IMG/VR virus record: IMGVR_UViG_3300048930_000067
Location: 1-40,764 of that record
Length of the DNA stretch: 40,764 nucleotides
Reading direction: 5' to 3' (one strand)
Source of the DNA: a virus
The translations under genes and the position numbers were made by a program. Every line of letters starts with the position of its first letter. The first letter of the stretch is position 1. Under the pieces are notes generated by a model, which saw only the letters and a list, made by a program, of their open reading frames with translations, did not search any database and had not been told where the DNA came from. Below, in pieces: positions 1 to 40,764 of this stretch.

Positions 1-206
1 CCTGGCACAACTTCACCGACCTTGCCACCCTCAGCGAACATAGGCCGAGCGAACATGTTGTCCTTGGGCTGAGCCAGGCCTGGAGTGACAGGCTTGACAG
101 ATCCTGGACCTCGGTAGCTGAAGCTCGGCACAGCCGCACGCGGCTGCTCAGGGTTCAGTATCGAGTTGATGATCTGCTGGAGATTGGACGATCGCTTTTC
201 GCTCAT
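1..206 (-). CDS. Structural-region hypothetical protein with Gly-Gly motif, N-terminal part only
   Basis: The gene starts at 206 with an ATGA overlap onto the stop of its upstream neighbour and runs off the left edge, leaving about 68 residues. The visible protein begins MSEKRSSNLQQ, is rich in Pro and Gln, and holds one copy of the motif FAEGGKVGEV that recurs in several structural proteins of this window. It lies last in the visible late operon, behind the internal virion protein and the hydrolase, which suggests a virion or ejection role. I do not recognise a family, and the cut C-terminus limits any call. Confidence 0.6.
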   Translation of the reverse strand, partial: MSEKRSSNLQQIINSILNPEQPRAAVPSFSYRGPGSVKPVTPGLAQPKDNMFARPMFAEGGKVGEVVP

Positions 207-685
207 TTTGGGCTCTTGATGAAGGCGTGGCTTTTGTCACGCAGAACGACATTGGCGTATTGCTTGGTCTTGGGGTTGTAGCCAGTCCATTTAGGCCATG
301 ACTTGTACTTGCGTGGGTTCTTGGCAGTGAGCTTCAACATCACAGATTCATGGGCCAGAAAGTGTGTTGCACCGTTCACAATGTCTGGCTCTTCGCCCTT
401 CAGACGTTTCTCGAGCCATTGCAGCAGCTCAGGGAACGCTGCATGCTTCAGCAGGATTGGCAACTTCTTCTGCTGCATAGGCTCGATTGTGGGCTGGTAG
501 ATAGGCCTGGAGACGTGCTTACCGAGCTGCTCCTTGGTCTTCTCAACTCGGTTGACTATGGCTGCGAGAACGTTCTTGGCGTCAGCTGCATCGTTCTTGT
601 CAGCCTCCATCAAGGCCATGACAACTGCGCGCTGATTGCCACTGAGCGTGGCCCAGAGCTTATCAGTGGCAGTCCATGGCTTCAT
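203..685 (-). CDS. Putative SleB-like cell wall hydrolase
   Basis: This is a 160-residue protein. An N-terminal helix with an Ala/Asn-rich stretch (NVLAAIVNRV, about residues 38-47) and a later GATHFLAH motif (about 105-112), followed by PRKYKSWPKWT, resemble the order of motifs in SleB/Hydrolase_2 cell wall hydrolases: the VxNRV helix, then GATHFY. Such enzymes cleave peptidoglycan. Placed directly behind the large internal virion protein with a TAATG overlap at 685, it may be a virion-associated lysin acting during DNA entry rather than the main endolysin, which lies at 10462-11022. The match is by motif only, and it could be a degenerate or non-catalytic relative. Confidence 0.45.
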   Translation of the reverse strand: MKPWTATDKLWATLSGNQRAVVMALMEADKNDAADAKNVLAAIVNRVEKTKEQLGKHVSRPIYQPTIEPMQQKKLPILLKHAAFPELLQWLEKRLKGEEPDIVNGATHFLAHESVMLKLTAKNPRKYKSWPKWTGYNPKTKQYANVVLRDKSHAFIKSPK

Positions 686-3600
686 TACTTAGGTCTCCAC
701 TCCTTGCCGTCCCAGACGCCTACGACTGGCTTGCCATCAGGACCCTTAAAGGTTCGCTCTTCACCGACCTTGGGGAATGATTCAGTGCCACCACTGGTCG
801 GAGTTTCTCCTCCGAGTCCCACCAACTTCTTGGCTGCTGGCAAGTAAGCCTCATAAGAGACAGGAGTGCCAGGGAACTCTTCAGTGAAGTAGGTCCCATC
901 GACCATGGCCTGGACCTTCTTCTTGTTGTACTCTTCACGCGCCAGGGAGCTGGCAATGGCACGGATGTAGATCTCTTCGCGGACCTTGGGTGCCTTGCTC
1001 GTCGAGCCTTGAATATCGAGCAGGATCTGACGTTCACCTTCTGTCGGTGCGGCACCGAAGATCGCCTTCAAGTTCTCGAGTGCACCACCCTTGATGATGT
1101 TGTCGAGATTCTCAGTCGCGGTGCCAGGGCCACCATCATCGCCTTCAACCATAGACTTGAGCCAGCCACGCTCAGCAGCCAGAGGGCCAGCATAGGCAGT
1201 GTTGTTGATGGCTAGGGCTTGCTTGAGGTTCGTCACTGCATTCGTGGACGACTGAATGACGTCACGAGCTTCCATAACCTCTTTCTGCACACCGACTGGC
1301 AGATCGGTGTACTTCTTCTTGGCTGGGCCGACCTTCGTCTCAGGCGAGATAGGCTCGCCAGTTGAAGCATCGTGATAGACGCCAGTTCGCTTGTTCAATA
1401 CGACAGGGGTGCCAGTTTCAGTGACCATGTCCTTGACCATGTCGAACTCAGGACGTTCGCGCAGGGCCAATTCACGCTCGCGGAAGCTGCGTGTCTCGGC
1501 ATCTGACTGGAGGCGAGCATTGAAATCCTTGCGGCGTATGTCGAGTTCTTCTCTCGCAAGAGCTTCACGGCTAGCCTGGGATGTCTGGTCAAGGGCCAGC
1601 TTTTCGTCCTCGATCTTCTTGCGCTGCTGTTCGCGGATGTAGTCCTCGTAGGACTGCAACCCTGCCAGACCACCAGCACCGATGTTGGCAGCGGCGTAGG
1701 GCGACTGTCCAGCCATCATTGCCAGACCTGCAGCCATGATTCCGTGGGAGGCTTCAGGTGAAAAGCCAGCCCAGTTTGTCTTAGGCTTAACCTCGCCACC
1801 TTCTGCTCGACCTTCTGGGTTGACGAGCTGATCAGAGGCGTAGGCAATGCCTGGAGCGAGCGAGAGGTATCTGTCAGGAGCGATCTCGCGCAGCCTGTCG
1901 AGAGCTCTGTTAAGAGCCTTGGGGGTGTCCTTGAGTCCATACTTGCGGACGATTGGATCACGCATGTAGTCATTGAGAGTGTCGGCAGAGCGCTTAGCCA
2001 AGTCATCAGGGTCGTCAAGATGAACTTTGTCGAACCTGGAGCGCAGAGCAATTTCAAGTGTCTTGGGCGTAACTGTCTTGTCAGGGTTGGACATCTCCCG
2101 CACCCAGACATTCTTGGCGATGTCGTGGTGAGAAGGGGTCCATTTTCCCCCACCAGGATTGATCTCAAGACGCGGATCAAGACCCTTATAGAATGCGTTA
2201 GGCAGCGTACGCGTCTTGTCAATGGCCTTGAGGCCCTTAGCAGCTGCTACGAATGGCAGCACTGCCTCGGCCGCGTTGCCGAGAGCACCGAGGTAATCAC
2301 CACCTTTGATATCGTTCCAAGCTTGATCAGTGTTGACAATTTGAGAGATGCCAGGGATAGCATCCACCACACCTGGGTAGCCAGTCTCGCCCAGACCTGT
2401 CGAGCTCGTGATGCCTTCAACCAGGCGGCGACGCTCTGGCGACGGACGCGAACCCAGAGCCCATGCTGCGATCTTATCGATCATGGTCTGGTCGAAAGGC
2501 TCAGCAATGTCAGGTCGCGACCGACCTTGAGTCTGGCGCTCCTCACGCAGCCTCTTGGCCATAGCAGAGGCTTCCTCGAGAACAGAGCCGCCTTCTGCCT
2601 TAGCGATCATGAAGCGAGGAACATCGTTAGCCGGAATGCCAGGGAACTCAGATACATTCGGAGGATCATTCATGCGCTGGATCCTGGAACGCAGATCCAT
2701 CTCTCCAGGATTGAACTCTGGCATTGCCGGATAGGTCTCATCAAGATCACGGGCAATACGCCTGTCAAACGCATCCTCGATGAAGCGCTTGCCATGCTTG
2801 GCTGCTGCCATGCCTGGGATAGCTGAGAAGTAGGCTGAACCCAAGTTAAGGCCCATAGAGACAGGGTCTTCGGAGCGATAGGCCTCATCCAACGAGAAAG
2901 CTGTGCCAGTCGGCAAGAACTCAGAGACATTCAGGTGGCCTGTTTCGCCGATGCCCCTTGAGCCGACCAGACCTTCAAGAATGCGCTCTGCTTCAGGTGA
3001 CGAGCTGCCACCGAGCAGATAGTCACGGATAAAGTCGGCAGCTTGGTCACGCAGCGTCGGCTCGTACGAGCGAGCTTCTTCCACGCGTCCGCCATCAGCA
3101 AAGCCCATCATTCCGCCGAAGATAGATGCTTGCGGCATGCCGGCCAGCGTAAGACCTAGGCCGGCAATCTGCGAGAATGGACTCGGACCAGGCATCGTCG
3201 TGGTCTGATTAGACGTGCCTCCTAGGCCCTGGCCAACTGCAGTGCCGATGCCGGCACCAAACTGCAGCTGCTGGTAGGGATAGGCGCGCTGCTCAAGGTA
3301 CTGCTGGTAAGGCACTTCCAAACGAGCCTGGTTGAGTGCCTGCTCAGCCGATGCAGCACGGAATGCACTGTCGTACCCAGACGACATGCCCTGGCCGATG
3401 CCAAGCATAGATTGTGAACCAGACAGTGCCAGGTTCTTCTCTGCAATAGCATTCGCCGTAGCTTGATCAAAGCCCTGCGCACGCAATTGGGCTTCCATCT
3501 GGGCGCGTCTCTCGCCTTGCTGCGCTCTGAGTTCAGCCTCACCCACCCGAGCTCGGTCGCCGCCGAATGCACCAGCGGTGATGGCATTGCCCTTGAAGTC

Positions 3601-3960
3601 AGAGACATCTCGTGCGAACCCACGGTCCATGCCTGCCATCGTTGAAGAGATGACAGAGTCAGTCCATGGGTTCATAAACTTGTCAATGTCGGCCTGCGTA
3701 ACAGGGCCAGCACCGCGCTGCGCAGCTTCGAGAGCTCCCTGGAACGAAGGAGCTCCAGCTCCACCAGGCTGCGTCATCTGGGCCAGGAGAGCCTGCTGCT
3801 GGGGTGTAAACCCAGCAACACGTTCCCCTTCATATGGATCGTAATCAAGATCAATAGTGCCCTTGAGACGATTAAGCAGATCCATATAGACTGCCTCGGC
3901 TCTTGGATCAGCCTTGGTCGACGATTTGGTTGTCTGCTTATTCTTTGAGCTGCCGCACAT
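685..3960 (-). CDS. Large internal virion / ejection protein
   Basis: This is the largest protein in the window (1091 residues). It begins MCGSSKNKQT, then has a helical Ala/Gln-rich region with FMNPWTDSVI and AGAFGGDRARVGEAELRAQQ, a combination I know from virion proteins near the tail genes of environmental podoviruses. Residues about 300-700 contain two diverged copies of a module (SPEAERILEGLVGSRGIGETG and SPERRRLVEGITSSTGLGETG), each followed by a hydrophobic Ala/Gly stretch. Next is a long charged coiled coil (about 780-850), then a C-terminal helical domain with GALENLKAIFGAAPTEGER. Three A-x-G-G-x-V motifs separate the sections. By size, position and composition I infer an internal, DNA-ejection type protein; no enzyme signature is seen. 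Confidence 0.6.
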   Translation of the reverse strand: MCGSSKNKQTTKSSTKADPRAEAVYMDLLNRLKGTIDLDYDPYEGERVAGFTPQQQALLAQMTQPGGAGAPSFQGALEAAQRGAGPVTQADIDKFMNPWTDSVISSTMAGMDRGFARDVSDFKGNAITAGAFGGDRARVGEAELRAQQGERRAQMEAQLRAQGFDQATANAIAEKNLALSGSQSMLGIGQGMSSGYDSAFRAASAEQALNQARLEVPYQQYLEQRAYPYQQLQFGAGIGTAVGQGLGGTSNQTTTMPGPSPFSQIAGLGLTLAGMPQASIFGGMMGFADGGRVEEARSYEPTLRDQAADFIRDYLLGGSSSPEAERILEGLVGSRGIGETGHLNVSEFLPTGTAFSLDEAYRSEDPVSMGLNLGSAYFSAIPGMAAAKHGKRFIEDAFDRRIARDLDETYPAMPEFNPGEMDLRSRIQRMNDPPNVSEFPGIPANDVPRFMIAKAEGGSVLEEASAMAKRLREERQTQGRSRPDIAEPFDQTMIDKIAAWALGSRPSPERRRLVEGITSSTGLGETGYPGVVDAIPGISQIVNTDQAWNDIKGGDYLGALGNAAEAVLPFVAAAKGLKAIDKTRTLPNAFYKGLDPRLEINPGGGKWTPSHHDIAKNVWVREMSNPDKTVTPKTLEIALRSRFDKVHLDDPDDLAKRSADTLNDYMRDPIVRKYGLKDTPKALNRALDRLREIAPDRYLSLAPGIAYASDQLVNPEGRAEGGEVKPKTNWAGFSPEASHGIMAAGLAMMAGQSPYAAANIGAGGLAGLQSYEDYIREQQRKKIEDEKLALDQTSQASREALAREELDIRRKDFNARLQSDAETRSFRERELALRERPEFDMVKDMVTETGTPVVLNKRTGVYHDASTGEPISPETKVGPAKKKYTDLPVGVQKEVMEARDVIQSSTNAVTNLKQALAINNTAYAGPLAAERGWLKSMVEGDDGGPGTATENLDNIIKGGALENLKAIFGAAPTEGERQILLDIQGSTSKAPKVREEIYIRAIASSLAREEYNKKKVQAMVDGTYFTEEFPGTPVSYEAYLPAAKKLVGLGGETPTSGGTESFPKVGEERTFKGPDGKPVVGVWDGKEWRPK

Positions 3961-3971
3961 GTTCTTCTACC

Positions 3972-4421
3972 TTATTGCGGATGAGGATAAACGAAGAATG
4001 CACCAGCCGGAGCGCCCAGCTGTCGTTCGTAGAGCTTCACTTTGGACTTTGTACGTTCGTTAGAGATGATGCCGATCACGAGCTTGAGATCGCCCGTTGT
4101 GCAGTTCTTAGCGAACTCAATTAGTGACTTGGCATGGTTTGAACGCCTATGATCAGGATGCACGAAGTTGAAGAGCTCGACCAGATAGGGCTTACGCGAG
4201 TACCAGAAGTTCGACACCTGCATATAGATCATGCCTTCAAGGTGCTCAGGGGTGCCGATCACACCTATGACGCCACCTTTCTGGTTAGTTCCGAGCTGGA
4301 GTGTTTCAAGGACCATGTCCTCGTCCATCTCGAAGATGCCATTTTCATCATGCAGCAAGTGACAGAGCTTCATCAGCTCCGGTTCGTCAGCAGGAGTAGC
4401 GAGTCGTACAACTGATTCCAT
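3972..4421 (-). CDS. GNAT-family N-acetyltransferase
   Basis: This 149-residue protein begins MESVVRLATPADEPEL, a standard GNAT opening in which beta-1 leads into helix 1. LVELFNFVHPDHRRSNHAKSL fits the beta-4/helix-3 acetyl-CoA binding region (consensus V-x-P-x-x-R-x-x-x-x-x-x-L). An upstream ATG is possible, but it would overlap the preceding gene. The ATG at 4421 follows the stop at 4427 closely and has AAAGGA about 10 bases before it, so I chose it. Acetyltransferases of this kind recur among phage structural genes; the substrate is unknown (a virion protein, the cell envelope or a host protein are all possible). Confidence 0.75.
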   Translation of the reverse strand: MESVVRLATPADEPELMKLCHLLHDENGIFEMDEDMVLETLQLGTNQKGGVIGVIGTPEHLEGMIYMQVSNFWYSRKPYLVELFNFVHPDHRRSNHAKSLIEFAKNCTTGDLKLVIGIISNERTKSKVKLYERQLGAPAGAFFVYPHPQ

Positions 4422-4426
4422 CTGTC

Positions 4427-4804
4427 TCAATCCTTTGCAGGTGGGGGTAAGTTCTGCAGCGTTTTGATCAGGTCTTTGCGGGTTTTCTTGACCCAATCAT
4501 CCAGCAGTCGGTGACCTCTGTCCATGTCGCCACCGCCGATCTCGAGTACCAATTCAGGACGAATGATGTACTCGCCACCCGCGACGATGACAGGAACAGG
4601 TTCAGAAAAGCCAGGAACAGGTCCGCCAATGGCGAACTTCTGGCCAGAGAACATCTGTTCGAGAATGCGTGTGCCAGCGATGGTGTTACCCTCGCCCAGC
4701 GCAGAGACTATGTCGGCTGGAACGACATAGCTGCCTGATGCGACTTCAGTCGGGATCTCGTCGGTGCGACCAGGGATGTCAGAGAGCAAGGGTCCGTGTT
4801 TCAT
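4427..4804 (-). CDS. Conserved phage virion-region protein (GGEY motif)
   Basis: A 125-residue protein containing IPGRTDEIPTEVASGSYVVP, then GEGNTIAGTRILEQMF, and near the middle VIVAGGEYIIRPE. It ends with a basic helix and LQNLPPPAKD. I recognise this layout as a conserved hypothetical family found among tail and internal virion genes of environmental podoviruses. Its GGEY motif resembles the ends of some tape-measure-like proteins. It also carries one diverged Gly-Gly motif (AIGGPVPGF). It lies between a GNAT gene and a beta-rich fibre-region protein, with a 6-base gap upstream and GAGGT before the start. The molecular function is not known. Confidence 0.7.
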   Translation of the reverse strand: MKHGPLLSDIPGRTDEIPTEVASGSYVVPADIVSALGEGNTIAGTRILEQMFSGQKFAIGGPVPGFSEPVPVIVAGGEYIIRPELVLEIGGGDMDRGHRLLDDWVKKTRKDLIKTLQNLPPPAKD

Positions 4805-4810
4805 GTTACC

Positions 4811-5518
4811 TCAGAAGACTGGAGCAAAGGATGCAGCAAAGCCAGTGCATTGTGACATCGTGCCAGATGACAGGACAGGATCGAAATCTATATCCAAAGC
4901 AGTCTGTGTTGATGGATAGATTTCACCTGCAACTGTTGTTCCGCCATTCAGACCGATACCGTCGACATTGAGCGTGTCGATGTTATTGAAATTGGCACTG
5001 GATGTCGATGCTCCAGTGCTTGCTCCCCAAGTGCCAACGGCCAGAATTCCACCACCTGCAGGACAATCGATTTCCTGGTTTGTGATGCCTGTTCCTGCAT
5101 CTGCCGAAGTGTCGCTGACCACTGAACCATCAAGATTGAGCAGTGTGCAAACTGTGCCACTCGTCAAAACTGCTGCTGTGTTGAGGTTAACGACTATGGT
5201 TGCCGTTGTTCCTGATGGCACCTCGGCTGCAATCATATACCAACGTGTGACGAGCGAATTAGGAGCTGTCGTGTTAGCTGAATAAATGACAGGAGCAGAA
5301 ATGCCTCCGATAGTCGCAGTCACAGTTCTGTTTGCACTGAGCTTGAATACGAAGACCACAAAGCGCTTATTCGGTGCCAACGGTGCATCCCCAATCGGCT
5401 GATCAGTAAATGTGTGCGTTGTCGCGCTGGCACTCAGCAATGCTCCTACCTGGAACGCAATCGAGGCATTCTCAATGGGTGCCAGAGCAGAAACAATCGG
5501 TGTAATTCCTGGCATCAT
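4811..5518 (-). CDS. Beta-rich tail-region structural protein
   Basis: A 235-residue protein, very rich in Thr, Ser, Ala and Val, with almost no Lys and few charged residues, typical of beta-sandwich virion appendage proteins. The middle repeats short hydrophobic strands such as RTVTATIGGISAPVIY and TATIVVNLNTAAV. Two Cys residues (in GTVCTLLNL and EIDCPAGG) lie close together. Its start overlaps the end of the neighbouring fibre gene by four bases (ATGA), so the two are probably translated together. I infer a tail fibre accessory or receptor-contact protein and can name no family. Confidence 0.6.
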   Translation of the reverse strand: MMPGITPIVSALAPIENASIAFQVGALLSASATTHTFTDQPIGDAPLAPNKRFVVFVFKLSANRTVTATIGGISAPVIYSANTTAPNSLVTRWYMIAAEVPSGTTATIVVNLNTAAVLTSGTVCTLLNLDGSVVSDTSADAGTGITNQEIDCPAGGGILAVGTWGASTGASTSSANFNNIDTLNVDGIGLNGGTTVAGEIYPSTQTALDIDFDPVLSSGTMSQCTGFAASFAPVF

Positions 5519-6336
5519 GTCGGGTTGTTCAAAGCTCCCGTGACCAGGATGACGGACGCCGAGTAGACGAAATAGAAGATGTAGCAGATCTGACCTGATG
5601 CGATCGAGATAGGCAGCGGAATGGACGTGGTCGCGTACCAGTTAGTGTCAACGTTGATAGTGCGTGTAGAGCCTGAAGCTGTGACTGCGATGCATCCTGA
5701 CTGACCGACTTTGGCATTGGTCGGATTGCCAAGTGTTCGGTTAGCTGTGATCGTGACCGAGAAATTGAAGCCGGTGGACATGTCGATGGCAATCGTCGCG
5801 GCATCTGACAATGCCACGACAGCAGTCGAATTCCAAATTTCGGCCGGACGGATGGCAGTGGCTGTTGACGTATTGGCTCTGTATTCAGCTGCAGTGGCAC
5901 CAGACGATGATGCGAAGAGTGTGCCGTTAGATGCCAAAAAGTTGCCATTCGAGCCTGGGGCAATGAGCTTGACAGGATCTGTTCCGTCGCCGGCCAGAAG
6001 GTTGTTGGCTGTCAAGGTAGAGCGTTCCGTTCCGCCATTTTCAACAGGCACGACACCAGATATGCTTCCGCCAGGGACTCCACCCCAAGAGGGCGGTGCA
6101 TTGACACCGCCAGAGATTAGCACAGAACCAACTGCAACATCTGGCAGACGAGCAAGAGTGGTCGTGCTGTCAGCATACAGAATGTCGCCGACAGCATAGA
6201 TATTGTGGCCAGTGCCGCCATGGTCTGCAGGCAACACCAACAGATTGAGTGAATCGACGATCTCGTTCAAAGCCTGGTTGAGCAATGCACCATTGTTGGC
6301 GATCTCTTGCAGAGCCTTGAGGTCGATATCTTCCAT
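5515..6336 (-). CDS. Tail fibre protein
   Basis: A 273-residue protein. The N-terminal 30 residues form a helix (LQEIANNGALLNQALNEIV). After it come short repeats seen in many phage fibres: GGTGHNIYAVGDILYADSTT, then LARLPDVAVGSVLISGG, then a second block with ENGGTERSTLTANNLLAGDG. The last 130 residues are beta-rich and end with a hydrophobic Tyr/Phe stretch. The GDxLYA...LARL pattern is a shaft repeat of trimeric fibres. Its own helix closely resembles the 32-residue ORF just upstream at 6337-6435. The start directly abuts that ORF's stop. Confidence 0.7.
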   Translation of the reverse strand: MEDIDLKALQEIANNGALLNQALNEIVDSLNLLVLPADHGGTGHNIYAVGDILYADSTTTLARLPDVAVGSVLISGGVNAPPSWGGVPGGSISGVVPVENGGTERSTLTANNLLAGDGTDPVKLIAPGSNGNFLASNGTLFASSSGATAAEYRANTSTATAIRPAEIWNSTAVVALSDAATIAIDMSTGFNFSVTITANRTLGNPTNAKVGQSGCIAVTASGSTRTINVDTNWYATTSIPLPISIASGQICYIFYFVYSASVILVTGALNNPT

Positions 6337-6435
6337 TTATCGCCATCCGGCCAGGATAGAAGAGATCGCAGTGACAGACTGCAACATCATCGAACCATTG
6401 TTGGCGATAGCTTTGAGCGAGGGTTGGTTTTCCAC
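6337..6435 (-). CDS. 32-residue small protein resembling the next fibre's N-terminus
   Basis: A GTG start at 6435 is preceded by a near-perfect ribosome site (AGGAGGT ending about four bases upstream). It opens a 32-codon frame that ends in TAA immediately before the ATG of the fibre gene. The product (MENQPSLKAIANNGSMML, then QSVTAISSILAGWR) shares the pattern L-x-x-I-A-N-N-G-x-x-x-x-Q with the first 30 residues of that fibre. It fills the gap between the nozzle-like gene and the fibre exactly, with no wasted bases. It could be a small structural or assembly peptide, a leader that couples translation, or the remnant of a duplicated fibre N-terminus. Confidence 0.6.
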   Translation of the reverse strand: MENQPSLKAIANNGSMMLQSVTAISSILAGWR

Positions 6436-6437
6436 GT

Positions 6438-8471
6438 TTACCTCCTGCCGTCTTGTGCCCAGCGATACTTCACTGCACCTAGACGCCAGAACGATCCAAG
6501 ATCCGAAGACTGGACATTTATAGCCATGTATCTGGCGCGGATACGCACATTGATGTAGGGTGTTGCTTTAGTCACGTTGTAGGGACCAAAGGTCTGAGGT
6601 GCATCGCCAGGATAATTGGTCGCATAAATGGTGACCTGCAGAGATGCATTTTCATCACCCTGATACTCGCTCCAGCGAAAGTCTGGCAAGATCCAGTCAA
6701 CGAACACAATCTCCTGGCCTTCAGAAAGTTGCCAGTAACCTGTCTGCATCACAGAGTTGATTGGAGATCCATCTCTGTCGTTAGTCTTCTCGTGCTGGTA
6801 GATCAGCCCATTCGCATTGGCAGCGATAGGGTTGCCGAATACATTCTGATCGATCCATGCAGTGCGCTGCAACGGACCATTGTCCCAAGTACCTTCAGTC
6901 AGATTGACTTTGACGTAGGCGTCATTCTCACCGGATCCTCCAGAGAGCGTAGGATAGTGCCACCACACTTCATTGAAGACCGAGTTGCCTCCGGCACGGA
7001 TCTTATGAGCATTGTCAAGGTCAAGGTCCTGGAAAACCGCGTCCCAGCAGGTGCAATTGAGTGGGTTGGCGCCTGAACTTGTCAACGAGTAGAAGTTAGA
7101 TTGACCCATCCAGAGAACCTGTCCACCGATTGTGGCAGCTGCCTTAGAGGAGATCAGTCCGCAGTTAGAACCGACCTTGTTGAAGCCATAGACCAGACGT
7201 CCACCGATGTACTGCATTGCCCAGCAGTCAAGATCGGTCCAGAGAATTGCGTACTGTGGTCCTTGCAGACCTCCGATGATGCGCGAGCCAGTTGATAGGC
7301 GGTAGGAACCTGCCTGGTTGGTCGTAGATGCAATCCACTGGAAGAAGTTCGAGACATCACACCAGCGCACCAGCAGTGGATCTTGGACCTCTCCCAGATC
7401 GATCTCTGTTGAAGAAGCCCACAGAATGATCTGCTGTTGCGGCATGGCGACGAAGCCTCCACCATTGAATGGAGGAGCTTCAGCCACGAAAATGACGTTC
7501 TCAAACCCACCTGAAGGGTCGTAGTAGTACAGTCCGCCGTTCTCAGGTATGGCTATGCCGAGTGCGCCGAAGTTGTCGAATGACCAGTCAGAAGCAGTGA
7601 TTGGGTTACCAGTTTGTGCAGTGCCAACGATGCCAGTGCCGTATCCGCCGTCGCCGTAGGCACCAGTTCCCCACCCTGCACCTGCAGCTGGAGGACCGAG
7701 TGTGATGTAGTAATTCAACTGGCAGTCGCCACCATTCATGTCGCCAGAAGTTGACGACGTAGCGACAGTGTTGGCGGTGATGGTGAAGTTGTCTACATCA
7801 ATAACTGAAAGAACAGTGTAGGTCCCTGATATAGTCACTCCACCGACATCGGTTGATACAGGGAAGTCAACCTGCTCACCAGCTACCAACCCATGATCGT
7901 CGAGCGCTACAGAGACAGTCGATGAGCCTGAAACTGTAGTGAACTCAGGGACTGCACCTCCACTCGTTACAGCTCCAGTGGCATTGGCTGACGCTGTGAT
8001 TGTATAGGTCGTGACTCCTGTGACTGTCTGGATTGGATACAGACCGAAGAGCACCAATCCGCCAACAGAGATCGGTGTATTAAAGTACACCGCATCAAAG
8101 ATGGTGACGTTGGCGATGTTGGGATCATCGATCTCGACAGAAGCAGAGCCTATCGAGGTCGTGAAATCAGGAGCAAAATCACTCTCGAGGTTTTGAGGTG
8201 TAACTGTGTTAAGAGTGTCGTCAGTTATGACTCCGAGGATCTGATTGGAACCGACCAGCAGATGCTTGTCGAGGTTCAAGTCCTGCCAGGCATGCAATGC
8301 GCGCGGAATGCCAGAGACTTGTGAGTGATAGAATCGCTCCCAACCGCCAATCTTCTGGAACAAGCCAGCCTTGAACCGACCCAGACTGGTGAAAGAATAG
8401 CCAGCCTCGTTCAACAGAGGAGTGAACTCTGTGTTTAGGCCTGGACGGAGCTTAACAGTTGCAAATGGCAT
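6438..8471 (-). CDS. Putative beta-propeller tail nozzle protein (T7 gp12 / P22 gp10-like role)
   Basis: A 677-residue protein, beta-rich throughout. It begins MPFATVKLRPGLNTEFTPLL, and residues about 300-520 hold repeated aromatic strand motifs typical of propeller blades (YAILWTDLDCWAMQYIGG, VLWMGQSNFYSL, NEVWWHYPTLSG). The C-terminus has a jelly-roll-like end with RIRARYMAINVQSSDLGSFW. A Gly/Ala/Thr-rich insertion lies at about 110-250. This architecture and its place beside an adaptor and fibre genes fit the tail hub or nozzle of short-tailed phages. The identification rests on composition and context, not a signature motif. The start overlaps the upstream stop as TGATG. Confidence 0.5.
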   Translation of the reverse strand: MPFATVKLRPGLNTEFTPLLNEAGYSFTSLGRFKAGLFQKIGGWERFYHSQVSGIPRALHAWQDLNLDKHLLVGSNQILGVITDDTLNTVTPQNLESDFAPDFTTSIGSASVEIDDPNIANVTIFDAVYFNTPISVGGLVLFGLYPIQTVTGVTTYTITASANATGAVTSGGAVPEFTTVSGSSTVSVALDDHGLVAGEQVDFPVSTDVGGVTISGTYTVLSVIDVDNFTITANTVATSSTSGDMNGGDCQLNYYITLGPPAAGAGWGTGAYGDGGYGTGIVGTAQTGNPITASDWSFDNFGALGIAIPENGGLYYYDPSGGFENVIFVAEAPPFNGGGFVAMPQQQIILWASSTEIDLGEVQDPLLVRWCDVSNFFQWIASTTNQAGSYRLSTGSRIIGGLQGPQYAILWTDLDCWAMQYIGGRLVYGFNKVGSNCGLISSKAAATIGGQVLWMGQSNFYSLTSSGANPLNCTCWDAVFQDLDLDNAHKIRAGGNSVFNEVWWHYPTLSGGSGENDAYVKVNLTEGTWDNGPLQRTAWIDQNVFGNPIAANANGLIYQHEKTNDRDGSPINSVMQTGYWQLSEGQEIVFVDWILPDFRWSEYQGDENASLQVTIYATNYPGDAPQTFGPYNVTKATPYINVRIRARYMAINVQSSDLGSFWRLGAVKYRWAQDGRR

Positions 8472-9544
8472 CAGGCATACATCACATTGACAGTGCCACC
8501 ATCAAACGAGTTAGATCCAGACGGTATGAAACGCAATCTGTCCAATACTGATGAGAGTGTGACAAATCCAGAGAATGCTCGTCCGCTATTAGCGACATTT
8601 GATGTTCCAGAAATGACCCAAGTGTTGCCAGAAAAGTTAGTTAATGTTGCTGCACCAGAGAATGTGTTTGCTCCACTCGTAGAATCATTAGTAATGGGAA
8701 ATGAATCCGAAGTGTTAGAACTACCACCAGGTCCGAAAACAACACCTGTATAACCGCTCGTCTTGTATCCACTGCTCGTGCCAAGCTGCAATTGCAATTC
8801 ATCACCACCCGTGAAGGAAACAGAAGTAAACATGATAGTGATCTGCTTGACCCAACTCGGTATGCTCGTAAACCTAGCTTCTGTGCCAGACGTCGTTGTC
8901 ACAGCACTCTGCAAAGACAATGCATAAGCATCAGCAGTCAAGTTAGTGCCTGTGACTGTCAGGTTGGTGCTGGGAGTGAGCCAATCTACCTCACCGGAAC
9001 TGTCGTCCCAGAACATGATCCTGTCAGCACCAGGGTCTGCCAACACATTTCCTGTTCCGCCGTCGGCCAATGCAAGAGGTGAAGAAAGGCCAGCAATCGT
9101 ACCGCCTGTAATGGCTACAGCGTTAGCATTCTGCGAAGCAATTGTGCCAACAGTGTATGTCCTCGCAACAATGCGGCAACCTTCTGCAGCCGTTGAAAGT
9201 ACGATGAAATTCTGAGACTGAGGAACCACAACGCCATTTGCATTGACGTTATTTCTGAATGTAACTGTAAAGTTGCCAGTCGTATTGTTCTCAATCATCG
9301 TCATGCCGATACATTCGGTGGTCACGATGACATTGGCAGTAAGCGTGCCAGTGAAACGCAACGCCAAATACTGAGACTGCAGAGCTGTCAGTGCGACGTT
9401 AGAAGCTGCGAGCGCAACAGAGTCTGATCCGCCCAGGTTGTTGTCGATGATCTCAATAACATCATCATTGAGAACATTACCCCAGGTGCCTGTATTGGTT
9501 CCGTCGACCTGGAGCTCGTAGCCTTTGTTAGTTGACGTGACCAT
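8471..9544 (-). CDS. Tail fibre / tailspike-like protein
   Basis: A 357-residue protein. The first 40 residues (GTNTGTWGNVLNDDVIEIID, then NNLGG) match a tail-fibre N-terminal module shared by many phage appendages. A fibre repeat with LALADGGTGNVLADPGADR follows near residue 155. The C-terminal half (from about 200) is a Ser/Gly/Thr-rich beta domain ending SFDGGTVNVMYA, a common style for the tip domain. The protein should project from the tail and contact the host surface. It lies between the adaptor at 9548 and the nozzle-like gene, with overlap or near-contact on both sides. Confidence 0.7.
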   Translation of the reverse strand: MVTSTNKGYELQVDGTNTGTWGNVLNDDVIEIIDNNLGGSDSVALAASNVALTALQSQYLALRFTGTLTANVIVTTECIGMTMIENNTTGNFTVTFRNNVNANGVVVPQSQNFIVLSTAAEGCRIVARTYTVGTIASQNANAVAITGGTIAGLSSPLALADGGTGNVLADPGADRIMFWDDSSGEVDWLTPSTNLTVTGTNLTADAYALSLQSAVTTTSGTEARFTSIPSWVKQITIMFTSVSFTGGDELQLQLGTSSGYKTSGYTGVVFGPGGSSNTSDSFPITNDSTSGANTFSGAATLTNFSGNTWVISGTSNVANSGRAFSGFVTLSSVLDRLRFIPSGSNSFDGGTVNVMYA

Positions 9545-9547
9545 CTA

Positions 9548-10252
9548 CTAGCTCCTAGGAGGGTTGGCAGGAGTCGGTTTTTGCGAATACCAGCTCTGAG
9601 ACTGGAACTTAGCACGCAGCTGCTCAAGTTCAGCAGACTTGAAGAGTGTTTGATACTGGCTTTCCCAGCTTTGCGACATCTTTGGATCGTCTGCCTGACC
9701 GCCGAAGTTGCGCATGTAGCCAGAAGCGAACACCATGGACGCTGCAATGAGCAGATCCGGAACGTATTCTGTCAGGAATGTGGTCTGGTTGCCAGAAGAC
9801 ATAGGTGTAGGACGCACGACACCGCGAACTTCGACCAGATAAACCGAGTCAGGTGATGGTCCAAACACGATCGTCTCGCTATTCTTCATCGCAAACAGTT
9901 GCGGCACATCTGTATTGGTGTTTGCAGTGGGCCAAAGCAGGTCGAGAACTGACATTGACACTGGTATAAGCGGATTACGCTTGCCATTTGACACTGTGGA
10001 GCCAGATGGCGTCAGGATATTGATGTTCTCAACTGTGATAAATGTGTCTGGAAGTGTGTATTCACGTGTTGAAGCAGCTGTCGAGGTCGTCGCGACAGTC
10101 TCGAATGTGTTGAGAAGGTCAAGTTCACGATAGATACGCTGCTCTGCATAGTCAATGCAGCCAGGCAGGAAGATGGTGAACTCCGCATTAGCAGAGTCCA
10201 CCACCATAAGGTTGGCCAACTGAGTGACATAAGTGTTGTAAGTCAGCGTCAT
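9548..10252 (-). CDS. Head-tail adaptor-like protein
   Basis: A 234-residue protein. The N-terminus (NTYVTQLANLMVVDSANAEF, then PGCIDYAEQRIYRELDLL) and the later WPTANTNTDVPQLFAMKNSE resemble phage adaptor proteins that join the portal to the tail tube, in which an early AEqrIyRELD helix is typical. The later part has a helix-rich region with GYMRNFGGQADDPKM and a coiled end. A good ribosome site (AGGAG, seven bases) precedes the next gene start at 9544. A second adaptor-like gene lies 6 kb away at 15972; two such proteins in one tail are normal for T7- or P22-type particles. Confidence 0.6.
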   Translation of the reverse strand: MTLTYNTYVTQLANLMVVDSANAEFTIFLPGCIDYAEQRIYRELDLLNTFETVATTSTAASTREYTLPDTFITVENINILTPSGSTVSNGKRNPLIPVSMSVLDLLWPTANTNTDVPQLFAMKNSETIVFGPSPDSVYLVEVRGVVRPTPMSSGNQTTFLTEYVPDLLIAASMVFASGYMRNFGGQADDPKMSQSWESQYQTLFKSAELEQLRAKFQSQSWYSQKPTPANPPRS

Positions 10253-10267
10253 CTCAGCTGCCTTTCG

Positions 10268-10465
10268 TTACACTTTGGTCGAAGGGATGTGGACCTTCGA
10301 CTTGTCCCAGAACAGCCACCAGGCAACTGCTGCCATAGACAGAATTGCACCAGAAAGCTGGGCTGCAACTTCTTCCGTCAGGATGCCCTTAGAGACCAGG
10401 TAGCCTCCAAGGAACTGCATGACGATACGTACGAGCTGTTGAACAGTATCCCACATGTAGGTCAC
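10268..10465 (-). CDS. Holin
   Basis: A 65-residue protein with two hydrophobic segments: LVRIVMQFLGGYLVSKGIL (about residues 11-29) and LSGAILSMAAVAWWLFW (about 37-53), followed by a short basic tail. Size, charge pattern and the overlap with the endolysin start (ATGA at 10462-10465) are typical of a small holin that permeabilises the inner membrane at lysis time. The composition resembles small holins of the Pam3-type group that sit beside peptidase endolysins. No separate spanin pair was identified nearby. Confidence 0.8.
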   Translation of the reverse strand: MTYMWDTVQQLVRIVMQFLGGYLVSKGILTEEVAAQLSGAILSMAAVAWWLFWDKSKVHIPSTKV

Positions 10466-11022
10466 CTTTCGTTAACTGAGATGCGTAGGCCCTTAGACGA
10501 CATCTTGATAGGCTTAACTGTTGCCGGCTGACCGACGCGCCATAGAGGTCGCCGACATGTATAGAGAGTCTTCTTGGCGCGACGCTGAATGTTTACCTGA
10601 TCGGATTGGTTTCCACCGAGGATGTGGTAATGGGTATCATCCTCTCCAACATAGAGAGCCACATGCCCGCCACCAGAGCGTGTGAAAACAAGAATATCGC
10701 CAAGGGAAGGGGCATGGGGTTTGGGTCCTGATTTGTAGAACTGTCCGAAGGTTCCCCAGTTGAGTGCCCACAAAGGGTCTCTTGGAGGTTCGTAGTCGGC
10801 GCGCTTGCAGATGACGGCCATCCAGAGTCCGCACCATGGGATTGAGTCGGCAGTGTAGGCAGAGGAGACTTTTCCTCCGACTTCCCGAGCCCAGGCGAGG
10901 ATTGTCGGGTTATTCGCTTTGCCGGCTTTTTCGAGCGTGCCATAGGTTTTCACAGCCTCCTGAATGAGCCGAGGGTTATCGGCGTTTCTTAAGAACTCAT
11001 AGTTCTTAGGCAGCGAGCTCAT
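10462..11022 (-). CDS. Endolysin, NlpC/P60-CHAP-like peptidase (TIGR02594 type)
   Basis: This 186-residue lysis enzyme should cut peptide bonds of the peptidoglycan. Family landmarks appear in order: YGTLEKAGKANNPTILAW (about 27-44), the nucleophile context IPWCGLW (Cys64), SLGDILVFTRSGGGHVALYV with His120, and LGGNQSDQVNI with Asn138. That is the Cys/His/Asn arrangement of the NlpC/P60-CHAP clan, and the same segments define the TIGR02594 phage family. There is no signal peptide, so the adjacent holin should release it. Its start lies 17 bases inside the end of the glycosyltransferase gene. Confidence 0.85.
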   Translation of the reverse strand: MSSLPKNYEFLRNADNPRLIQEAVKTYGTLEKAGKANNPTILAWAREVGGKVSSAYTADSIPWCGLWMAVICKRADYEPPRDPLWALNWGTFGQFYKSGPKPHAPSLGDILVFTRSGGGHVALYVGEDDTHYHILGGNQSDQVNIQRRAKKTLYTCRRPLWRVGQPATVKPIKMSSKGLRISVNER

Positions 11023-12070
11023 ACCATCCGCCTTTCCACAACGTCAGCAGTCTCTCGAAGTGCTTCTCGTATTTTCCTGCAATGATAGGCAGGGAGTAAT
11101 TATTGCGAGCATGATTGCGAATTGTGTTTGGATCAAGACTTTTACACTTCTCAATGTTGGTGACGAACTCATTCATAGTATGACAATGAAAACCTGTGAC
11201 TCCTTCAACAACAGTTTCAACCATTGCACCCCATGGCACAGTGATTACTGGCGTCCCACAAGCCTGGGCCTCGACTGCTACGTTGCCGAATGGCTCGATG
11301 TAGAGGGTAGGCATGATGAGGCAACGAGCCTTGGACATCAGCCTGCCACGCTCCTCAGCATTGACAACGCCAACATATTCGCAATTCTTAGGCGGTTCGC
11401 CTTGTCCTGCGACCTTGAGAGGAATGCCTGCAGTCTTACAGATCTCCGCTGCGACGTGCGGCCCCTTGCGCTCGGTCAGGCGACCCACAAAGAGCACATA
11501 GTCCTCTTTCTCGGCCGAGAAAGGGAACTCGTCGATGTCGAAGTAGCCGGGAATCACGCAATCAAACCACCGGCCATCAGCACTTCCGGGCTGGCCATAC
11601 GTTTCAGCCCCATATACGCAGTGCTGCCACGCATATGACTCAAACACGCGGTATTTGGAGAATGATCCTCCGTGCCCGATGCCATACTCCACACTCATCA
11701 GCCAGGGCACGGCATCTGCGACCGGTTTCTGCGCGATACCCCCCATGATGCAAATGAAGTCGTGGGGCTTGTTGCGCTTCTTGATCTCCTCGATGCAACG
11801 ATTGTTGAAGGTCTTCCAGCCCGGATCATTCGGATTCCAGGAGGCCGCTGTGTAGTGCACGCCATTGCAATGGACGAGACGCTCTTCTTCCGTGAAGCAG
11901 ACGACGCGTTCTGTGACGTCGGTCTCGCACTGATCTCCTGCATAGAGAAACACCTCATGGCCGAGTGACCGCATCATCTTTGCGAAGAAGAAGATCTTGT
12001 TGGTGAAGGCGCACGAGCAGAACTCGCGCGTGACCTGGGTGTGTGGCAATCCGAGCAGGTGGAAGCGCAT
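11006..12070 (-). CDS. Glycosyltransferase, GT-B fold (GT4-like)
   Basis: A 354-residue protein starting MRFHLLGLPHTQVTREFCSC, an opening I know from phage glycosyltransferases. The C-terminal domain has the nucleotide-sugar site: FVGRLTERKGPHVAAEI, then IEPFGNVAVEAQACGTPVI, which contains the E-x7-E motif of retaining GT-B enzymes. A longer reading from 12142 would overlap the glycine-rich fibre gene, and the ATG at 12070 fits the gap after its stop. The enzyme sits between adhesion genes and the lysis cassette. It may glycosylate fibre Ser/Thr residues, modify host surface polymer or decorate DNA; the sequence does not choose between these. Confidence 0.85.
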   Translation of the reverse strand: MRFHLLGLPHTQVTREFCSCAFTNKIFFFAKMMRSLGHEVFLYAGDQCETDVTERVVCFTEEERLVHCNGVHYTAASWNPNDPGWKTFNNRCIEEIKKRNKPHDFICIMGGIAQKPVADAVPWLMSVEYGIGHGGSFSKYRVFESYAWQHCVYGAETYGQPGSADGRWFDCVIPGYFDIDEFPFSAEKEDYVLFVGRLTERKGPHVAAEICKTAGIPLKVAGQGEPPKNCEYVGVVNAEERGRLMSKARCLIMPTLYIEPFGNVAVEAQACGTPVITVPWGAMVETVVEGVTGFHCHTMNEFVTNIEKCKSLDPNTIRNHARNNYSLPIIAGKYEKHFERLLTLWKGGWYELAA

Positions 12071-12075
12071 CTCTG

Positions 12076-13050
12076 TCACCCAATGATCGTCGCGTAACCA
12101 GTTGTCAGCGCGGCCTTTGGGTCCTCGAAGGCGATAAGCCAAATTTCACCGCGTCCGCCCGTTCCGCCGTCTCCGCCATCTGTGACCGAGTTCAATCCTG
12201 TTCCGCCGCCGCCCGCGCCGCCACCTGGGTTTCCGCCGTTGCCTCCGTTCCCGGCTTTTGCGCCTGTGCCATCAGAGGCTCCGCCGCCGCCGCCAGAGCC
12301 TGGAGCGGTTCCGAATGAGTCGAGCCCATTCGTGCCGCTTAAAGAGCCTCCGGCAATGCCTCCTGCGCCCCCTGCAATGTCTCGGGAACCTCCACCAGAG
12401 CCGCCGTTGAAATAAGCAGGAGCTGTGCTCCTGCCCCCGCCGCTACCGCCACCGGCTGCTCCAAAAACGGCAGATCCGCCTTCATTTCCTGCGGCAGCAG
12501 ATGTGCCGGACGCTCCGCCAGCAGCTGCGCCTGCAATATTGCTGTTTGACGATATGCCTGGGTTGAGGCTTGATGATGATCCCAAATTGAGACCTGCTGC
12601 AGATCCCAAGGACCCTGTTGAGCTGATTCCTGGCCCACTCAAACCGGCACCTCCTCCCCCCTGACTTACACCGCCTCCGCCTCCGCCTCCATAGGCTGTC
12701 AACGTAGTGGCGCCTGAGTCGATTGTCAGTGTCGTGTTTCCACCTTCTGTGCCATTGCCACCATTTGTGGTGTTGACAGTGGCCCCAGCACCGGCAGTTC
12801 CACCACTGCCGACAGCATAGCTCTCGCTCGCCCCAAACCGAGACGCAGGCAAAACCAAGTCAACAACTCCACCGCCGCCGCCGCCACCTGATCCAGCCAT
12901 GGGGGTGGCAGTTGCATATTTCGTTCCTCCGCCGCCTCCGCCGCCTCCGCCGATCAACACGACGCGGATCGACTGCGCCCAAGCAGGCTTTGAGTATGTG
13001 CCTGATCCAGATGTATAGCGCGTGGCTTGAACCTGAGAAATCGTTGTCAT
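12076..13050 (-). CDS. Glycine-rich tail fibre / adhesin, copy 2
   Basis: A 324-residue protein in which about 40% of residues are Gly. After a short conserved head (RYTSGSGTYSKPAWAQSIRV) it has poly-Gly runs (GGGGGGGGG at about 34-42) and many GGxGG blocks joined by Ser, Ala, Asn and Thr, ending in a non-repetitive tail (GRGEIWLIAF). Proteins of this sort form polyglycine sandwich tips that bind receptors, as in gp38-type adhesins and other glycine-rich fibre proteins. It follows a paralogue (13047-13964) with a four-base overlap. Gly-rich coding makes this region GC-biased and recombination-prone. Confidence 0.75.
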   Translation of the reverse strand: MTTISQVQATRYTSGSGTYSKPAWAQSIRVVLIGGGGGGGGGTKYATATPMAGSGGGGGGGVVDLVLPASRFGASESYAVGSGGTAGAGATVNTTNGGNGTEGGNTTLTIDSGATTLTAYGGGGGGGVSQGGGGAGLSGPGISSTGSLGSAAGLNLGSSSSLNPGISSNSNIAGAAAGGASGTSAAAGNEGGSAVFGAAGGGSGGGRSTAPAYFNGGSGGGSRDIAGGAGGIAGGSLSGTNGLDSFGTAPGSGGGGGASDGTGAKAGNGGNGGNPGGGAGGGGTGLNSVTDGGDGGTGGRGEIWLIAFEDPKAALTTGYATIIG

Positions 13051-13964
13051 TGGCTAATCACGATGACAATGCCACCGCCTCCTGCTCCGCCTGCTGCTGC
13101 CGCGCCGCCTGTGATTGAAGACCCTCCTCCTCCTCCGCCGCCGCCAGGAGATTGGCCTGCGGCTCCTGCAGAGGCCGCAGTCGCGTTGGCTCCACCGCCA
13201 GAACCTCCATTGCCACATTGCCCGAGGATCGCCGGTTCTATAAATGGAAAAGGCCCAACCCCAGCGGCTGTTCCGCCTGGATTCTGCGAACCTTTGCTGC
13301 CGACAGAAACCCCCGACAATCCGCCAGCGTTGTAGGCTGGAGCTGTTGTTTTGCCGCCACCTGCGCCGCCAGAGCCTGCTGAGAGATAGGATGCGTTTCC
13401 GTTACCGCCATTGGAGCCTGTGGCTGAGGCACCTCCCCCACTTGAGCCACCTGCGCTTGAATTTTGGCCGCCTGTAACACCACTTCCGCCTGTGGCTGAG
13501 CCGATAAACGACTGTGTTCCACCGGTTCCGCCAGAGGCGTTGCCGCCTGCCCCCCCTGGCCCCGCTCCGCCGCCGCCGCCCGATGCTGTCGAAGCCGAGC
13601 CGCCAGAGCCAGCACCGCCGCCGTACCCAGTCTGAACAGAGGTCATGACGTTGCCGCCGAACGTCGAGTTGCCTCCGGCACCCCCGTTGCCGCCGCCCGA
13701 TCCGGTGCCTGCCGCACCAGCAGTGCCTGCAGCGCCGACACTATATGGCTCCGTTGACCCAAGCAGCGATGCAAGGTAGGTGCGCTCGGTGCGGCAGGCA
13801 CCTCCGCCTCCGCCTCCGCCAGAGACTGCCGTTCCACTTGCTGCAGTGTCACCACCGCCTCCGCCGCCTCCGCCGCCAATCGTGATAACGGTGACGATCG
13901 TGGCCCAGGATGGCTTGGTCCAATTGCCAGAGCCTGATGTGTAGGCTTGAACATCAAGGCTCAT
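13047..13964 (-). CDS. Glycine-rich tail fibre / adhesin, copy 1
   Basis: A 305-residue paralogue of the next gene. The head YTSGSGNWTKPSWATIVTVI matches the neighbour's YTSGSGTYSKPAWAQSIRVV. A poly-Gly run follows, then Gly/Ser/Ala repeats, and the protein ends GGGGIVIVISQ. The shared head probably caps a common attachment domain, while the variable Gly-rich body makes the tip. ATGA overlaps join it to both neighbours, so the two fibres and the DUF4376 gene form one translational cluster. Having two differing versions side by side suggests two receptor specificities or a recent duplication. Confidence 0.75.
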   Translation of the reverse strand: MSLDVQAYTSGSGNWTKPSWATIVTVITIGGGGGGGGGDTAASGTAVSGGGGGGGACRTERTYLASLLGSTEPYSVGAAGTAGAAGTGSGGGNGGAGGNSTFGGNVMTSVQTGYGGGAGSGGSASTASGGGGGAGPGGAGGNASGGTGGTQSFIGSATGGSGVTGGQNSSAGGSSGGGASATGSNGGNGNASYLSAGSGGAGGGKTTAPAYNAGGLSGVSVGSKGSQNPGGTAAGVGPFPFIEPAILGQCGNGGSGGGANATAASAGAAGQSPGGGGGGGGSSITGGAAAAGGAGGGGIVIVISQ

Positions 13965-14590
13965 GCGCCACCTCCATTAGATGGCCAGGAGGCACCGTCG
14001 ATCTCGACAAACCTCGTAATTGCCCCGCTCTCAATGAGACCCAGCACCATCTCCTCAACATCGAATGCCCCAGCAATGTGGGCATGCGCCGCCATGATGA
14101 CGGTCATCATCTCCTCGTTGGTGAGCGACACAAAGGAACCGCTGGCCATTTTCCAGCCTGAAGGATTGGCTCGCAGTCCAGCCTGGATCGCCACCATGGT
14201 TGCAATGAGCTTGGATTGACTGTCTCGATCGGTGGCCACGACATGGCCATTCCAGGGAACCCCCCCTGTCTCGACCTGCCAGCGCTTTTCAGCCGCGTGA
14301 GCACGAAGTTCATCTTTCGTCGGCAGGGGCGGGGTGGGGGGCGTTGAAGGCGTGACCTCGCCCGTCGTCAAATTGATGGTATCGCCTGGACCTGCCTGCG
14401 CCTGCACCTGTACCGGATTGAACGTCATCTTAGTCGGATGTATCGGCTCATCCGGCCACTTCGCAACCTCCAGCGCCACCAGATAGCAGCCGTAGCCTGG
14501 ATACCAGTTGGTCGGATAGTCTGTGTCGTCCATGAGAATGACGTTGAGGACCTTGCCAGCCTCATCGCAAATTGCAAAGCGCTTGCTCAT
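13961..14590 (-). CDS. DUF4376-type fibre-associated / assembly protein
   Basis: A 209-residue protein. The N-terminal half begins [20 protein letters not shown], with [14 protein letters not shown], like the opening of tail-fibre assembly proteins. A Pro/Thr linker (about 80-92) leads to a C-terminal half with [20 protein letters not shown] and DRDSQSKL, the hallmark of DUF4376. That domain is common in fibre assembly or fibre-tip proteins. It lies between a collagen-like fibre and the glycine-rich fibres with ATGA overlaps on both sides, consistent with helping fold or attach one of them. Confidence 0.75.
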
Positions 14591-15606
14591 GTCTTCGTCA
14601 CCGTCAGAATGAGAGTAGCTTCCTGGATGGTTGAGCAGCTATCTACATTGAAGTAGAGCACATCCCCCGCATCAATCGTCGTGTCCCAGCCTGTGAGTGT
14701 GGCGCCTGAGGCTTGATCATCTGCGGTAATGGTTGGCTGCACAGAACCAGTCATGCTGTCGAGATCGGTCGGCGGGTAATTCGCCAGCGTGTCTTTCCAG
14801 ATGTCGATGACGATGGATCCGACTTGATCTGCAATGATCGTCCAGGCCGTCACTGTGCAGTTAAAGGGGATGCGAATGCCGGTTCCTGCAATTCCTGTTT
14901 GAATGGCCGCGCCACCACCAACTACTGCGTAGCCAATCGCGCTTGTTGCGGCACCGGTTGGCCCGGTGGCCCCTGTTGGTCCCGTTGCGCCCGCTGTGCC
15001 TGTCGGCCCCGTGGGGCCGGTTGCCCCCGTGGGGCCAGTTGAACCTACGGCACCGACAGATCCAGTCGGGCCCGTCGCGCCGGTTGGGCCTGTGGCACCG
15101 TTCGGTCCGGCGGGTCCAGTAGGGCCCGTAGGCCCTGTGGCGCCAGCGGGACCTGTAGGTCCAGTCGGCCCAGCTCCTGCAAGGTTGATCTCCCAGTCAG
15201 CATAGGTTCCAGCCCCCGTCACTGCCGTCACATCGACAGAGAGCGCCCCCGTCAGCGTGTCATAGCTGATGATGTTGCCTTCCATCGTGTTGGAGACGTC
15301 GTAGGCAATTAATATGTTCTGGGCAATAGTGAAGCCTAGGCCAGTTTCGACTGTGAAGTTCTTAGTGCCGGTGCCAATAGTCACCGACGTAACAGATGTG
15401 GTGTTGTACTTGGTTCCGCTAGGGCCGCTAGGGCCGCTAGGACCGCTAGGACCAACTGCGATGTAGTTGCCTGCAAATTCTGCGATCTGGAGAACAGTTG
15501 TGCGCTTAGTCGTGCCATCGCTGCCGCCAGGTTGCACGAGCTCCATCTGCTCGTCGCCGGCAAGCGCGATGGCAACTGGCAGTGTAGGTATTGGTTGGTT
15601 GGCCAT
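14587..15606 (-). CDS. Collagen-like tail fibre
   Basis: A 339-residue protein with two collagen-like tracts: a short [13 protein letters not shown] block (about residues 53-65) and a long G-x-y tract of about 25 triplets (about 145-220) dominated by GPTGPTG and GATGPTG. Between them is a beta-rich spacer. A globular C-terminal domain of about 110 residues follows and should set trimer register or bind the receptor. Trimeric collagen-like shafts are well known in phage fibres. The N-terminal 50 residues ([20 protein letters not shown]) are a phage fibre attachment style. The repeats may change length by slippage. Confidence 0.8.
15416..15451. repeat. Four tandem 9-bp units in the collagen-like gene
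   Basis: Four consecutive copies of CCGCTAGG plus one variable base encode the short [13 protein letters not shown] block. The units are almost identical at DNA level, unlike the longer, codon-diversified collagen tract in the same gene. They are therefore either recent or kept by slippage, and copy-number change would alter shaft length without breaking the frame. Confidence 0.9.
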
Positions 15607-15968
15607 CAGCCTTCCTCAGCTTCAGTCGCGCTAGATTGAACGACACGCAGTTTTTCGTCCTGCGTAGAACGGATGTCGCCATCCTGCGTCACACGCCAAT
15701 CTGTCTCTGCTGTGGTGTAGTCCATAGGACGAGCATTGAGAACAGGTGGCGGATCAGCCGGCAAGATAACAGGCTGAAGCTGGACTTGCGGGGTGTCAAG
15801 GCATTTAGGACACTTGAGCATGCGCATGTTCTGCAGTTGCATGCCAGCATATTCAAACTGCCAGTTGAGATCTCTGTGGTTGTACAAGAATCCACAAGAG
15901 TCACAAATTGCGAATGCAGAAGGATGATTGGCGTCAACCTGTGCACGACCGTGATAGCGGTAAGCCAT
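15606..15968 (-). CDS. Conserved phage protein with two CxxC zinc knuckles
   Basis: A 120-residue protein. [19 protein letters not shown] (about 20-38) and [20 protein letters not shown] (about 51-70) supply two Cys-x2-Cys pairs spaced as in a zinc ribbon, followed by a conserved [12 protein letters not shown] stretch and an acidic tail. I know this layout as a recurrent hypothetical protein between the gp4-like adaptor and fibre genes of environmental podoviruses. A structural zinc site is likely. Whether it is a virion component or an assembly factor is unknown. Confidence 0.75.
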
Positions 15969-15971
15969 TCA

Positions 15972-16664
15972 TCACCTGTAATATTGACCAAGAGCAGGGT
16001 AGATGTACACTGGCACATCTTCTGTGTCTTCGGTTGCAGCTGTTTCCCAAGCCTCAATGTAGTCCTGTTTGCGTGCAGCCTCTAAATGATGTGCATAGTG
16101 CTTGGACAAACGATAGGCCAAGCCTGCGCAGAACGCATCGTACCAGCGGTAGGGAATGTCCGGCGTCTCGCCAGATGCGATGTTGGCGTCCTGGACCTGG
16201 ACCATCGTCTGCAGGATCAGCTCATAGGGACCATTGCCATCCGGCACAGGCCAGAGTTTGAGCACAGGAGTGATCTGACGATTGTACCAGTACACAGTTG
16301 GAAATGCCTGGTTAGTCTTGTTCGGCAACGCACCGTATTCAAAGGTTGAGATCGGGTTGATCAGTCGGTCTGTCTGAGTGCTCTGATCTGCATTGGTGCG
16401 GATGTAGGCAACCAGGATCGAAACTGTCCGAGCTGGCAGTTCGTAAGTATCTGTGCCCTCGACCAGAGAGATCTCTTGCGTTTCAGACTTCCATAGGTTC
16501 ACACCTTTGTTGGCCCATTCAGCCAACAGCAGGTTAGACTCTATGTAAGCTGTATTCAGCTGCTCAGGCACAATGGCAGTCGGTCTCACACCGATGCGTG
16601 AGAACGCGACCAGCGTAGTCGAACCAATTGCAGGGTTGAAGTTGTATGTGTCTGAGGATGCCAT
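15972..16664 (-). CDS. P22 gp4-like head-tail adaptor
   Basis: A 230-residue protein. Its features match the P22 gp4-like tail accessory family: an N-terminal helix with STTLVAFSRIGVRPTAIVPE, then LLLAEWANKGVNLWK, DTYELPARTVSILVAYIRTN, the core TFEYGALPNKTNQAFPTVYW, and VLKLWPVPDGNGPYELIL. A C-terminal helical pair (FCAGLAYRLSKHYAHHLEAA) ends the protein. Such adaptors bind under the portal ring and hold packaged DNA in. It lies one base from the next structural gene in the same direction. Confidence 0.7.
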   Translation of the reverse strand: MASSDTYNFNPAIGSTTLVAFSRIGVRPTAIVPEQLNTAYIESNLLLAEWANKGVNLWKSETQEISLVEGTDTYELPARTVSILVAYIRTNADQSTQTDRLINPISTFEYGALPNKTNQAFPTVYWYNRQITPVLKLWPVPDGNGPYELILQTMVQVQDANIASGETPDIPYRWYDAFCAGLAYRLSKHYAHHLEAARKQDYIEAWETAATEDTEDVPVYIYPALGQYYR

Positions 16665-16665
16665 A

Positions 16666-17301
16666 TCAGTACAAGCTCTGTCTGACGTTCATGGTCACTG
16701 TGCCTGTGCCAGAGTTGATGACCAGACGCAGGTAACCGGGCGAAGGCGAATAGCTGCCCTGTGCCGAAGCAGAAGCTGCAGCCAGCGCAGCTGAAGGGAA
16801 ATTAACCCAAGTGATAAGTTCTGGGTCTACTTCATTAGGATTATTGTTGGTCGACTGGACAGTGAAGTTGGCAGTGCCAAGAACATCAACCTGAAGCGAG
16901 GTTGGACCAGCCCACTGATCAAGAGCGACGATGCGCGAGCCTCCAACACCATTGGTTCCGATGATAATCGCGCCAGCAGCAGAGCCACTCGTAGAGATGC
17001 GCGTCACAGTGCGGAAGAACTGAGTGGTCGTGTCAGTCGTGGTGTCAGGGCCGATCATCTGCTCAGAGATCTCGTTGCCATTGGCATCGGTTCCGTAGAT
17101 TACGTACGTGGTCCCAGACTCATCGTCCGCAGTCGTCACAAGAATTTGCCGAGCAGAGCCTGGATCTGCAAGAATGGCTACGCCATCAGAAACAAGAATA
17201 CCATCGAGATCGAGGTCTCCAGCTCCAGCTGGGGTCTGAGATTCACAGATGCCGTTATCATCAGCGGCATCAAGCTGGACTGTCACTGAGATAGGCAGCA
17301 T
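16666..17301 (-). CDS. Conserved capsid-region structural protein
   Basis: A 211-residue, beta-rich, acidic protein starting MLPISVTVQLDAADDNGICE and holding DESGTTYVIYGTDANGNEIS, then FFRTVTRISTS. Proteins with this arrangement lie between capsid and adaptor genes in many environmental phages and are thought to be head completion or decoration components. No enzyme motif is visible. A perfect 18-bp hairpin lies in the 76-base gap upstream, so this gene may open a new processed or re-initiated transcript. Confidence 0.6.
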   Translation of the reverse strand: MLPISVTVQLDAADDNGICESQTPAGAGDLDLDGILVSDGVAILADPGSARQILVTTADDESGTTYVIYGTDANGNEISEQMIGPDTTTDTTTQFFRTVTRISTSGSAAGAIIIGTNGVGGSRIVALDQWAGPTSLQVDVLGTANFTVQSTNNNPNEVDPELITWVNFPSAALAAASASAQGSYSPSPGYLRLVINSGTGTVTMNVRQSLY

Positions 17302-17332
17302 GTGTTAGAACTCCAAGAGATAAGAGGTGAAT

Positions 17333-17371
17333 TTCGCTCCTCCATATGATGATATCATATGGAGGAGCGAA
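17333..17371 (-). terminator. Perfect 18-bp hairpin between structural genes
   Basis: Arms TTCGCTCCTCCATATGAT and ATCATATGGAGGAGCGAA are exact complements across a three-base loop. The minus-strand transcript would carry it between the genes at 17378 and 16666. No T-tract follows, so a classical intrinsic terminator is unlikely; RNA processing, stability control or a protein site are alternatives. The arm contains GGAGGAG, a ribosome-site-like sequence hidden in the stem. Confidence 0.6.
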
Positions 17372-17377
17372 GGCAGG

Positions 17378-17584
17378 TCACCCGGACTTGTTAGCCTTAG
17401 CGACCGAATGAGCAGACGAGAGCGGCGACTTGTCAGCGCCGACTCGGCCACCAGAAGCGCGGCAGGGCTTGCCGAGGTGGGCCATTCCGCCCTTGCCCTC
17501 AGCCTTCATGACCTTGCCACCCTTCTTCTTCATTGCAGCTTCTTTTGCGACGTTGGAGTCGCCACCTGCGTAGTACTTACCCAT
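17378..17584 (-). CDS. Small basic protein with Gly-Gly-x-Val motifs
   Basis: A 68-residue, Lys/Ala/Gly-rich protein beginning MGKYYAGGDSNV and carrying KKGGKVMKA and ASGGRVGAD, copies of the A-x-G-G-x-V motif that recurs in this virion gene cluster. AAGGAG lies ten bases before the ATG. It is likely to bind nucleic acid or capsid through its high positive charge. It resembles a shortened version of the 233-residue protein at 22682-23383, which has the same motif spacing style. Function unknown. Confidence 0.6.
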   Translation of the reverse strand: MGKYYAGGDSNVAKEAAMKKKGGKVMKAEGKGGMAHLGKPCRASGGRVGADKSPLSSAHSVAKANKSG

Positions 17585-17598
17585 GGTTCTCTAACTCC

Positions 17599-18300
17599 TT
17601 ATCGCTTCTTAGAGATCAGCAGATAGTCAAGGCTGAGCACACCAGCGGCAGCTTCACCATTCTGAATACCGAAGGAAACAGCGAGCTCCTCGTCATCAGG
17701 CAAGTTAGTCGTTGCTGCAGTGCCTACACGAACGTCGTTCCAGAACACATCGATCTTGGAGCCGCCGTCGTAGTAGAAGCCAACAGTCACATAGGTGTCA
17801 TTGGCCAGCGTGCCTGCAGCGACGGTGGTCTCAGTAGAGTTCTTTTCCACAACGAGACTCATAACTGCAGAACCGTCGACCGAGCGGAAGTAGACGCCAT
17901 CGCTGACGCCTCCGATAGGATCAGTGTCGGTGATGTACAGACCGATCATGACATCGTTCTGTGCAGCAACGGACACCTTGAAACGTGCCTTCATCCAAAG
18001 CTCTTTGCCAGCTTCGAACTTGAACGTCTCAACGACAGCAGTATTAGTCAGACCAGACCACTGCAACCAGTTGCAGTCATTCTCAAGGCCAGCATTGGTG
18101 ACGACGAGGACGCCGCCATCCAAGTTGCCGACTGCTCGAGTGCCTGTGCCCGTTTCGGAGATGACCCACTCGGAGGCCGAGTAGTCATCAAAGTCGTCAA
18201 ACCAAGTGTGGCATGACGTCGGATCTGGCGCGACATAGGTGCCAAGAGCAGTTGTGCCCTCGACATTGGTCACGCCACTTGGCAGATTTGTCGTAGCCAT
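17599..18300 (-). CDS. Lectin-like beta-sandwich protein beside the major capsid gene
   Basis: A 233-residue acidic protein. The middle (NWLQWSGLTNTAVVETFKFE, then KELWMKARFKVSV) and VTVGFYYDGGSKIDVFWNDV have the strand spacing of concanavalin-A-like beta sandwiches. Together with SGNDxxxGLY-type context (QNDVMIGLYITDTDPIGG) this suggests a capsid-surface fibre or decoration domain. It lies just after the major capsid gene with a hairpin between them, so it is probably expressed with the capsid. The fold inference is from pattern alone. Confidence 0.55.
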   Translation of the reverse strand: MATTNLPSGVTNVEGTTALGTYVAPDPTSCHTWFDDFDDYSASEWVISETGTGTRAVGNLDGGVLVVTNAGLENDCNWLQWSGLTNTAVVETFKFEAGKELWMKARFKVSVAAQNDVMIGLYITDTDPIGGVSDGVYFRSVDGSAVMSLVVEKNSTETTVAAGTLANDTYVTVGFYYDGGSKIDVFWNDVRVGTAATTNLPDDEELAVSFGIQNGEAAAGVLSLDYLLISKKR

Positions 18301-18327
18301 CAGCAGGTTCCTATGTTGGTAAGTTTA

Positions 18328-18352
18328 CCAGAGGGGTTGTTAGCCCCTCTGG
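18328..18352 (-). terminator. Hairpin behind the major capsid gene
   Basis: CCAGAGGGG and CCCCTCTGG form a 9-bp GC-rich stem with a seven-base loop, in the 59-base gap after the capsid stop. No U-run follows on the minus strand. It may be a partial terminator or an mRNA 3'-end stabiliser raising capsid yield over the genes downstream. Confidence 0.55.
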
Positions 18353-18359
18353 CTGATCA

Positions 18360-19274
18360 TTAGCTCGTCGGGAACGAACCGTAGATCGCGCGCGGATCGT
18401 TATAGCCAAAGCTGTAACGTTCGTAGCCCTTGACCAACAGGTTGTCCGTGATGAAGTCGACCTGCATGTCCATCTCGTACGCAATACGATTCATATGAAT
18501 CATACCGTCAATATTCGTCGAGAGGAACCATGCGTAGTTCGACGTCAGGAAGTCGAGCACGATGCAGCCTTCCGGAAGACCGCCACCGGTCGTCAGGATT
18601 GCGTTGACATCGTTGTTCGCAGTGCCCGGACGCAACTCAGTCTTGGTCAGACGGATCGCCTGCGGCTCGAGAGCCGGAGGCACAATCAGTCGGCGACCAC
18701 GTGCCAGGATCTTCAGACCGGCTTCGTTCACGAACCCGGTACGAACGTTGATCATGGCCTGGAGCAGAGAACTTTCGTTCAAGTCCAGCTGAGTCGAGAA
18801 CGTATTCGCCCACGTGCCGCCGTCGTACGGATGGCTCGTCGAGCAGAGCGCGACACCGTCACCGCCGAAGTTGGCATTGTAGGTCGTGGCAGTGTTGAGG
18901 ATGTTCGCTCCCTGGATTTCCTTGAACTGCGCGAATGCTTCCTGCAGCTTAAGGTTGGTGGGATTGAACTGGGCTTTGTACAAGTTGTCGTCGATGGCCT
19001 TACGCGTGATTGCGTAACCCAGCGCGACTTCCTGGTGTTCAAAGTTCCAGACGAAACGTTCGCCTGCGTTGTTGTCGAAGGCAGTGGCTCCGCCTTCGTT
19101 CTTCAGCTGTGGCAGACCAGTGAAGCGCATCTGAGTCGAGCGCTCAATGGCCATATTGGAGTTGTGCGTGGTGAAGACCTTGTCCCACTGACGCGGGATC
19201 ATGTCGTACGAGCCACGAACATCGAACAAGCCTGGACGAAGTTCAGACTTGATCTGGCTAAGTGATACTGCCAT
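18360..19274 (-). CDS. Major capsid protein (Mu gpT-like)
   Basis: A 304-residue protein forming the head shell, HK97-type fold. It resembles the Mu-like major head subunit group: GLFDVRGSYDMIPRQWDKVF and NSNMAIERSTQMRFTGLPQL near the N-terminus, VALGYAITRKAIDDNLY, then CSTSHPYDGGTWANTFSTQL, and ILARGRRLIVPPALEPQAI near the middle. There is no obvious N-terminal propeptide, so assembly probably relies on the separate scaffold gene at 20895. GGGAGGACC precedes the ATG. Hairpins flank the small cluster of capsid and decoration genes. Confidence 0.85.
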   Translation of the reverse strand: MAVSLSQIKSELRPGLFDVRGSYDMIPRQWDKVFTTHNSNMAIERSTQMRFTGLPQLKNEGGATAFDNNAGERFVWNFEHQEVALGYAITRKAIDDNLYKAQFNPTNLKLQEAFAQFKEIQGANILNTATTYNANFGGDGVALCSTSHPYDGGTWANTFSTQLDLNESSLLQAMINVRTGFVNEAGLKILARGRRLIVPPALEPQAIRLTKTELRPGTANNDVNAILTTGGGLPEGCIVLDFLTSNYAWFLSTNIDGMIHMNRIAYEMDMQVDFITDNLLVKGYERYSFGYNDPRAIYGSFPTS

Positions 19275-19289
19275 CTGTCAGGTCCTCCC

Positions 19290-19898
19290 TTACGTTGTCA
19301 GGCCAGTAGTCTGGGTGATGTTGGCCTGGACGACGACCCAGTTGTAGGCGGTCGTAGCATCCGAGCCATTGCCGACACCTTGGTAGAGGCCGACAATACG
19401 GAATGGCAGTGTAGCGGTGCCGGCGAACGTATTGATATCCAGGTAAGCACCCGAGATGCCCGTAGTCGTCGAACCAGTACCCATTGCCACGTCTGCGTTG
19501 ATGAACAGAGCAGCCTGCGTAACAGCCACCGCAGTGGTGTTGGAGTCAGCCGTCTGAACAAGGAACTTCTGAGGCGAGCCAACCGAGACCGGCACGACAT
19601 AAGCGTACACAGTTCCAGAGGTCGCATCAGCACCCGGCCAGTAAGGAGACCAGACGACTTCCTTGCGGGAGACCGAAAGGTACTTACAACCCACGAAAGT
19701 GCCAGCAAGCTGCGACACGCCAGTGCCAGCCGTCCAGGCTGCGACGTAACCACTTGCGAGGAACTTTACAGGGTCGCCGAAGTAGATCTTGTTTGTGTCG
19801 TTGTAGGCAATCTGATATTCCGCGTTCTCTGCATTGGGAGCAGTTCCCGGAATACCACCCATGTGGCGCAAGCCAAATGGTGCAAAAGTATTCGCCAT
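19290..19898 (-). CDS. Capsid decoration / stabilising protein candidate
   Basis: A 202-residue protein beginning MANTFAPFGLRHMGGIPG, an opening I recognise from conserved proteins encoded next to major capsid genes. KIYFGDPVKFLASGYVAAW follows, and the rest is beta-rich with Thr/Ala/Gly. Position immediately upstream of the capsid gene and a beta composition suggest a decoration or head-stabilising role. AAAGGATCG lies before the ATG at 19898. No biochemical activity can be read from it. Confidence 0.65.
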   Translation of the reverse strand: MANTFAPFGLRHMGGIPGTAPNAENAEYQIAYNDTNKIYFGDPVKFLASGYVAAWTAGTGVSQLAGTFVGCKYLSVSRKEVVWSPYWPGADATSGTVYAYVVPVSVGSPQKFLVQTADSNTTAVAVTQAALFINADVAMGTGSTTTGISGAYLDINTFAGTATLPFRIVGLYQGVGNGSDATTAYNWVVVQANITQTTGLTT

Positions 19899-19966
19899 GA
19901 TGACGATCCTTTGTGTGGTTTCAGAAATGCTCTCTGATAACGCGTGTTGTCAAGAGGAGCAGGCGG

Positions 19967-20014
19967 ACAGCACCGGCTCGGTGCTGTTAGGTAACGAGGA
20001 CCGTTCAGTCCTCG
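19967..20014 (-). repeat. Two tandem hairpins upstream of the capsid cluster
   Basis: The first is ACAGCACCG/CGGTGCTGT with a three-base loop (19967-19987). The second is CGAGGAC/GTCCTCG with a six-base loop (19995-20014), overlapping the end of the gene at 20005. They fill the 106-base gap before the decoration gene. Downstream on the minus strand TTGACA occurs, but with no convincing -10 partner. Confidence 0.55.
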
Positions 20015-20544
20015 ATCTGGAGCTTAGGCCGGGAGATGTCTGCCGGCTCGTAAGCTTGATTGACGCGTGGCTGGACTGCTCTGTGTTCGTTCGTGAACCC
20101 AGAAGGCATAGCCAGCCCGAGCTGTTCTTTTTGAGCCTGCGTCAAAGCACGAGCAGCTTCTTGTTCTTCTGCACGAGCTTCGTTGGTCAGCTCAATCGGT
20201 CGTTCGCACAGGATCATTCCTTCCCGGCGAATGGGACCTTTGTAGTCGTTAGGCATGAACATGCCAGGATGGGCTTCTGCGTTCACAGGAGTCCATCCAT
20301 TTTCGTAGCACCCCATCATGTGGGATGTGTTCTCTTGGCCTGCGATAAATTCAGACTTCCATTCATACGACCATCCATCAGGGATGATGTGTGGAGGGAT
20401 ATAGAACTTATCAACATTGCCACCGCGCTTGCGGCTCAAAACTTTGCCATCGCGACCGACCACCTCCTTCTTGCCCCTGGCCCGGACAGGTTCCCGGATG
20501 GTCTCGCGAATTGGCTCTTTGTCTAGTCTGGGTTTTTTGGCCAT
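20005..20544 (-). CDS. Conserved phage head-region hypothetical protein
   Basis: A 179-residue, charged protein. The core FYIPPHIIPDGWSYEWKSEF, then NAEAHPGMFMPNDYKGPIRR and CERPIELTNEARAEE is a recurrent conserved arrangement in head-gene clusters of environmental podoviruses. The N-terminus is Arg/Lys/Glu-rich and the C-terminus is helical. It holds a single Gly-Gly-like motif (KRGGNVDKF). Its role is not established; placed between scaffold-type genes and decoration genes, it could assist head assembly. Confidence 0.6.
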   Translation of the reverse strand: MAKKPRLDKEPIRETIREPVRARGKKEVVGRDGKVLSRKRGGNVDKFYIPPHIIPDGWSYEWKSEFIAGQENTSHMMGCYENGWTPVNAEAHPGMFMPNDYKGPIRREGMILCERPIELTNEARAEEQEAARALTQAQKEQLGLAMPSGFTNEHRAVQPRVNQAYEPADISRPKLQIED

Positions 20545-20556
20545 TGTATTGGTTCC

Positions 20557-20892
20557 TTAGAACTTAGATTCCTCGACCGGAGCAGGTGCCGGCTCTTCAA
20601 CAGGTGCCGGAGCAGGATCTTCGATCACCGGAGCCTTGACCGTCACCAGCTCTTCGAGCTTGGTGTTGGTGGCGTCCAGTTCAGCCACGACTGCCGAAAC
20701 AGCCTTCCACGACTCTTCGTCGACTGCCGTACCGAGCTTGGCCTTCAGCGACTGAAACTCTTCAGCCACCTTGGCAACAAGACCCTTGTATTGTTCGACT
20801 TCTTCGATGAACTTCTTGACGACTTCTTCCACTGCTGTCATCCTTTCTTCGGTTGCAGAGAGTCGGTTGAAGATGTTGCGTTTGTCTAACAT
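20557..20892 (-). CDS. Coiled-coil protein with Glu/Pro/Ala tail
   Basis: A 111-residue protein starting MLDKRNIFNRLSATEERMTA; the ATG at 20892 has GGAAGG six bases before it, favouring it over the in-frame TTG at 20898. Residues about 10-85 form a heptad-rich coiled coil, followed by a repeated tail of the form APAPVEEP. It overlaps the end of the scaffold-like gene (20895) only slightly. The charge and the repeat suggest an assembly helper or linker; no known domain is seen. Confidence 0.6.
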   Translation of the reverse strand: MLDKRNIFNRLSATEERMTAVEEVVKKFIEEVEQYKGLVAKVAEEFQSLKAKLGTAVDEESWKAVSAVVAELDATNTKLEELVTVKAPVIEDPAPAPVEEPAPAPVEESKF

Positions 20893-20894
20893 TC

Positions 20895-21770
20895 TCAACC
20901 TTCCATTTCGGAGTAGTCTTTGCCCATGGCCTCAAGCCGACGTGCGTACTCCTTAACGCCGATCGGTTTGCCTTTATTGGGGCCATGATTCCAGACGATA
21001 GTGCCATCAGTGGCAGCTCTCGCCTGACCTGGTGTCAGCTTAACGATCCGTTCTCCACCGGATCCTCCTGAGCTGATGTCGTTGCCTCTGGAGACTGGAG
21101 CTGCTGGCATGCGCTTAGGAGTCTCCTGAGTTTTGGCCTGCGGCTTGAGCTGGGCATCAAGGAACTGGAAATAAGCATCCGTGTCCGGGACCAGGCCGTG
21201 AGCTTCAGCTGCATAGTGAGCAGAGACTAGGAGCTTGTTCTTCGCAGGGTCTGTGACATAATCTTTATTCTGGCGAAGATAAGCTTGAGAGCGTGGTGTG
21301 AAACGGGAAATGTATCCTTCGACAGGATCGGTGGGCGCTTCACGGGTCGGGGCTCTCTCAACCGCAACTTTGGCCTCCTTGAGCTTGGTAATGTTGACCG
21401 TTGCTTCAGACAACTTCTCGTTGGCTGTCACAACTCCGTCAAAATCACCTTTCTCCATTGCCTCCTTAAGTAGCCTCTTGGCTTCTGCTTTGTCCTTTTC
21501 GACAATACTAATAGCAGCATCTATGGTCTCGCTTTCTGACAAACGAGCGCGCTGAGTGGCCTGAGATGCCTCACGCTCTGCCTTAAGAGCGCGTTCTTCA
21601 GCTTCTTTTTTGGCAGCGCGTTCTGCTTCGAGGTTGCGTTCGTACTCTTCAGCAGTCTGCTTGATAATGTCGGGAGCTTTGACCTCTTCTGAGGCATGAG
21701 CTTGGCCTTCTGCAAGCTCTTCCTCAGGAGTGATCTCTACGATGATGTCTTCTTCGTCTGGGTTAATCAT
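20895..21770 (-). CDS. Scaffold-like head assembly protein
   Basis: A 291-residue, highly charged, mostly helical protein. An acidic N-terminus (DEEDIIVEITPEEELAEGQA) leads to a long Glu/Lys/Ala coiled coil (about 35-140), then RFTPRSQAYLRQNKDYVTDP and a basic C-terminus with NHGPNKGKPIGVKEYARRLE. An acidic start, a coiled-coil middle and a short basic end are the layout of phage scaffolds that steer capsid assembly. It sits between portal and capsid genes, as expected. A structured leader touches its ribosome site. Confidence 0.65.
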   Translation of the reverse strand: MINPDEEDIIVEITPEEELAEGQAHASEEVKAPDIIKQTAEEYERNLEAERAAKKEAEERALKAEREASQATQRARLSESETIDAAISIVEKDKAEAKRLLKEAMEKGDFDGVVTANEKLSEATVNITKLKEAKVAVERAPTREAPTDPVEGYISRFTPRSQAYLRQNKDYVTDPAKNKLLVSAHYAAEAHGLVPDTDAYFQFLDAQLKPQAKTQETPKRMPAAPVSRGNDISSGGSGGERIVKLTPGQARAATDGTIVWNHGPNKGKPIGVKEYARRLEAMGKDYSEMEG

Positions 21771-21784
21771 GTCTCGTGACTCCT

Positions 21785-21838
21785 GGGTTTAGAAAAGTCC
21801 CGGCATTTCCTCGCACCGTTGCCGGGGACGGTGAACCC
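21785..21838 (-). promoter_or_regulatory. Structured leader ahead of the scaffold-like gene
   Basis: An outer stem (GGGTT with AACCC) encloses an inner 7-bp stem (CCCGGCA with TGCCGGG) with a 14-base loop. On the minus strand this structure ends directly at AGGAGT (21779-21784), the ribosome site of the scaffold-like gene at 21770. It could tune translation of that gene. It matches no riboswitch class I can name. Confidence 0.45.
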
Positions 21839-21883
21839 ACAGCCTGGGCGAAGGAGACAGGGAACTCCGCAAGCTGCCGAAGG

Positions 21884-22279
21884 CTAGTAGACCGTATCAG
21901 GTTCATTGATACGACCTTTTATGTGAACTTCTTCCAACAGCCGACACAGTTGACCGTTGATCGTGATAGGGAAGCCATCGCTGACGCGATAGAATACCCA
22001 GTCACCTACGTTGACGTCCTGACCATGGAACTTGTTGGTCTCGTCGTCGACAAAGGCCAACGGACCTTTCTTCAGCACCAAGCCTGTCTTGCCCTGAAAC
22101 CTGTCCTCGTCGCGAGTTTTGTCAGCGAGGTACAATCCTGAAGCAGTCTTGTCAGGACGGATGTACACCATCACCAGAGTCTGGTTGTGGAACACCTCGA
22201 CCTTAGAGATGTCGCCGATATTGTCAAGCATTTCCTGCTTGGGATCAACTGCATGGCTCATCTTCAATCTGTTAGACAT
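21884..22279 (-). CDS. GroES-like co-chaperonin
   Basis: A 131-residue protein. Pattern match to Cpn10: VMVYIRPDKTASGLYLADKT, with the mobile-loop hydrophobic tripeptide at LYL (about 49-51, like IVL in GroES), then LVLKKGP, DVNVGDWVFYRVSDGF, and ITINGQLCRLLEEVHIKGRI at the end. Phage co-chaperonins replace host GroES so that large capsid proteins fold in the GroEL cage. AAGGAG lies seven bases before the ATG at 22279. Its place beside scaffold and capsid genes supports a role in capsid folding. It is longer than GroES, with extra N- and C-terminal residues. Confidence 0.7.
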   Translation of the reverse strand: MSNRLKMSHAVDPKQEMLDNIGDISKVEVFHNQTLVMVYIRPDKTASGLYLADKTRDEDRFQGKTGLVLKKGPLAFVDDETNKFHGQDVNVGDWVFYRVSDGFPITINGQLCRLLEEVHIKGRINEPDTVY

Positions 22280-22280
22280 T

Positions 22281-22486
22281 TCATGTCTCCTTGGTTACAC
22301 GCTGACAGGTCCAGCGCTTGGGATAGTAGCCTGGGTGGGCGCGTATCCACTTTTCTGCTTCAACAAGACCAGCGAACTGTGGTAAGGTGTAGCTGGCAGT
22401 GACGGATCGACCATCAGATCAACTGTCTTGCACGAATCATGACCGAGTATGGTGCAAGCGATGAGTATGATCTGCACATCAGTCAT
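22281..22486 (-). pseudogene. Small Cys-containing protein, apparently frameshifted
   Basis: The ATG at 22486 opens MTDVQIILIACTILGHDSCK, but after about 30 residues the sense drops to unconserved text and stops near 22295. In the -1 frame, a 45-codon stretch ending at 22281 reads QFAGLVEAEKWIRAHPGYYP, then KRWTCQRV. That is the usual end of a small phage protein family, whose members run from an early C...C pair to W-x-x-x-H-P-G-x-x-x-x-x-W-x-C. No clear slippery heptamer is seen, so a read error or real gene decay is as likely as programmed shifting. It ends just before the GroES-like start. Confidence 0.5.
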
Positions 22487-22680
22487 CCTCTTTTCAGCTC
22501 CGCCTCTATTTCACCGAGTTCCGTTTCAATCTCGTTCAGCATCTTGAGCTTACCGATCCTGAATTGGTACTCGGTGAAATCGTTGCAGACACCTAACAGC
22601 ACGATGTCTTCCGTTGCCTTGCGCTGCTGTGCAATAAAGGCATGGAGCTTACGTGCCAGTGCAGTGTCAAAACTATTCAT
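22483..22680 (-). CDS. Small coiled-coil head-cluster protein
   Basis: A 65-residue, all-helical protein beginning MNSFDTALARKLHAFIAQQR and ending MLNEIETELGEIEAELKRG. The start at 22680 was chosen because it directly follows the upstream stop at 22682; an upstream start would overlap that gene deeply. Small helical proteins of this form recur behind portal genes and often carry a central NDFTEYQF-like segment, as here. An ATGA overlap couples it to the frameshifted small gene. Confidence 0.65.
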   Translation of the reverse strand: MNSFDTALARKLHAFIAQQRKATEDIVLLGVCNDFTEYQFRIGKLKMLNEIETELGEIEAELKRG

Positions 22681-22681
22681 C

Positions 22682-23383
22682 TCAGTATTTCTTGATCTTC
22701 TCCAACCGGCCTTCACCCGAGCCTGCGCCAGCTTCCATCTTGGGGTAGACTTTACCGCCTGCGGCCTTCGTGATCGGGGCATAGTTCCGGATGTCCTTCA
22801 GGTCATTCTTGCCTGGAGTGTGCGAAACTTTAGTGCCGGCCTTGATGGATGCTGCTTTGACACGTCCACCGCTGGCCCGCATGCCGGGCATCGGAGGAGT
22901 CAGGCCCAAAGACTGAGCAGGACCGGGAGGAACAGTCGGTCCGCCAGCCGGACCAGCGGGGACCGGAGGAGGCATCGGAGGAGGCAAGCTGGCCATGTCC
23001 ATCTTAGGAGCCGGAGGCTTGACCTCGTCCTTGGGTGCGATCACAATATTGATGTTGGTCGCAGGCTTCTTAACGGCACCGCCAGTGGCGCGGTGTGCTA
23101 CGCCACCTTTCTTGAGAGGCGTCAACGGCTCGCCAGGGTGCTTGGCCTTCTCGTGTTTGTGGACGAGAGCCTTGTCCATTGCGATGTCAGATTGGCCACG
23201 AGACTTCTTGGCCAGGTTGGTCTTGGCCTTGCCACCTTCAGCCTTGGTCTCCTCGACCTTAGAGGCAGTGCGCTTGGCTGGGTCGGCCATGACCTTGCCA
23301 CCCGTTGCGCGGTGAGCGATGCCGCCGCACATGCGATGTAGTTTGGCAGAGGCGGACGATTTGGCTTCAGATTTGTAGCTCAT
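22682..23383 (-). CDS. Basic low-complexity protein with repeated Gly-Gly motifs
   Basis: A 233-residue protein, Lys/Ala/Gly/Pro-rich, pI clearly basic. It carries [43 protein letters not shown] and [12 protein letters not shown]: four Gly-Gly motifs of the type A-x-G-G-x-V, two of them inside a longer duplicated block HRATGG. A Pro-rich linker (about 130-165) separates the halves, and the C-terminus [15 protein letters not shown] is a conserved ending in this phage family. It lies just after the portal gene. Nucleic-acid or scaffold contact is plausible; the role of the motif is unknown. Confidence 0.6.
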
Positions 23384-25530
23384 CAGGGGATGTCCTTTGT
23401 GAATGTTCTGTCGACTACCTCTTCGGAGTCGGGATGTTCGGCCAGCTTGACCGCAATATCAGCCACCATGCCCTCACGCTTGAGTTCACGGTCCTTTGCC
23501 TTTTCTTCTGCTCGCATCTTCTCGAGGATCAGCTTGGTCTGTGCGTCAAGCTCCTTGATGGCACGATTGTTCTCCTGCTTCATCTGTTCGATCTGCTTCA
23601 TTATCTCAGCGACCATCAACTGAGGATCTGGTGGTGGCGGTGCAGGGGAAACTGGCGGTGCGAACAGGGAATCAGGGTTGTCGTAACCGATCACCTTCAG
23701 GATCTGGGTGTCAACAGCCTTAGGATCATACATCTGCGGCGATGCTGCTTGGAGTTGCTTCAGTGCCATAGCCTTCATGACGCGGTGAATGTGGCTCGGT
23801 ACGTTAGAATCAGAAACAGGGGTGATGCCATACGTATCAAGTGCCGCGATGAACTGATCCCGAGACCACTGGCTGGGCTTACGACGCTTACCACGCCAGA
23901 AGCTCTCAGGATCTTCACGGAACAGCTCGGCCAGGAGCTCAAACTCCTCGCTCTGGGCTTGATGGAAGTTCTTGTGGATGGCCGACTCAATCTTGGTGGC
24001 CTGCTCAACCTGAGCGATCATGGTGCCGACTGGCACGTCCTGGCGACCTTCGCCCACCTTCAGCTCAACAGTCGAGGCGATCTGCTCAGAGCCCTTCTCA
24101 ACCTTGTCGATCATGCCCAGCAGGCCTGCTGTCACATCTCGGTATGGGAGCTCCTTGACGACGTCGCCGATGGGCTTTCCTTGGGTGTCGATGACCTGGC
24201 CAGATCCGGCTGGGACTCGGATTTCGTTTGTCTGTTGGCGTGCAGCGATCTTAGCAATGAGGAAGCCTGGAAAATTCGCGAACATGCCTGCATCCAGTGC
24301 TTCACGCCAAGCTGCAGTGAGCGCAGAAGTAGAATTGCCAAGAAGGTGTAAAAGGCCCCAGCCATAAAAGCCGAAACCACGTATGTAAGTATAGTGGACG
24401 AAAGTCGTTTTAGGCATGCAGTCTGGGTCATCGTAATTCCAGTTCCTGCGGATCTCGAGGATCTGACGTGAGTCCTTGTCGATCGTCACACGGTACGGGA
24501 GTGGGAGTCCTTTACTCTTGAACTGCTGAGGAGCGAACCTGGGAATGTCGATCTCAGCGTAAGTTTCGTAAATGGTATGCTCGTTGTCCTCAGGCCGATT
24601 GTTGACGACCTGGACGCCTTCGATTGCACCTTCTTTCTCACGCAGCTGATCCGGTTGAGGTGTCGGCTCAGTCAAAGTGATGTTGCGATAAGCGCCCAAG
24701 ATCTGCATGCGCTTCATGACAGACTTGCGCATCCTCGATCTATGGGTGACACGGCCAGCATTGTCGATGTCGGTGGCTGAGTTGTTGACGATCAAGTCCT
24801 CAGCGTCAATGGACTCGCTCACTGGCCGGCGACGCATAGGGTCGGAATAGATCTTCTTGAACCCAGAACCGCCAAAGCAGGTCAACAGCAACATGCGGTC
24901 AGTGTCAGGGTAGTACTCACGAGCGCGCTTGGTGAGGTAGAAGTTGAAGTCTTTTTCCAGTGTCTCAGCCAACTGATCGCCAGCCGGAGAACGGTTGCCC
25001 TCGTCAACAACTTTAACAGGTCCAGCAGCCGGCAACAACTCAGCACGGGCATTGGACCAGGCCATGAGCACTGCCTTCAGCAGCAGCGGGTGGCGGACGC
25101 TAGACATGCCTTCAACGGGAGCCGACGTGTTGCCGACCGATCCTTTTGCCTCTTCCAGCTTGACGCCCAACAGGTCCAACCCTCTGGCACGGGTGGCGAG
25201 CCACTCAGCTCGACTGGTGATGTCTGATTCGATGCCGTCAAGCAACTCCTCGGCAATGGTGCCGAGCTCCTGGTCGCTCAACTTGAGTGCGAGGTTCTCG
25301 TTAAACGTCTCTGGGTCGACAGACGTGTCTTCTTCATCATCCAACACAGACGCATCTGCGTTTAAGTTGATGACGACAGAGCCGTCCTCATTGACGATAA
25401 CGCCATCTTCTGCTGCCTCGTCGTCGCCTTCAATGATGACCTCAAAGTCGTCATTGGCAAAAGGCAGGTTCTCGATCGGCTTGGGAGCCGATCCGAGGTT
25501 CCAGAGTGCGTCAGGCTTTGCCATCTTCAT
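23383..25530 (-). CDS. Portal protein (P22 gp1-like)
   Basis: A 715-residue protein that should form the twelve-fold ring through which DNA enters and leaves the head. An acidic N-terminus precedes the core; [20 protein letters not shown], then [19 protein letters not shown] and [20 protein letters not shown] follow the P22-type portal layout, as does [20 protein letters not shown] near residue 405. A C-terminal helical barrel with Glu/Gln/Lys heptads ends the protein. It is in the usual order after terL and before scaffold and capsid genes. The overall family call is from motifs, length and gene order. Confidence 0.85.
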
Positions 25531-25696
25531 CCTTCTCAGGGTTCAGATCGCAGATCCATATCGGGCCATACATATGCTCGAGTTTGCCGCCATTCTTGAT
25601 GCACCAGTCTGCCCATTCAGGCTTGGGTGGCTGCAGCGACACTCGCACACATGCAGCAACGACTAGGGCGAAGATGATGACGGCCAGGACCTTCAT
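25511..25696 (-). CDS. Small predicted lipoprotein
   Basis: A 61-residue protein beginning MKVLAVIIFALVVAACVRVS. A basic start, a hydrophobic run and the lipobox VAAC (Cys16) are typical of a bacterial lipoprotein signal. The rest has two further Cys residues (WCIKN and WICDL) that could pair. The gene overlaps the portal start by 20 bases and the upstream gene by an ATGA. Exported phage lipoproteins can block superinfection or act as spanin subunits; position and size do not decide this. It is unusual to find one between terminase and portal genes. Confidence 0.6.
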   Translation of the reverse strand: MKVLAVIIFALVVAACVRVSLQPPKPEWADWCIKNGGKLEHMYGPIWICDLNPEKDEDGKA

Positions 25697-26097
25697 GACT
25701 GGAGCTTGCTCCTGAGTTCATAACCCATCAGCGGCCAGACCTGTCGCACTGCGTCTTCGTAGGCCAGCTTGCGACCGAGGTTGGCATCAAAATTCTCAGG
25801 AGCAGCGGGTGCGGATTTGCCGATGATCGAGTAGCCATTCTTGAGGATGAGGATGCAAATCGTCAGGTGATCAATGGCAGTACCGACAGCTCGACGAGCA
25901 GCGTGGTCGTAGTCAACTTCAGTCCCGAGCATTGACTTGCGGACAGCTGCCTTGGCAGCATCGAAGCCAGTCAGGTAAATCTGCGCCGCGATGTTCGCCT
26001 CTATGTCAGACAAAGATATTCGAGGAGCAACGGCGGTCGCGGCGCATTCTGCGTCAGTCTTCTGGAGTTGAGACTGAGGTTCGACGTAGTTGATCAT
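25693..26097 (-). CDS. Gp49-family-like phage protein
   Basis: A 134-residue protein beginning MINYVEPQSQLQKTDAECAA. ILILKNGYSIIGKSAPAAPE, then NFDANLGRKLAYEDAVRQVW and PLMGYELRSKLQS match the conserved C-terminus of the Gp49/66 family (NG-hydrophobic-hydrophobic-G, then PxNFD, then W-x-L-x-G-Y-x-L). The start at 26097 has AGGAG about eight bases before it; a start at 26184 would run into terL. The family is common in phages and has no settled function. Confidence 0.75.
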   Translation of the reverse strand: MINYVEPQSQLQKTDAECAATAVAPRISLSDIEANIAAQIYLTGFDAAKAAVRKSMLGTEVDYDHAARRAVGTAIDHLTICILILKNGYSIIGKSAPAAPENFDANLGRKLAYEDAVRQVWPLMGYELRSKLQS

Positions 26098-26110
26098 GAT
26101 CCAGCTCCTG

Positions 26111-27730
26111 TCAGCATGGGTACAGAGCTTTGGGTTTGAAGCTCTTGTAGCGCAACATCTCACGTTCGTCGGCGGCGATCTCATGACGGTGGACGATCAG
26201 CCCAGCATCACGCATCCACTTGATGGCCTGGGTGGCCGAGTCAGTCAGGTCCTTGTAGCGACCCTTGGGGAACTGTGCCATCTCATCAATGACCATGTCG
26301 GACCAGTCTTTGTCGGGAGCTGCCACCATGAGCTGCGACCAGATAGGGCTGACTTGGTGGCAGCGCGCCACCTTGTCACCAACAACGGAAACTGCTTCTG
26401 TGCCCCAGACCTCGGTGCCATATAAGCGCTCCAGTTCCTGAACTGCGGTGAGACCGGATGCCTTGGCTTCGACGATCACCTTGTCAGCACGGTAACGAGA
26501 TGCAGTGTGGGCGACCCACTCAACCAGTCCCCATTCACCTTGAGTTCGGCGGACGAACTGGGGTGTGGTCTCATTGGGCAAGCGCGGTTCATACTTGCCA
26601 TTCATCCGCAGCCACTTGCGCCAGGCATGCATGAGCATGATCCTTGGTTGGCCATTGACGCGGTACAATCCCCAGACAGTGCAGCCAGTCGGGTCATTCT
26701 GCTCACGCTCGGTGTAGGCCGAGTCGACCGAGACCAGAATGAACTCCATCTGTGGGAAGGAGTTGTCTGGACTCTCCCAGAGCTGCCACCACTCACGTTT
26801 GATGATGCCGCCACCTCTGGGCTCAGGACTCTGCTGATACTGGCCGGCATAGGCGTAAGGGCCGAGTGTGTTCTTGAGATCCTCAACCTGTTCGTAGGGG
26901 AAGCGCTCCTCCCAGGCCAGCTCACCAGCATCAATTCGCGGATCACACCACCCAATTGGCGTTGAGCATTCGCGACCAGGATCATACTCCATCGGGATCA
27001 TCAAGTGCACGTAGGGCAGCTCGAGCTCAAGAATGCAACCAGAGACATCTGCCTCATGCACACGCTGCATGATCACGACGATGGCAGACTTCTCCATGTT
27101 GTTGAGACGGTTGGACAGAGCTTCACGGAACCACCGCACAGTCTCGGTGCGCACGACATCAGACTCGCCTTCCTTAACATTATGGGGATCGTCGAGGATG
27201 ACGCGATCACCACGTTCGCCCGTACCGATGCCACCGACCGAGGTCGCGAGCTTGGAACCTGTCTTGTTATTGGTGACCTTGACTTCGCCGATCTTGCGTG
27301 TCTGGAAAACTCGTCCATATTGCCGGCGATACATCGGCGAGCAGATCAGGTCACGGAACTTGCCATTGTCACGCTCGGTCAGACCGGCCGAGTAGGAGAA
27401 TGCTACGTACCTGAGATGGGGAAGCTCCATCGGTCCCCATTCCCATGCTGGCCAGAATACATCGACCAGCAGCGACTTCATGAAGCCAGGTGGAACGTTG
27501 ATCAACAATCTGGTGATCTCGCCTGCCGTCACAGCCTCAAGGTGCTGACACACAGCTCGCAGAGCCCAGCCATCTATCAATGGAGTCTCTGGCTCCAGGA
27601 TGCTCCAGTAATCCTTAACGAACTCGAACAGGCCTCCCTTGCTCTGGTGCCGGCGACGAGCCTTGCGGTCCTCCAGCTCTGTGTAAAGGGCCGATATTTC
27701 CTTGCGCTCTTGAGGGGTGAGTTGCTTCAC
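26111..27730 (-). CDS. terL: Terminase large subunit
   Basis: The 539-residue packaging motor pairs an N-terminal ATPase with a C-terminal nuclease. The Walker A is the noncanonical VPPGFMKS (79-86), Walker B is VILDD (177-181), and YVAFSYSAGLTERDNGKFRD lies between them. The nuclease begins near LVSVDSAYTE, with the metal ligand Asp336. The N-terminus is short and basic. It is bounded by an ATGA overlap to a membrane protein gene and a 13-base gap to the Gp49 gene. It should assemble on the portal and cut concatemers made by rolling replication. Confidence 0.9.
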   Translation of the reverse strand: MKQLTPQERKEISALYTELEDRKARRRHQSKGGLFEFVKDYWSILEPETPLIDGWALRAVCQHLEAVTAGEITRLLINVPPGFMKSLLVDVFWPAWEWGPMELPHLRYVAFSYSAGLTERDNGKFRDLICSPMYRRQYGRVFQTRKIGEVKVTNNKTGSKLATSVGGIGTGERGDRVILDDPHNVKEGESDVVRTETVRWFREALSNRLNNMEKSAIVVIMQRVHEADVSGCILELELPYVHLMIPMEYDPGRECSTPIGWCDPRIDAGELAWEERFPYEQVEDLKNTLGPYAYAGQYQQSPEPRGGGIIKREWWQLWESPDNSFPQMEFILVSVDSAYTEREQNDPTGCTVWGLYRVNGQPRIMLMHAWRKWLRMNGKYEPRLPNETTPQFVRRTQGEWGLVEWVAHTASRYRADKVIVEAKASGLTAVQELERLYGTEVWGTEAVSVVGDKVARCHQVSPIWSQLMVAAPDKDWSDMVIDEMAQFPKGRYKDLTDSATQAIKWMRDAGLIVHRHEIAADEREMLRYKSFKPKALYPC

Positions 27731-27999
27731 TTAACCTTGTCTCCGAACAGGCGACCTAGGTTGGAGAATACAATCGAGCAGAGCAAGGCGACCAGGACCA
27801 GCATGATCCAGCTCGTGGTCACAGTGCGGTTGACGATGACATAAACTGCAGTGCTGGCTCCGAATCCTACCAGGGCACCTGCGCAAGCGTAATAAAAGTG
27901 GGCATAGTTCACTGAGCTAATGAGTTCTTCTGGGAGCTTGGTGATCTTTGGCTCAGGCTTACGCTTACGAATGCGCTTGGGTTTGTACCTGCATATCAA
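27727..27999 (-). CDS. Two-helix membrane protein between the terminase subunits
   Basis: A 90-residue protein. It starts with a basic stretch (RYKPKRIRKRKPEPKITK), has two hydrophobic spans (about 35-54, ACAGALVGFGASTAVYVIV, and about 62-79, WIMLVLVALLCSIVF) and a short basic end. ATGA overlaps join it to both terminase genes, an unusual insertion in that pair. It could be a holin-like or inner-membrane accessory protein; the sequence gives no further hint. Confidence 0.65.
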   Translation of the reverse strand: MICRYKPKRIRKRKPEPKITKLPEELISSVNYAHFYYACAGALVGFGASTAVYVIVNRTVTTSWIMLVLVALLCSIVFSNLGRLFGDKVK

Positions 28000-28568
28000 T
28001 TCAGTGTCTCCCCACGTTTGCGCTTAGGCTGAGGCTTGGGGCTGTCGTCGGGTTGCTGCTGGCCGATGAGGTTGGCTAGGCGGTTGGCGATCTGTTCGTC
28101 GCTCAGATTGTCGAACTCACCAGCTGCACCGTGCTCGTGCTTCTGAACGTCTTTCCAGGCATCAGATCTGCGGTTCTTGAGCCAGAAGATCTGAGCAGTG
28201 GTGGAGGGCTTGATGTAGGTTTTGACTTGATGCCGCTCGACGACTTTGTCAACTACGAACAGTTTTTCTTCATCAATCGTGTAGCCAACCGCCTGCATGA
28301 ACAATGATCTCTCAACGAAATCATCAGCTATGTCCTTGCCAGGTTTTAGAGCGGCAGAAAGCTCTGGGTGGATCATCACCCACTTGCGGAAGGTCTTGAC
28401 GCCAATGCCGAACCATTCCGCTATCTCGTCGTCGGTGCAGCCGATCGCAGCCATGCGGGCGACCAGCGGTATCATCTTAGGGGTGTAGGTCTCCTCCATG
28501 TCCTGTGCCAACAGCATATCAGGATCATAGAGTGTCGGTCTGCCATTCTTCTTGGGTTCTTTGGACAC
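27996..28568 (-). CDS. terS: Terminase small subunit
   Basis: A 190-residue protein beginning MSKEPKKNGRPTLYDPDMLL. A helix-turn-helix lies at about 40-70 (AIGCTDDEIAEWFGIGVKTF), followed by LKPGKDIADDFVERSLFMQA, and later KPSTTAQIFWLKNRRSDAWK, the ending pattern of many phage small terminases. It recognises the packaging site and regulates TerL. The C-terminal tail is acidic, then basic. It is the second gene of the late operon, 17 bases from the NusG-like gene's stop. Confidence 0.85.
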   Translation of the reverse strand: MSKEPKKNGRPTLYDPDMLLAQDMEETYTPKMIPLVARMAAIGCTDDEIAEWFGIGVKTFRKWVMIHPELSAALKPGKDIADDFVERSLFMQAVGYTIDEEKLFVVDKVVERHQVKTYIKPSTTAQIFWLKNRRSDAWKDVQKHEHGAAGEFDNLSDEQIANRLANLIGQQQPDDSPKPQPKRKRGETLN

Positions 28569-28585
28569 TTGGCAATCTACCGACG

Positions 28586-29074
28586 CTAGGGTGGAACGGA
28601 TTCCACCGCTGTTGTGGGCACCTCCACCAATGTCTGCCGACCGAGCAAGTCCAACAGGACCCTTTCTCGATCAGCTGCTGTTGAGCAATCATAAACGCCC
28701 AACATGCCGGCGAATGCGCCGCTGACTATTCTGACCGGCTCGCCCTTGCGCCAGAAGCTGACCACATTAGGCAGAGCCACTTCATTCTTCTTCAACTCGA
28801 GGATGACTTGATCAGAGACACGTTGCGGTTCCGAGTTGACACATAAGATGGAACTGACACCACGTGTGCTCTTGACTGGCCACCATCCTCGTCTGTCGAT
28901 CCTGACGAACAGATACCTCGGAAACATCGGTATCTGTTCGTTGGTCCTCTGGCCACGCCTCACTCTCAGGTTAGCGACCAGCGGTAGGTAATACTCATAG
29001 CCCTGACGATGGAGGTTCTCCGTCGCCAGCCTCTCAGCACGCGGACGAGTGACCACCACCGACCAGTAGTCCAT
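28586..29074 (-). CDS. NusG/RfaH-like transcription regulator
   Basis: A 162-residue protein. The N-terminal NGN-like domain (about 4-100) has WSVVVTRPRAERLATENLHR and QGYEYYLPLVANLRVRRGQR, then IPMFPRYLFVRIDRRGWW, the family's PLFPgYvFv landmark. A C-terminal KOW-like part (about 110-155) has GEPVRIVSGAFAGMLGVYDC. Such proteins bind RNA polymerase and suppress pausing or termination. Being the first gene of a minus-strand operon of about 29 kb, it could be a late antiterminator. No strong ribosome site is seen, but one AAAACWGTTTT palindrome lies about 33 bases before the start. Confidence 0.8.
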   Translation of the reverse strand: MDYWSVVVTRPRAERLATENLHRQGYEYYLPLVANLRVRRGQRTNEQIPMFPRYLFVRIDRRGWWPVKSTRGVSSILCVNSEPQRVSDQVILELKKNEVALPNVVSFWRKGEPVRIVSGAFAGMLGVYDCSTAADRERVLLDLLGRQTLVEVPTTAVESVPP

Positions 29075-29106
29075 AGCCGAGAGTATGCCTGAACTCCACA
29101 GCCAAG

Positions 29107-29117
29107 AAAACTGTTTT
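29107..29117 (-). promoter_or_regulatory. AAAACWGTTTT palindrome, copy 1 (late side)
   Basis: AAAACTGTTTT on the plus strand (AAAACAGTTTT on the minus strand), lying 33 bases upstream of the NusG-like start. It is one of three copies in the window, each before a transcription unit. An odd-centred palindrome of this length is a typical dimeric repressor or activator site. Confidence 0.5.
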
Positions 29118-29151
29118 TCGGCAACTCCACCGAGCCCACAGAAACGACCCC

Positions 29152-29330
29152 AATTTTTGACTTTGCTTTTACCCCCCTATTTTCCCTCCCCCCTAAATTC
29201 TCTTATTCCTATTTCTCTTTTCTTAATAATTTGTATACTTCCTATTCTATTCTTTCGCAAGAAAAGAGAAAAACAAAAAACGAAATGTATAAAGGGTAGA
29301 AACAGGGGGGGTTGAAGCAAAGTCAAAATT
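29152..29330. repeat. Nested inverted repeat in the divergent region
   Basis: The outer arms are about 26 bases each: AATTTTTGACTTTGC...CCCCCC at 29152-29177 and GGGGGGG...GCAAAGTCAAAATT at 29305-29330, near-perfect complements. Inside, a 13-base pair of arms (TTTCTCTTTTCTT at 29212-29224 and AAGAAAAGAGAAA at 29249-29261) is perfect. The whole can extrude as a branched cruciform of about 180 bases. Such structures mark origins and recombination or packaging sites. Confidence 0.75.
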
Positions 29331-29455
29331 ACCCACCTCCATATATATCAAGGACTTCCATAAAACGACCCTCGAAATGAAAATCTTCATCAACTTTCAT
29401 TTTTGGGCGTTACCCTGCTAAACTGGCATCGTTCATAAGAATCTAAAAGAGTCTA

Positions 29456-29479
29456 ACGTGTACCTCCAGATGTACACGT
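29456..29479. repeat. Short inverted repeat before the plus-strand arm
   Basis: ACGTGTAC and GTACACGT are perfect 8-base arms with an eight-base loop. It lies between the nested repeat and the second palindrome, on the path of transcription to the plus-strand arm. Operator or hairpin; the function is not clear. Confidence 0.4.
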
Positions 29480-29611
29480 CCTTCTCCTTTCACTTTCGTC
29501 AAGCTCAAAATTCTCATGTCGCTCTCAACGAAGATTCCTTTCATTTTCATTTTACAGCACGTTTCCCCAAACAGCCAAACGATCAAAAACGACAAAGTGA
29601 TGTGTTTCAAA

Positions 29612-29622
29612 AAAACAGTTTT
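29612..29622 (+). promoter_or_regulatory. AAAACWGTTTT palindrome, copy 2 (early side)
   Basis: AAAACAGTTTT lies 56 bases before the ATG at 29678. Its flank GTGTTTC-AAA on the left and C on the right agrees with copy 3, giving more than 20 bases of near identity. An in-frame ATG at 29600 would make this DNA code for MCFKKTVF, so a coding explanation exists for this copy but not for copy 3. Confidence 0.5.
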
Positions 29623-29677
29623 CACGCCCCCAGAACCGAGCGATCCTCGTCGTCCACCCCCATTGCAGGAGCTCGAC

Positions 29678-29863
29678 ATGCCGACCGAGGACGAGCAACC
29701 CAAGCCGGAGCACGTCGCCGGCATACCCATCATACGCCTCCAGCTACCCCAGCTGTTCCGCAAGTTCCTGTCCTGTGCCGCTGTGTCGGCCTCCGACACC
29801 CACCTATTCGGACGCCTCAAAGACGGCTCCCTGATCGCCCTACCGATCGAGCCGCGCAAATGA
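29678..29863 (+). CDS. Small early-region protein
   Basis: A 61-residue protein starting MPTEDEQPKPEHVAGIPI, with a later IRLQLPQLFRKFLSCAAVSA segment and ending in ALPIEPRK. AGGAG six bases upstream decides the ATG at 29678. An upstream in-frame ATG at 29600 would add 26 residues (MCFKKTVFTPPEPSD...) of Pro-rich text and lacks a good ribosome site. It is the first plus-strand gene after the divergent region and probably immediate early. No family recognised. Confidence 0.55.
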   Translation: MPTEDEQPKPEHVAGIPIIRLQLPQLFRKFLSCAAVSASDTHLFGRLKDGSLIALPIEPRK

Positions 29864-30078
29864 GGATCGTCGAAACACCCCTAGCCACCACATGCGACTG
29901 GTCGCTGTGCCGCTCGCCTGCCAGAGCTCGCCGCCGATCTAACCGAGGCTACGCCCAGCACGTCCGCACCATCCCTGGAGCCTGGCACGACCCAGCAACC
30001 GACACTCTTTTTATCCACCCAACCCTCAACGACAAACTTAAGTCCCTCAACCTCAACCCAGAGCACATTATCAAATGA
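29860..30078 (+). CDS. Small basic early-region protein
   Basis: A 72-residue, Arg-rich protein (MRIVETPLATTCDWSLCRS, then PARARRRSNRGYAQHV) with two Cys residues near the start (TTCDWSLC) and an acidic, Leu-rich end (LNDKLKSLNLNPEHIIK). ATGA overlaps join it to both neighbours, including the reductase, so it is translated with them. No known domain is seen; the Cys/Arg content leaves nucleic-acid binding open. Confidence 0.55.
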   Translation: MRIVETPLATTCDWSLCRSPARARRRSNRGYAQHVRTIPGAWHDPATDTLFIHPTLNDKLKSLNLNPEHIIK

Positions 30079-32588
30079 TCAAAACTGAGCTGTCCGAACG
30101 CCTCCACGCCTTCAAGTACCGTCAGCCCAATGAATCCTTCCGAGAGGCTTGCAACCGCGTAGCCTCTGGGTTGCGCGACTCCGACGACCACTACCACGCA
30201 TTCCGCGCCATTCTGAAGGACATGCGGTTCCTGCCCGGTGGACGCATTCAATCTGCCATTGGCGCACCGCGTCAGGTCACTGCCTACAACTGCTTCGTCT
30301 CCGGCACCATTGCTGATTCCATGACGGAGGGCGAAGCCTCGATCATGGCCCGTGCTGCCCAGGCTGCCAAGACAATGCGCCTAGGCGGTGGCATAGGCTA
30401 CGACTTTTCAACGCTGCGCCCGAGAGGCTCGTTGATCAGGAAGTTGCAGTCTACCGCGACCGGACCGATCAGCTTCATGAACATCTTCGACGCGACTGGT
30501 CTAGCAATCTCCTCATCCGGCCACCGTCGAGGAGCCCAGATGGGGGTGCTACGCGTAGACCACCCGGACATCGTCGAGTTCCTGCATGCCAAGCAGCGTC
30601 CCGGTGCCCTGGAGGGCTTCAACATCTCTGTGGGCATGACAGACGAGTTCATGCAAGCTGTCGCCCAAAACAAGAGATCCTTTGACCTGCGGTTTGATGG
30701 CGAGGTCTACGGCTCGGTCAATCCTGTGGACCTCTTTGAGCAGATCATGCGCTCAACGTGGGACTGGGCAGAGCCTGGCATCCTATTCATCGACACCATC
30801 AATAACCTGAACAACCTCTACTACTGCGAGTCCATCGCTGCTACTAATCCATGCTTCACAGGCGACACAAAGGTCTGGACATCACATGGCCACAAGACCT
30901 TCAACGAGCTCGCAGGATCTTCAGCCCAGGTCCTGACGCAGTTGCCAGATGGTCGTCTGGCCTATCGCACTATGCGTAATATTCGCCGCACCCAGCGCGA
31001 TGCCAAAATAGTCGAAGTCACCTTGACATCTGGCCAGATCATACGTTGCACCCCCCAGCATATCTTCTACCTCAAGTCAGGGGAAGAGATCCAGGCTCAG
31101 CACTTGCAGCCCAACCATTCGTTGGCCTCAGTCTATCGTGTGAAGGCAAATCAGAAGGGCTACATCCGTCTGGTAAATGGGTCTGTGAATCCTCTTGAGC
31201 ATCATGTACCATTTGACTCAAACGTTCCTCGCCACATCCATGCACACCATATCAATGGCATCAAGCACGACAATCGGCCTGAGAACCTGGAGCTGATCCC
31301 TGCCAGCGAGCACAACTCCATGCAAATGCGCGGCGACAGAAATCCAATGCGGCGGTTCCCTGATCGCAACCACTTCCTCGGCCGGCAGCTCTTCGCATCC
31401 ACCAATCCCAAGTGGTGTGAAGACCTTGACACTCAAGCTATGATCCAGGACCGCGAGGCAGGCCTGTCTTATGCAGCCATAGCAAATAAGCACAACTGTT
31501 GCAAGTACACAGCCCAAAAGCGCATCAAGGCAGCCAACCATAAGGTGGCCTCTGTCCGTCAACTCACCATAACAGAAGACGTCTACTGTGGTACAGTCGA
31601 CGAGACGCACCGCTTCTTCATCGCCACAGGCGACAACGATGGCGTGTTGGTCCACAATTGCGGTGAGCAACCTTTACCGCCCTATGGCGCATGCCTGCTG
31701 GGTTCGTTCAACCTGGTGCGCTACATTAAGGACAATGGCGACCAACGCATATTTGACTACACCCAACTCGCTGCCGACATCCCACATGTAGTGAGGGCCA
31801 TGGACAATGTGGTCGACCGCACCCTTTACCCGTTGCCAGAACAGGAAACTGAAGCCACCAACAAGCGTCGTATGGGTCTGGGCGTAACAGGCCTAGCCAA
31901 CGTATTCACTGCTCTCAAGATCGCTTATGGATCCAAAGAGTCTGTAGATATCGTTTCAGCGATCCTACAAACTCTCCGCGACGAAGCCTACCGAGCCTCA
32001 GCCTTGCTGGCCCAGGAAAAGAAGCCCTTCAAGCTCTTCAAGCGCGACGAATACCTCGCCGGCAAATTCATCCAGACACTGCCACACGAGGTCCGCGACC
32101 TGATCGCTCAGCACGGTATCCGCAACTCGCACCTTCTGTCCATTGCTCCTACCGGCACCATCTCGTTGTGTGCAGACAACGTCTCCTCCGGCATTGAACC
32201 TGTGTTCGCCCACGAGGAACGACGAAAGATGTACATCGGCACTGATCTAGCAGAATACAATCTGCTAGATTATGCCTATGCCCAAGGCTGGGGCAAAGGA
32301 GAAAAGGCTGCAGACCTGACAGCTGACGACCACCTAGCCATTCACGAAGTCGCCTCAAAGTACGTCGACTCGGCTGTGTCCAAGACAGTGAATATGGACG
32401 CCACCATGCCTTGGGAGGACTTCAAGCAACTCTACTTCCGTGTGTGGGCGTACGAAGGCAAGGGCCTTTCGACTTTTAATAAAGACGGCAAAAGATTTGG
32501 CATACGGACAGATGCAGAGTCGCCAAGTGAAGACACTGCAGCATCCTGCGCTATCGATCCCACCACAGGCAAGCGAGATTGCCAATGA
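30075..32588 (+). CDS. nrdJ: Ribonucleotide reductase, class II (B12-dependent), with intein
   Basis: This gene encodes an 837-residue precursor; removing the 269-residue intein leaves a reductase of about 568 residues. It should make dNTPs from ribonucleotides with adenosylcobalamin, needing no small subunit. Landmarks: TAYNCFVSGTIADSM with Cys73, MRLGGGIGYDFSTLRPRGSL, the catalytic NPCGEQPLPPYG with its Cys at 529 after the intein, RRMGLGVTGLAN, and SIAPTGTISLCADNVSSGIE. The C-terminus has a Cys pair (SCAIDPTTGKRDC) like the regenerating tail of the family. The start overlaps the previous stop (ATGA). No nrdB-like gene is visible in the window, which fits class II. Confidence 0.85.
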   Translation: MIKTELSERLHAFKYRQPNESFREACNRVASGLRDSDDHYHAFRAILKDMRFLPGGRIQSAIGAPRQVTAYNCFVSGTIADSMTEGEASIMARAAQAAKTMRLGGGIGYDFSTLRPRGSLIRKLQSTATGPISFMNIFDATGLAISSSGHRRGAQMGVLRVDHPDIVEFLHAKQRPGALEGFNISVGMTDEFMQAVAQNKRSFDLRFDGEVYGSVNPVDLFEQIMRSTWDWAEPGILFIDTINNLNNLYYCESIAATNPCFTGDTKVWTSHGHKTFNELAGSSAQVLTQLPDGRLAYRTMRNIRRTQRDAKIVEVTLTSGQIIRCTPQHIFYLKSGEEIQAQHLQPNHSLASVYRVKANQKGYIRLVNGSVNPLEHHVPFDSNVPRHIHAHHINGIKHDNRPENLELIPASEHNSMQMRGDRNPMRRFPDRNHFLGRQLFASTNPKWCEDLDTQAMIQDREAGLSYAAIANKHNCCKYTAQKRIKAANHKVASVRQLTITEDVYCGTVDETHRFFIATGDNDGVLVHNCGEQPLPPYGACLLGSFNLVRYIKDNGDQRIFDYTQLAADIPHVVRAMDNVVDRTLYPLPEQETEATNKRRMGLGVTGLANVFTALKIAYGSKESVDIVSAILQTLRDEAYRASALLAQEKKPFKLFKRDEYLAGKFIQTLPHEVRDLIAQHGIRNSHLLSIAPTGTISLCADNVSSGIEPVFAHEERRKMYIGTDLAEYNLLDYAYAQGWGKGEKAADLTADDHLAIHEVASKYVDSAVSKTVNMDATMPWEDFKQLYFRVWAYEGKGLSTFNKDGKRFGIRTDAESPSEDTAASCAIDPTTGKRDCQ
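30852..31658 (+). other. HNH intein inside the reductase
   Basis: A 269-residue intein begins Cys-Phe-Thr-Gly-Asp-Thr (block A, residue 260), has IIRCTPQHIFYL (block B), and ends GTVDETHRFFIATG...GVLVHN before the extein Cys (blocks F/G), the His-Asn needed for excision. Between the splicing blocks lies an HNH homing endonuclease: IHAHHINGIKHDNRPENLEL. The insertion is exactly between Pro and the catalytic Cys of NPCGE, so without splicing the reductase is dead. Confidence 0.9.
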
Positions 32589-34762
32589 CAGCCTTCGAAA
32601 CATGGTTGCGTAAGATTGGCGCGGAACAGGACAACTTCCGCCGTTGGTCTGTGCGTGCGACCGACCCAGCGTCTGGCTATCCATCCCGTCAACTAACCAT
32701 CCGTGTCAAGGCAGATGGCACTTTGGAATATCCCGAGAGCTTCTCCCCTACGCTGGACGAACTGCTGGCTATTGAGGAGGAGCTCAAGACTCTTGTCAAA
32801 AGCTTCCCAAAGCATGTCAAGGTAGGCCCGCAAACGCTGGGTCTGTTAAACATAGACCCAGCTTCGCAGACCTATCAGTTTTGGGACCGCGCAACAGACC
32901 AACTGATCATGATCCAAGAACGCAGGATCATGAAGGATGGTCGCAAAGCCTACATTCCGCACACGTTCTGGTCGGATGGTGTTTGGCGCACTATGCAACC
33001 CGACCGCGAACTGCTGCCATTTTTCAAACCGCGCTACTCCACAAATAAGACCAAGATCATGGTGCACGAAGGTGCCAAGGCAGCAGATTTCTGCAACCGC
33101 ATTCACGAACTCGCTCCAGACCATCCTTGGCGCGAAGAACTAGAACAATACGAGCATTGGGGTATGATCGGCGGTGCCATCATCGGTCAACAGATCTGTG
33201 ACATGGGCGAGTTGCGCGCAGCCCAGCCTGAACTCGTGGTATATGTGTGTGACAATGATTTCCCAGGTAAACGTGTTATTGATTGCTTCTCAAGGCGATA
33301 CCGTGATCCTCTGAAGTACATCTTCTTCTACGACAATTATCCGACCGGCTGGGACCTCGCAGACCCTATGCCGACGACCTTTGACAATCGTTCCGAACGC
33401 AAATTGAGTTGGAAGATGCAGCCAGCGACCTGGGCCACAGAAAAGATCCCAGATTCAAAGCCATCCAAGTACCGTTGCACAGAACAGTTCGTGAAAGAAT
33501 GGTTCTGCATTCTTGAGCTTGATCTATTCGTTCATGCTGACAGGCCTAACCTCCTGCTTTCAAACCAGGCATTCAACTCTTGGGTGCGACCTTTCTCTGA
33601 TGTTGATGACACAGGCAAGATCCTCAAGCGTACTGCAATCGGCAAGTCACACTCTTTGATCTACGACCCTTCATCTCCTCCTGGAATCTACAATACAGGC
33701 CAGATGATCTCTATCAACACCCATGTGCCGGGATTTGTAGTTCCCAAGAAAGGCGACATTAAGCCCTGGCTCGACTTCATGCATCACTTGATTCCTGACA
33801 AAGAGGATTGCCACGAAGTCATGCGTTGGGTCGCGACTCTCATTGCTCGGCCTGATGTTAAGATGGCCTATGCTTTGTTGCTCATTTCATCCACTCAAGG
33901 TGTCGGGAAAAGCACTTTAGGTTCCAAGGTGCTCTCACCGATACTTGGCCGTCACAATGTTTCGGAGCCGTCTGAGTCAACGATCGTTGACTCAGACTTC
34001 ACAGACTGGATGGGTCATAAGCGGTTGGCTGTCTGCCACGAGATCTATGCAGGCCACTCGGCTAAGGCCTACAACAAGTTGAAGTCCATCATCACAGACG
34101 ATGTGATCCAGGTCAATAAGAAGTTTGTTCCGACCTACACGACCCAGAACTGGCTTCATGTTATTGCATGCTCCAACTCTGAGCGTGCTCTGCGGCTCGA
34201 AAACGACGACCGACGTTACCTGGTGCCAAAGGTAACAGAAGAGCACAAGCCTCATTCTTATTGGGTGCAGTTCAACAAATGGCTGGCTGAAGATGGTCTC
34301 AGCATAATTATGAATTGGGCAGATGAGTTCTGTAAGATACCAGGTAACGTAGTAATACCTGGCGACGGAGCACCCTGGACCAATCGCAAGACCGAAGTGA
34401 TCCAGGAGAACTATTCCCCAGGCCAGCAGGTGGTGAGCGAGTTCTTCGACAATGTCAAGGCCGAGTTCAATGGCGACCCCATAATCATGTACGACCAGGA
34501 CATAGTTGATCTGATCCGTGAGAGACTCTATGACGGTAAGCACAATGACCGTCTTGAGAAGCCCATGACAGTCCGCAAGATTGCCAAGTTTAAAGGCTAC
34601 CACTGTGGCAAGAAGCAAGTCTGGGACAAGCGCTCGCGTCGTCTGGCTCGCACCATCACGAATAAGATCGAGTTACTAGACTCCAGTTCGGAAGAACTGG
34701 AGTCTAGTAACATCGTCCCACTCGACATCAAGGACCTAGCCAGAAAGTGGAGCACGCTTTGA
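32585..34762 (+). CDS. Primase-helicase (TOPRIM plus SF3-type helicase)
   Basis: A 725-residue replication protein that should prime and unwind at the fork. An N-terminal TOPRIM-like region has MVHEGAKAAD (Glu162) and VVYVCDNDFPGKR (DND at 223-225). A C-terminal SF3-like ATPase has Walker A STQGVGKST (about 436-444), a Walker B-type RLAVCHEI with Glu486, and a sensor VIACSNSERAL, followed by an Arg pair (NDDRRYLVP). The ATG at 32585 overlaps the reductase stop by four bases. No DNA polymerase gene is inside the window; it may lie beyond the right edge. Confidence 0.8.
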   Translation: MTAFETWLRKIGAEQDNFRRWSVRATDPASGYPSRQLTIRVKADGTLEYPESFSPTLDELLAIEEELKTLVKSFPKHVKVGPQTLGLLNIDPASQTYQFWDRATDQLIMIQERRIMKDGRKAYIPHTFWSDGVWRTMQPDRELLPFFKPRYSTNKTKIMVHEGAKAADFCNRIHELAPDHPWREELEQYEHWGMIGGAIIGQQICDMGELRAAQPELVVYVCDNDFPGKRVIDCFSRRYRDPLKYIFFYDNYPTGWDLADPMPTTFDNRSERKLSWKMQPATWATEKIPDSKPSKYRCTEQFVKEWFCILELDLFVHADRPNLLLSNQAFNSWVRPFSDVDDTGKILKRTAIGKSHSLIYDPSSPPGIYNTGQMISINTHVPGFVVPKKGDIKPWLDFMHHLIPDKEDCHEVMRWVATLIARPDVKMAYALLLISSTQGVGKSTLGSKVLSPILGRHNVSEPSESTIVDSDFTDWMGHKRLAVCHEIYAGHSAKAYNKLKSIITDDVIQVNKKFVPTYTTQNWLHVIACSNSERALRLENDDRRYLVPKVTEEHKPHSYWVQFNKWLAEDGLSIIMNWADEFCKIPGNVVIPGDGAPWTNRKTEVIQENYSPGQQVVSEFFDNVKAEFNGDPIIMYDQDIVDLIRERLYDGKHNDRLEKPMTVRKIAKFKGYHCGKKQVWDKRSRRLARTITNKIELLDSSSEELESSNIVPLDIKDLARKWSTL
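34672..34711 (+). repeat. Perfect 18-bp hairpin inside the helicase gene end
   Basis: GTTACTAGACTCCAGTTC and its complement close a GGAA loop, a GNRA-type tetraloop. It lies wholly in coding sequence for the Ser/Glu-rich end of the helicase, where codon choice has been bent to make a perfect stem. No U-run follows. It may be an RNase site or a partial terminator before the small genes. Confidence 0.65.
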
Positions 34763-34971
34763 AAGAAACAACCGTAGAGCTTCGGCCGGATGACGATTTG
34801 ATGACTCGTGCAGAGCGAATCGTTGTTGTTATGGGGATCACAGGGGCCACCGACAAATTCATTTTAAGCGCATATCGAGTGCTCAAAGCATACCAGCAGC
34901 TAGACCAAAGGAGCCGCCATGAGCGACAACCTGTGGCACATTCCGAATTTTCAAACCCTGAGAGTGAATGA
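34759..34971 (+). CDS. Small early-region protein
   Basis: A TTG at 34759 with GGAG six bases before it, overlapping the helicase stop (TTGA), is the best start; a GTG at 34747 is possible. The 70-residue product (KETTVELRPDDDLMTRAERI, then VVVMGITGATDKFILSAYRV) is helical and charged and ends with a Ser/Glu tail. Its end overlaps the next gene start by ATGA. No family recognised. Confidence 0.5.
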   Translation: MKETTVELRPDDDLMTRAERIVVVMGITGATDKFILSAYRVLKAYQQLDQRSRHERQPVAHSEFSNPESE

Positions 34972-35035
34972 ATATGATACAGCTCCTGATCGCAATAGCC
35001 CTGGTCGGTGCAATGGCATTCTCTCTCCAAGGTGA
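34919..35035 (+). CDS. Nested 38-residue ORF with strong ribosome site
   Basis: AAGGAG five bases before the ATG at 34919 is the best ribosome site in this stretch. The frame reads MSDNLWHIPNFQTLRVNEYD and ends 38 residues on. It is inside the end of the 34759 gene and the start of the 34968 gene, so all three frames would be used. Its product has no membrane segment. It may be real, or the AAGGAG may instead serve the following gene. Confidence 0.35.
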   Translation: MSDNLWHIPNFQTLRVNEYDTAPDRNSPGRCNGILSPR

Positions 35036-35195
35036 GAAAGTCACTGTGCTGCCGCCAGAGGCCATTGAGACCCAGGAAATTCCGTTTGTAGACGTCCCAG
35101 TGACCACCCAAAAACCACCCAGGCGCAAGCGGCCTGCCAACCAGTATTATGACCCTCGAAAGTGCCGTTACAACAGAAGCTATTGGACTTGCTAG
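34968..35195 (+). CDS. Small exported or membrane-anchored protein
   Basis: A 75-residue protein with a signal-like hydrophobic N-terminus (MIQLLIAIALVGAMAFSLQG) and a basic/Pro-rich middle (VTTQKPPRRKRPANQYYDPR). The end holds two Cys residues (KCRYNRSYWTC), so a periplasmic disulfide is possible. The start overlaps the previous gene by ATGA. A spanin-like or envelope role is conceivable; no family recognised. Confidence 0.6.
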   Translation: MNMIQLLIAIALVGAMAFSLQGEKVTVLPPEAIETQEIPFVDVPVTTQKPPRRKRPANQYYDPRKCRYNRSYWTC

Positions 35196-35281
35196 GTTAA
35201 TCACCTCATTTATTTTGTTTCTTTTTCTCTGAAACTGGCGCATACTACTCTCTGGGGCATCCCGCTCCGAGGGGGACTGAC

Positions 35282-35443
35282 ATGACCACCTATGTCCTGA
35301 TCTTCTACACGCTCACCAACACCATCTGGGGACCTATGCTGTCAACCCGACACATGGAGTTCCCTACGCTGACCAAGTGCGAAGCTGCAGCAGTCGCCCA
35401 TGGCGCCCAGGCCTGGGCCTGCATCCTGAAGGAGCAGATCTGA
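35282..35443 (+). CDS. Small Cys-pair phage protein
   Basis: A 53-residue protein (MTTYVLIFYTLTNTIWGPML, then KCEAAAVAHGAQAWACILKE). A short hydrophobic start and a Cys-x-14-Cys pair near the end are typical of a recurrent class of tiny phage proteins. GGGGGACTGAC lies before the ATG, and TGATG joins it to the next gene. It is too short for many gene finders. Role unknown. Confidence 0.55.
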   Translation: MTTYVLIFYTLTNTIWGPMLSTRHMEFPTLTKCEAAAVAHGAQAWACILKEQI

Positions 35444-35685
35444 TGACCAATGACATCGTATCCATCCTCACCAGCTGGGTGGCTCTGCGTTACGTCACTG
35501 CCACTGGCGAAGAGGTCCAGGGCATGCGGCCGACTGACCTTAACCGCTCGCTGCTGGACCGTGGCCACAAAGACGCCAAGAAGCTCACCGCCGACGACTA
35601 CCGGCGGATGGGCTTCCGCGTAGTTTATGCTCGCCTAACTGGCAAGTTCACCTCTCCGCTCATGCCTTGCGTGGTGCTGCTATGA
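35443..35685 (+). CDS. Small early-region protein
   Basis: An 80-residue protein beginning MTNDIVSILTSWVALRYVTA, basic, with RPTDLNRSLLDRGHKDAKKL in the middle. AAGGAG lies eight bases before the ATG, inside the upstream gene's last codons. The end overlaps the next start (ATGA-type). No domain recognised; an adaptor or inhibitor of a host enzyme would suit the region, but this is only context. Confidence 0.55.
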   Translation: MTNDIVSILTSWVALRYVTATGEEVQGMRPTDLNRSLLDRGHKDAKKLTADDYRRMGFRVVYARLTGKFTSPLMPCVVLL

Positions 35686-35894
35686 TTATCAACTGCAACG
35701 AACCTGAAGGTAATGCGTTCAACATCGCCGCCGCTGTCGTCCGTCACCTCAGGGATCAAAAGGTCCCTGAGGAAGCCATTGATGAGTTCCGTAGGCACAT
35801 GATGGCATCAGCTTCTTATTGGGAGTTGCTCGACGCAGCCACCACAATCACAGAAGGTGAGATCACCTTCATCAACATACCAAAGGTGCAGTGA
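35682..35894 (+). CDS. Small acidic early-region protein
   Basis: A 70-residue, helical protein beginning MIINCNEPEGNAFNIAAAVV and containing RRHMMASASYWELLDAATTI. The NEPEGNAF opening is a recurrent pattern in small phage proteins near replication genes. It overlaps both neighbours by a few bases. Function unknown. Confidence 0.55.
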   Translation: MIINCNEPEGNAFNIAAAVVRHLRDQKVPEEAIDEFRRHMMASASYWELLDAATTITEGEITFINIPKVQ

Positions 35895-35974
35895 TGGACT
35901 GGATGACACTGTTGCAAGTAATCATCGTCGCCGCTCTCATCGGCATCTGGCTCGATATAACAGAAGGAATGTAA
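35894..35974 (+). CDS. 26-residue single-span membrane peptide
   Basis: TGATG overlap at 35892-35896 starts a 26-codon frame: MDWMTLLQVIIVAALIGIWL, then DITEGM. Almost all of it is one membrane span. Its end supplies the AAGGA ribosome site of the next gene, whose ATG is two bases past its stop. Tiny phage membrane peptides often act on host inner-membrane proteins. Confidence 0.5.
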   Translation: MDWMTLLQVIIVAALIGIWLDITEGM

Positions 35975-35976
35975 CC

Positions 35977-36714
35977 ATGACCACGCTACTCGTAGGAATC
36001 ATGCTCACGATCGTCACTGTTTACACGTTGCTGTCTGAGGTTATTTCGGGTGATGAGATGCTCTCTCCGGAGCATCTCATGTCCGTAGCAGCGCTGATGG
36101 CTCTAATGGTCGGCGTTCATCAGGCCTCGGTCCGCAGCTGGGGTGCCAGGTTCGTCCTGGTCCCGTTCTGCCTGGCGACTGTCGCGTTCATCCTGGTGTC
36201 GGCCGGCACACGCAATGCGACGCTGGCCAGTGCCAAAAGCAACGACCACGCAGCCCAGCTCAACTTTCTGAAGGAACGCCTAGCGACGGAAAACAAGGTA
36301 CTGGCGCAAGCGGACGCAACTAAGAACGACGCATGCCTGAAGCCAAAGTCGAATGTCTGCAAGACTGCTACAGCCAAGCAGCAGGACGCTGAACGTCGCA
36401 GAGATAACACCCAGGCCAAAATTCTTGGCCTGGGTGCACCTGATACTAAGACTTCGGCCTATCACTCACTGGCTGCCTTATTGCTGCTCCCAAGCGGCTC
36501 AGGAGACCTTCTGTACGCTCTGATGCCTTACCTTCAGGTTCTTCTGTGCGAATTGGGTGCGGCTCTCTTTGTATCACTTGGGTTGGCCAAGGTTCGACCG
36601 CCTCACGCAATTCTTCCTCCCAAGAAGCGCGTCCGGAAGAAAGCGCGTCGGGGACCACCTCGACCTTCTGCGCCACCGACTGTGGTTCTTCCGTTCCGGC
36701 AAGGCTCTGCTTAA
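35977..36714 (+). CDS. Multi-span membrane protein with basic tail
   Basis: A 245-residue protein. Three hydrophobic spans at the start (about 3-20, 33-47, 58-77), then a helical charged region (about 85-150) with ACLKPKSNVCKTATAKQQDA, then one or two further spans (about 160-205), and a basic Pro-rich tail (PPKKRVRKKARRGPPRPSAP). It looks like an inner-membrane protein with a cytoplasmic tail. The last 269 bases overlap a minus-strand gene. No family recognised. Confidence 0.6.
   Translation: MTTLLVGIMLTIVTVYTLLSEVISGDEMLSPEHLMSVAALMALMVGVHQASVRSWGARFVLVPFCLATVAFILVSAGTRNATLASAKSNDHAAQLNFLKERLATENKVLAQADATKNDACLKPKSNVCKTATAKQQDAERRRDNTQAKILGLGAPDTKTSAYHSLAALLLLPSGSGDLLYALMPYLQVLLCELGAALFVSLGLAKVRPPHAILPPKKRVRKKARRGPPRPSAPPTVVLPFRQGSA
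36409..36435. repeat. 11-bp inverted repeat inside the membrane protein gene
   Basis: ACCCAGGCCAA and TTGGCCTGGGT with a five-base loop lie in the coding sequence, just left of the minus-strand gene's stop at 36446. On the minus strand it could be that gene's terminator, though no U-run follows. Confidence 0.45.
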
Positions 36715-36844
36715 GCTCTGTCAACTTAGACTCTAGCGCCGCGAGCTCCTTCAGGATACGCTCGCGGCGCATTTTCTTGACAGAATCACGTACGTCTGCA
36801 GTGAATGTGACAGAGGTGACTGGCACTTCTCCTGAGATTGACAC
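36446..36844 (-). CDS. Minus-strand coiled-coil protein, convergent with a membrane gene
   Basis: The GTG at 36844 with AGGAGG seven bases upstream opens a 132-residue protein. The first part (SISGEVPVTSVTFTADVRDS) leads to a coiled coil (KMRRERILKELAALESKLTE). The acidic, Pro-rich end is probably unstructured. An upstream ATG at 36952 would overlap the previous gene by about 80 bases, so I rejected it. Together with two upstream minus-strand genes it forms an island against the main direction of this arm. Function unknown. Confidence 0.55.
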   Translation of the reverse strand: MSISGEVPVTSVTFTADVRDSVKKMRRERILKELAALESKLTELKQSLAGTEEPQSVAQKVEVVPDALSSGRASWEEELREAVEPWPTQVIQREPHPIRTEEPEGKASERTEGLLSRLGAAIRQPVSDRPKS

Positions 36845-36870
36845 AGTGTCACCTCCTGTGTAAACAGCCT

Positions 36871-37104
36871 TTACCTTTTGTCCGCCAAGCCTAACAACAG
36901 TAACAATCGGTACTTCCAACTCGGTTCCCACCATTGGGCTTTTTCTCCACATGTTGCAGTTCCAGCTTCGTGATAGAATCGTTCCTCTTCAGTTGACGCT
37001 CCAGAGATACCGCATCGCCAACCTACGCGATGCCGGCAATCCGCACAACGCAACAGCCTTGTGCGACCACCAGCATATGACTTCAGTTCAACGACATCGC
37101 CCAT
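36871..37104 (-). CDS. Small zinc-ribbon-like protein
   Basis: A 77-residue protein beginning MGDVVELKSYAGGRTRLLRC. The Cys arrangement CADCRHRVGWRC, then later ATCGEKAQWWEP, suits a metal knuckle and resembles small phage Cys proteins with a CGxxAxWW ending. The start was placed at 37104 because an earlier one would overlap the preceding gene by more than 60 bases. Second of three genes in the minus-strand island. Confidence 0.6.
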   Translation of the reverse strand: MGDVVELKSYAGGRTRLLRCADCRHRVGWRCGISGASTEEERFYHEAGTATCGEKAQWWEPSWKYRLLLLLGLADKR

Positions 37105-37295
37105 GTCACAATGCTCCCTACAATCAACCCAGCCACAAAGGTGCAAAAGCCAATAGCGATCAAGTCAGATCGGTAGCCCTGCAACTGATGAATGGCATCA
37201 TCAATGGCAGCACACTGACACATCGGTCCGCAGTCTATGCCCTTGTAATGCAGGCATGTCGGCAATACTCTGAGTCTCTCGAGTGTTTGGTTCAT
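37083..37295 (-). CDS. Small single-span membrane protein
   Basis: A 70-residue protein beginning MNQTLERLRVLPTCLHYKGI with a Cys-rich middle (CGPMCQC) and one C-terminal span (GFCTFVAGLIVGSIVTWAM). The ribosome site GAGGAGG seven bases before the ATG is one of the strongest in the window, good proof of a real minus-strand unit. A perfect hairpin lies about 20 bases further upstream. Confidence 0.65.
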   Translation of the reverse strand: MNQTLERLRVLPTCLHYKGIDCGPMCQCAAIDDAIHQLQGYRSDLIAIGFCTFVAGLIVGSIVTWAMSLN

Positions 37296-37315
37296 ACTGT
37301 CGCCTCCTCATTCTA

Positions 37316-37352
37316 TCTGGCAGCATAAATATCGCTCTTTTATGCTGCCAGA
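37316..37352. repeat. Perfect 14-bp hairpin between divergent units
   Basis: TCTGGCAGCATAAA and TTTATGCTGCCAGA with a nine-base loop. It sits between the minus-strand island's first gene and the palindrome/leader of the plus-strand gene at 37508. It could insulate the two directions. No T-run follows on either strand. Confidence 0.55.
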
Positions 37353-37365
37353 GAAAGTGTTTAAA

Positions 37366-37376
37366 AAAACAGTTTT
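37366..37376 (+). promoter_or_regulatory. AAAACWGTTTT palindrome, copy 3
   Basis: AAAACAGTTTT in the same flank as copy 2 (GTGTTT, then a run of A). It lies 131 bases upstream of the ATG at 37508 and is not in frame with that gene, so a shared coding origin does not explain it here. This makes a DNA-level role (promoter or operator) more likely. Confidence 0.55.
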
Positions 37377-37409
37377 CTTTTTCTTCGGCCAGAGCCATAC
37401 TCGTTCTTG

Positions 37410-37486
37410 CCTGGACTCGCCTCGTCCCTCAGCGCCTTACCCCTCGGGCGCGGACACACCTCCCTGGTCCCAGAGGCGAGTCCAGG
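37410..37486 (+). promoter_or_regulatory. Structured 5' leader of the gene at 37508
   Basis: CCTGGACTCGCCTC and GAGGCGAGTCCAGG are perfect 14-base arms 49 bases apart, with an inner GCGCC/GGCGC stem. The folded leader would end 21 bases before the start codon at 37508. It may control translation or protect the mRNA end. Confidence 0.5.
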
Positions 37487-37507
37487 CACCTCAACATGGA
37501 GAATATC

Positions 37508-38104
37508 ATGCCTAACAAAGCACCAGCATTCCTGGCTGAAGTCAGCAGCACAGACGTTCCGCTGAGTCAGGACAAACTCACAGAGCTGCGTAATGAGGTC
37601 GTACGAGCTAAGAAGCTCGCACTCCAGATCGCGGACCTGGAAGAGCAACTCGCTGACGCCAACAAGGAGCTGAACGAACTCCAGCAGAAGACGCTGCCAG
37701 ACCTGTTCATGGAGATCGGCATCGACGAGATTGCAGTGCCGGCGGATGGCAATATTCCTGCATTTAAAGCTACGTGTTCTCCGTTCTACGCCGCTGGCAT
37801 CCCTATCAAGTGGGACGCTGTCAAACGTCAAGAGGCATTCGCCTACCTCACTGAGCTCGGTGCAGGTGACCTCATCAAGACTGAACTCAACATCAAGTTC
37901 GGCCGCGATCACCGCAACGAGGCAGTCGAGTTAGCCAAGGAGCTCCACGACAAGGGTCTGACACCAGACATAAAGGAGGCAGTCCACTCGGCAACGTTGA
38001 CAGCTTGGCTACGTGAGATGATCGAGATCAACGGGTTCACTCCTGACCTTGAGAAGATCGGCGGCACTGTAGGTCGCGTCGTCAAGATCAAGGAGAAACG
38101 TTGA
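37508..38104 (+). CDS. Conserved coiled-coil phage protein beside the ssDNA-binding candidate
   Basis: A 198-residue protein starting MPNKAPAFLAEVSSTDVPLS. A coiled coil (LALQIADLEEQLADANKELN) leads to LPDLFMEIGIDEIAVPADGN and a C-terminal helix set with LTAWLREMIEINGFTPDLEK. I know this form from phages, next to single-strand-binding-type proteins. GGAG six bases before the ATG at 37508 supports it over 37496. A long structured leader precedes it. Its partner is probably the gene at 38240. Confidence 0.65.
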   Translation: MPNKAPAFLAEVSSTDVPLSQDKLTELRNEVVRAKKLALQIADLEEQLADANKELNELQQKTLPDLFMEIGIDEIAVPADGNIPAFKATCSPFYAAGIPIKWDAVKRQEAFAYLTELGAGDLIKTELNIKFGRDHRNEAVELAKELHDKGLTPDIKEAVHSATLTAWLREMIEINGFTPDLEKIGGTVGRVVKIKEKR

Positions 38105-38247
38105 TTAGGTCTCTGGCATTAATAGCATTCGCAATCACATGCCTAGCCTGGGCCGAGCGAGCGGCAGCTCAGGAAAGGTATGAAGTCGCACTCGCGCTGT
38201 TCGCAATATCTCTGATCGCTATCAATCTAGGAGCTAACTATGGCTAA
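38101..38247 (+). CDS. 48-residue two-span membrane protein with TTG start
   Basis: TTG at 38101, with AAGGAG five bases before it, opens a 48-codon frame reading SLALIAFAITCLAWAERAAA and EVALALFAISLIAINLGANY, two membrane spans joined by a short basic/acidic loop. It overlaps the upstream stop and ends eight bases inside the next gene. The coupling and the ribosome site argue it is real. Holin-like or host-membrane-acting is a guess. Confidence 0.55.
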   Translation: MIRSLALIAFAITCLAWAERAAAQERYEVALALFAISLIAINLGANYG

Positions 38248-39043
38248 TGCCAAACGCAAAGTCGAAGAAACGCTGCCTGTCGCTAATGGTGGCGGTGCAG
38301 CTGGAGTACCGAACTTCCTCGCGACCACCGCAGCCGAGGACATGGGCAAGGGTACGTCCACAGCGCAGGAAGACAACCTTGTACCACTGATCTACATACT
38401 TCAGCCTCTGAGCCCTGTCGTGAATAAGAAGGACCCTAATTACGTCGAAGGTGCCGAGCCTGGTGCCATATGGCTGCGCAACTCGGCTGATCCTGTCGCG
38501 GAAGGTGACAAAGGCATCCTGTTCCAGCCTTGCTACTTCTCCAAGGACTACGTCGAGTGGGTTCCGCGCAACAAAGGTGGTGGCTTCGTCGGCCGGCACG
38601 GAGAGTTGCCTGCAGACGTAAAGGAAGTCCGTGACGAGCAGAACCCCAACAAGGTTAAATACATTCGCCCCAATGGCAACGAGGTCATCGAGACGCGGTA
38701 TCATGCTGGGTTCGTCATCACTGACAATGGTCCGCTGCCCTATGTCATTCCTATGACTTCGACTGCTCACACCAGCTCGCGTCAGTGGATGGTCATGATG
38801 AACGGCAAGCAGCTGAACGGAAAGCGATTGCCCTCCTGGTCGTCTATCTATCGCCTGCGGACCAAGCAGAAGACCAACAACGCAGGTACGTGGTACACAT
38901 GGGACATTTCTGACGCTGGCTACGTCCAGTCCACGGAAGAGTACGAGCGTGGTAAGGCACTCTTTAACTCGTTCACTGGTGGCGAGAAGAAGTTCGCCGA
39001 CGACGAGCACCATGTCGCAACCGACGAAGACGCACCTATGTGA
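38240..39043 (+). CDS. Candidate ssDNA-binding protein
   Basis: A 267-residue protein. Core: LVPLIYILQPLSPVVNKKDP, then GAEPGAIWLRNSADPVAEGD and TSRQWMVMMNGKQ-like strands, and a very acidic end (FADDEHHVATDEDAPM), typical of T7 gp2.5-type proteins, where the acidic tail contacts the replication partners. It lies in the replication arm beside a coiled-coil partner. The binding activity is inferred from layout, tail and context. Confidence 0.5.
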   Translation: MANAKRKVEETLPVANGGGAAGVPNFLATTAAEDMGKGTSTAQEDNLVPLIYILQPLSPVVNKKDPNYVEGAEPGAIWLRNSADPVAEGDKGILFQPCYFSKDYVEWVPRNKGGGFVGRHGELPADVKEVRDEQNPNKVKYIRPNGNEVIETRYHAGFVITDNGPLPYVIPMTSTAHTSSRQWMVMMNGKQLNGKRLPSWSSIYRLRTKQKTNNAGTWYTWDISDAGYVQSTEEYERGKALFNSFTGGEKKFADDEHHVATDEDAPM

Positions 39044-39046
39044 GTG

Positions 39047-39086
39047 TTCGCCTCTCCAGTATTCGGTTGACTACTGGAGAGGCGAA
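39047..39086 (+). terminator. Perfect 15-bp hairpin after the ssDNA-binding candidate
   Basis: TTCGCCTCTCCAGTA and TACTGGAGAGGCGAA with a ten-base loop begin three bases after the stop. Its TTCGC end recalls the hairpin at 17333. There is no U-run, so rho-independent ending is not certain. It marks the end of the unit that began at 37508. Confidence 0.6.
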
Positions 39087-39420
39087 AGAAGCTGGCGGCA
39101 GGAGTTACGGGGACTCAGAGAGGTCCCGTAAGCCCGCTGGGAGCATGTCTCAGCTATGAACGCCGATAGGCAGGCGTGACAGTCGGGAGAGACCGGCAGC
39201 GAGGCGCTTGACCAAGCGCGGACTGCTAAAGGAATGCGGGATCGCGTCTGGCTGCGTCGTTACTGGCGTATGGAAGAATTTGATCATGCCACGAGCCAGA
39301 CAGCATTGGTTTTTAAGTCCGATTGGTGACCTGTCAACGAGACGTTCCAAAATTTGAGCACGCCATAAAGGCAGCGCGCTGCAAAAGGCATCCTTGCTAT
39401 GAAAGAAAAGGAGAAAGAAA
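39087..39420 (+). other. Structured gap, possible non-coding RNA
   Basis: About 330 bases without a supported gene. It holds a stem TTACGGG/CCCGTAA (39105-39131), a hairpin ACGCC/GGCGT, a GCGCTT/AAGCGC hairpin inside CAGTC/GACTG, and the self-complementary GCAGCGCGCTGC near 39371. A 31-codon frame from 39234 (MRDRVWLRRYWRMEEFDHAT) has no proper ribosome site. The stem content and lack of ORFs suggest a folded RNA or a control region; I cannot assign a class. Confidence 0.45.
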
Positions 39421-39795
39421 ATGCTAAAGAAAACACATGACCTTTCGACTGGCCTAGGTCGACTTGCCAGGCTTACAGACGATCTCAAGTTCGTGCCTAA
39501 GAACGAATTCGATCTTGAGTCGTGGGACTGCGGAACGACAGCTTGTGCAGTTGGCTGGGCTTGTCGCATGGAGTGGGCTCAGGACTTAGGTCTGCATTTG
39601 CGTGAAGAGTTCTATCCGCAGTATAACAATTTCTCAGGAATGGTTGCAGCAGCTGCATTCTTCAGATTAGCTTTCAAAGAAGCAGAGGAACTGTTCTGTC
39701 CGTTGACGGCAGCTCAGAACGGAAGATCCTGCACCAACATTGACACCCAGATATCCTACATGCAAGACTTCCTGAAGAAGAAGGGATACTACTGA
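39421..39795 (+). CDS. Conserved small phage protein (CGTTACAVGWA type)
   Basis: A 124-residue protein. FDLESWDCGTTACAVGWACR near residue 30 and a later AAAFFRLAFKEAEELF are marks of a recurrent phage and bacterial small-protein family of unknown function. AAAAGGAGAAAGAAA precedes the ATG. The end abuts the FAD protein start, so the two are translated together. Confidence 0.7.
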   Translation: MLKKTHDLSTGLGRLARLTDDLKFVPKNEFDLESWDCGTTACAVGWACRMEWAQDLGLHLREEFYPQYNNFSGMVAAAAFFRLAFKEAEELFCPLTAAQNGRSCTNIDTQISYMQDFLKKKGYY

Positions 39796-40703
39796 TGCAG
39801 ATCATTGGAGCAGGATTGGCAGGTCTGTTGGCAGCACGCTTGCTCCAGCACAGAAAGCCTGTGATCTACGAAAAGCAAACCGAGTTGCCCAACAATCATT
39901 CTGCTGTGCTGCGTTTCCGTTCATCGGTCGTGTCTGACGCAACACGCATTCCGTTCAAGCGCGTTCACATGATCAAGACGACACTGCCATGGCGCAATCC
40001 TGTGGCAGACTCTCTGGCCTACTCCAAGAAGAACACAGGTTTCTACCGCTCAGACAGATCCATCAACGCAGGCACTGTATCTGCTGAGCGGTTCATCGCT
40101 CCACCTGACCTGATTGCACAACTGGCCAAGGATCAGAACTTCGTTTTCAATCATGATGCGTCGGTATGTCTCAAGGAAGATGGACCCAAGATCTCGACTA
40201 TGCCTATGCCGACCTTGATGAAGTTGCTGGAATATCCGCACCGCGACAAAGTTGACTTCGGCTACTATCCTGGTGTCAATGTGCGGGCACATCTGGCCTC
40301 AACTGATGCTTATGTCTCTGTGGTCGTGCCTTGCCCGAGTTACCCATTCTCACGTGTATCAATCACTGGCGACGAGCTCATCATCGAGTGTCCTGGCATG
40401 AATGAGGAGCTGCCCTATGAAACTCAAAAATGGATCCTCGACCGAGCTCTTGACATCCTGGGCTACCCACTGGACCTAGCCTCTGGCGTCACCAGCAAGC
40501 GCCAGACCTACGCCAAGATCTTGAACATACCGGAAGGCATCCGCCGGCACTTCATTTATTGGGCCACGCAGGAGCACCGAGTTTACTCCCTGGGACGTTT
40601 TGCCACTTGGCGTCCTGGGTTGCTGCTTGATGATCTCGTCAACGACATCAATCAGATCGACAAGTGGCAGGATGATGATTATTCGAGGGTGATGAAACGA
40701 TGA
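39795..40703 (+). CDS. FAD-dependent oxidoreductase-like protein
   Basis: A 302-residue protein. The Rossmann start IIGAGLAGLLAARLL (G5-x-G7-x-x-G10) ends with Glu26 (VIYEK), which should hold the FAD ribose. LPNNHSAVLRFRSSVVSD, then FYRSDRSINAGTVSAERFIA follow. Phages carry members of this group near nucleotide genes; the substrate is not known. It overlaps the next gene (thyX-like) by four bases, so a joint nucleotide-related task is likely. A flavoprotein is surprising in a phage unless it modifies DNA precursors or RNA. Confidence 0.65.
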   Translation: MQIIGAGLAGLLAARLLQHRKPVIYEKQTELPNNHSAVLRFRSSVVSDATRIPFKRVHMIKTTLPWRNPVADSLAYSKKNTGFYRSDRSINAGTVSAERFIAPPDLIAQLAKDQNFVFNHDASVCLKEDGPKISTMPMPTLMKLLEYPHRDKVDFGYYPGVNVRAHLASTDAYVSVVVPCPSYPFSRVSITGDELIIECPGMNEELPYETQKWILDRALDILGYPLDLASGVTSKRQTYAKILNIPEGIRRHFIYWATQEHRVYSLGRFATWRPGLLLDDLVNDINQIDKWQDDDYSRVMKR

Positions 40704-40764
40704 ACGTACAACTGATCGACTACACAGGCAAAGGTCAGGCAGATCCAGCTGAGTATGCTGCAGC
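40700..40764 (+). CDS. thyX: Probable flavin-dependent thymidylate synthase, N-terminal part only
   Basis: Only 21 residues are in the window: MNVQLIDYTGKGQADPAEYA, then A. The I-x-Y-T-G-K-G opening is the well-known start of phage ThyX proteins. If correct, it makes dTMP from dUMP with FAD and methylenetetrahydrofolate. With the B12 reductase it would complete dNTP supply. The call depends on a short N-terminus. Confidence 0.55.
   Translation, partial: MNVQLIDYTGKGQADPAEYAA

Follow-up and report, generated by a model that had tools for sequence, protein, structure and literature searches.

In this study, we analysed a viral record of 40,764 bases (IMGVR_UViG_3300048930_000067, positions 1–40,764, in the following termed the window) and describe a dyad in the noncoding gap between its divergent gene blocks which, judged from sequence, is probably the replication origin of the phage, set within a shared divergent promoter region. 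We take it for an origin on the basis of a design that recurs at the corresponding junction of related phages, an SF3/D5-type helicase encoded in the adjoining operon, and parallels to the origins of SaPIs, phage lambda and herpes simplex OriS. Among the functions that a first-pass annotation had offered for this site, the origin is the best supported, by comparative architecture, while no evidence was found for packaging or recombination.

Left of about 29.1 kb the genes are read leftward, encoding a NusG/RfaH-like protein, the small (TerS) and large (TerL) terminase subunits, the portal and further proteins beyond, while the rightward block holds two small frames, an intein-bearing ribonucleotide reductase, a primase-helicase and Pam3-like genes. 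This layout supports the earlier placement of the repeat at a divergence of transcription, with no gene inside it. The dyad sits in the left half of the gap, and the features of the junction are as follows.

27996–28568, minus strand: terminase small subunit
28586–29074, minus strand: NusG/RfaH-like gene, leading the leftward block
29075–29599, no strand: noncoding divergent gap of about 525 bp that contains the dyad, its right edge placed at the start codon (ATG) of the 87-aa frame, position 29600
29106–29118, minus strand: AAAAACAGTTTTC, possible accessory site, one of three exact copies
29152–29178, no strand: left outer arm, matching the right outer arm at 22/27 positions
29161–29224, plus strand: longest pyrimidine tract of the record
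29194–29293, no strand: 100-bp segment of lowest stability in the record (23% GC, z 5.1), putative DNA unwinding element
29212–29224, no strand: left inner arm, 13/13
29225–29258, no strand: AT-rich centre separating the inner arms, 26% GC
29259–29271, no strand: right inner arm, 13/13
29259–29311, plus strand: purine tract, ranking second in strength in the record
29305–29331, no strand: right outer arm
29600–29863, plus strand: small open frame A (87 aa, no family), leading the rightward block, with an inferred start at 29600
29860–30078, plus strand: small open frame B (72 aa), read from the sequence, with ATGA overlaps with frame A and with the reductase gene
30075–32588, plus strand: ribonucleotide reductase with an HNH-containing intein
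32579–34762, plus strand: primase-helicase (SF3/AAA+, DUF5906), candidate initiator

Rfam and tRNA searches returned no match, and sigma-70 matches in the gap are weak only; a leftward sigma-70-like candidate picked out by eye at the dyad centre (TTGCGA-17-TATACA) agrees at 8/12 positions and was set aside as too weak for use. Elsewhere in the window, a collagen-repeat protein with tandem 9/18-base repeats lies in the structural block (14587–15606).

Read without gaps, the dyad covers 180 bases (29152–29331, centre 29241.5, register sum 58483); as an imperfect inverted repeat it has arms 29155–29224 and 29259–29328, which are 71% complementary and 34 nt apart. It is the top inverted repeat of the 40.8-kb record (E 2.6e-15), ahead by eight orders of magnitude, and its score of 30 exceeds both the best of 60 dinucleotide-shuffled versions of the 1.3-kb region (15) and the maximum of 23 in 500 shuffles preserving the purine/pyrimidine track, so that the nested inverted repeat of about 180 bases noted in the first pass is real. 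The outer arms include 14 perfect pairs (29155–29168 with 29315–29328) and share 10/13 positions with the inner arm elements, the arm middles match weakly (16/33, with 11.6 expected, p 0.05), and AATT stands at each outer end of the dyad's terminal inverted repeats. Some details of the first description had to be corrected: the outer arms exist, but their pairing as 29152–29177 with 29305–29330 is off by one with respect to the register sum, and the perfect 13-nt inner match was correctly seen and correctly placed on the left, but its right arm had been put at 29249–29261. The region folds significantly as DNA (z −5.8) and as RNA (z −6.6/−5.6), yet the predicted fold of the plus strand is a single interrupted hairpin and not the branched cruciform first suggested.

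The switch from pyrimidine on the left to purine on the right is likewise present, at 84% pyrimidine and 81% purine rather than "nearly all", and was the most extreme among the window and the relatives compared for this feature. No purine/pyrimidine tracts in the record are stronger than the two halves of the dyad, and the next least stable segment of the record reaches only z 2.9, so top inverted repeat, least stable DNA and strongest tracts coincide. The dyad can also be described as a set of four AAGMAAAGWSAAA copies spaced by 56, 47 and 56 nt, with no further exact copy in the window; since this motif was fitted to its copies, it is suggestive only as the candidate iteron of the window. 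No other copy of the dyad was found in the window. The possible accessory element AAAAACAGTTTTC occurs exactly at 29106–29118 (minus), 29611–29623 (plus) and 37365–37377 (plus), and allowing up to two mismatches gave no further match in the window. Every copy is located at or close to a divergent noncoding gap, and both such gaps of the window are represented; the second one (37296–37507) contains two strong hairpins (37309–37359 and 37408–37488) and lies between a Pam3 gp33-like gene and a small frame on the minus strand that has a good ribosome site.

Among the checks that the first-pass annotation had proposed, a GC-skew switch at this place and the same repeat in related phages lend its reading no weight. 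Measured along the coding strand, third-position GC skew agrees between the two gene arms (−0.151 and −0.135), and the switch at the junction therefore only follows gene direction; cumulative and codon-position skew are thus uninformative and lend the origin reading no support. An exact scan for the outer-arm pattern TTTGACTTTGCTTNNACCCCCC hit 0 IMG/VR contigs, and the closest syntenic relatives bear different repeats. Absence from relatives, which had been named as refuting the reading, is thus literally what we find, but position and design are conserved while the motif changes, and such turnover fits the expectation for fast-evolving initiator sites.

What the relatives share at this junction is short, gap-confined iterons that surround AT-rich DNA; they often occur in both orientations, and a purine or G tract is often adjacent. 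In the closest phages of equal NusG–TerS–TerL order, L016 and L095, NusG is likewise preceded by a long noncoding gap, with an iteron of about 15 bp, AAAAGTAACACGTAC, that differs from the window; L095 carries seven copies in both orientations, found in the gap only, with six matches within about 360 bases in the whole-record count, together with a G-run purine tract. In the more distant L173, a DUF5906 primase-helicase gene diverges from NusG–TerS–TerL as in the window, and in the gap CCTAGGT units make up a nested inverted repeat of 279 bp (E 4e-15, fold z −9.8) that surrounds a 19%-GC centre, with 7/7 copies of the iteron in the whole record lying in the gap. Three further loci were retrieved with the L173 primase as query, their repeats being disregarded (L262, L263 and L264, with 70%, 42% and 40% primase identity to L173), and in each of them the NusG/primase gap holds both the top inverted repeat and the segment of lowest stability in the locus. 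Their iterons differ again, and all exact copies are in the gap with 0 elsewhere in the record: 3/3 of AGCCTACAT in L262, 6/6 of AATTCGGAT in L263 and 8/8 of ATCTGAAAC in L264. The units are palindromic in L173, mostly on one strand in L263 and mixed in L264.

The design is not found everywhere. Primase relatives in which no NusG-like gene was detected show a mixed pattern, Pam3, PaMx74 and MW202675 contain no comparable inverted repeat, and the published phages RDJL3, P106B and Soft, which have a related primase, differ in layout. Relatives of the reductase (L003–L012) were rejected as junction counterparts, their neighbours being different; one of them, L010, has a 254-bp inverted repeat (704–951) in which CTAAGTTAAGACG units surround a C-run and which precedes the gene of an SNF2-type helicase; this repeat is an analogue and not a homologue of the window dyad. 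In bacterial genomes, terminase relatives are mainly from Alphaproteobacteria and the whole junction was seen in none. In L020, the TerL gene is split by an intein-like in-frame insert of about 1 kb (3055–4104).

For a quantitative comparison we left out the window, which had been supplied for its repeat, and L173, which had been noticed by its repeat, leaving five junctions, a small sample defined post hoc by ourselves, against 41 other NusG-like loci. The least stable segment lies in the gap in 4/5 junctions and 4/41 controls (p 0.002), and both features do so in 3/5 and 2/41 (p 0.006). For the inverted repeat alone the enrichment is not significant (4/5 against 17/41, p 0.12); 13 of the 17 repeat-positive controls form one group with an upstream terminator-like hairpin. 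We therefore state that the design recurs at the NusG/primase junction as read from these sequences, and do not claim universality. Among the control loci L096–L113, the upstream inverted repeat was discounted as a terminator-like hairpin; it combines a hairpin with a T-run, precedes the NusG-like domain by about 550 bases (about 4370–4510) and may be an attenuator. L123 shows a 70-base inverted repeat (4580–4649) with a T-rich left and an A-rich right arm, about 350 bases upstream of its NusG-like gene, where the DNA of the locus is least stable.

The helicase gene begins about 3.2 kb from the dyad, which lies upstream of the rightward operon. Its 727-aa product belongs to the SF3/D5 clade described in PMC9611036, matching PF19263, the C-terminal region of NrS-1 by sequence and fold, and the SaPI5 primase-helicase by fold. 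A full-length structure model is confident for about residues 360–620 only, which is the helicase part; the N-terminus looks TOPRIM-like by eye, and no PrimPol match was found in the protein. Ingredients known from other replicons that the window contains are an SF3/D5-type helicase-primase gene as in SF3 replicons and an unusually unstable AT-rich stretch of the DUE type (29194–29293, z 5.1). Confined iterons are clear in L173, L263, L264, L262 and L095; the four AAGMAAAGWSAAA copies of the window are fitted and suggestive only.

In SaPIs, the iterons flank an AT-rich stretch. SaPI origins and Rep, as well as SCCmec Cch2, resemble the window in that an SF3/D5-type helicase of the same fold is encoded near short iterons, and the Rep proteins of SaPIs act as initiator helicases and recognise the iterons of their cognate origin, apparently in the form of two hexamers (PMC7581432). 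However, SaPI origins lie directly downstream of rep, whereas the window element is upstream of its operon at a divergent junction, and its sites are longer and form one nested dyad. The lambda origin has inverted initiator sites by an A+T-rich region that is nearly all purines on one strand (PMC5043065), near the replication genes, and such a strand-asymmetric tract at A+T-rich DNA is present in the window too. In contrast to the window, it lies inside the initiator gene O and not in noncoding DNA, it does not switch strand at its centre, and it uses O, P and host DnaB where the window encodes an SF3 helicase. In herpes simplex OriS, inverted initiator boxes flank an AT-rich spacer (PMC12543377); virus and initiator, an SF2 helicase, are unrelated, so that this is a functional analogy only. 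NrS-1 primase-polymerase, the closest solved relative of the window helicase domain, recognises two sites on opposite strands in the middle of its genome, where the origin is proposed to lie (PMC7102993), and differs by its PrimPol N-terminus and 8-nt site. By analogy, the dyad would work like iteron, SaPI and lambda origins, but we do not file it as a member, because SaPI-type and lambda-type placement were looked for and not found.

We propose a model in which the SF3 primase-helicase of the phage, or a small partner protein, would bind paired, oppositely facing sites in the two arms, so that two assemblies, one on each side, could strain and melt the AT-rich centre. Divergent transcription and the strand asymmetry of the pyrimidine/purine tracts may aid melting, each strand would load one helicase, and forks would depart from the dyad in both directions. 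We infer that paired sites in duplex DNA outweigh hairpin extrusion.

The main rival is a divergent promoter/operator, in which a regulator of phage or host would bind the inverted sites and switch the two operons, low stability is simply that of promoter DNA and replication starts elsewhere. Since the gap separates divergent operons, promoters must lie here and would by themselves make it AT-rich, inverted and phased sites are typical of operators as well, and AAAAACAGTTTTC, as a second dispersed element in three copies, appears at both divergent gaps of the window. We nevertheless consider this reading rather unlikely as the whole explanation, given that the iterons of relatives are confined to one gap and were not found at other promoters, the instability is extreme (z 4–5), purine or G tracts recur and the sigma-70 matches are weak. 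With promoters necessarily in the gap, operator and origin readings can both hold.

Paired antitermination leaders, by which the same purine-rich leader would open both divergent transcripts and recruit the NusG/RfaH-like protein in the manner of lambda nutL/nutR or RfaH ops, would account for the NusG/RfaH-like gene directly downstream, for the similar purine-rich leader that each arm forms when read outward, and for the significant RNA fold. This appears improbable, as the differently oriented units of the relatives do not amount to one sense element per transcript and the NusG-like gene is not tied to such repeats, with both features together at only 2/41 control loci. Still less probable is a packaging (cos/pac) site recognised by terminase: TerS and TerL are nearby, but the NusG-like gene intervenes between dyad and TerS, the relatives tie the element to the NusG/primase gap, and L018 and L019, the nearest terminase relatives whose upstream genes differ, do not contain it. 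Least credible of all is a small MITE-like mobile element, a recombination hot spot, or a product of chance or assembly. Terminal inverted repeats and the AATT present at each of their outer ends would suit a mobile element, but the dyad is single in the window, its exact pattern is absent from IMG/VR and the dispersed copies of a MITE were not seen; arms only 71% alike speak against a fold-back artefact, and the shuffles exclude chance.

Returning to the origin reading, we tentatively suggest, as a possibility we would not yet bet on, that the dyad represents a widespread, undescribed class of tailed-phage origins, in which inverted initiator sites are nested around an unwinding element with strand asymmetry, located where an SF3 primase-helicase operon meets a NusG–terminase operon. 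The sites would change fast, only layout and position would be kept, and the NusG paralogue could couple divergent transcription with firing. Few origins of uncultured tailed phages have been identified from sequence, because origins are not conserved as sequence. If the origin reading is right, a simple rule, namely top inverted repeat, least stable 100 bp and confined iterons at the SF3 primase-helicase/NusG–terminase junction, would locate origins in many phages. Such junctions would then also provide co-varying pairs of initiator and site with which origin recognition and opening by the SF3 helicases of phages could be probed, a question that equally concerns NrS-1 and other helicases of the D5 type.
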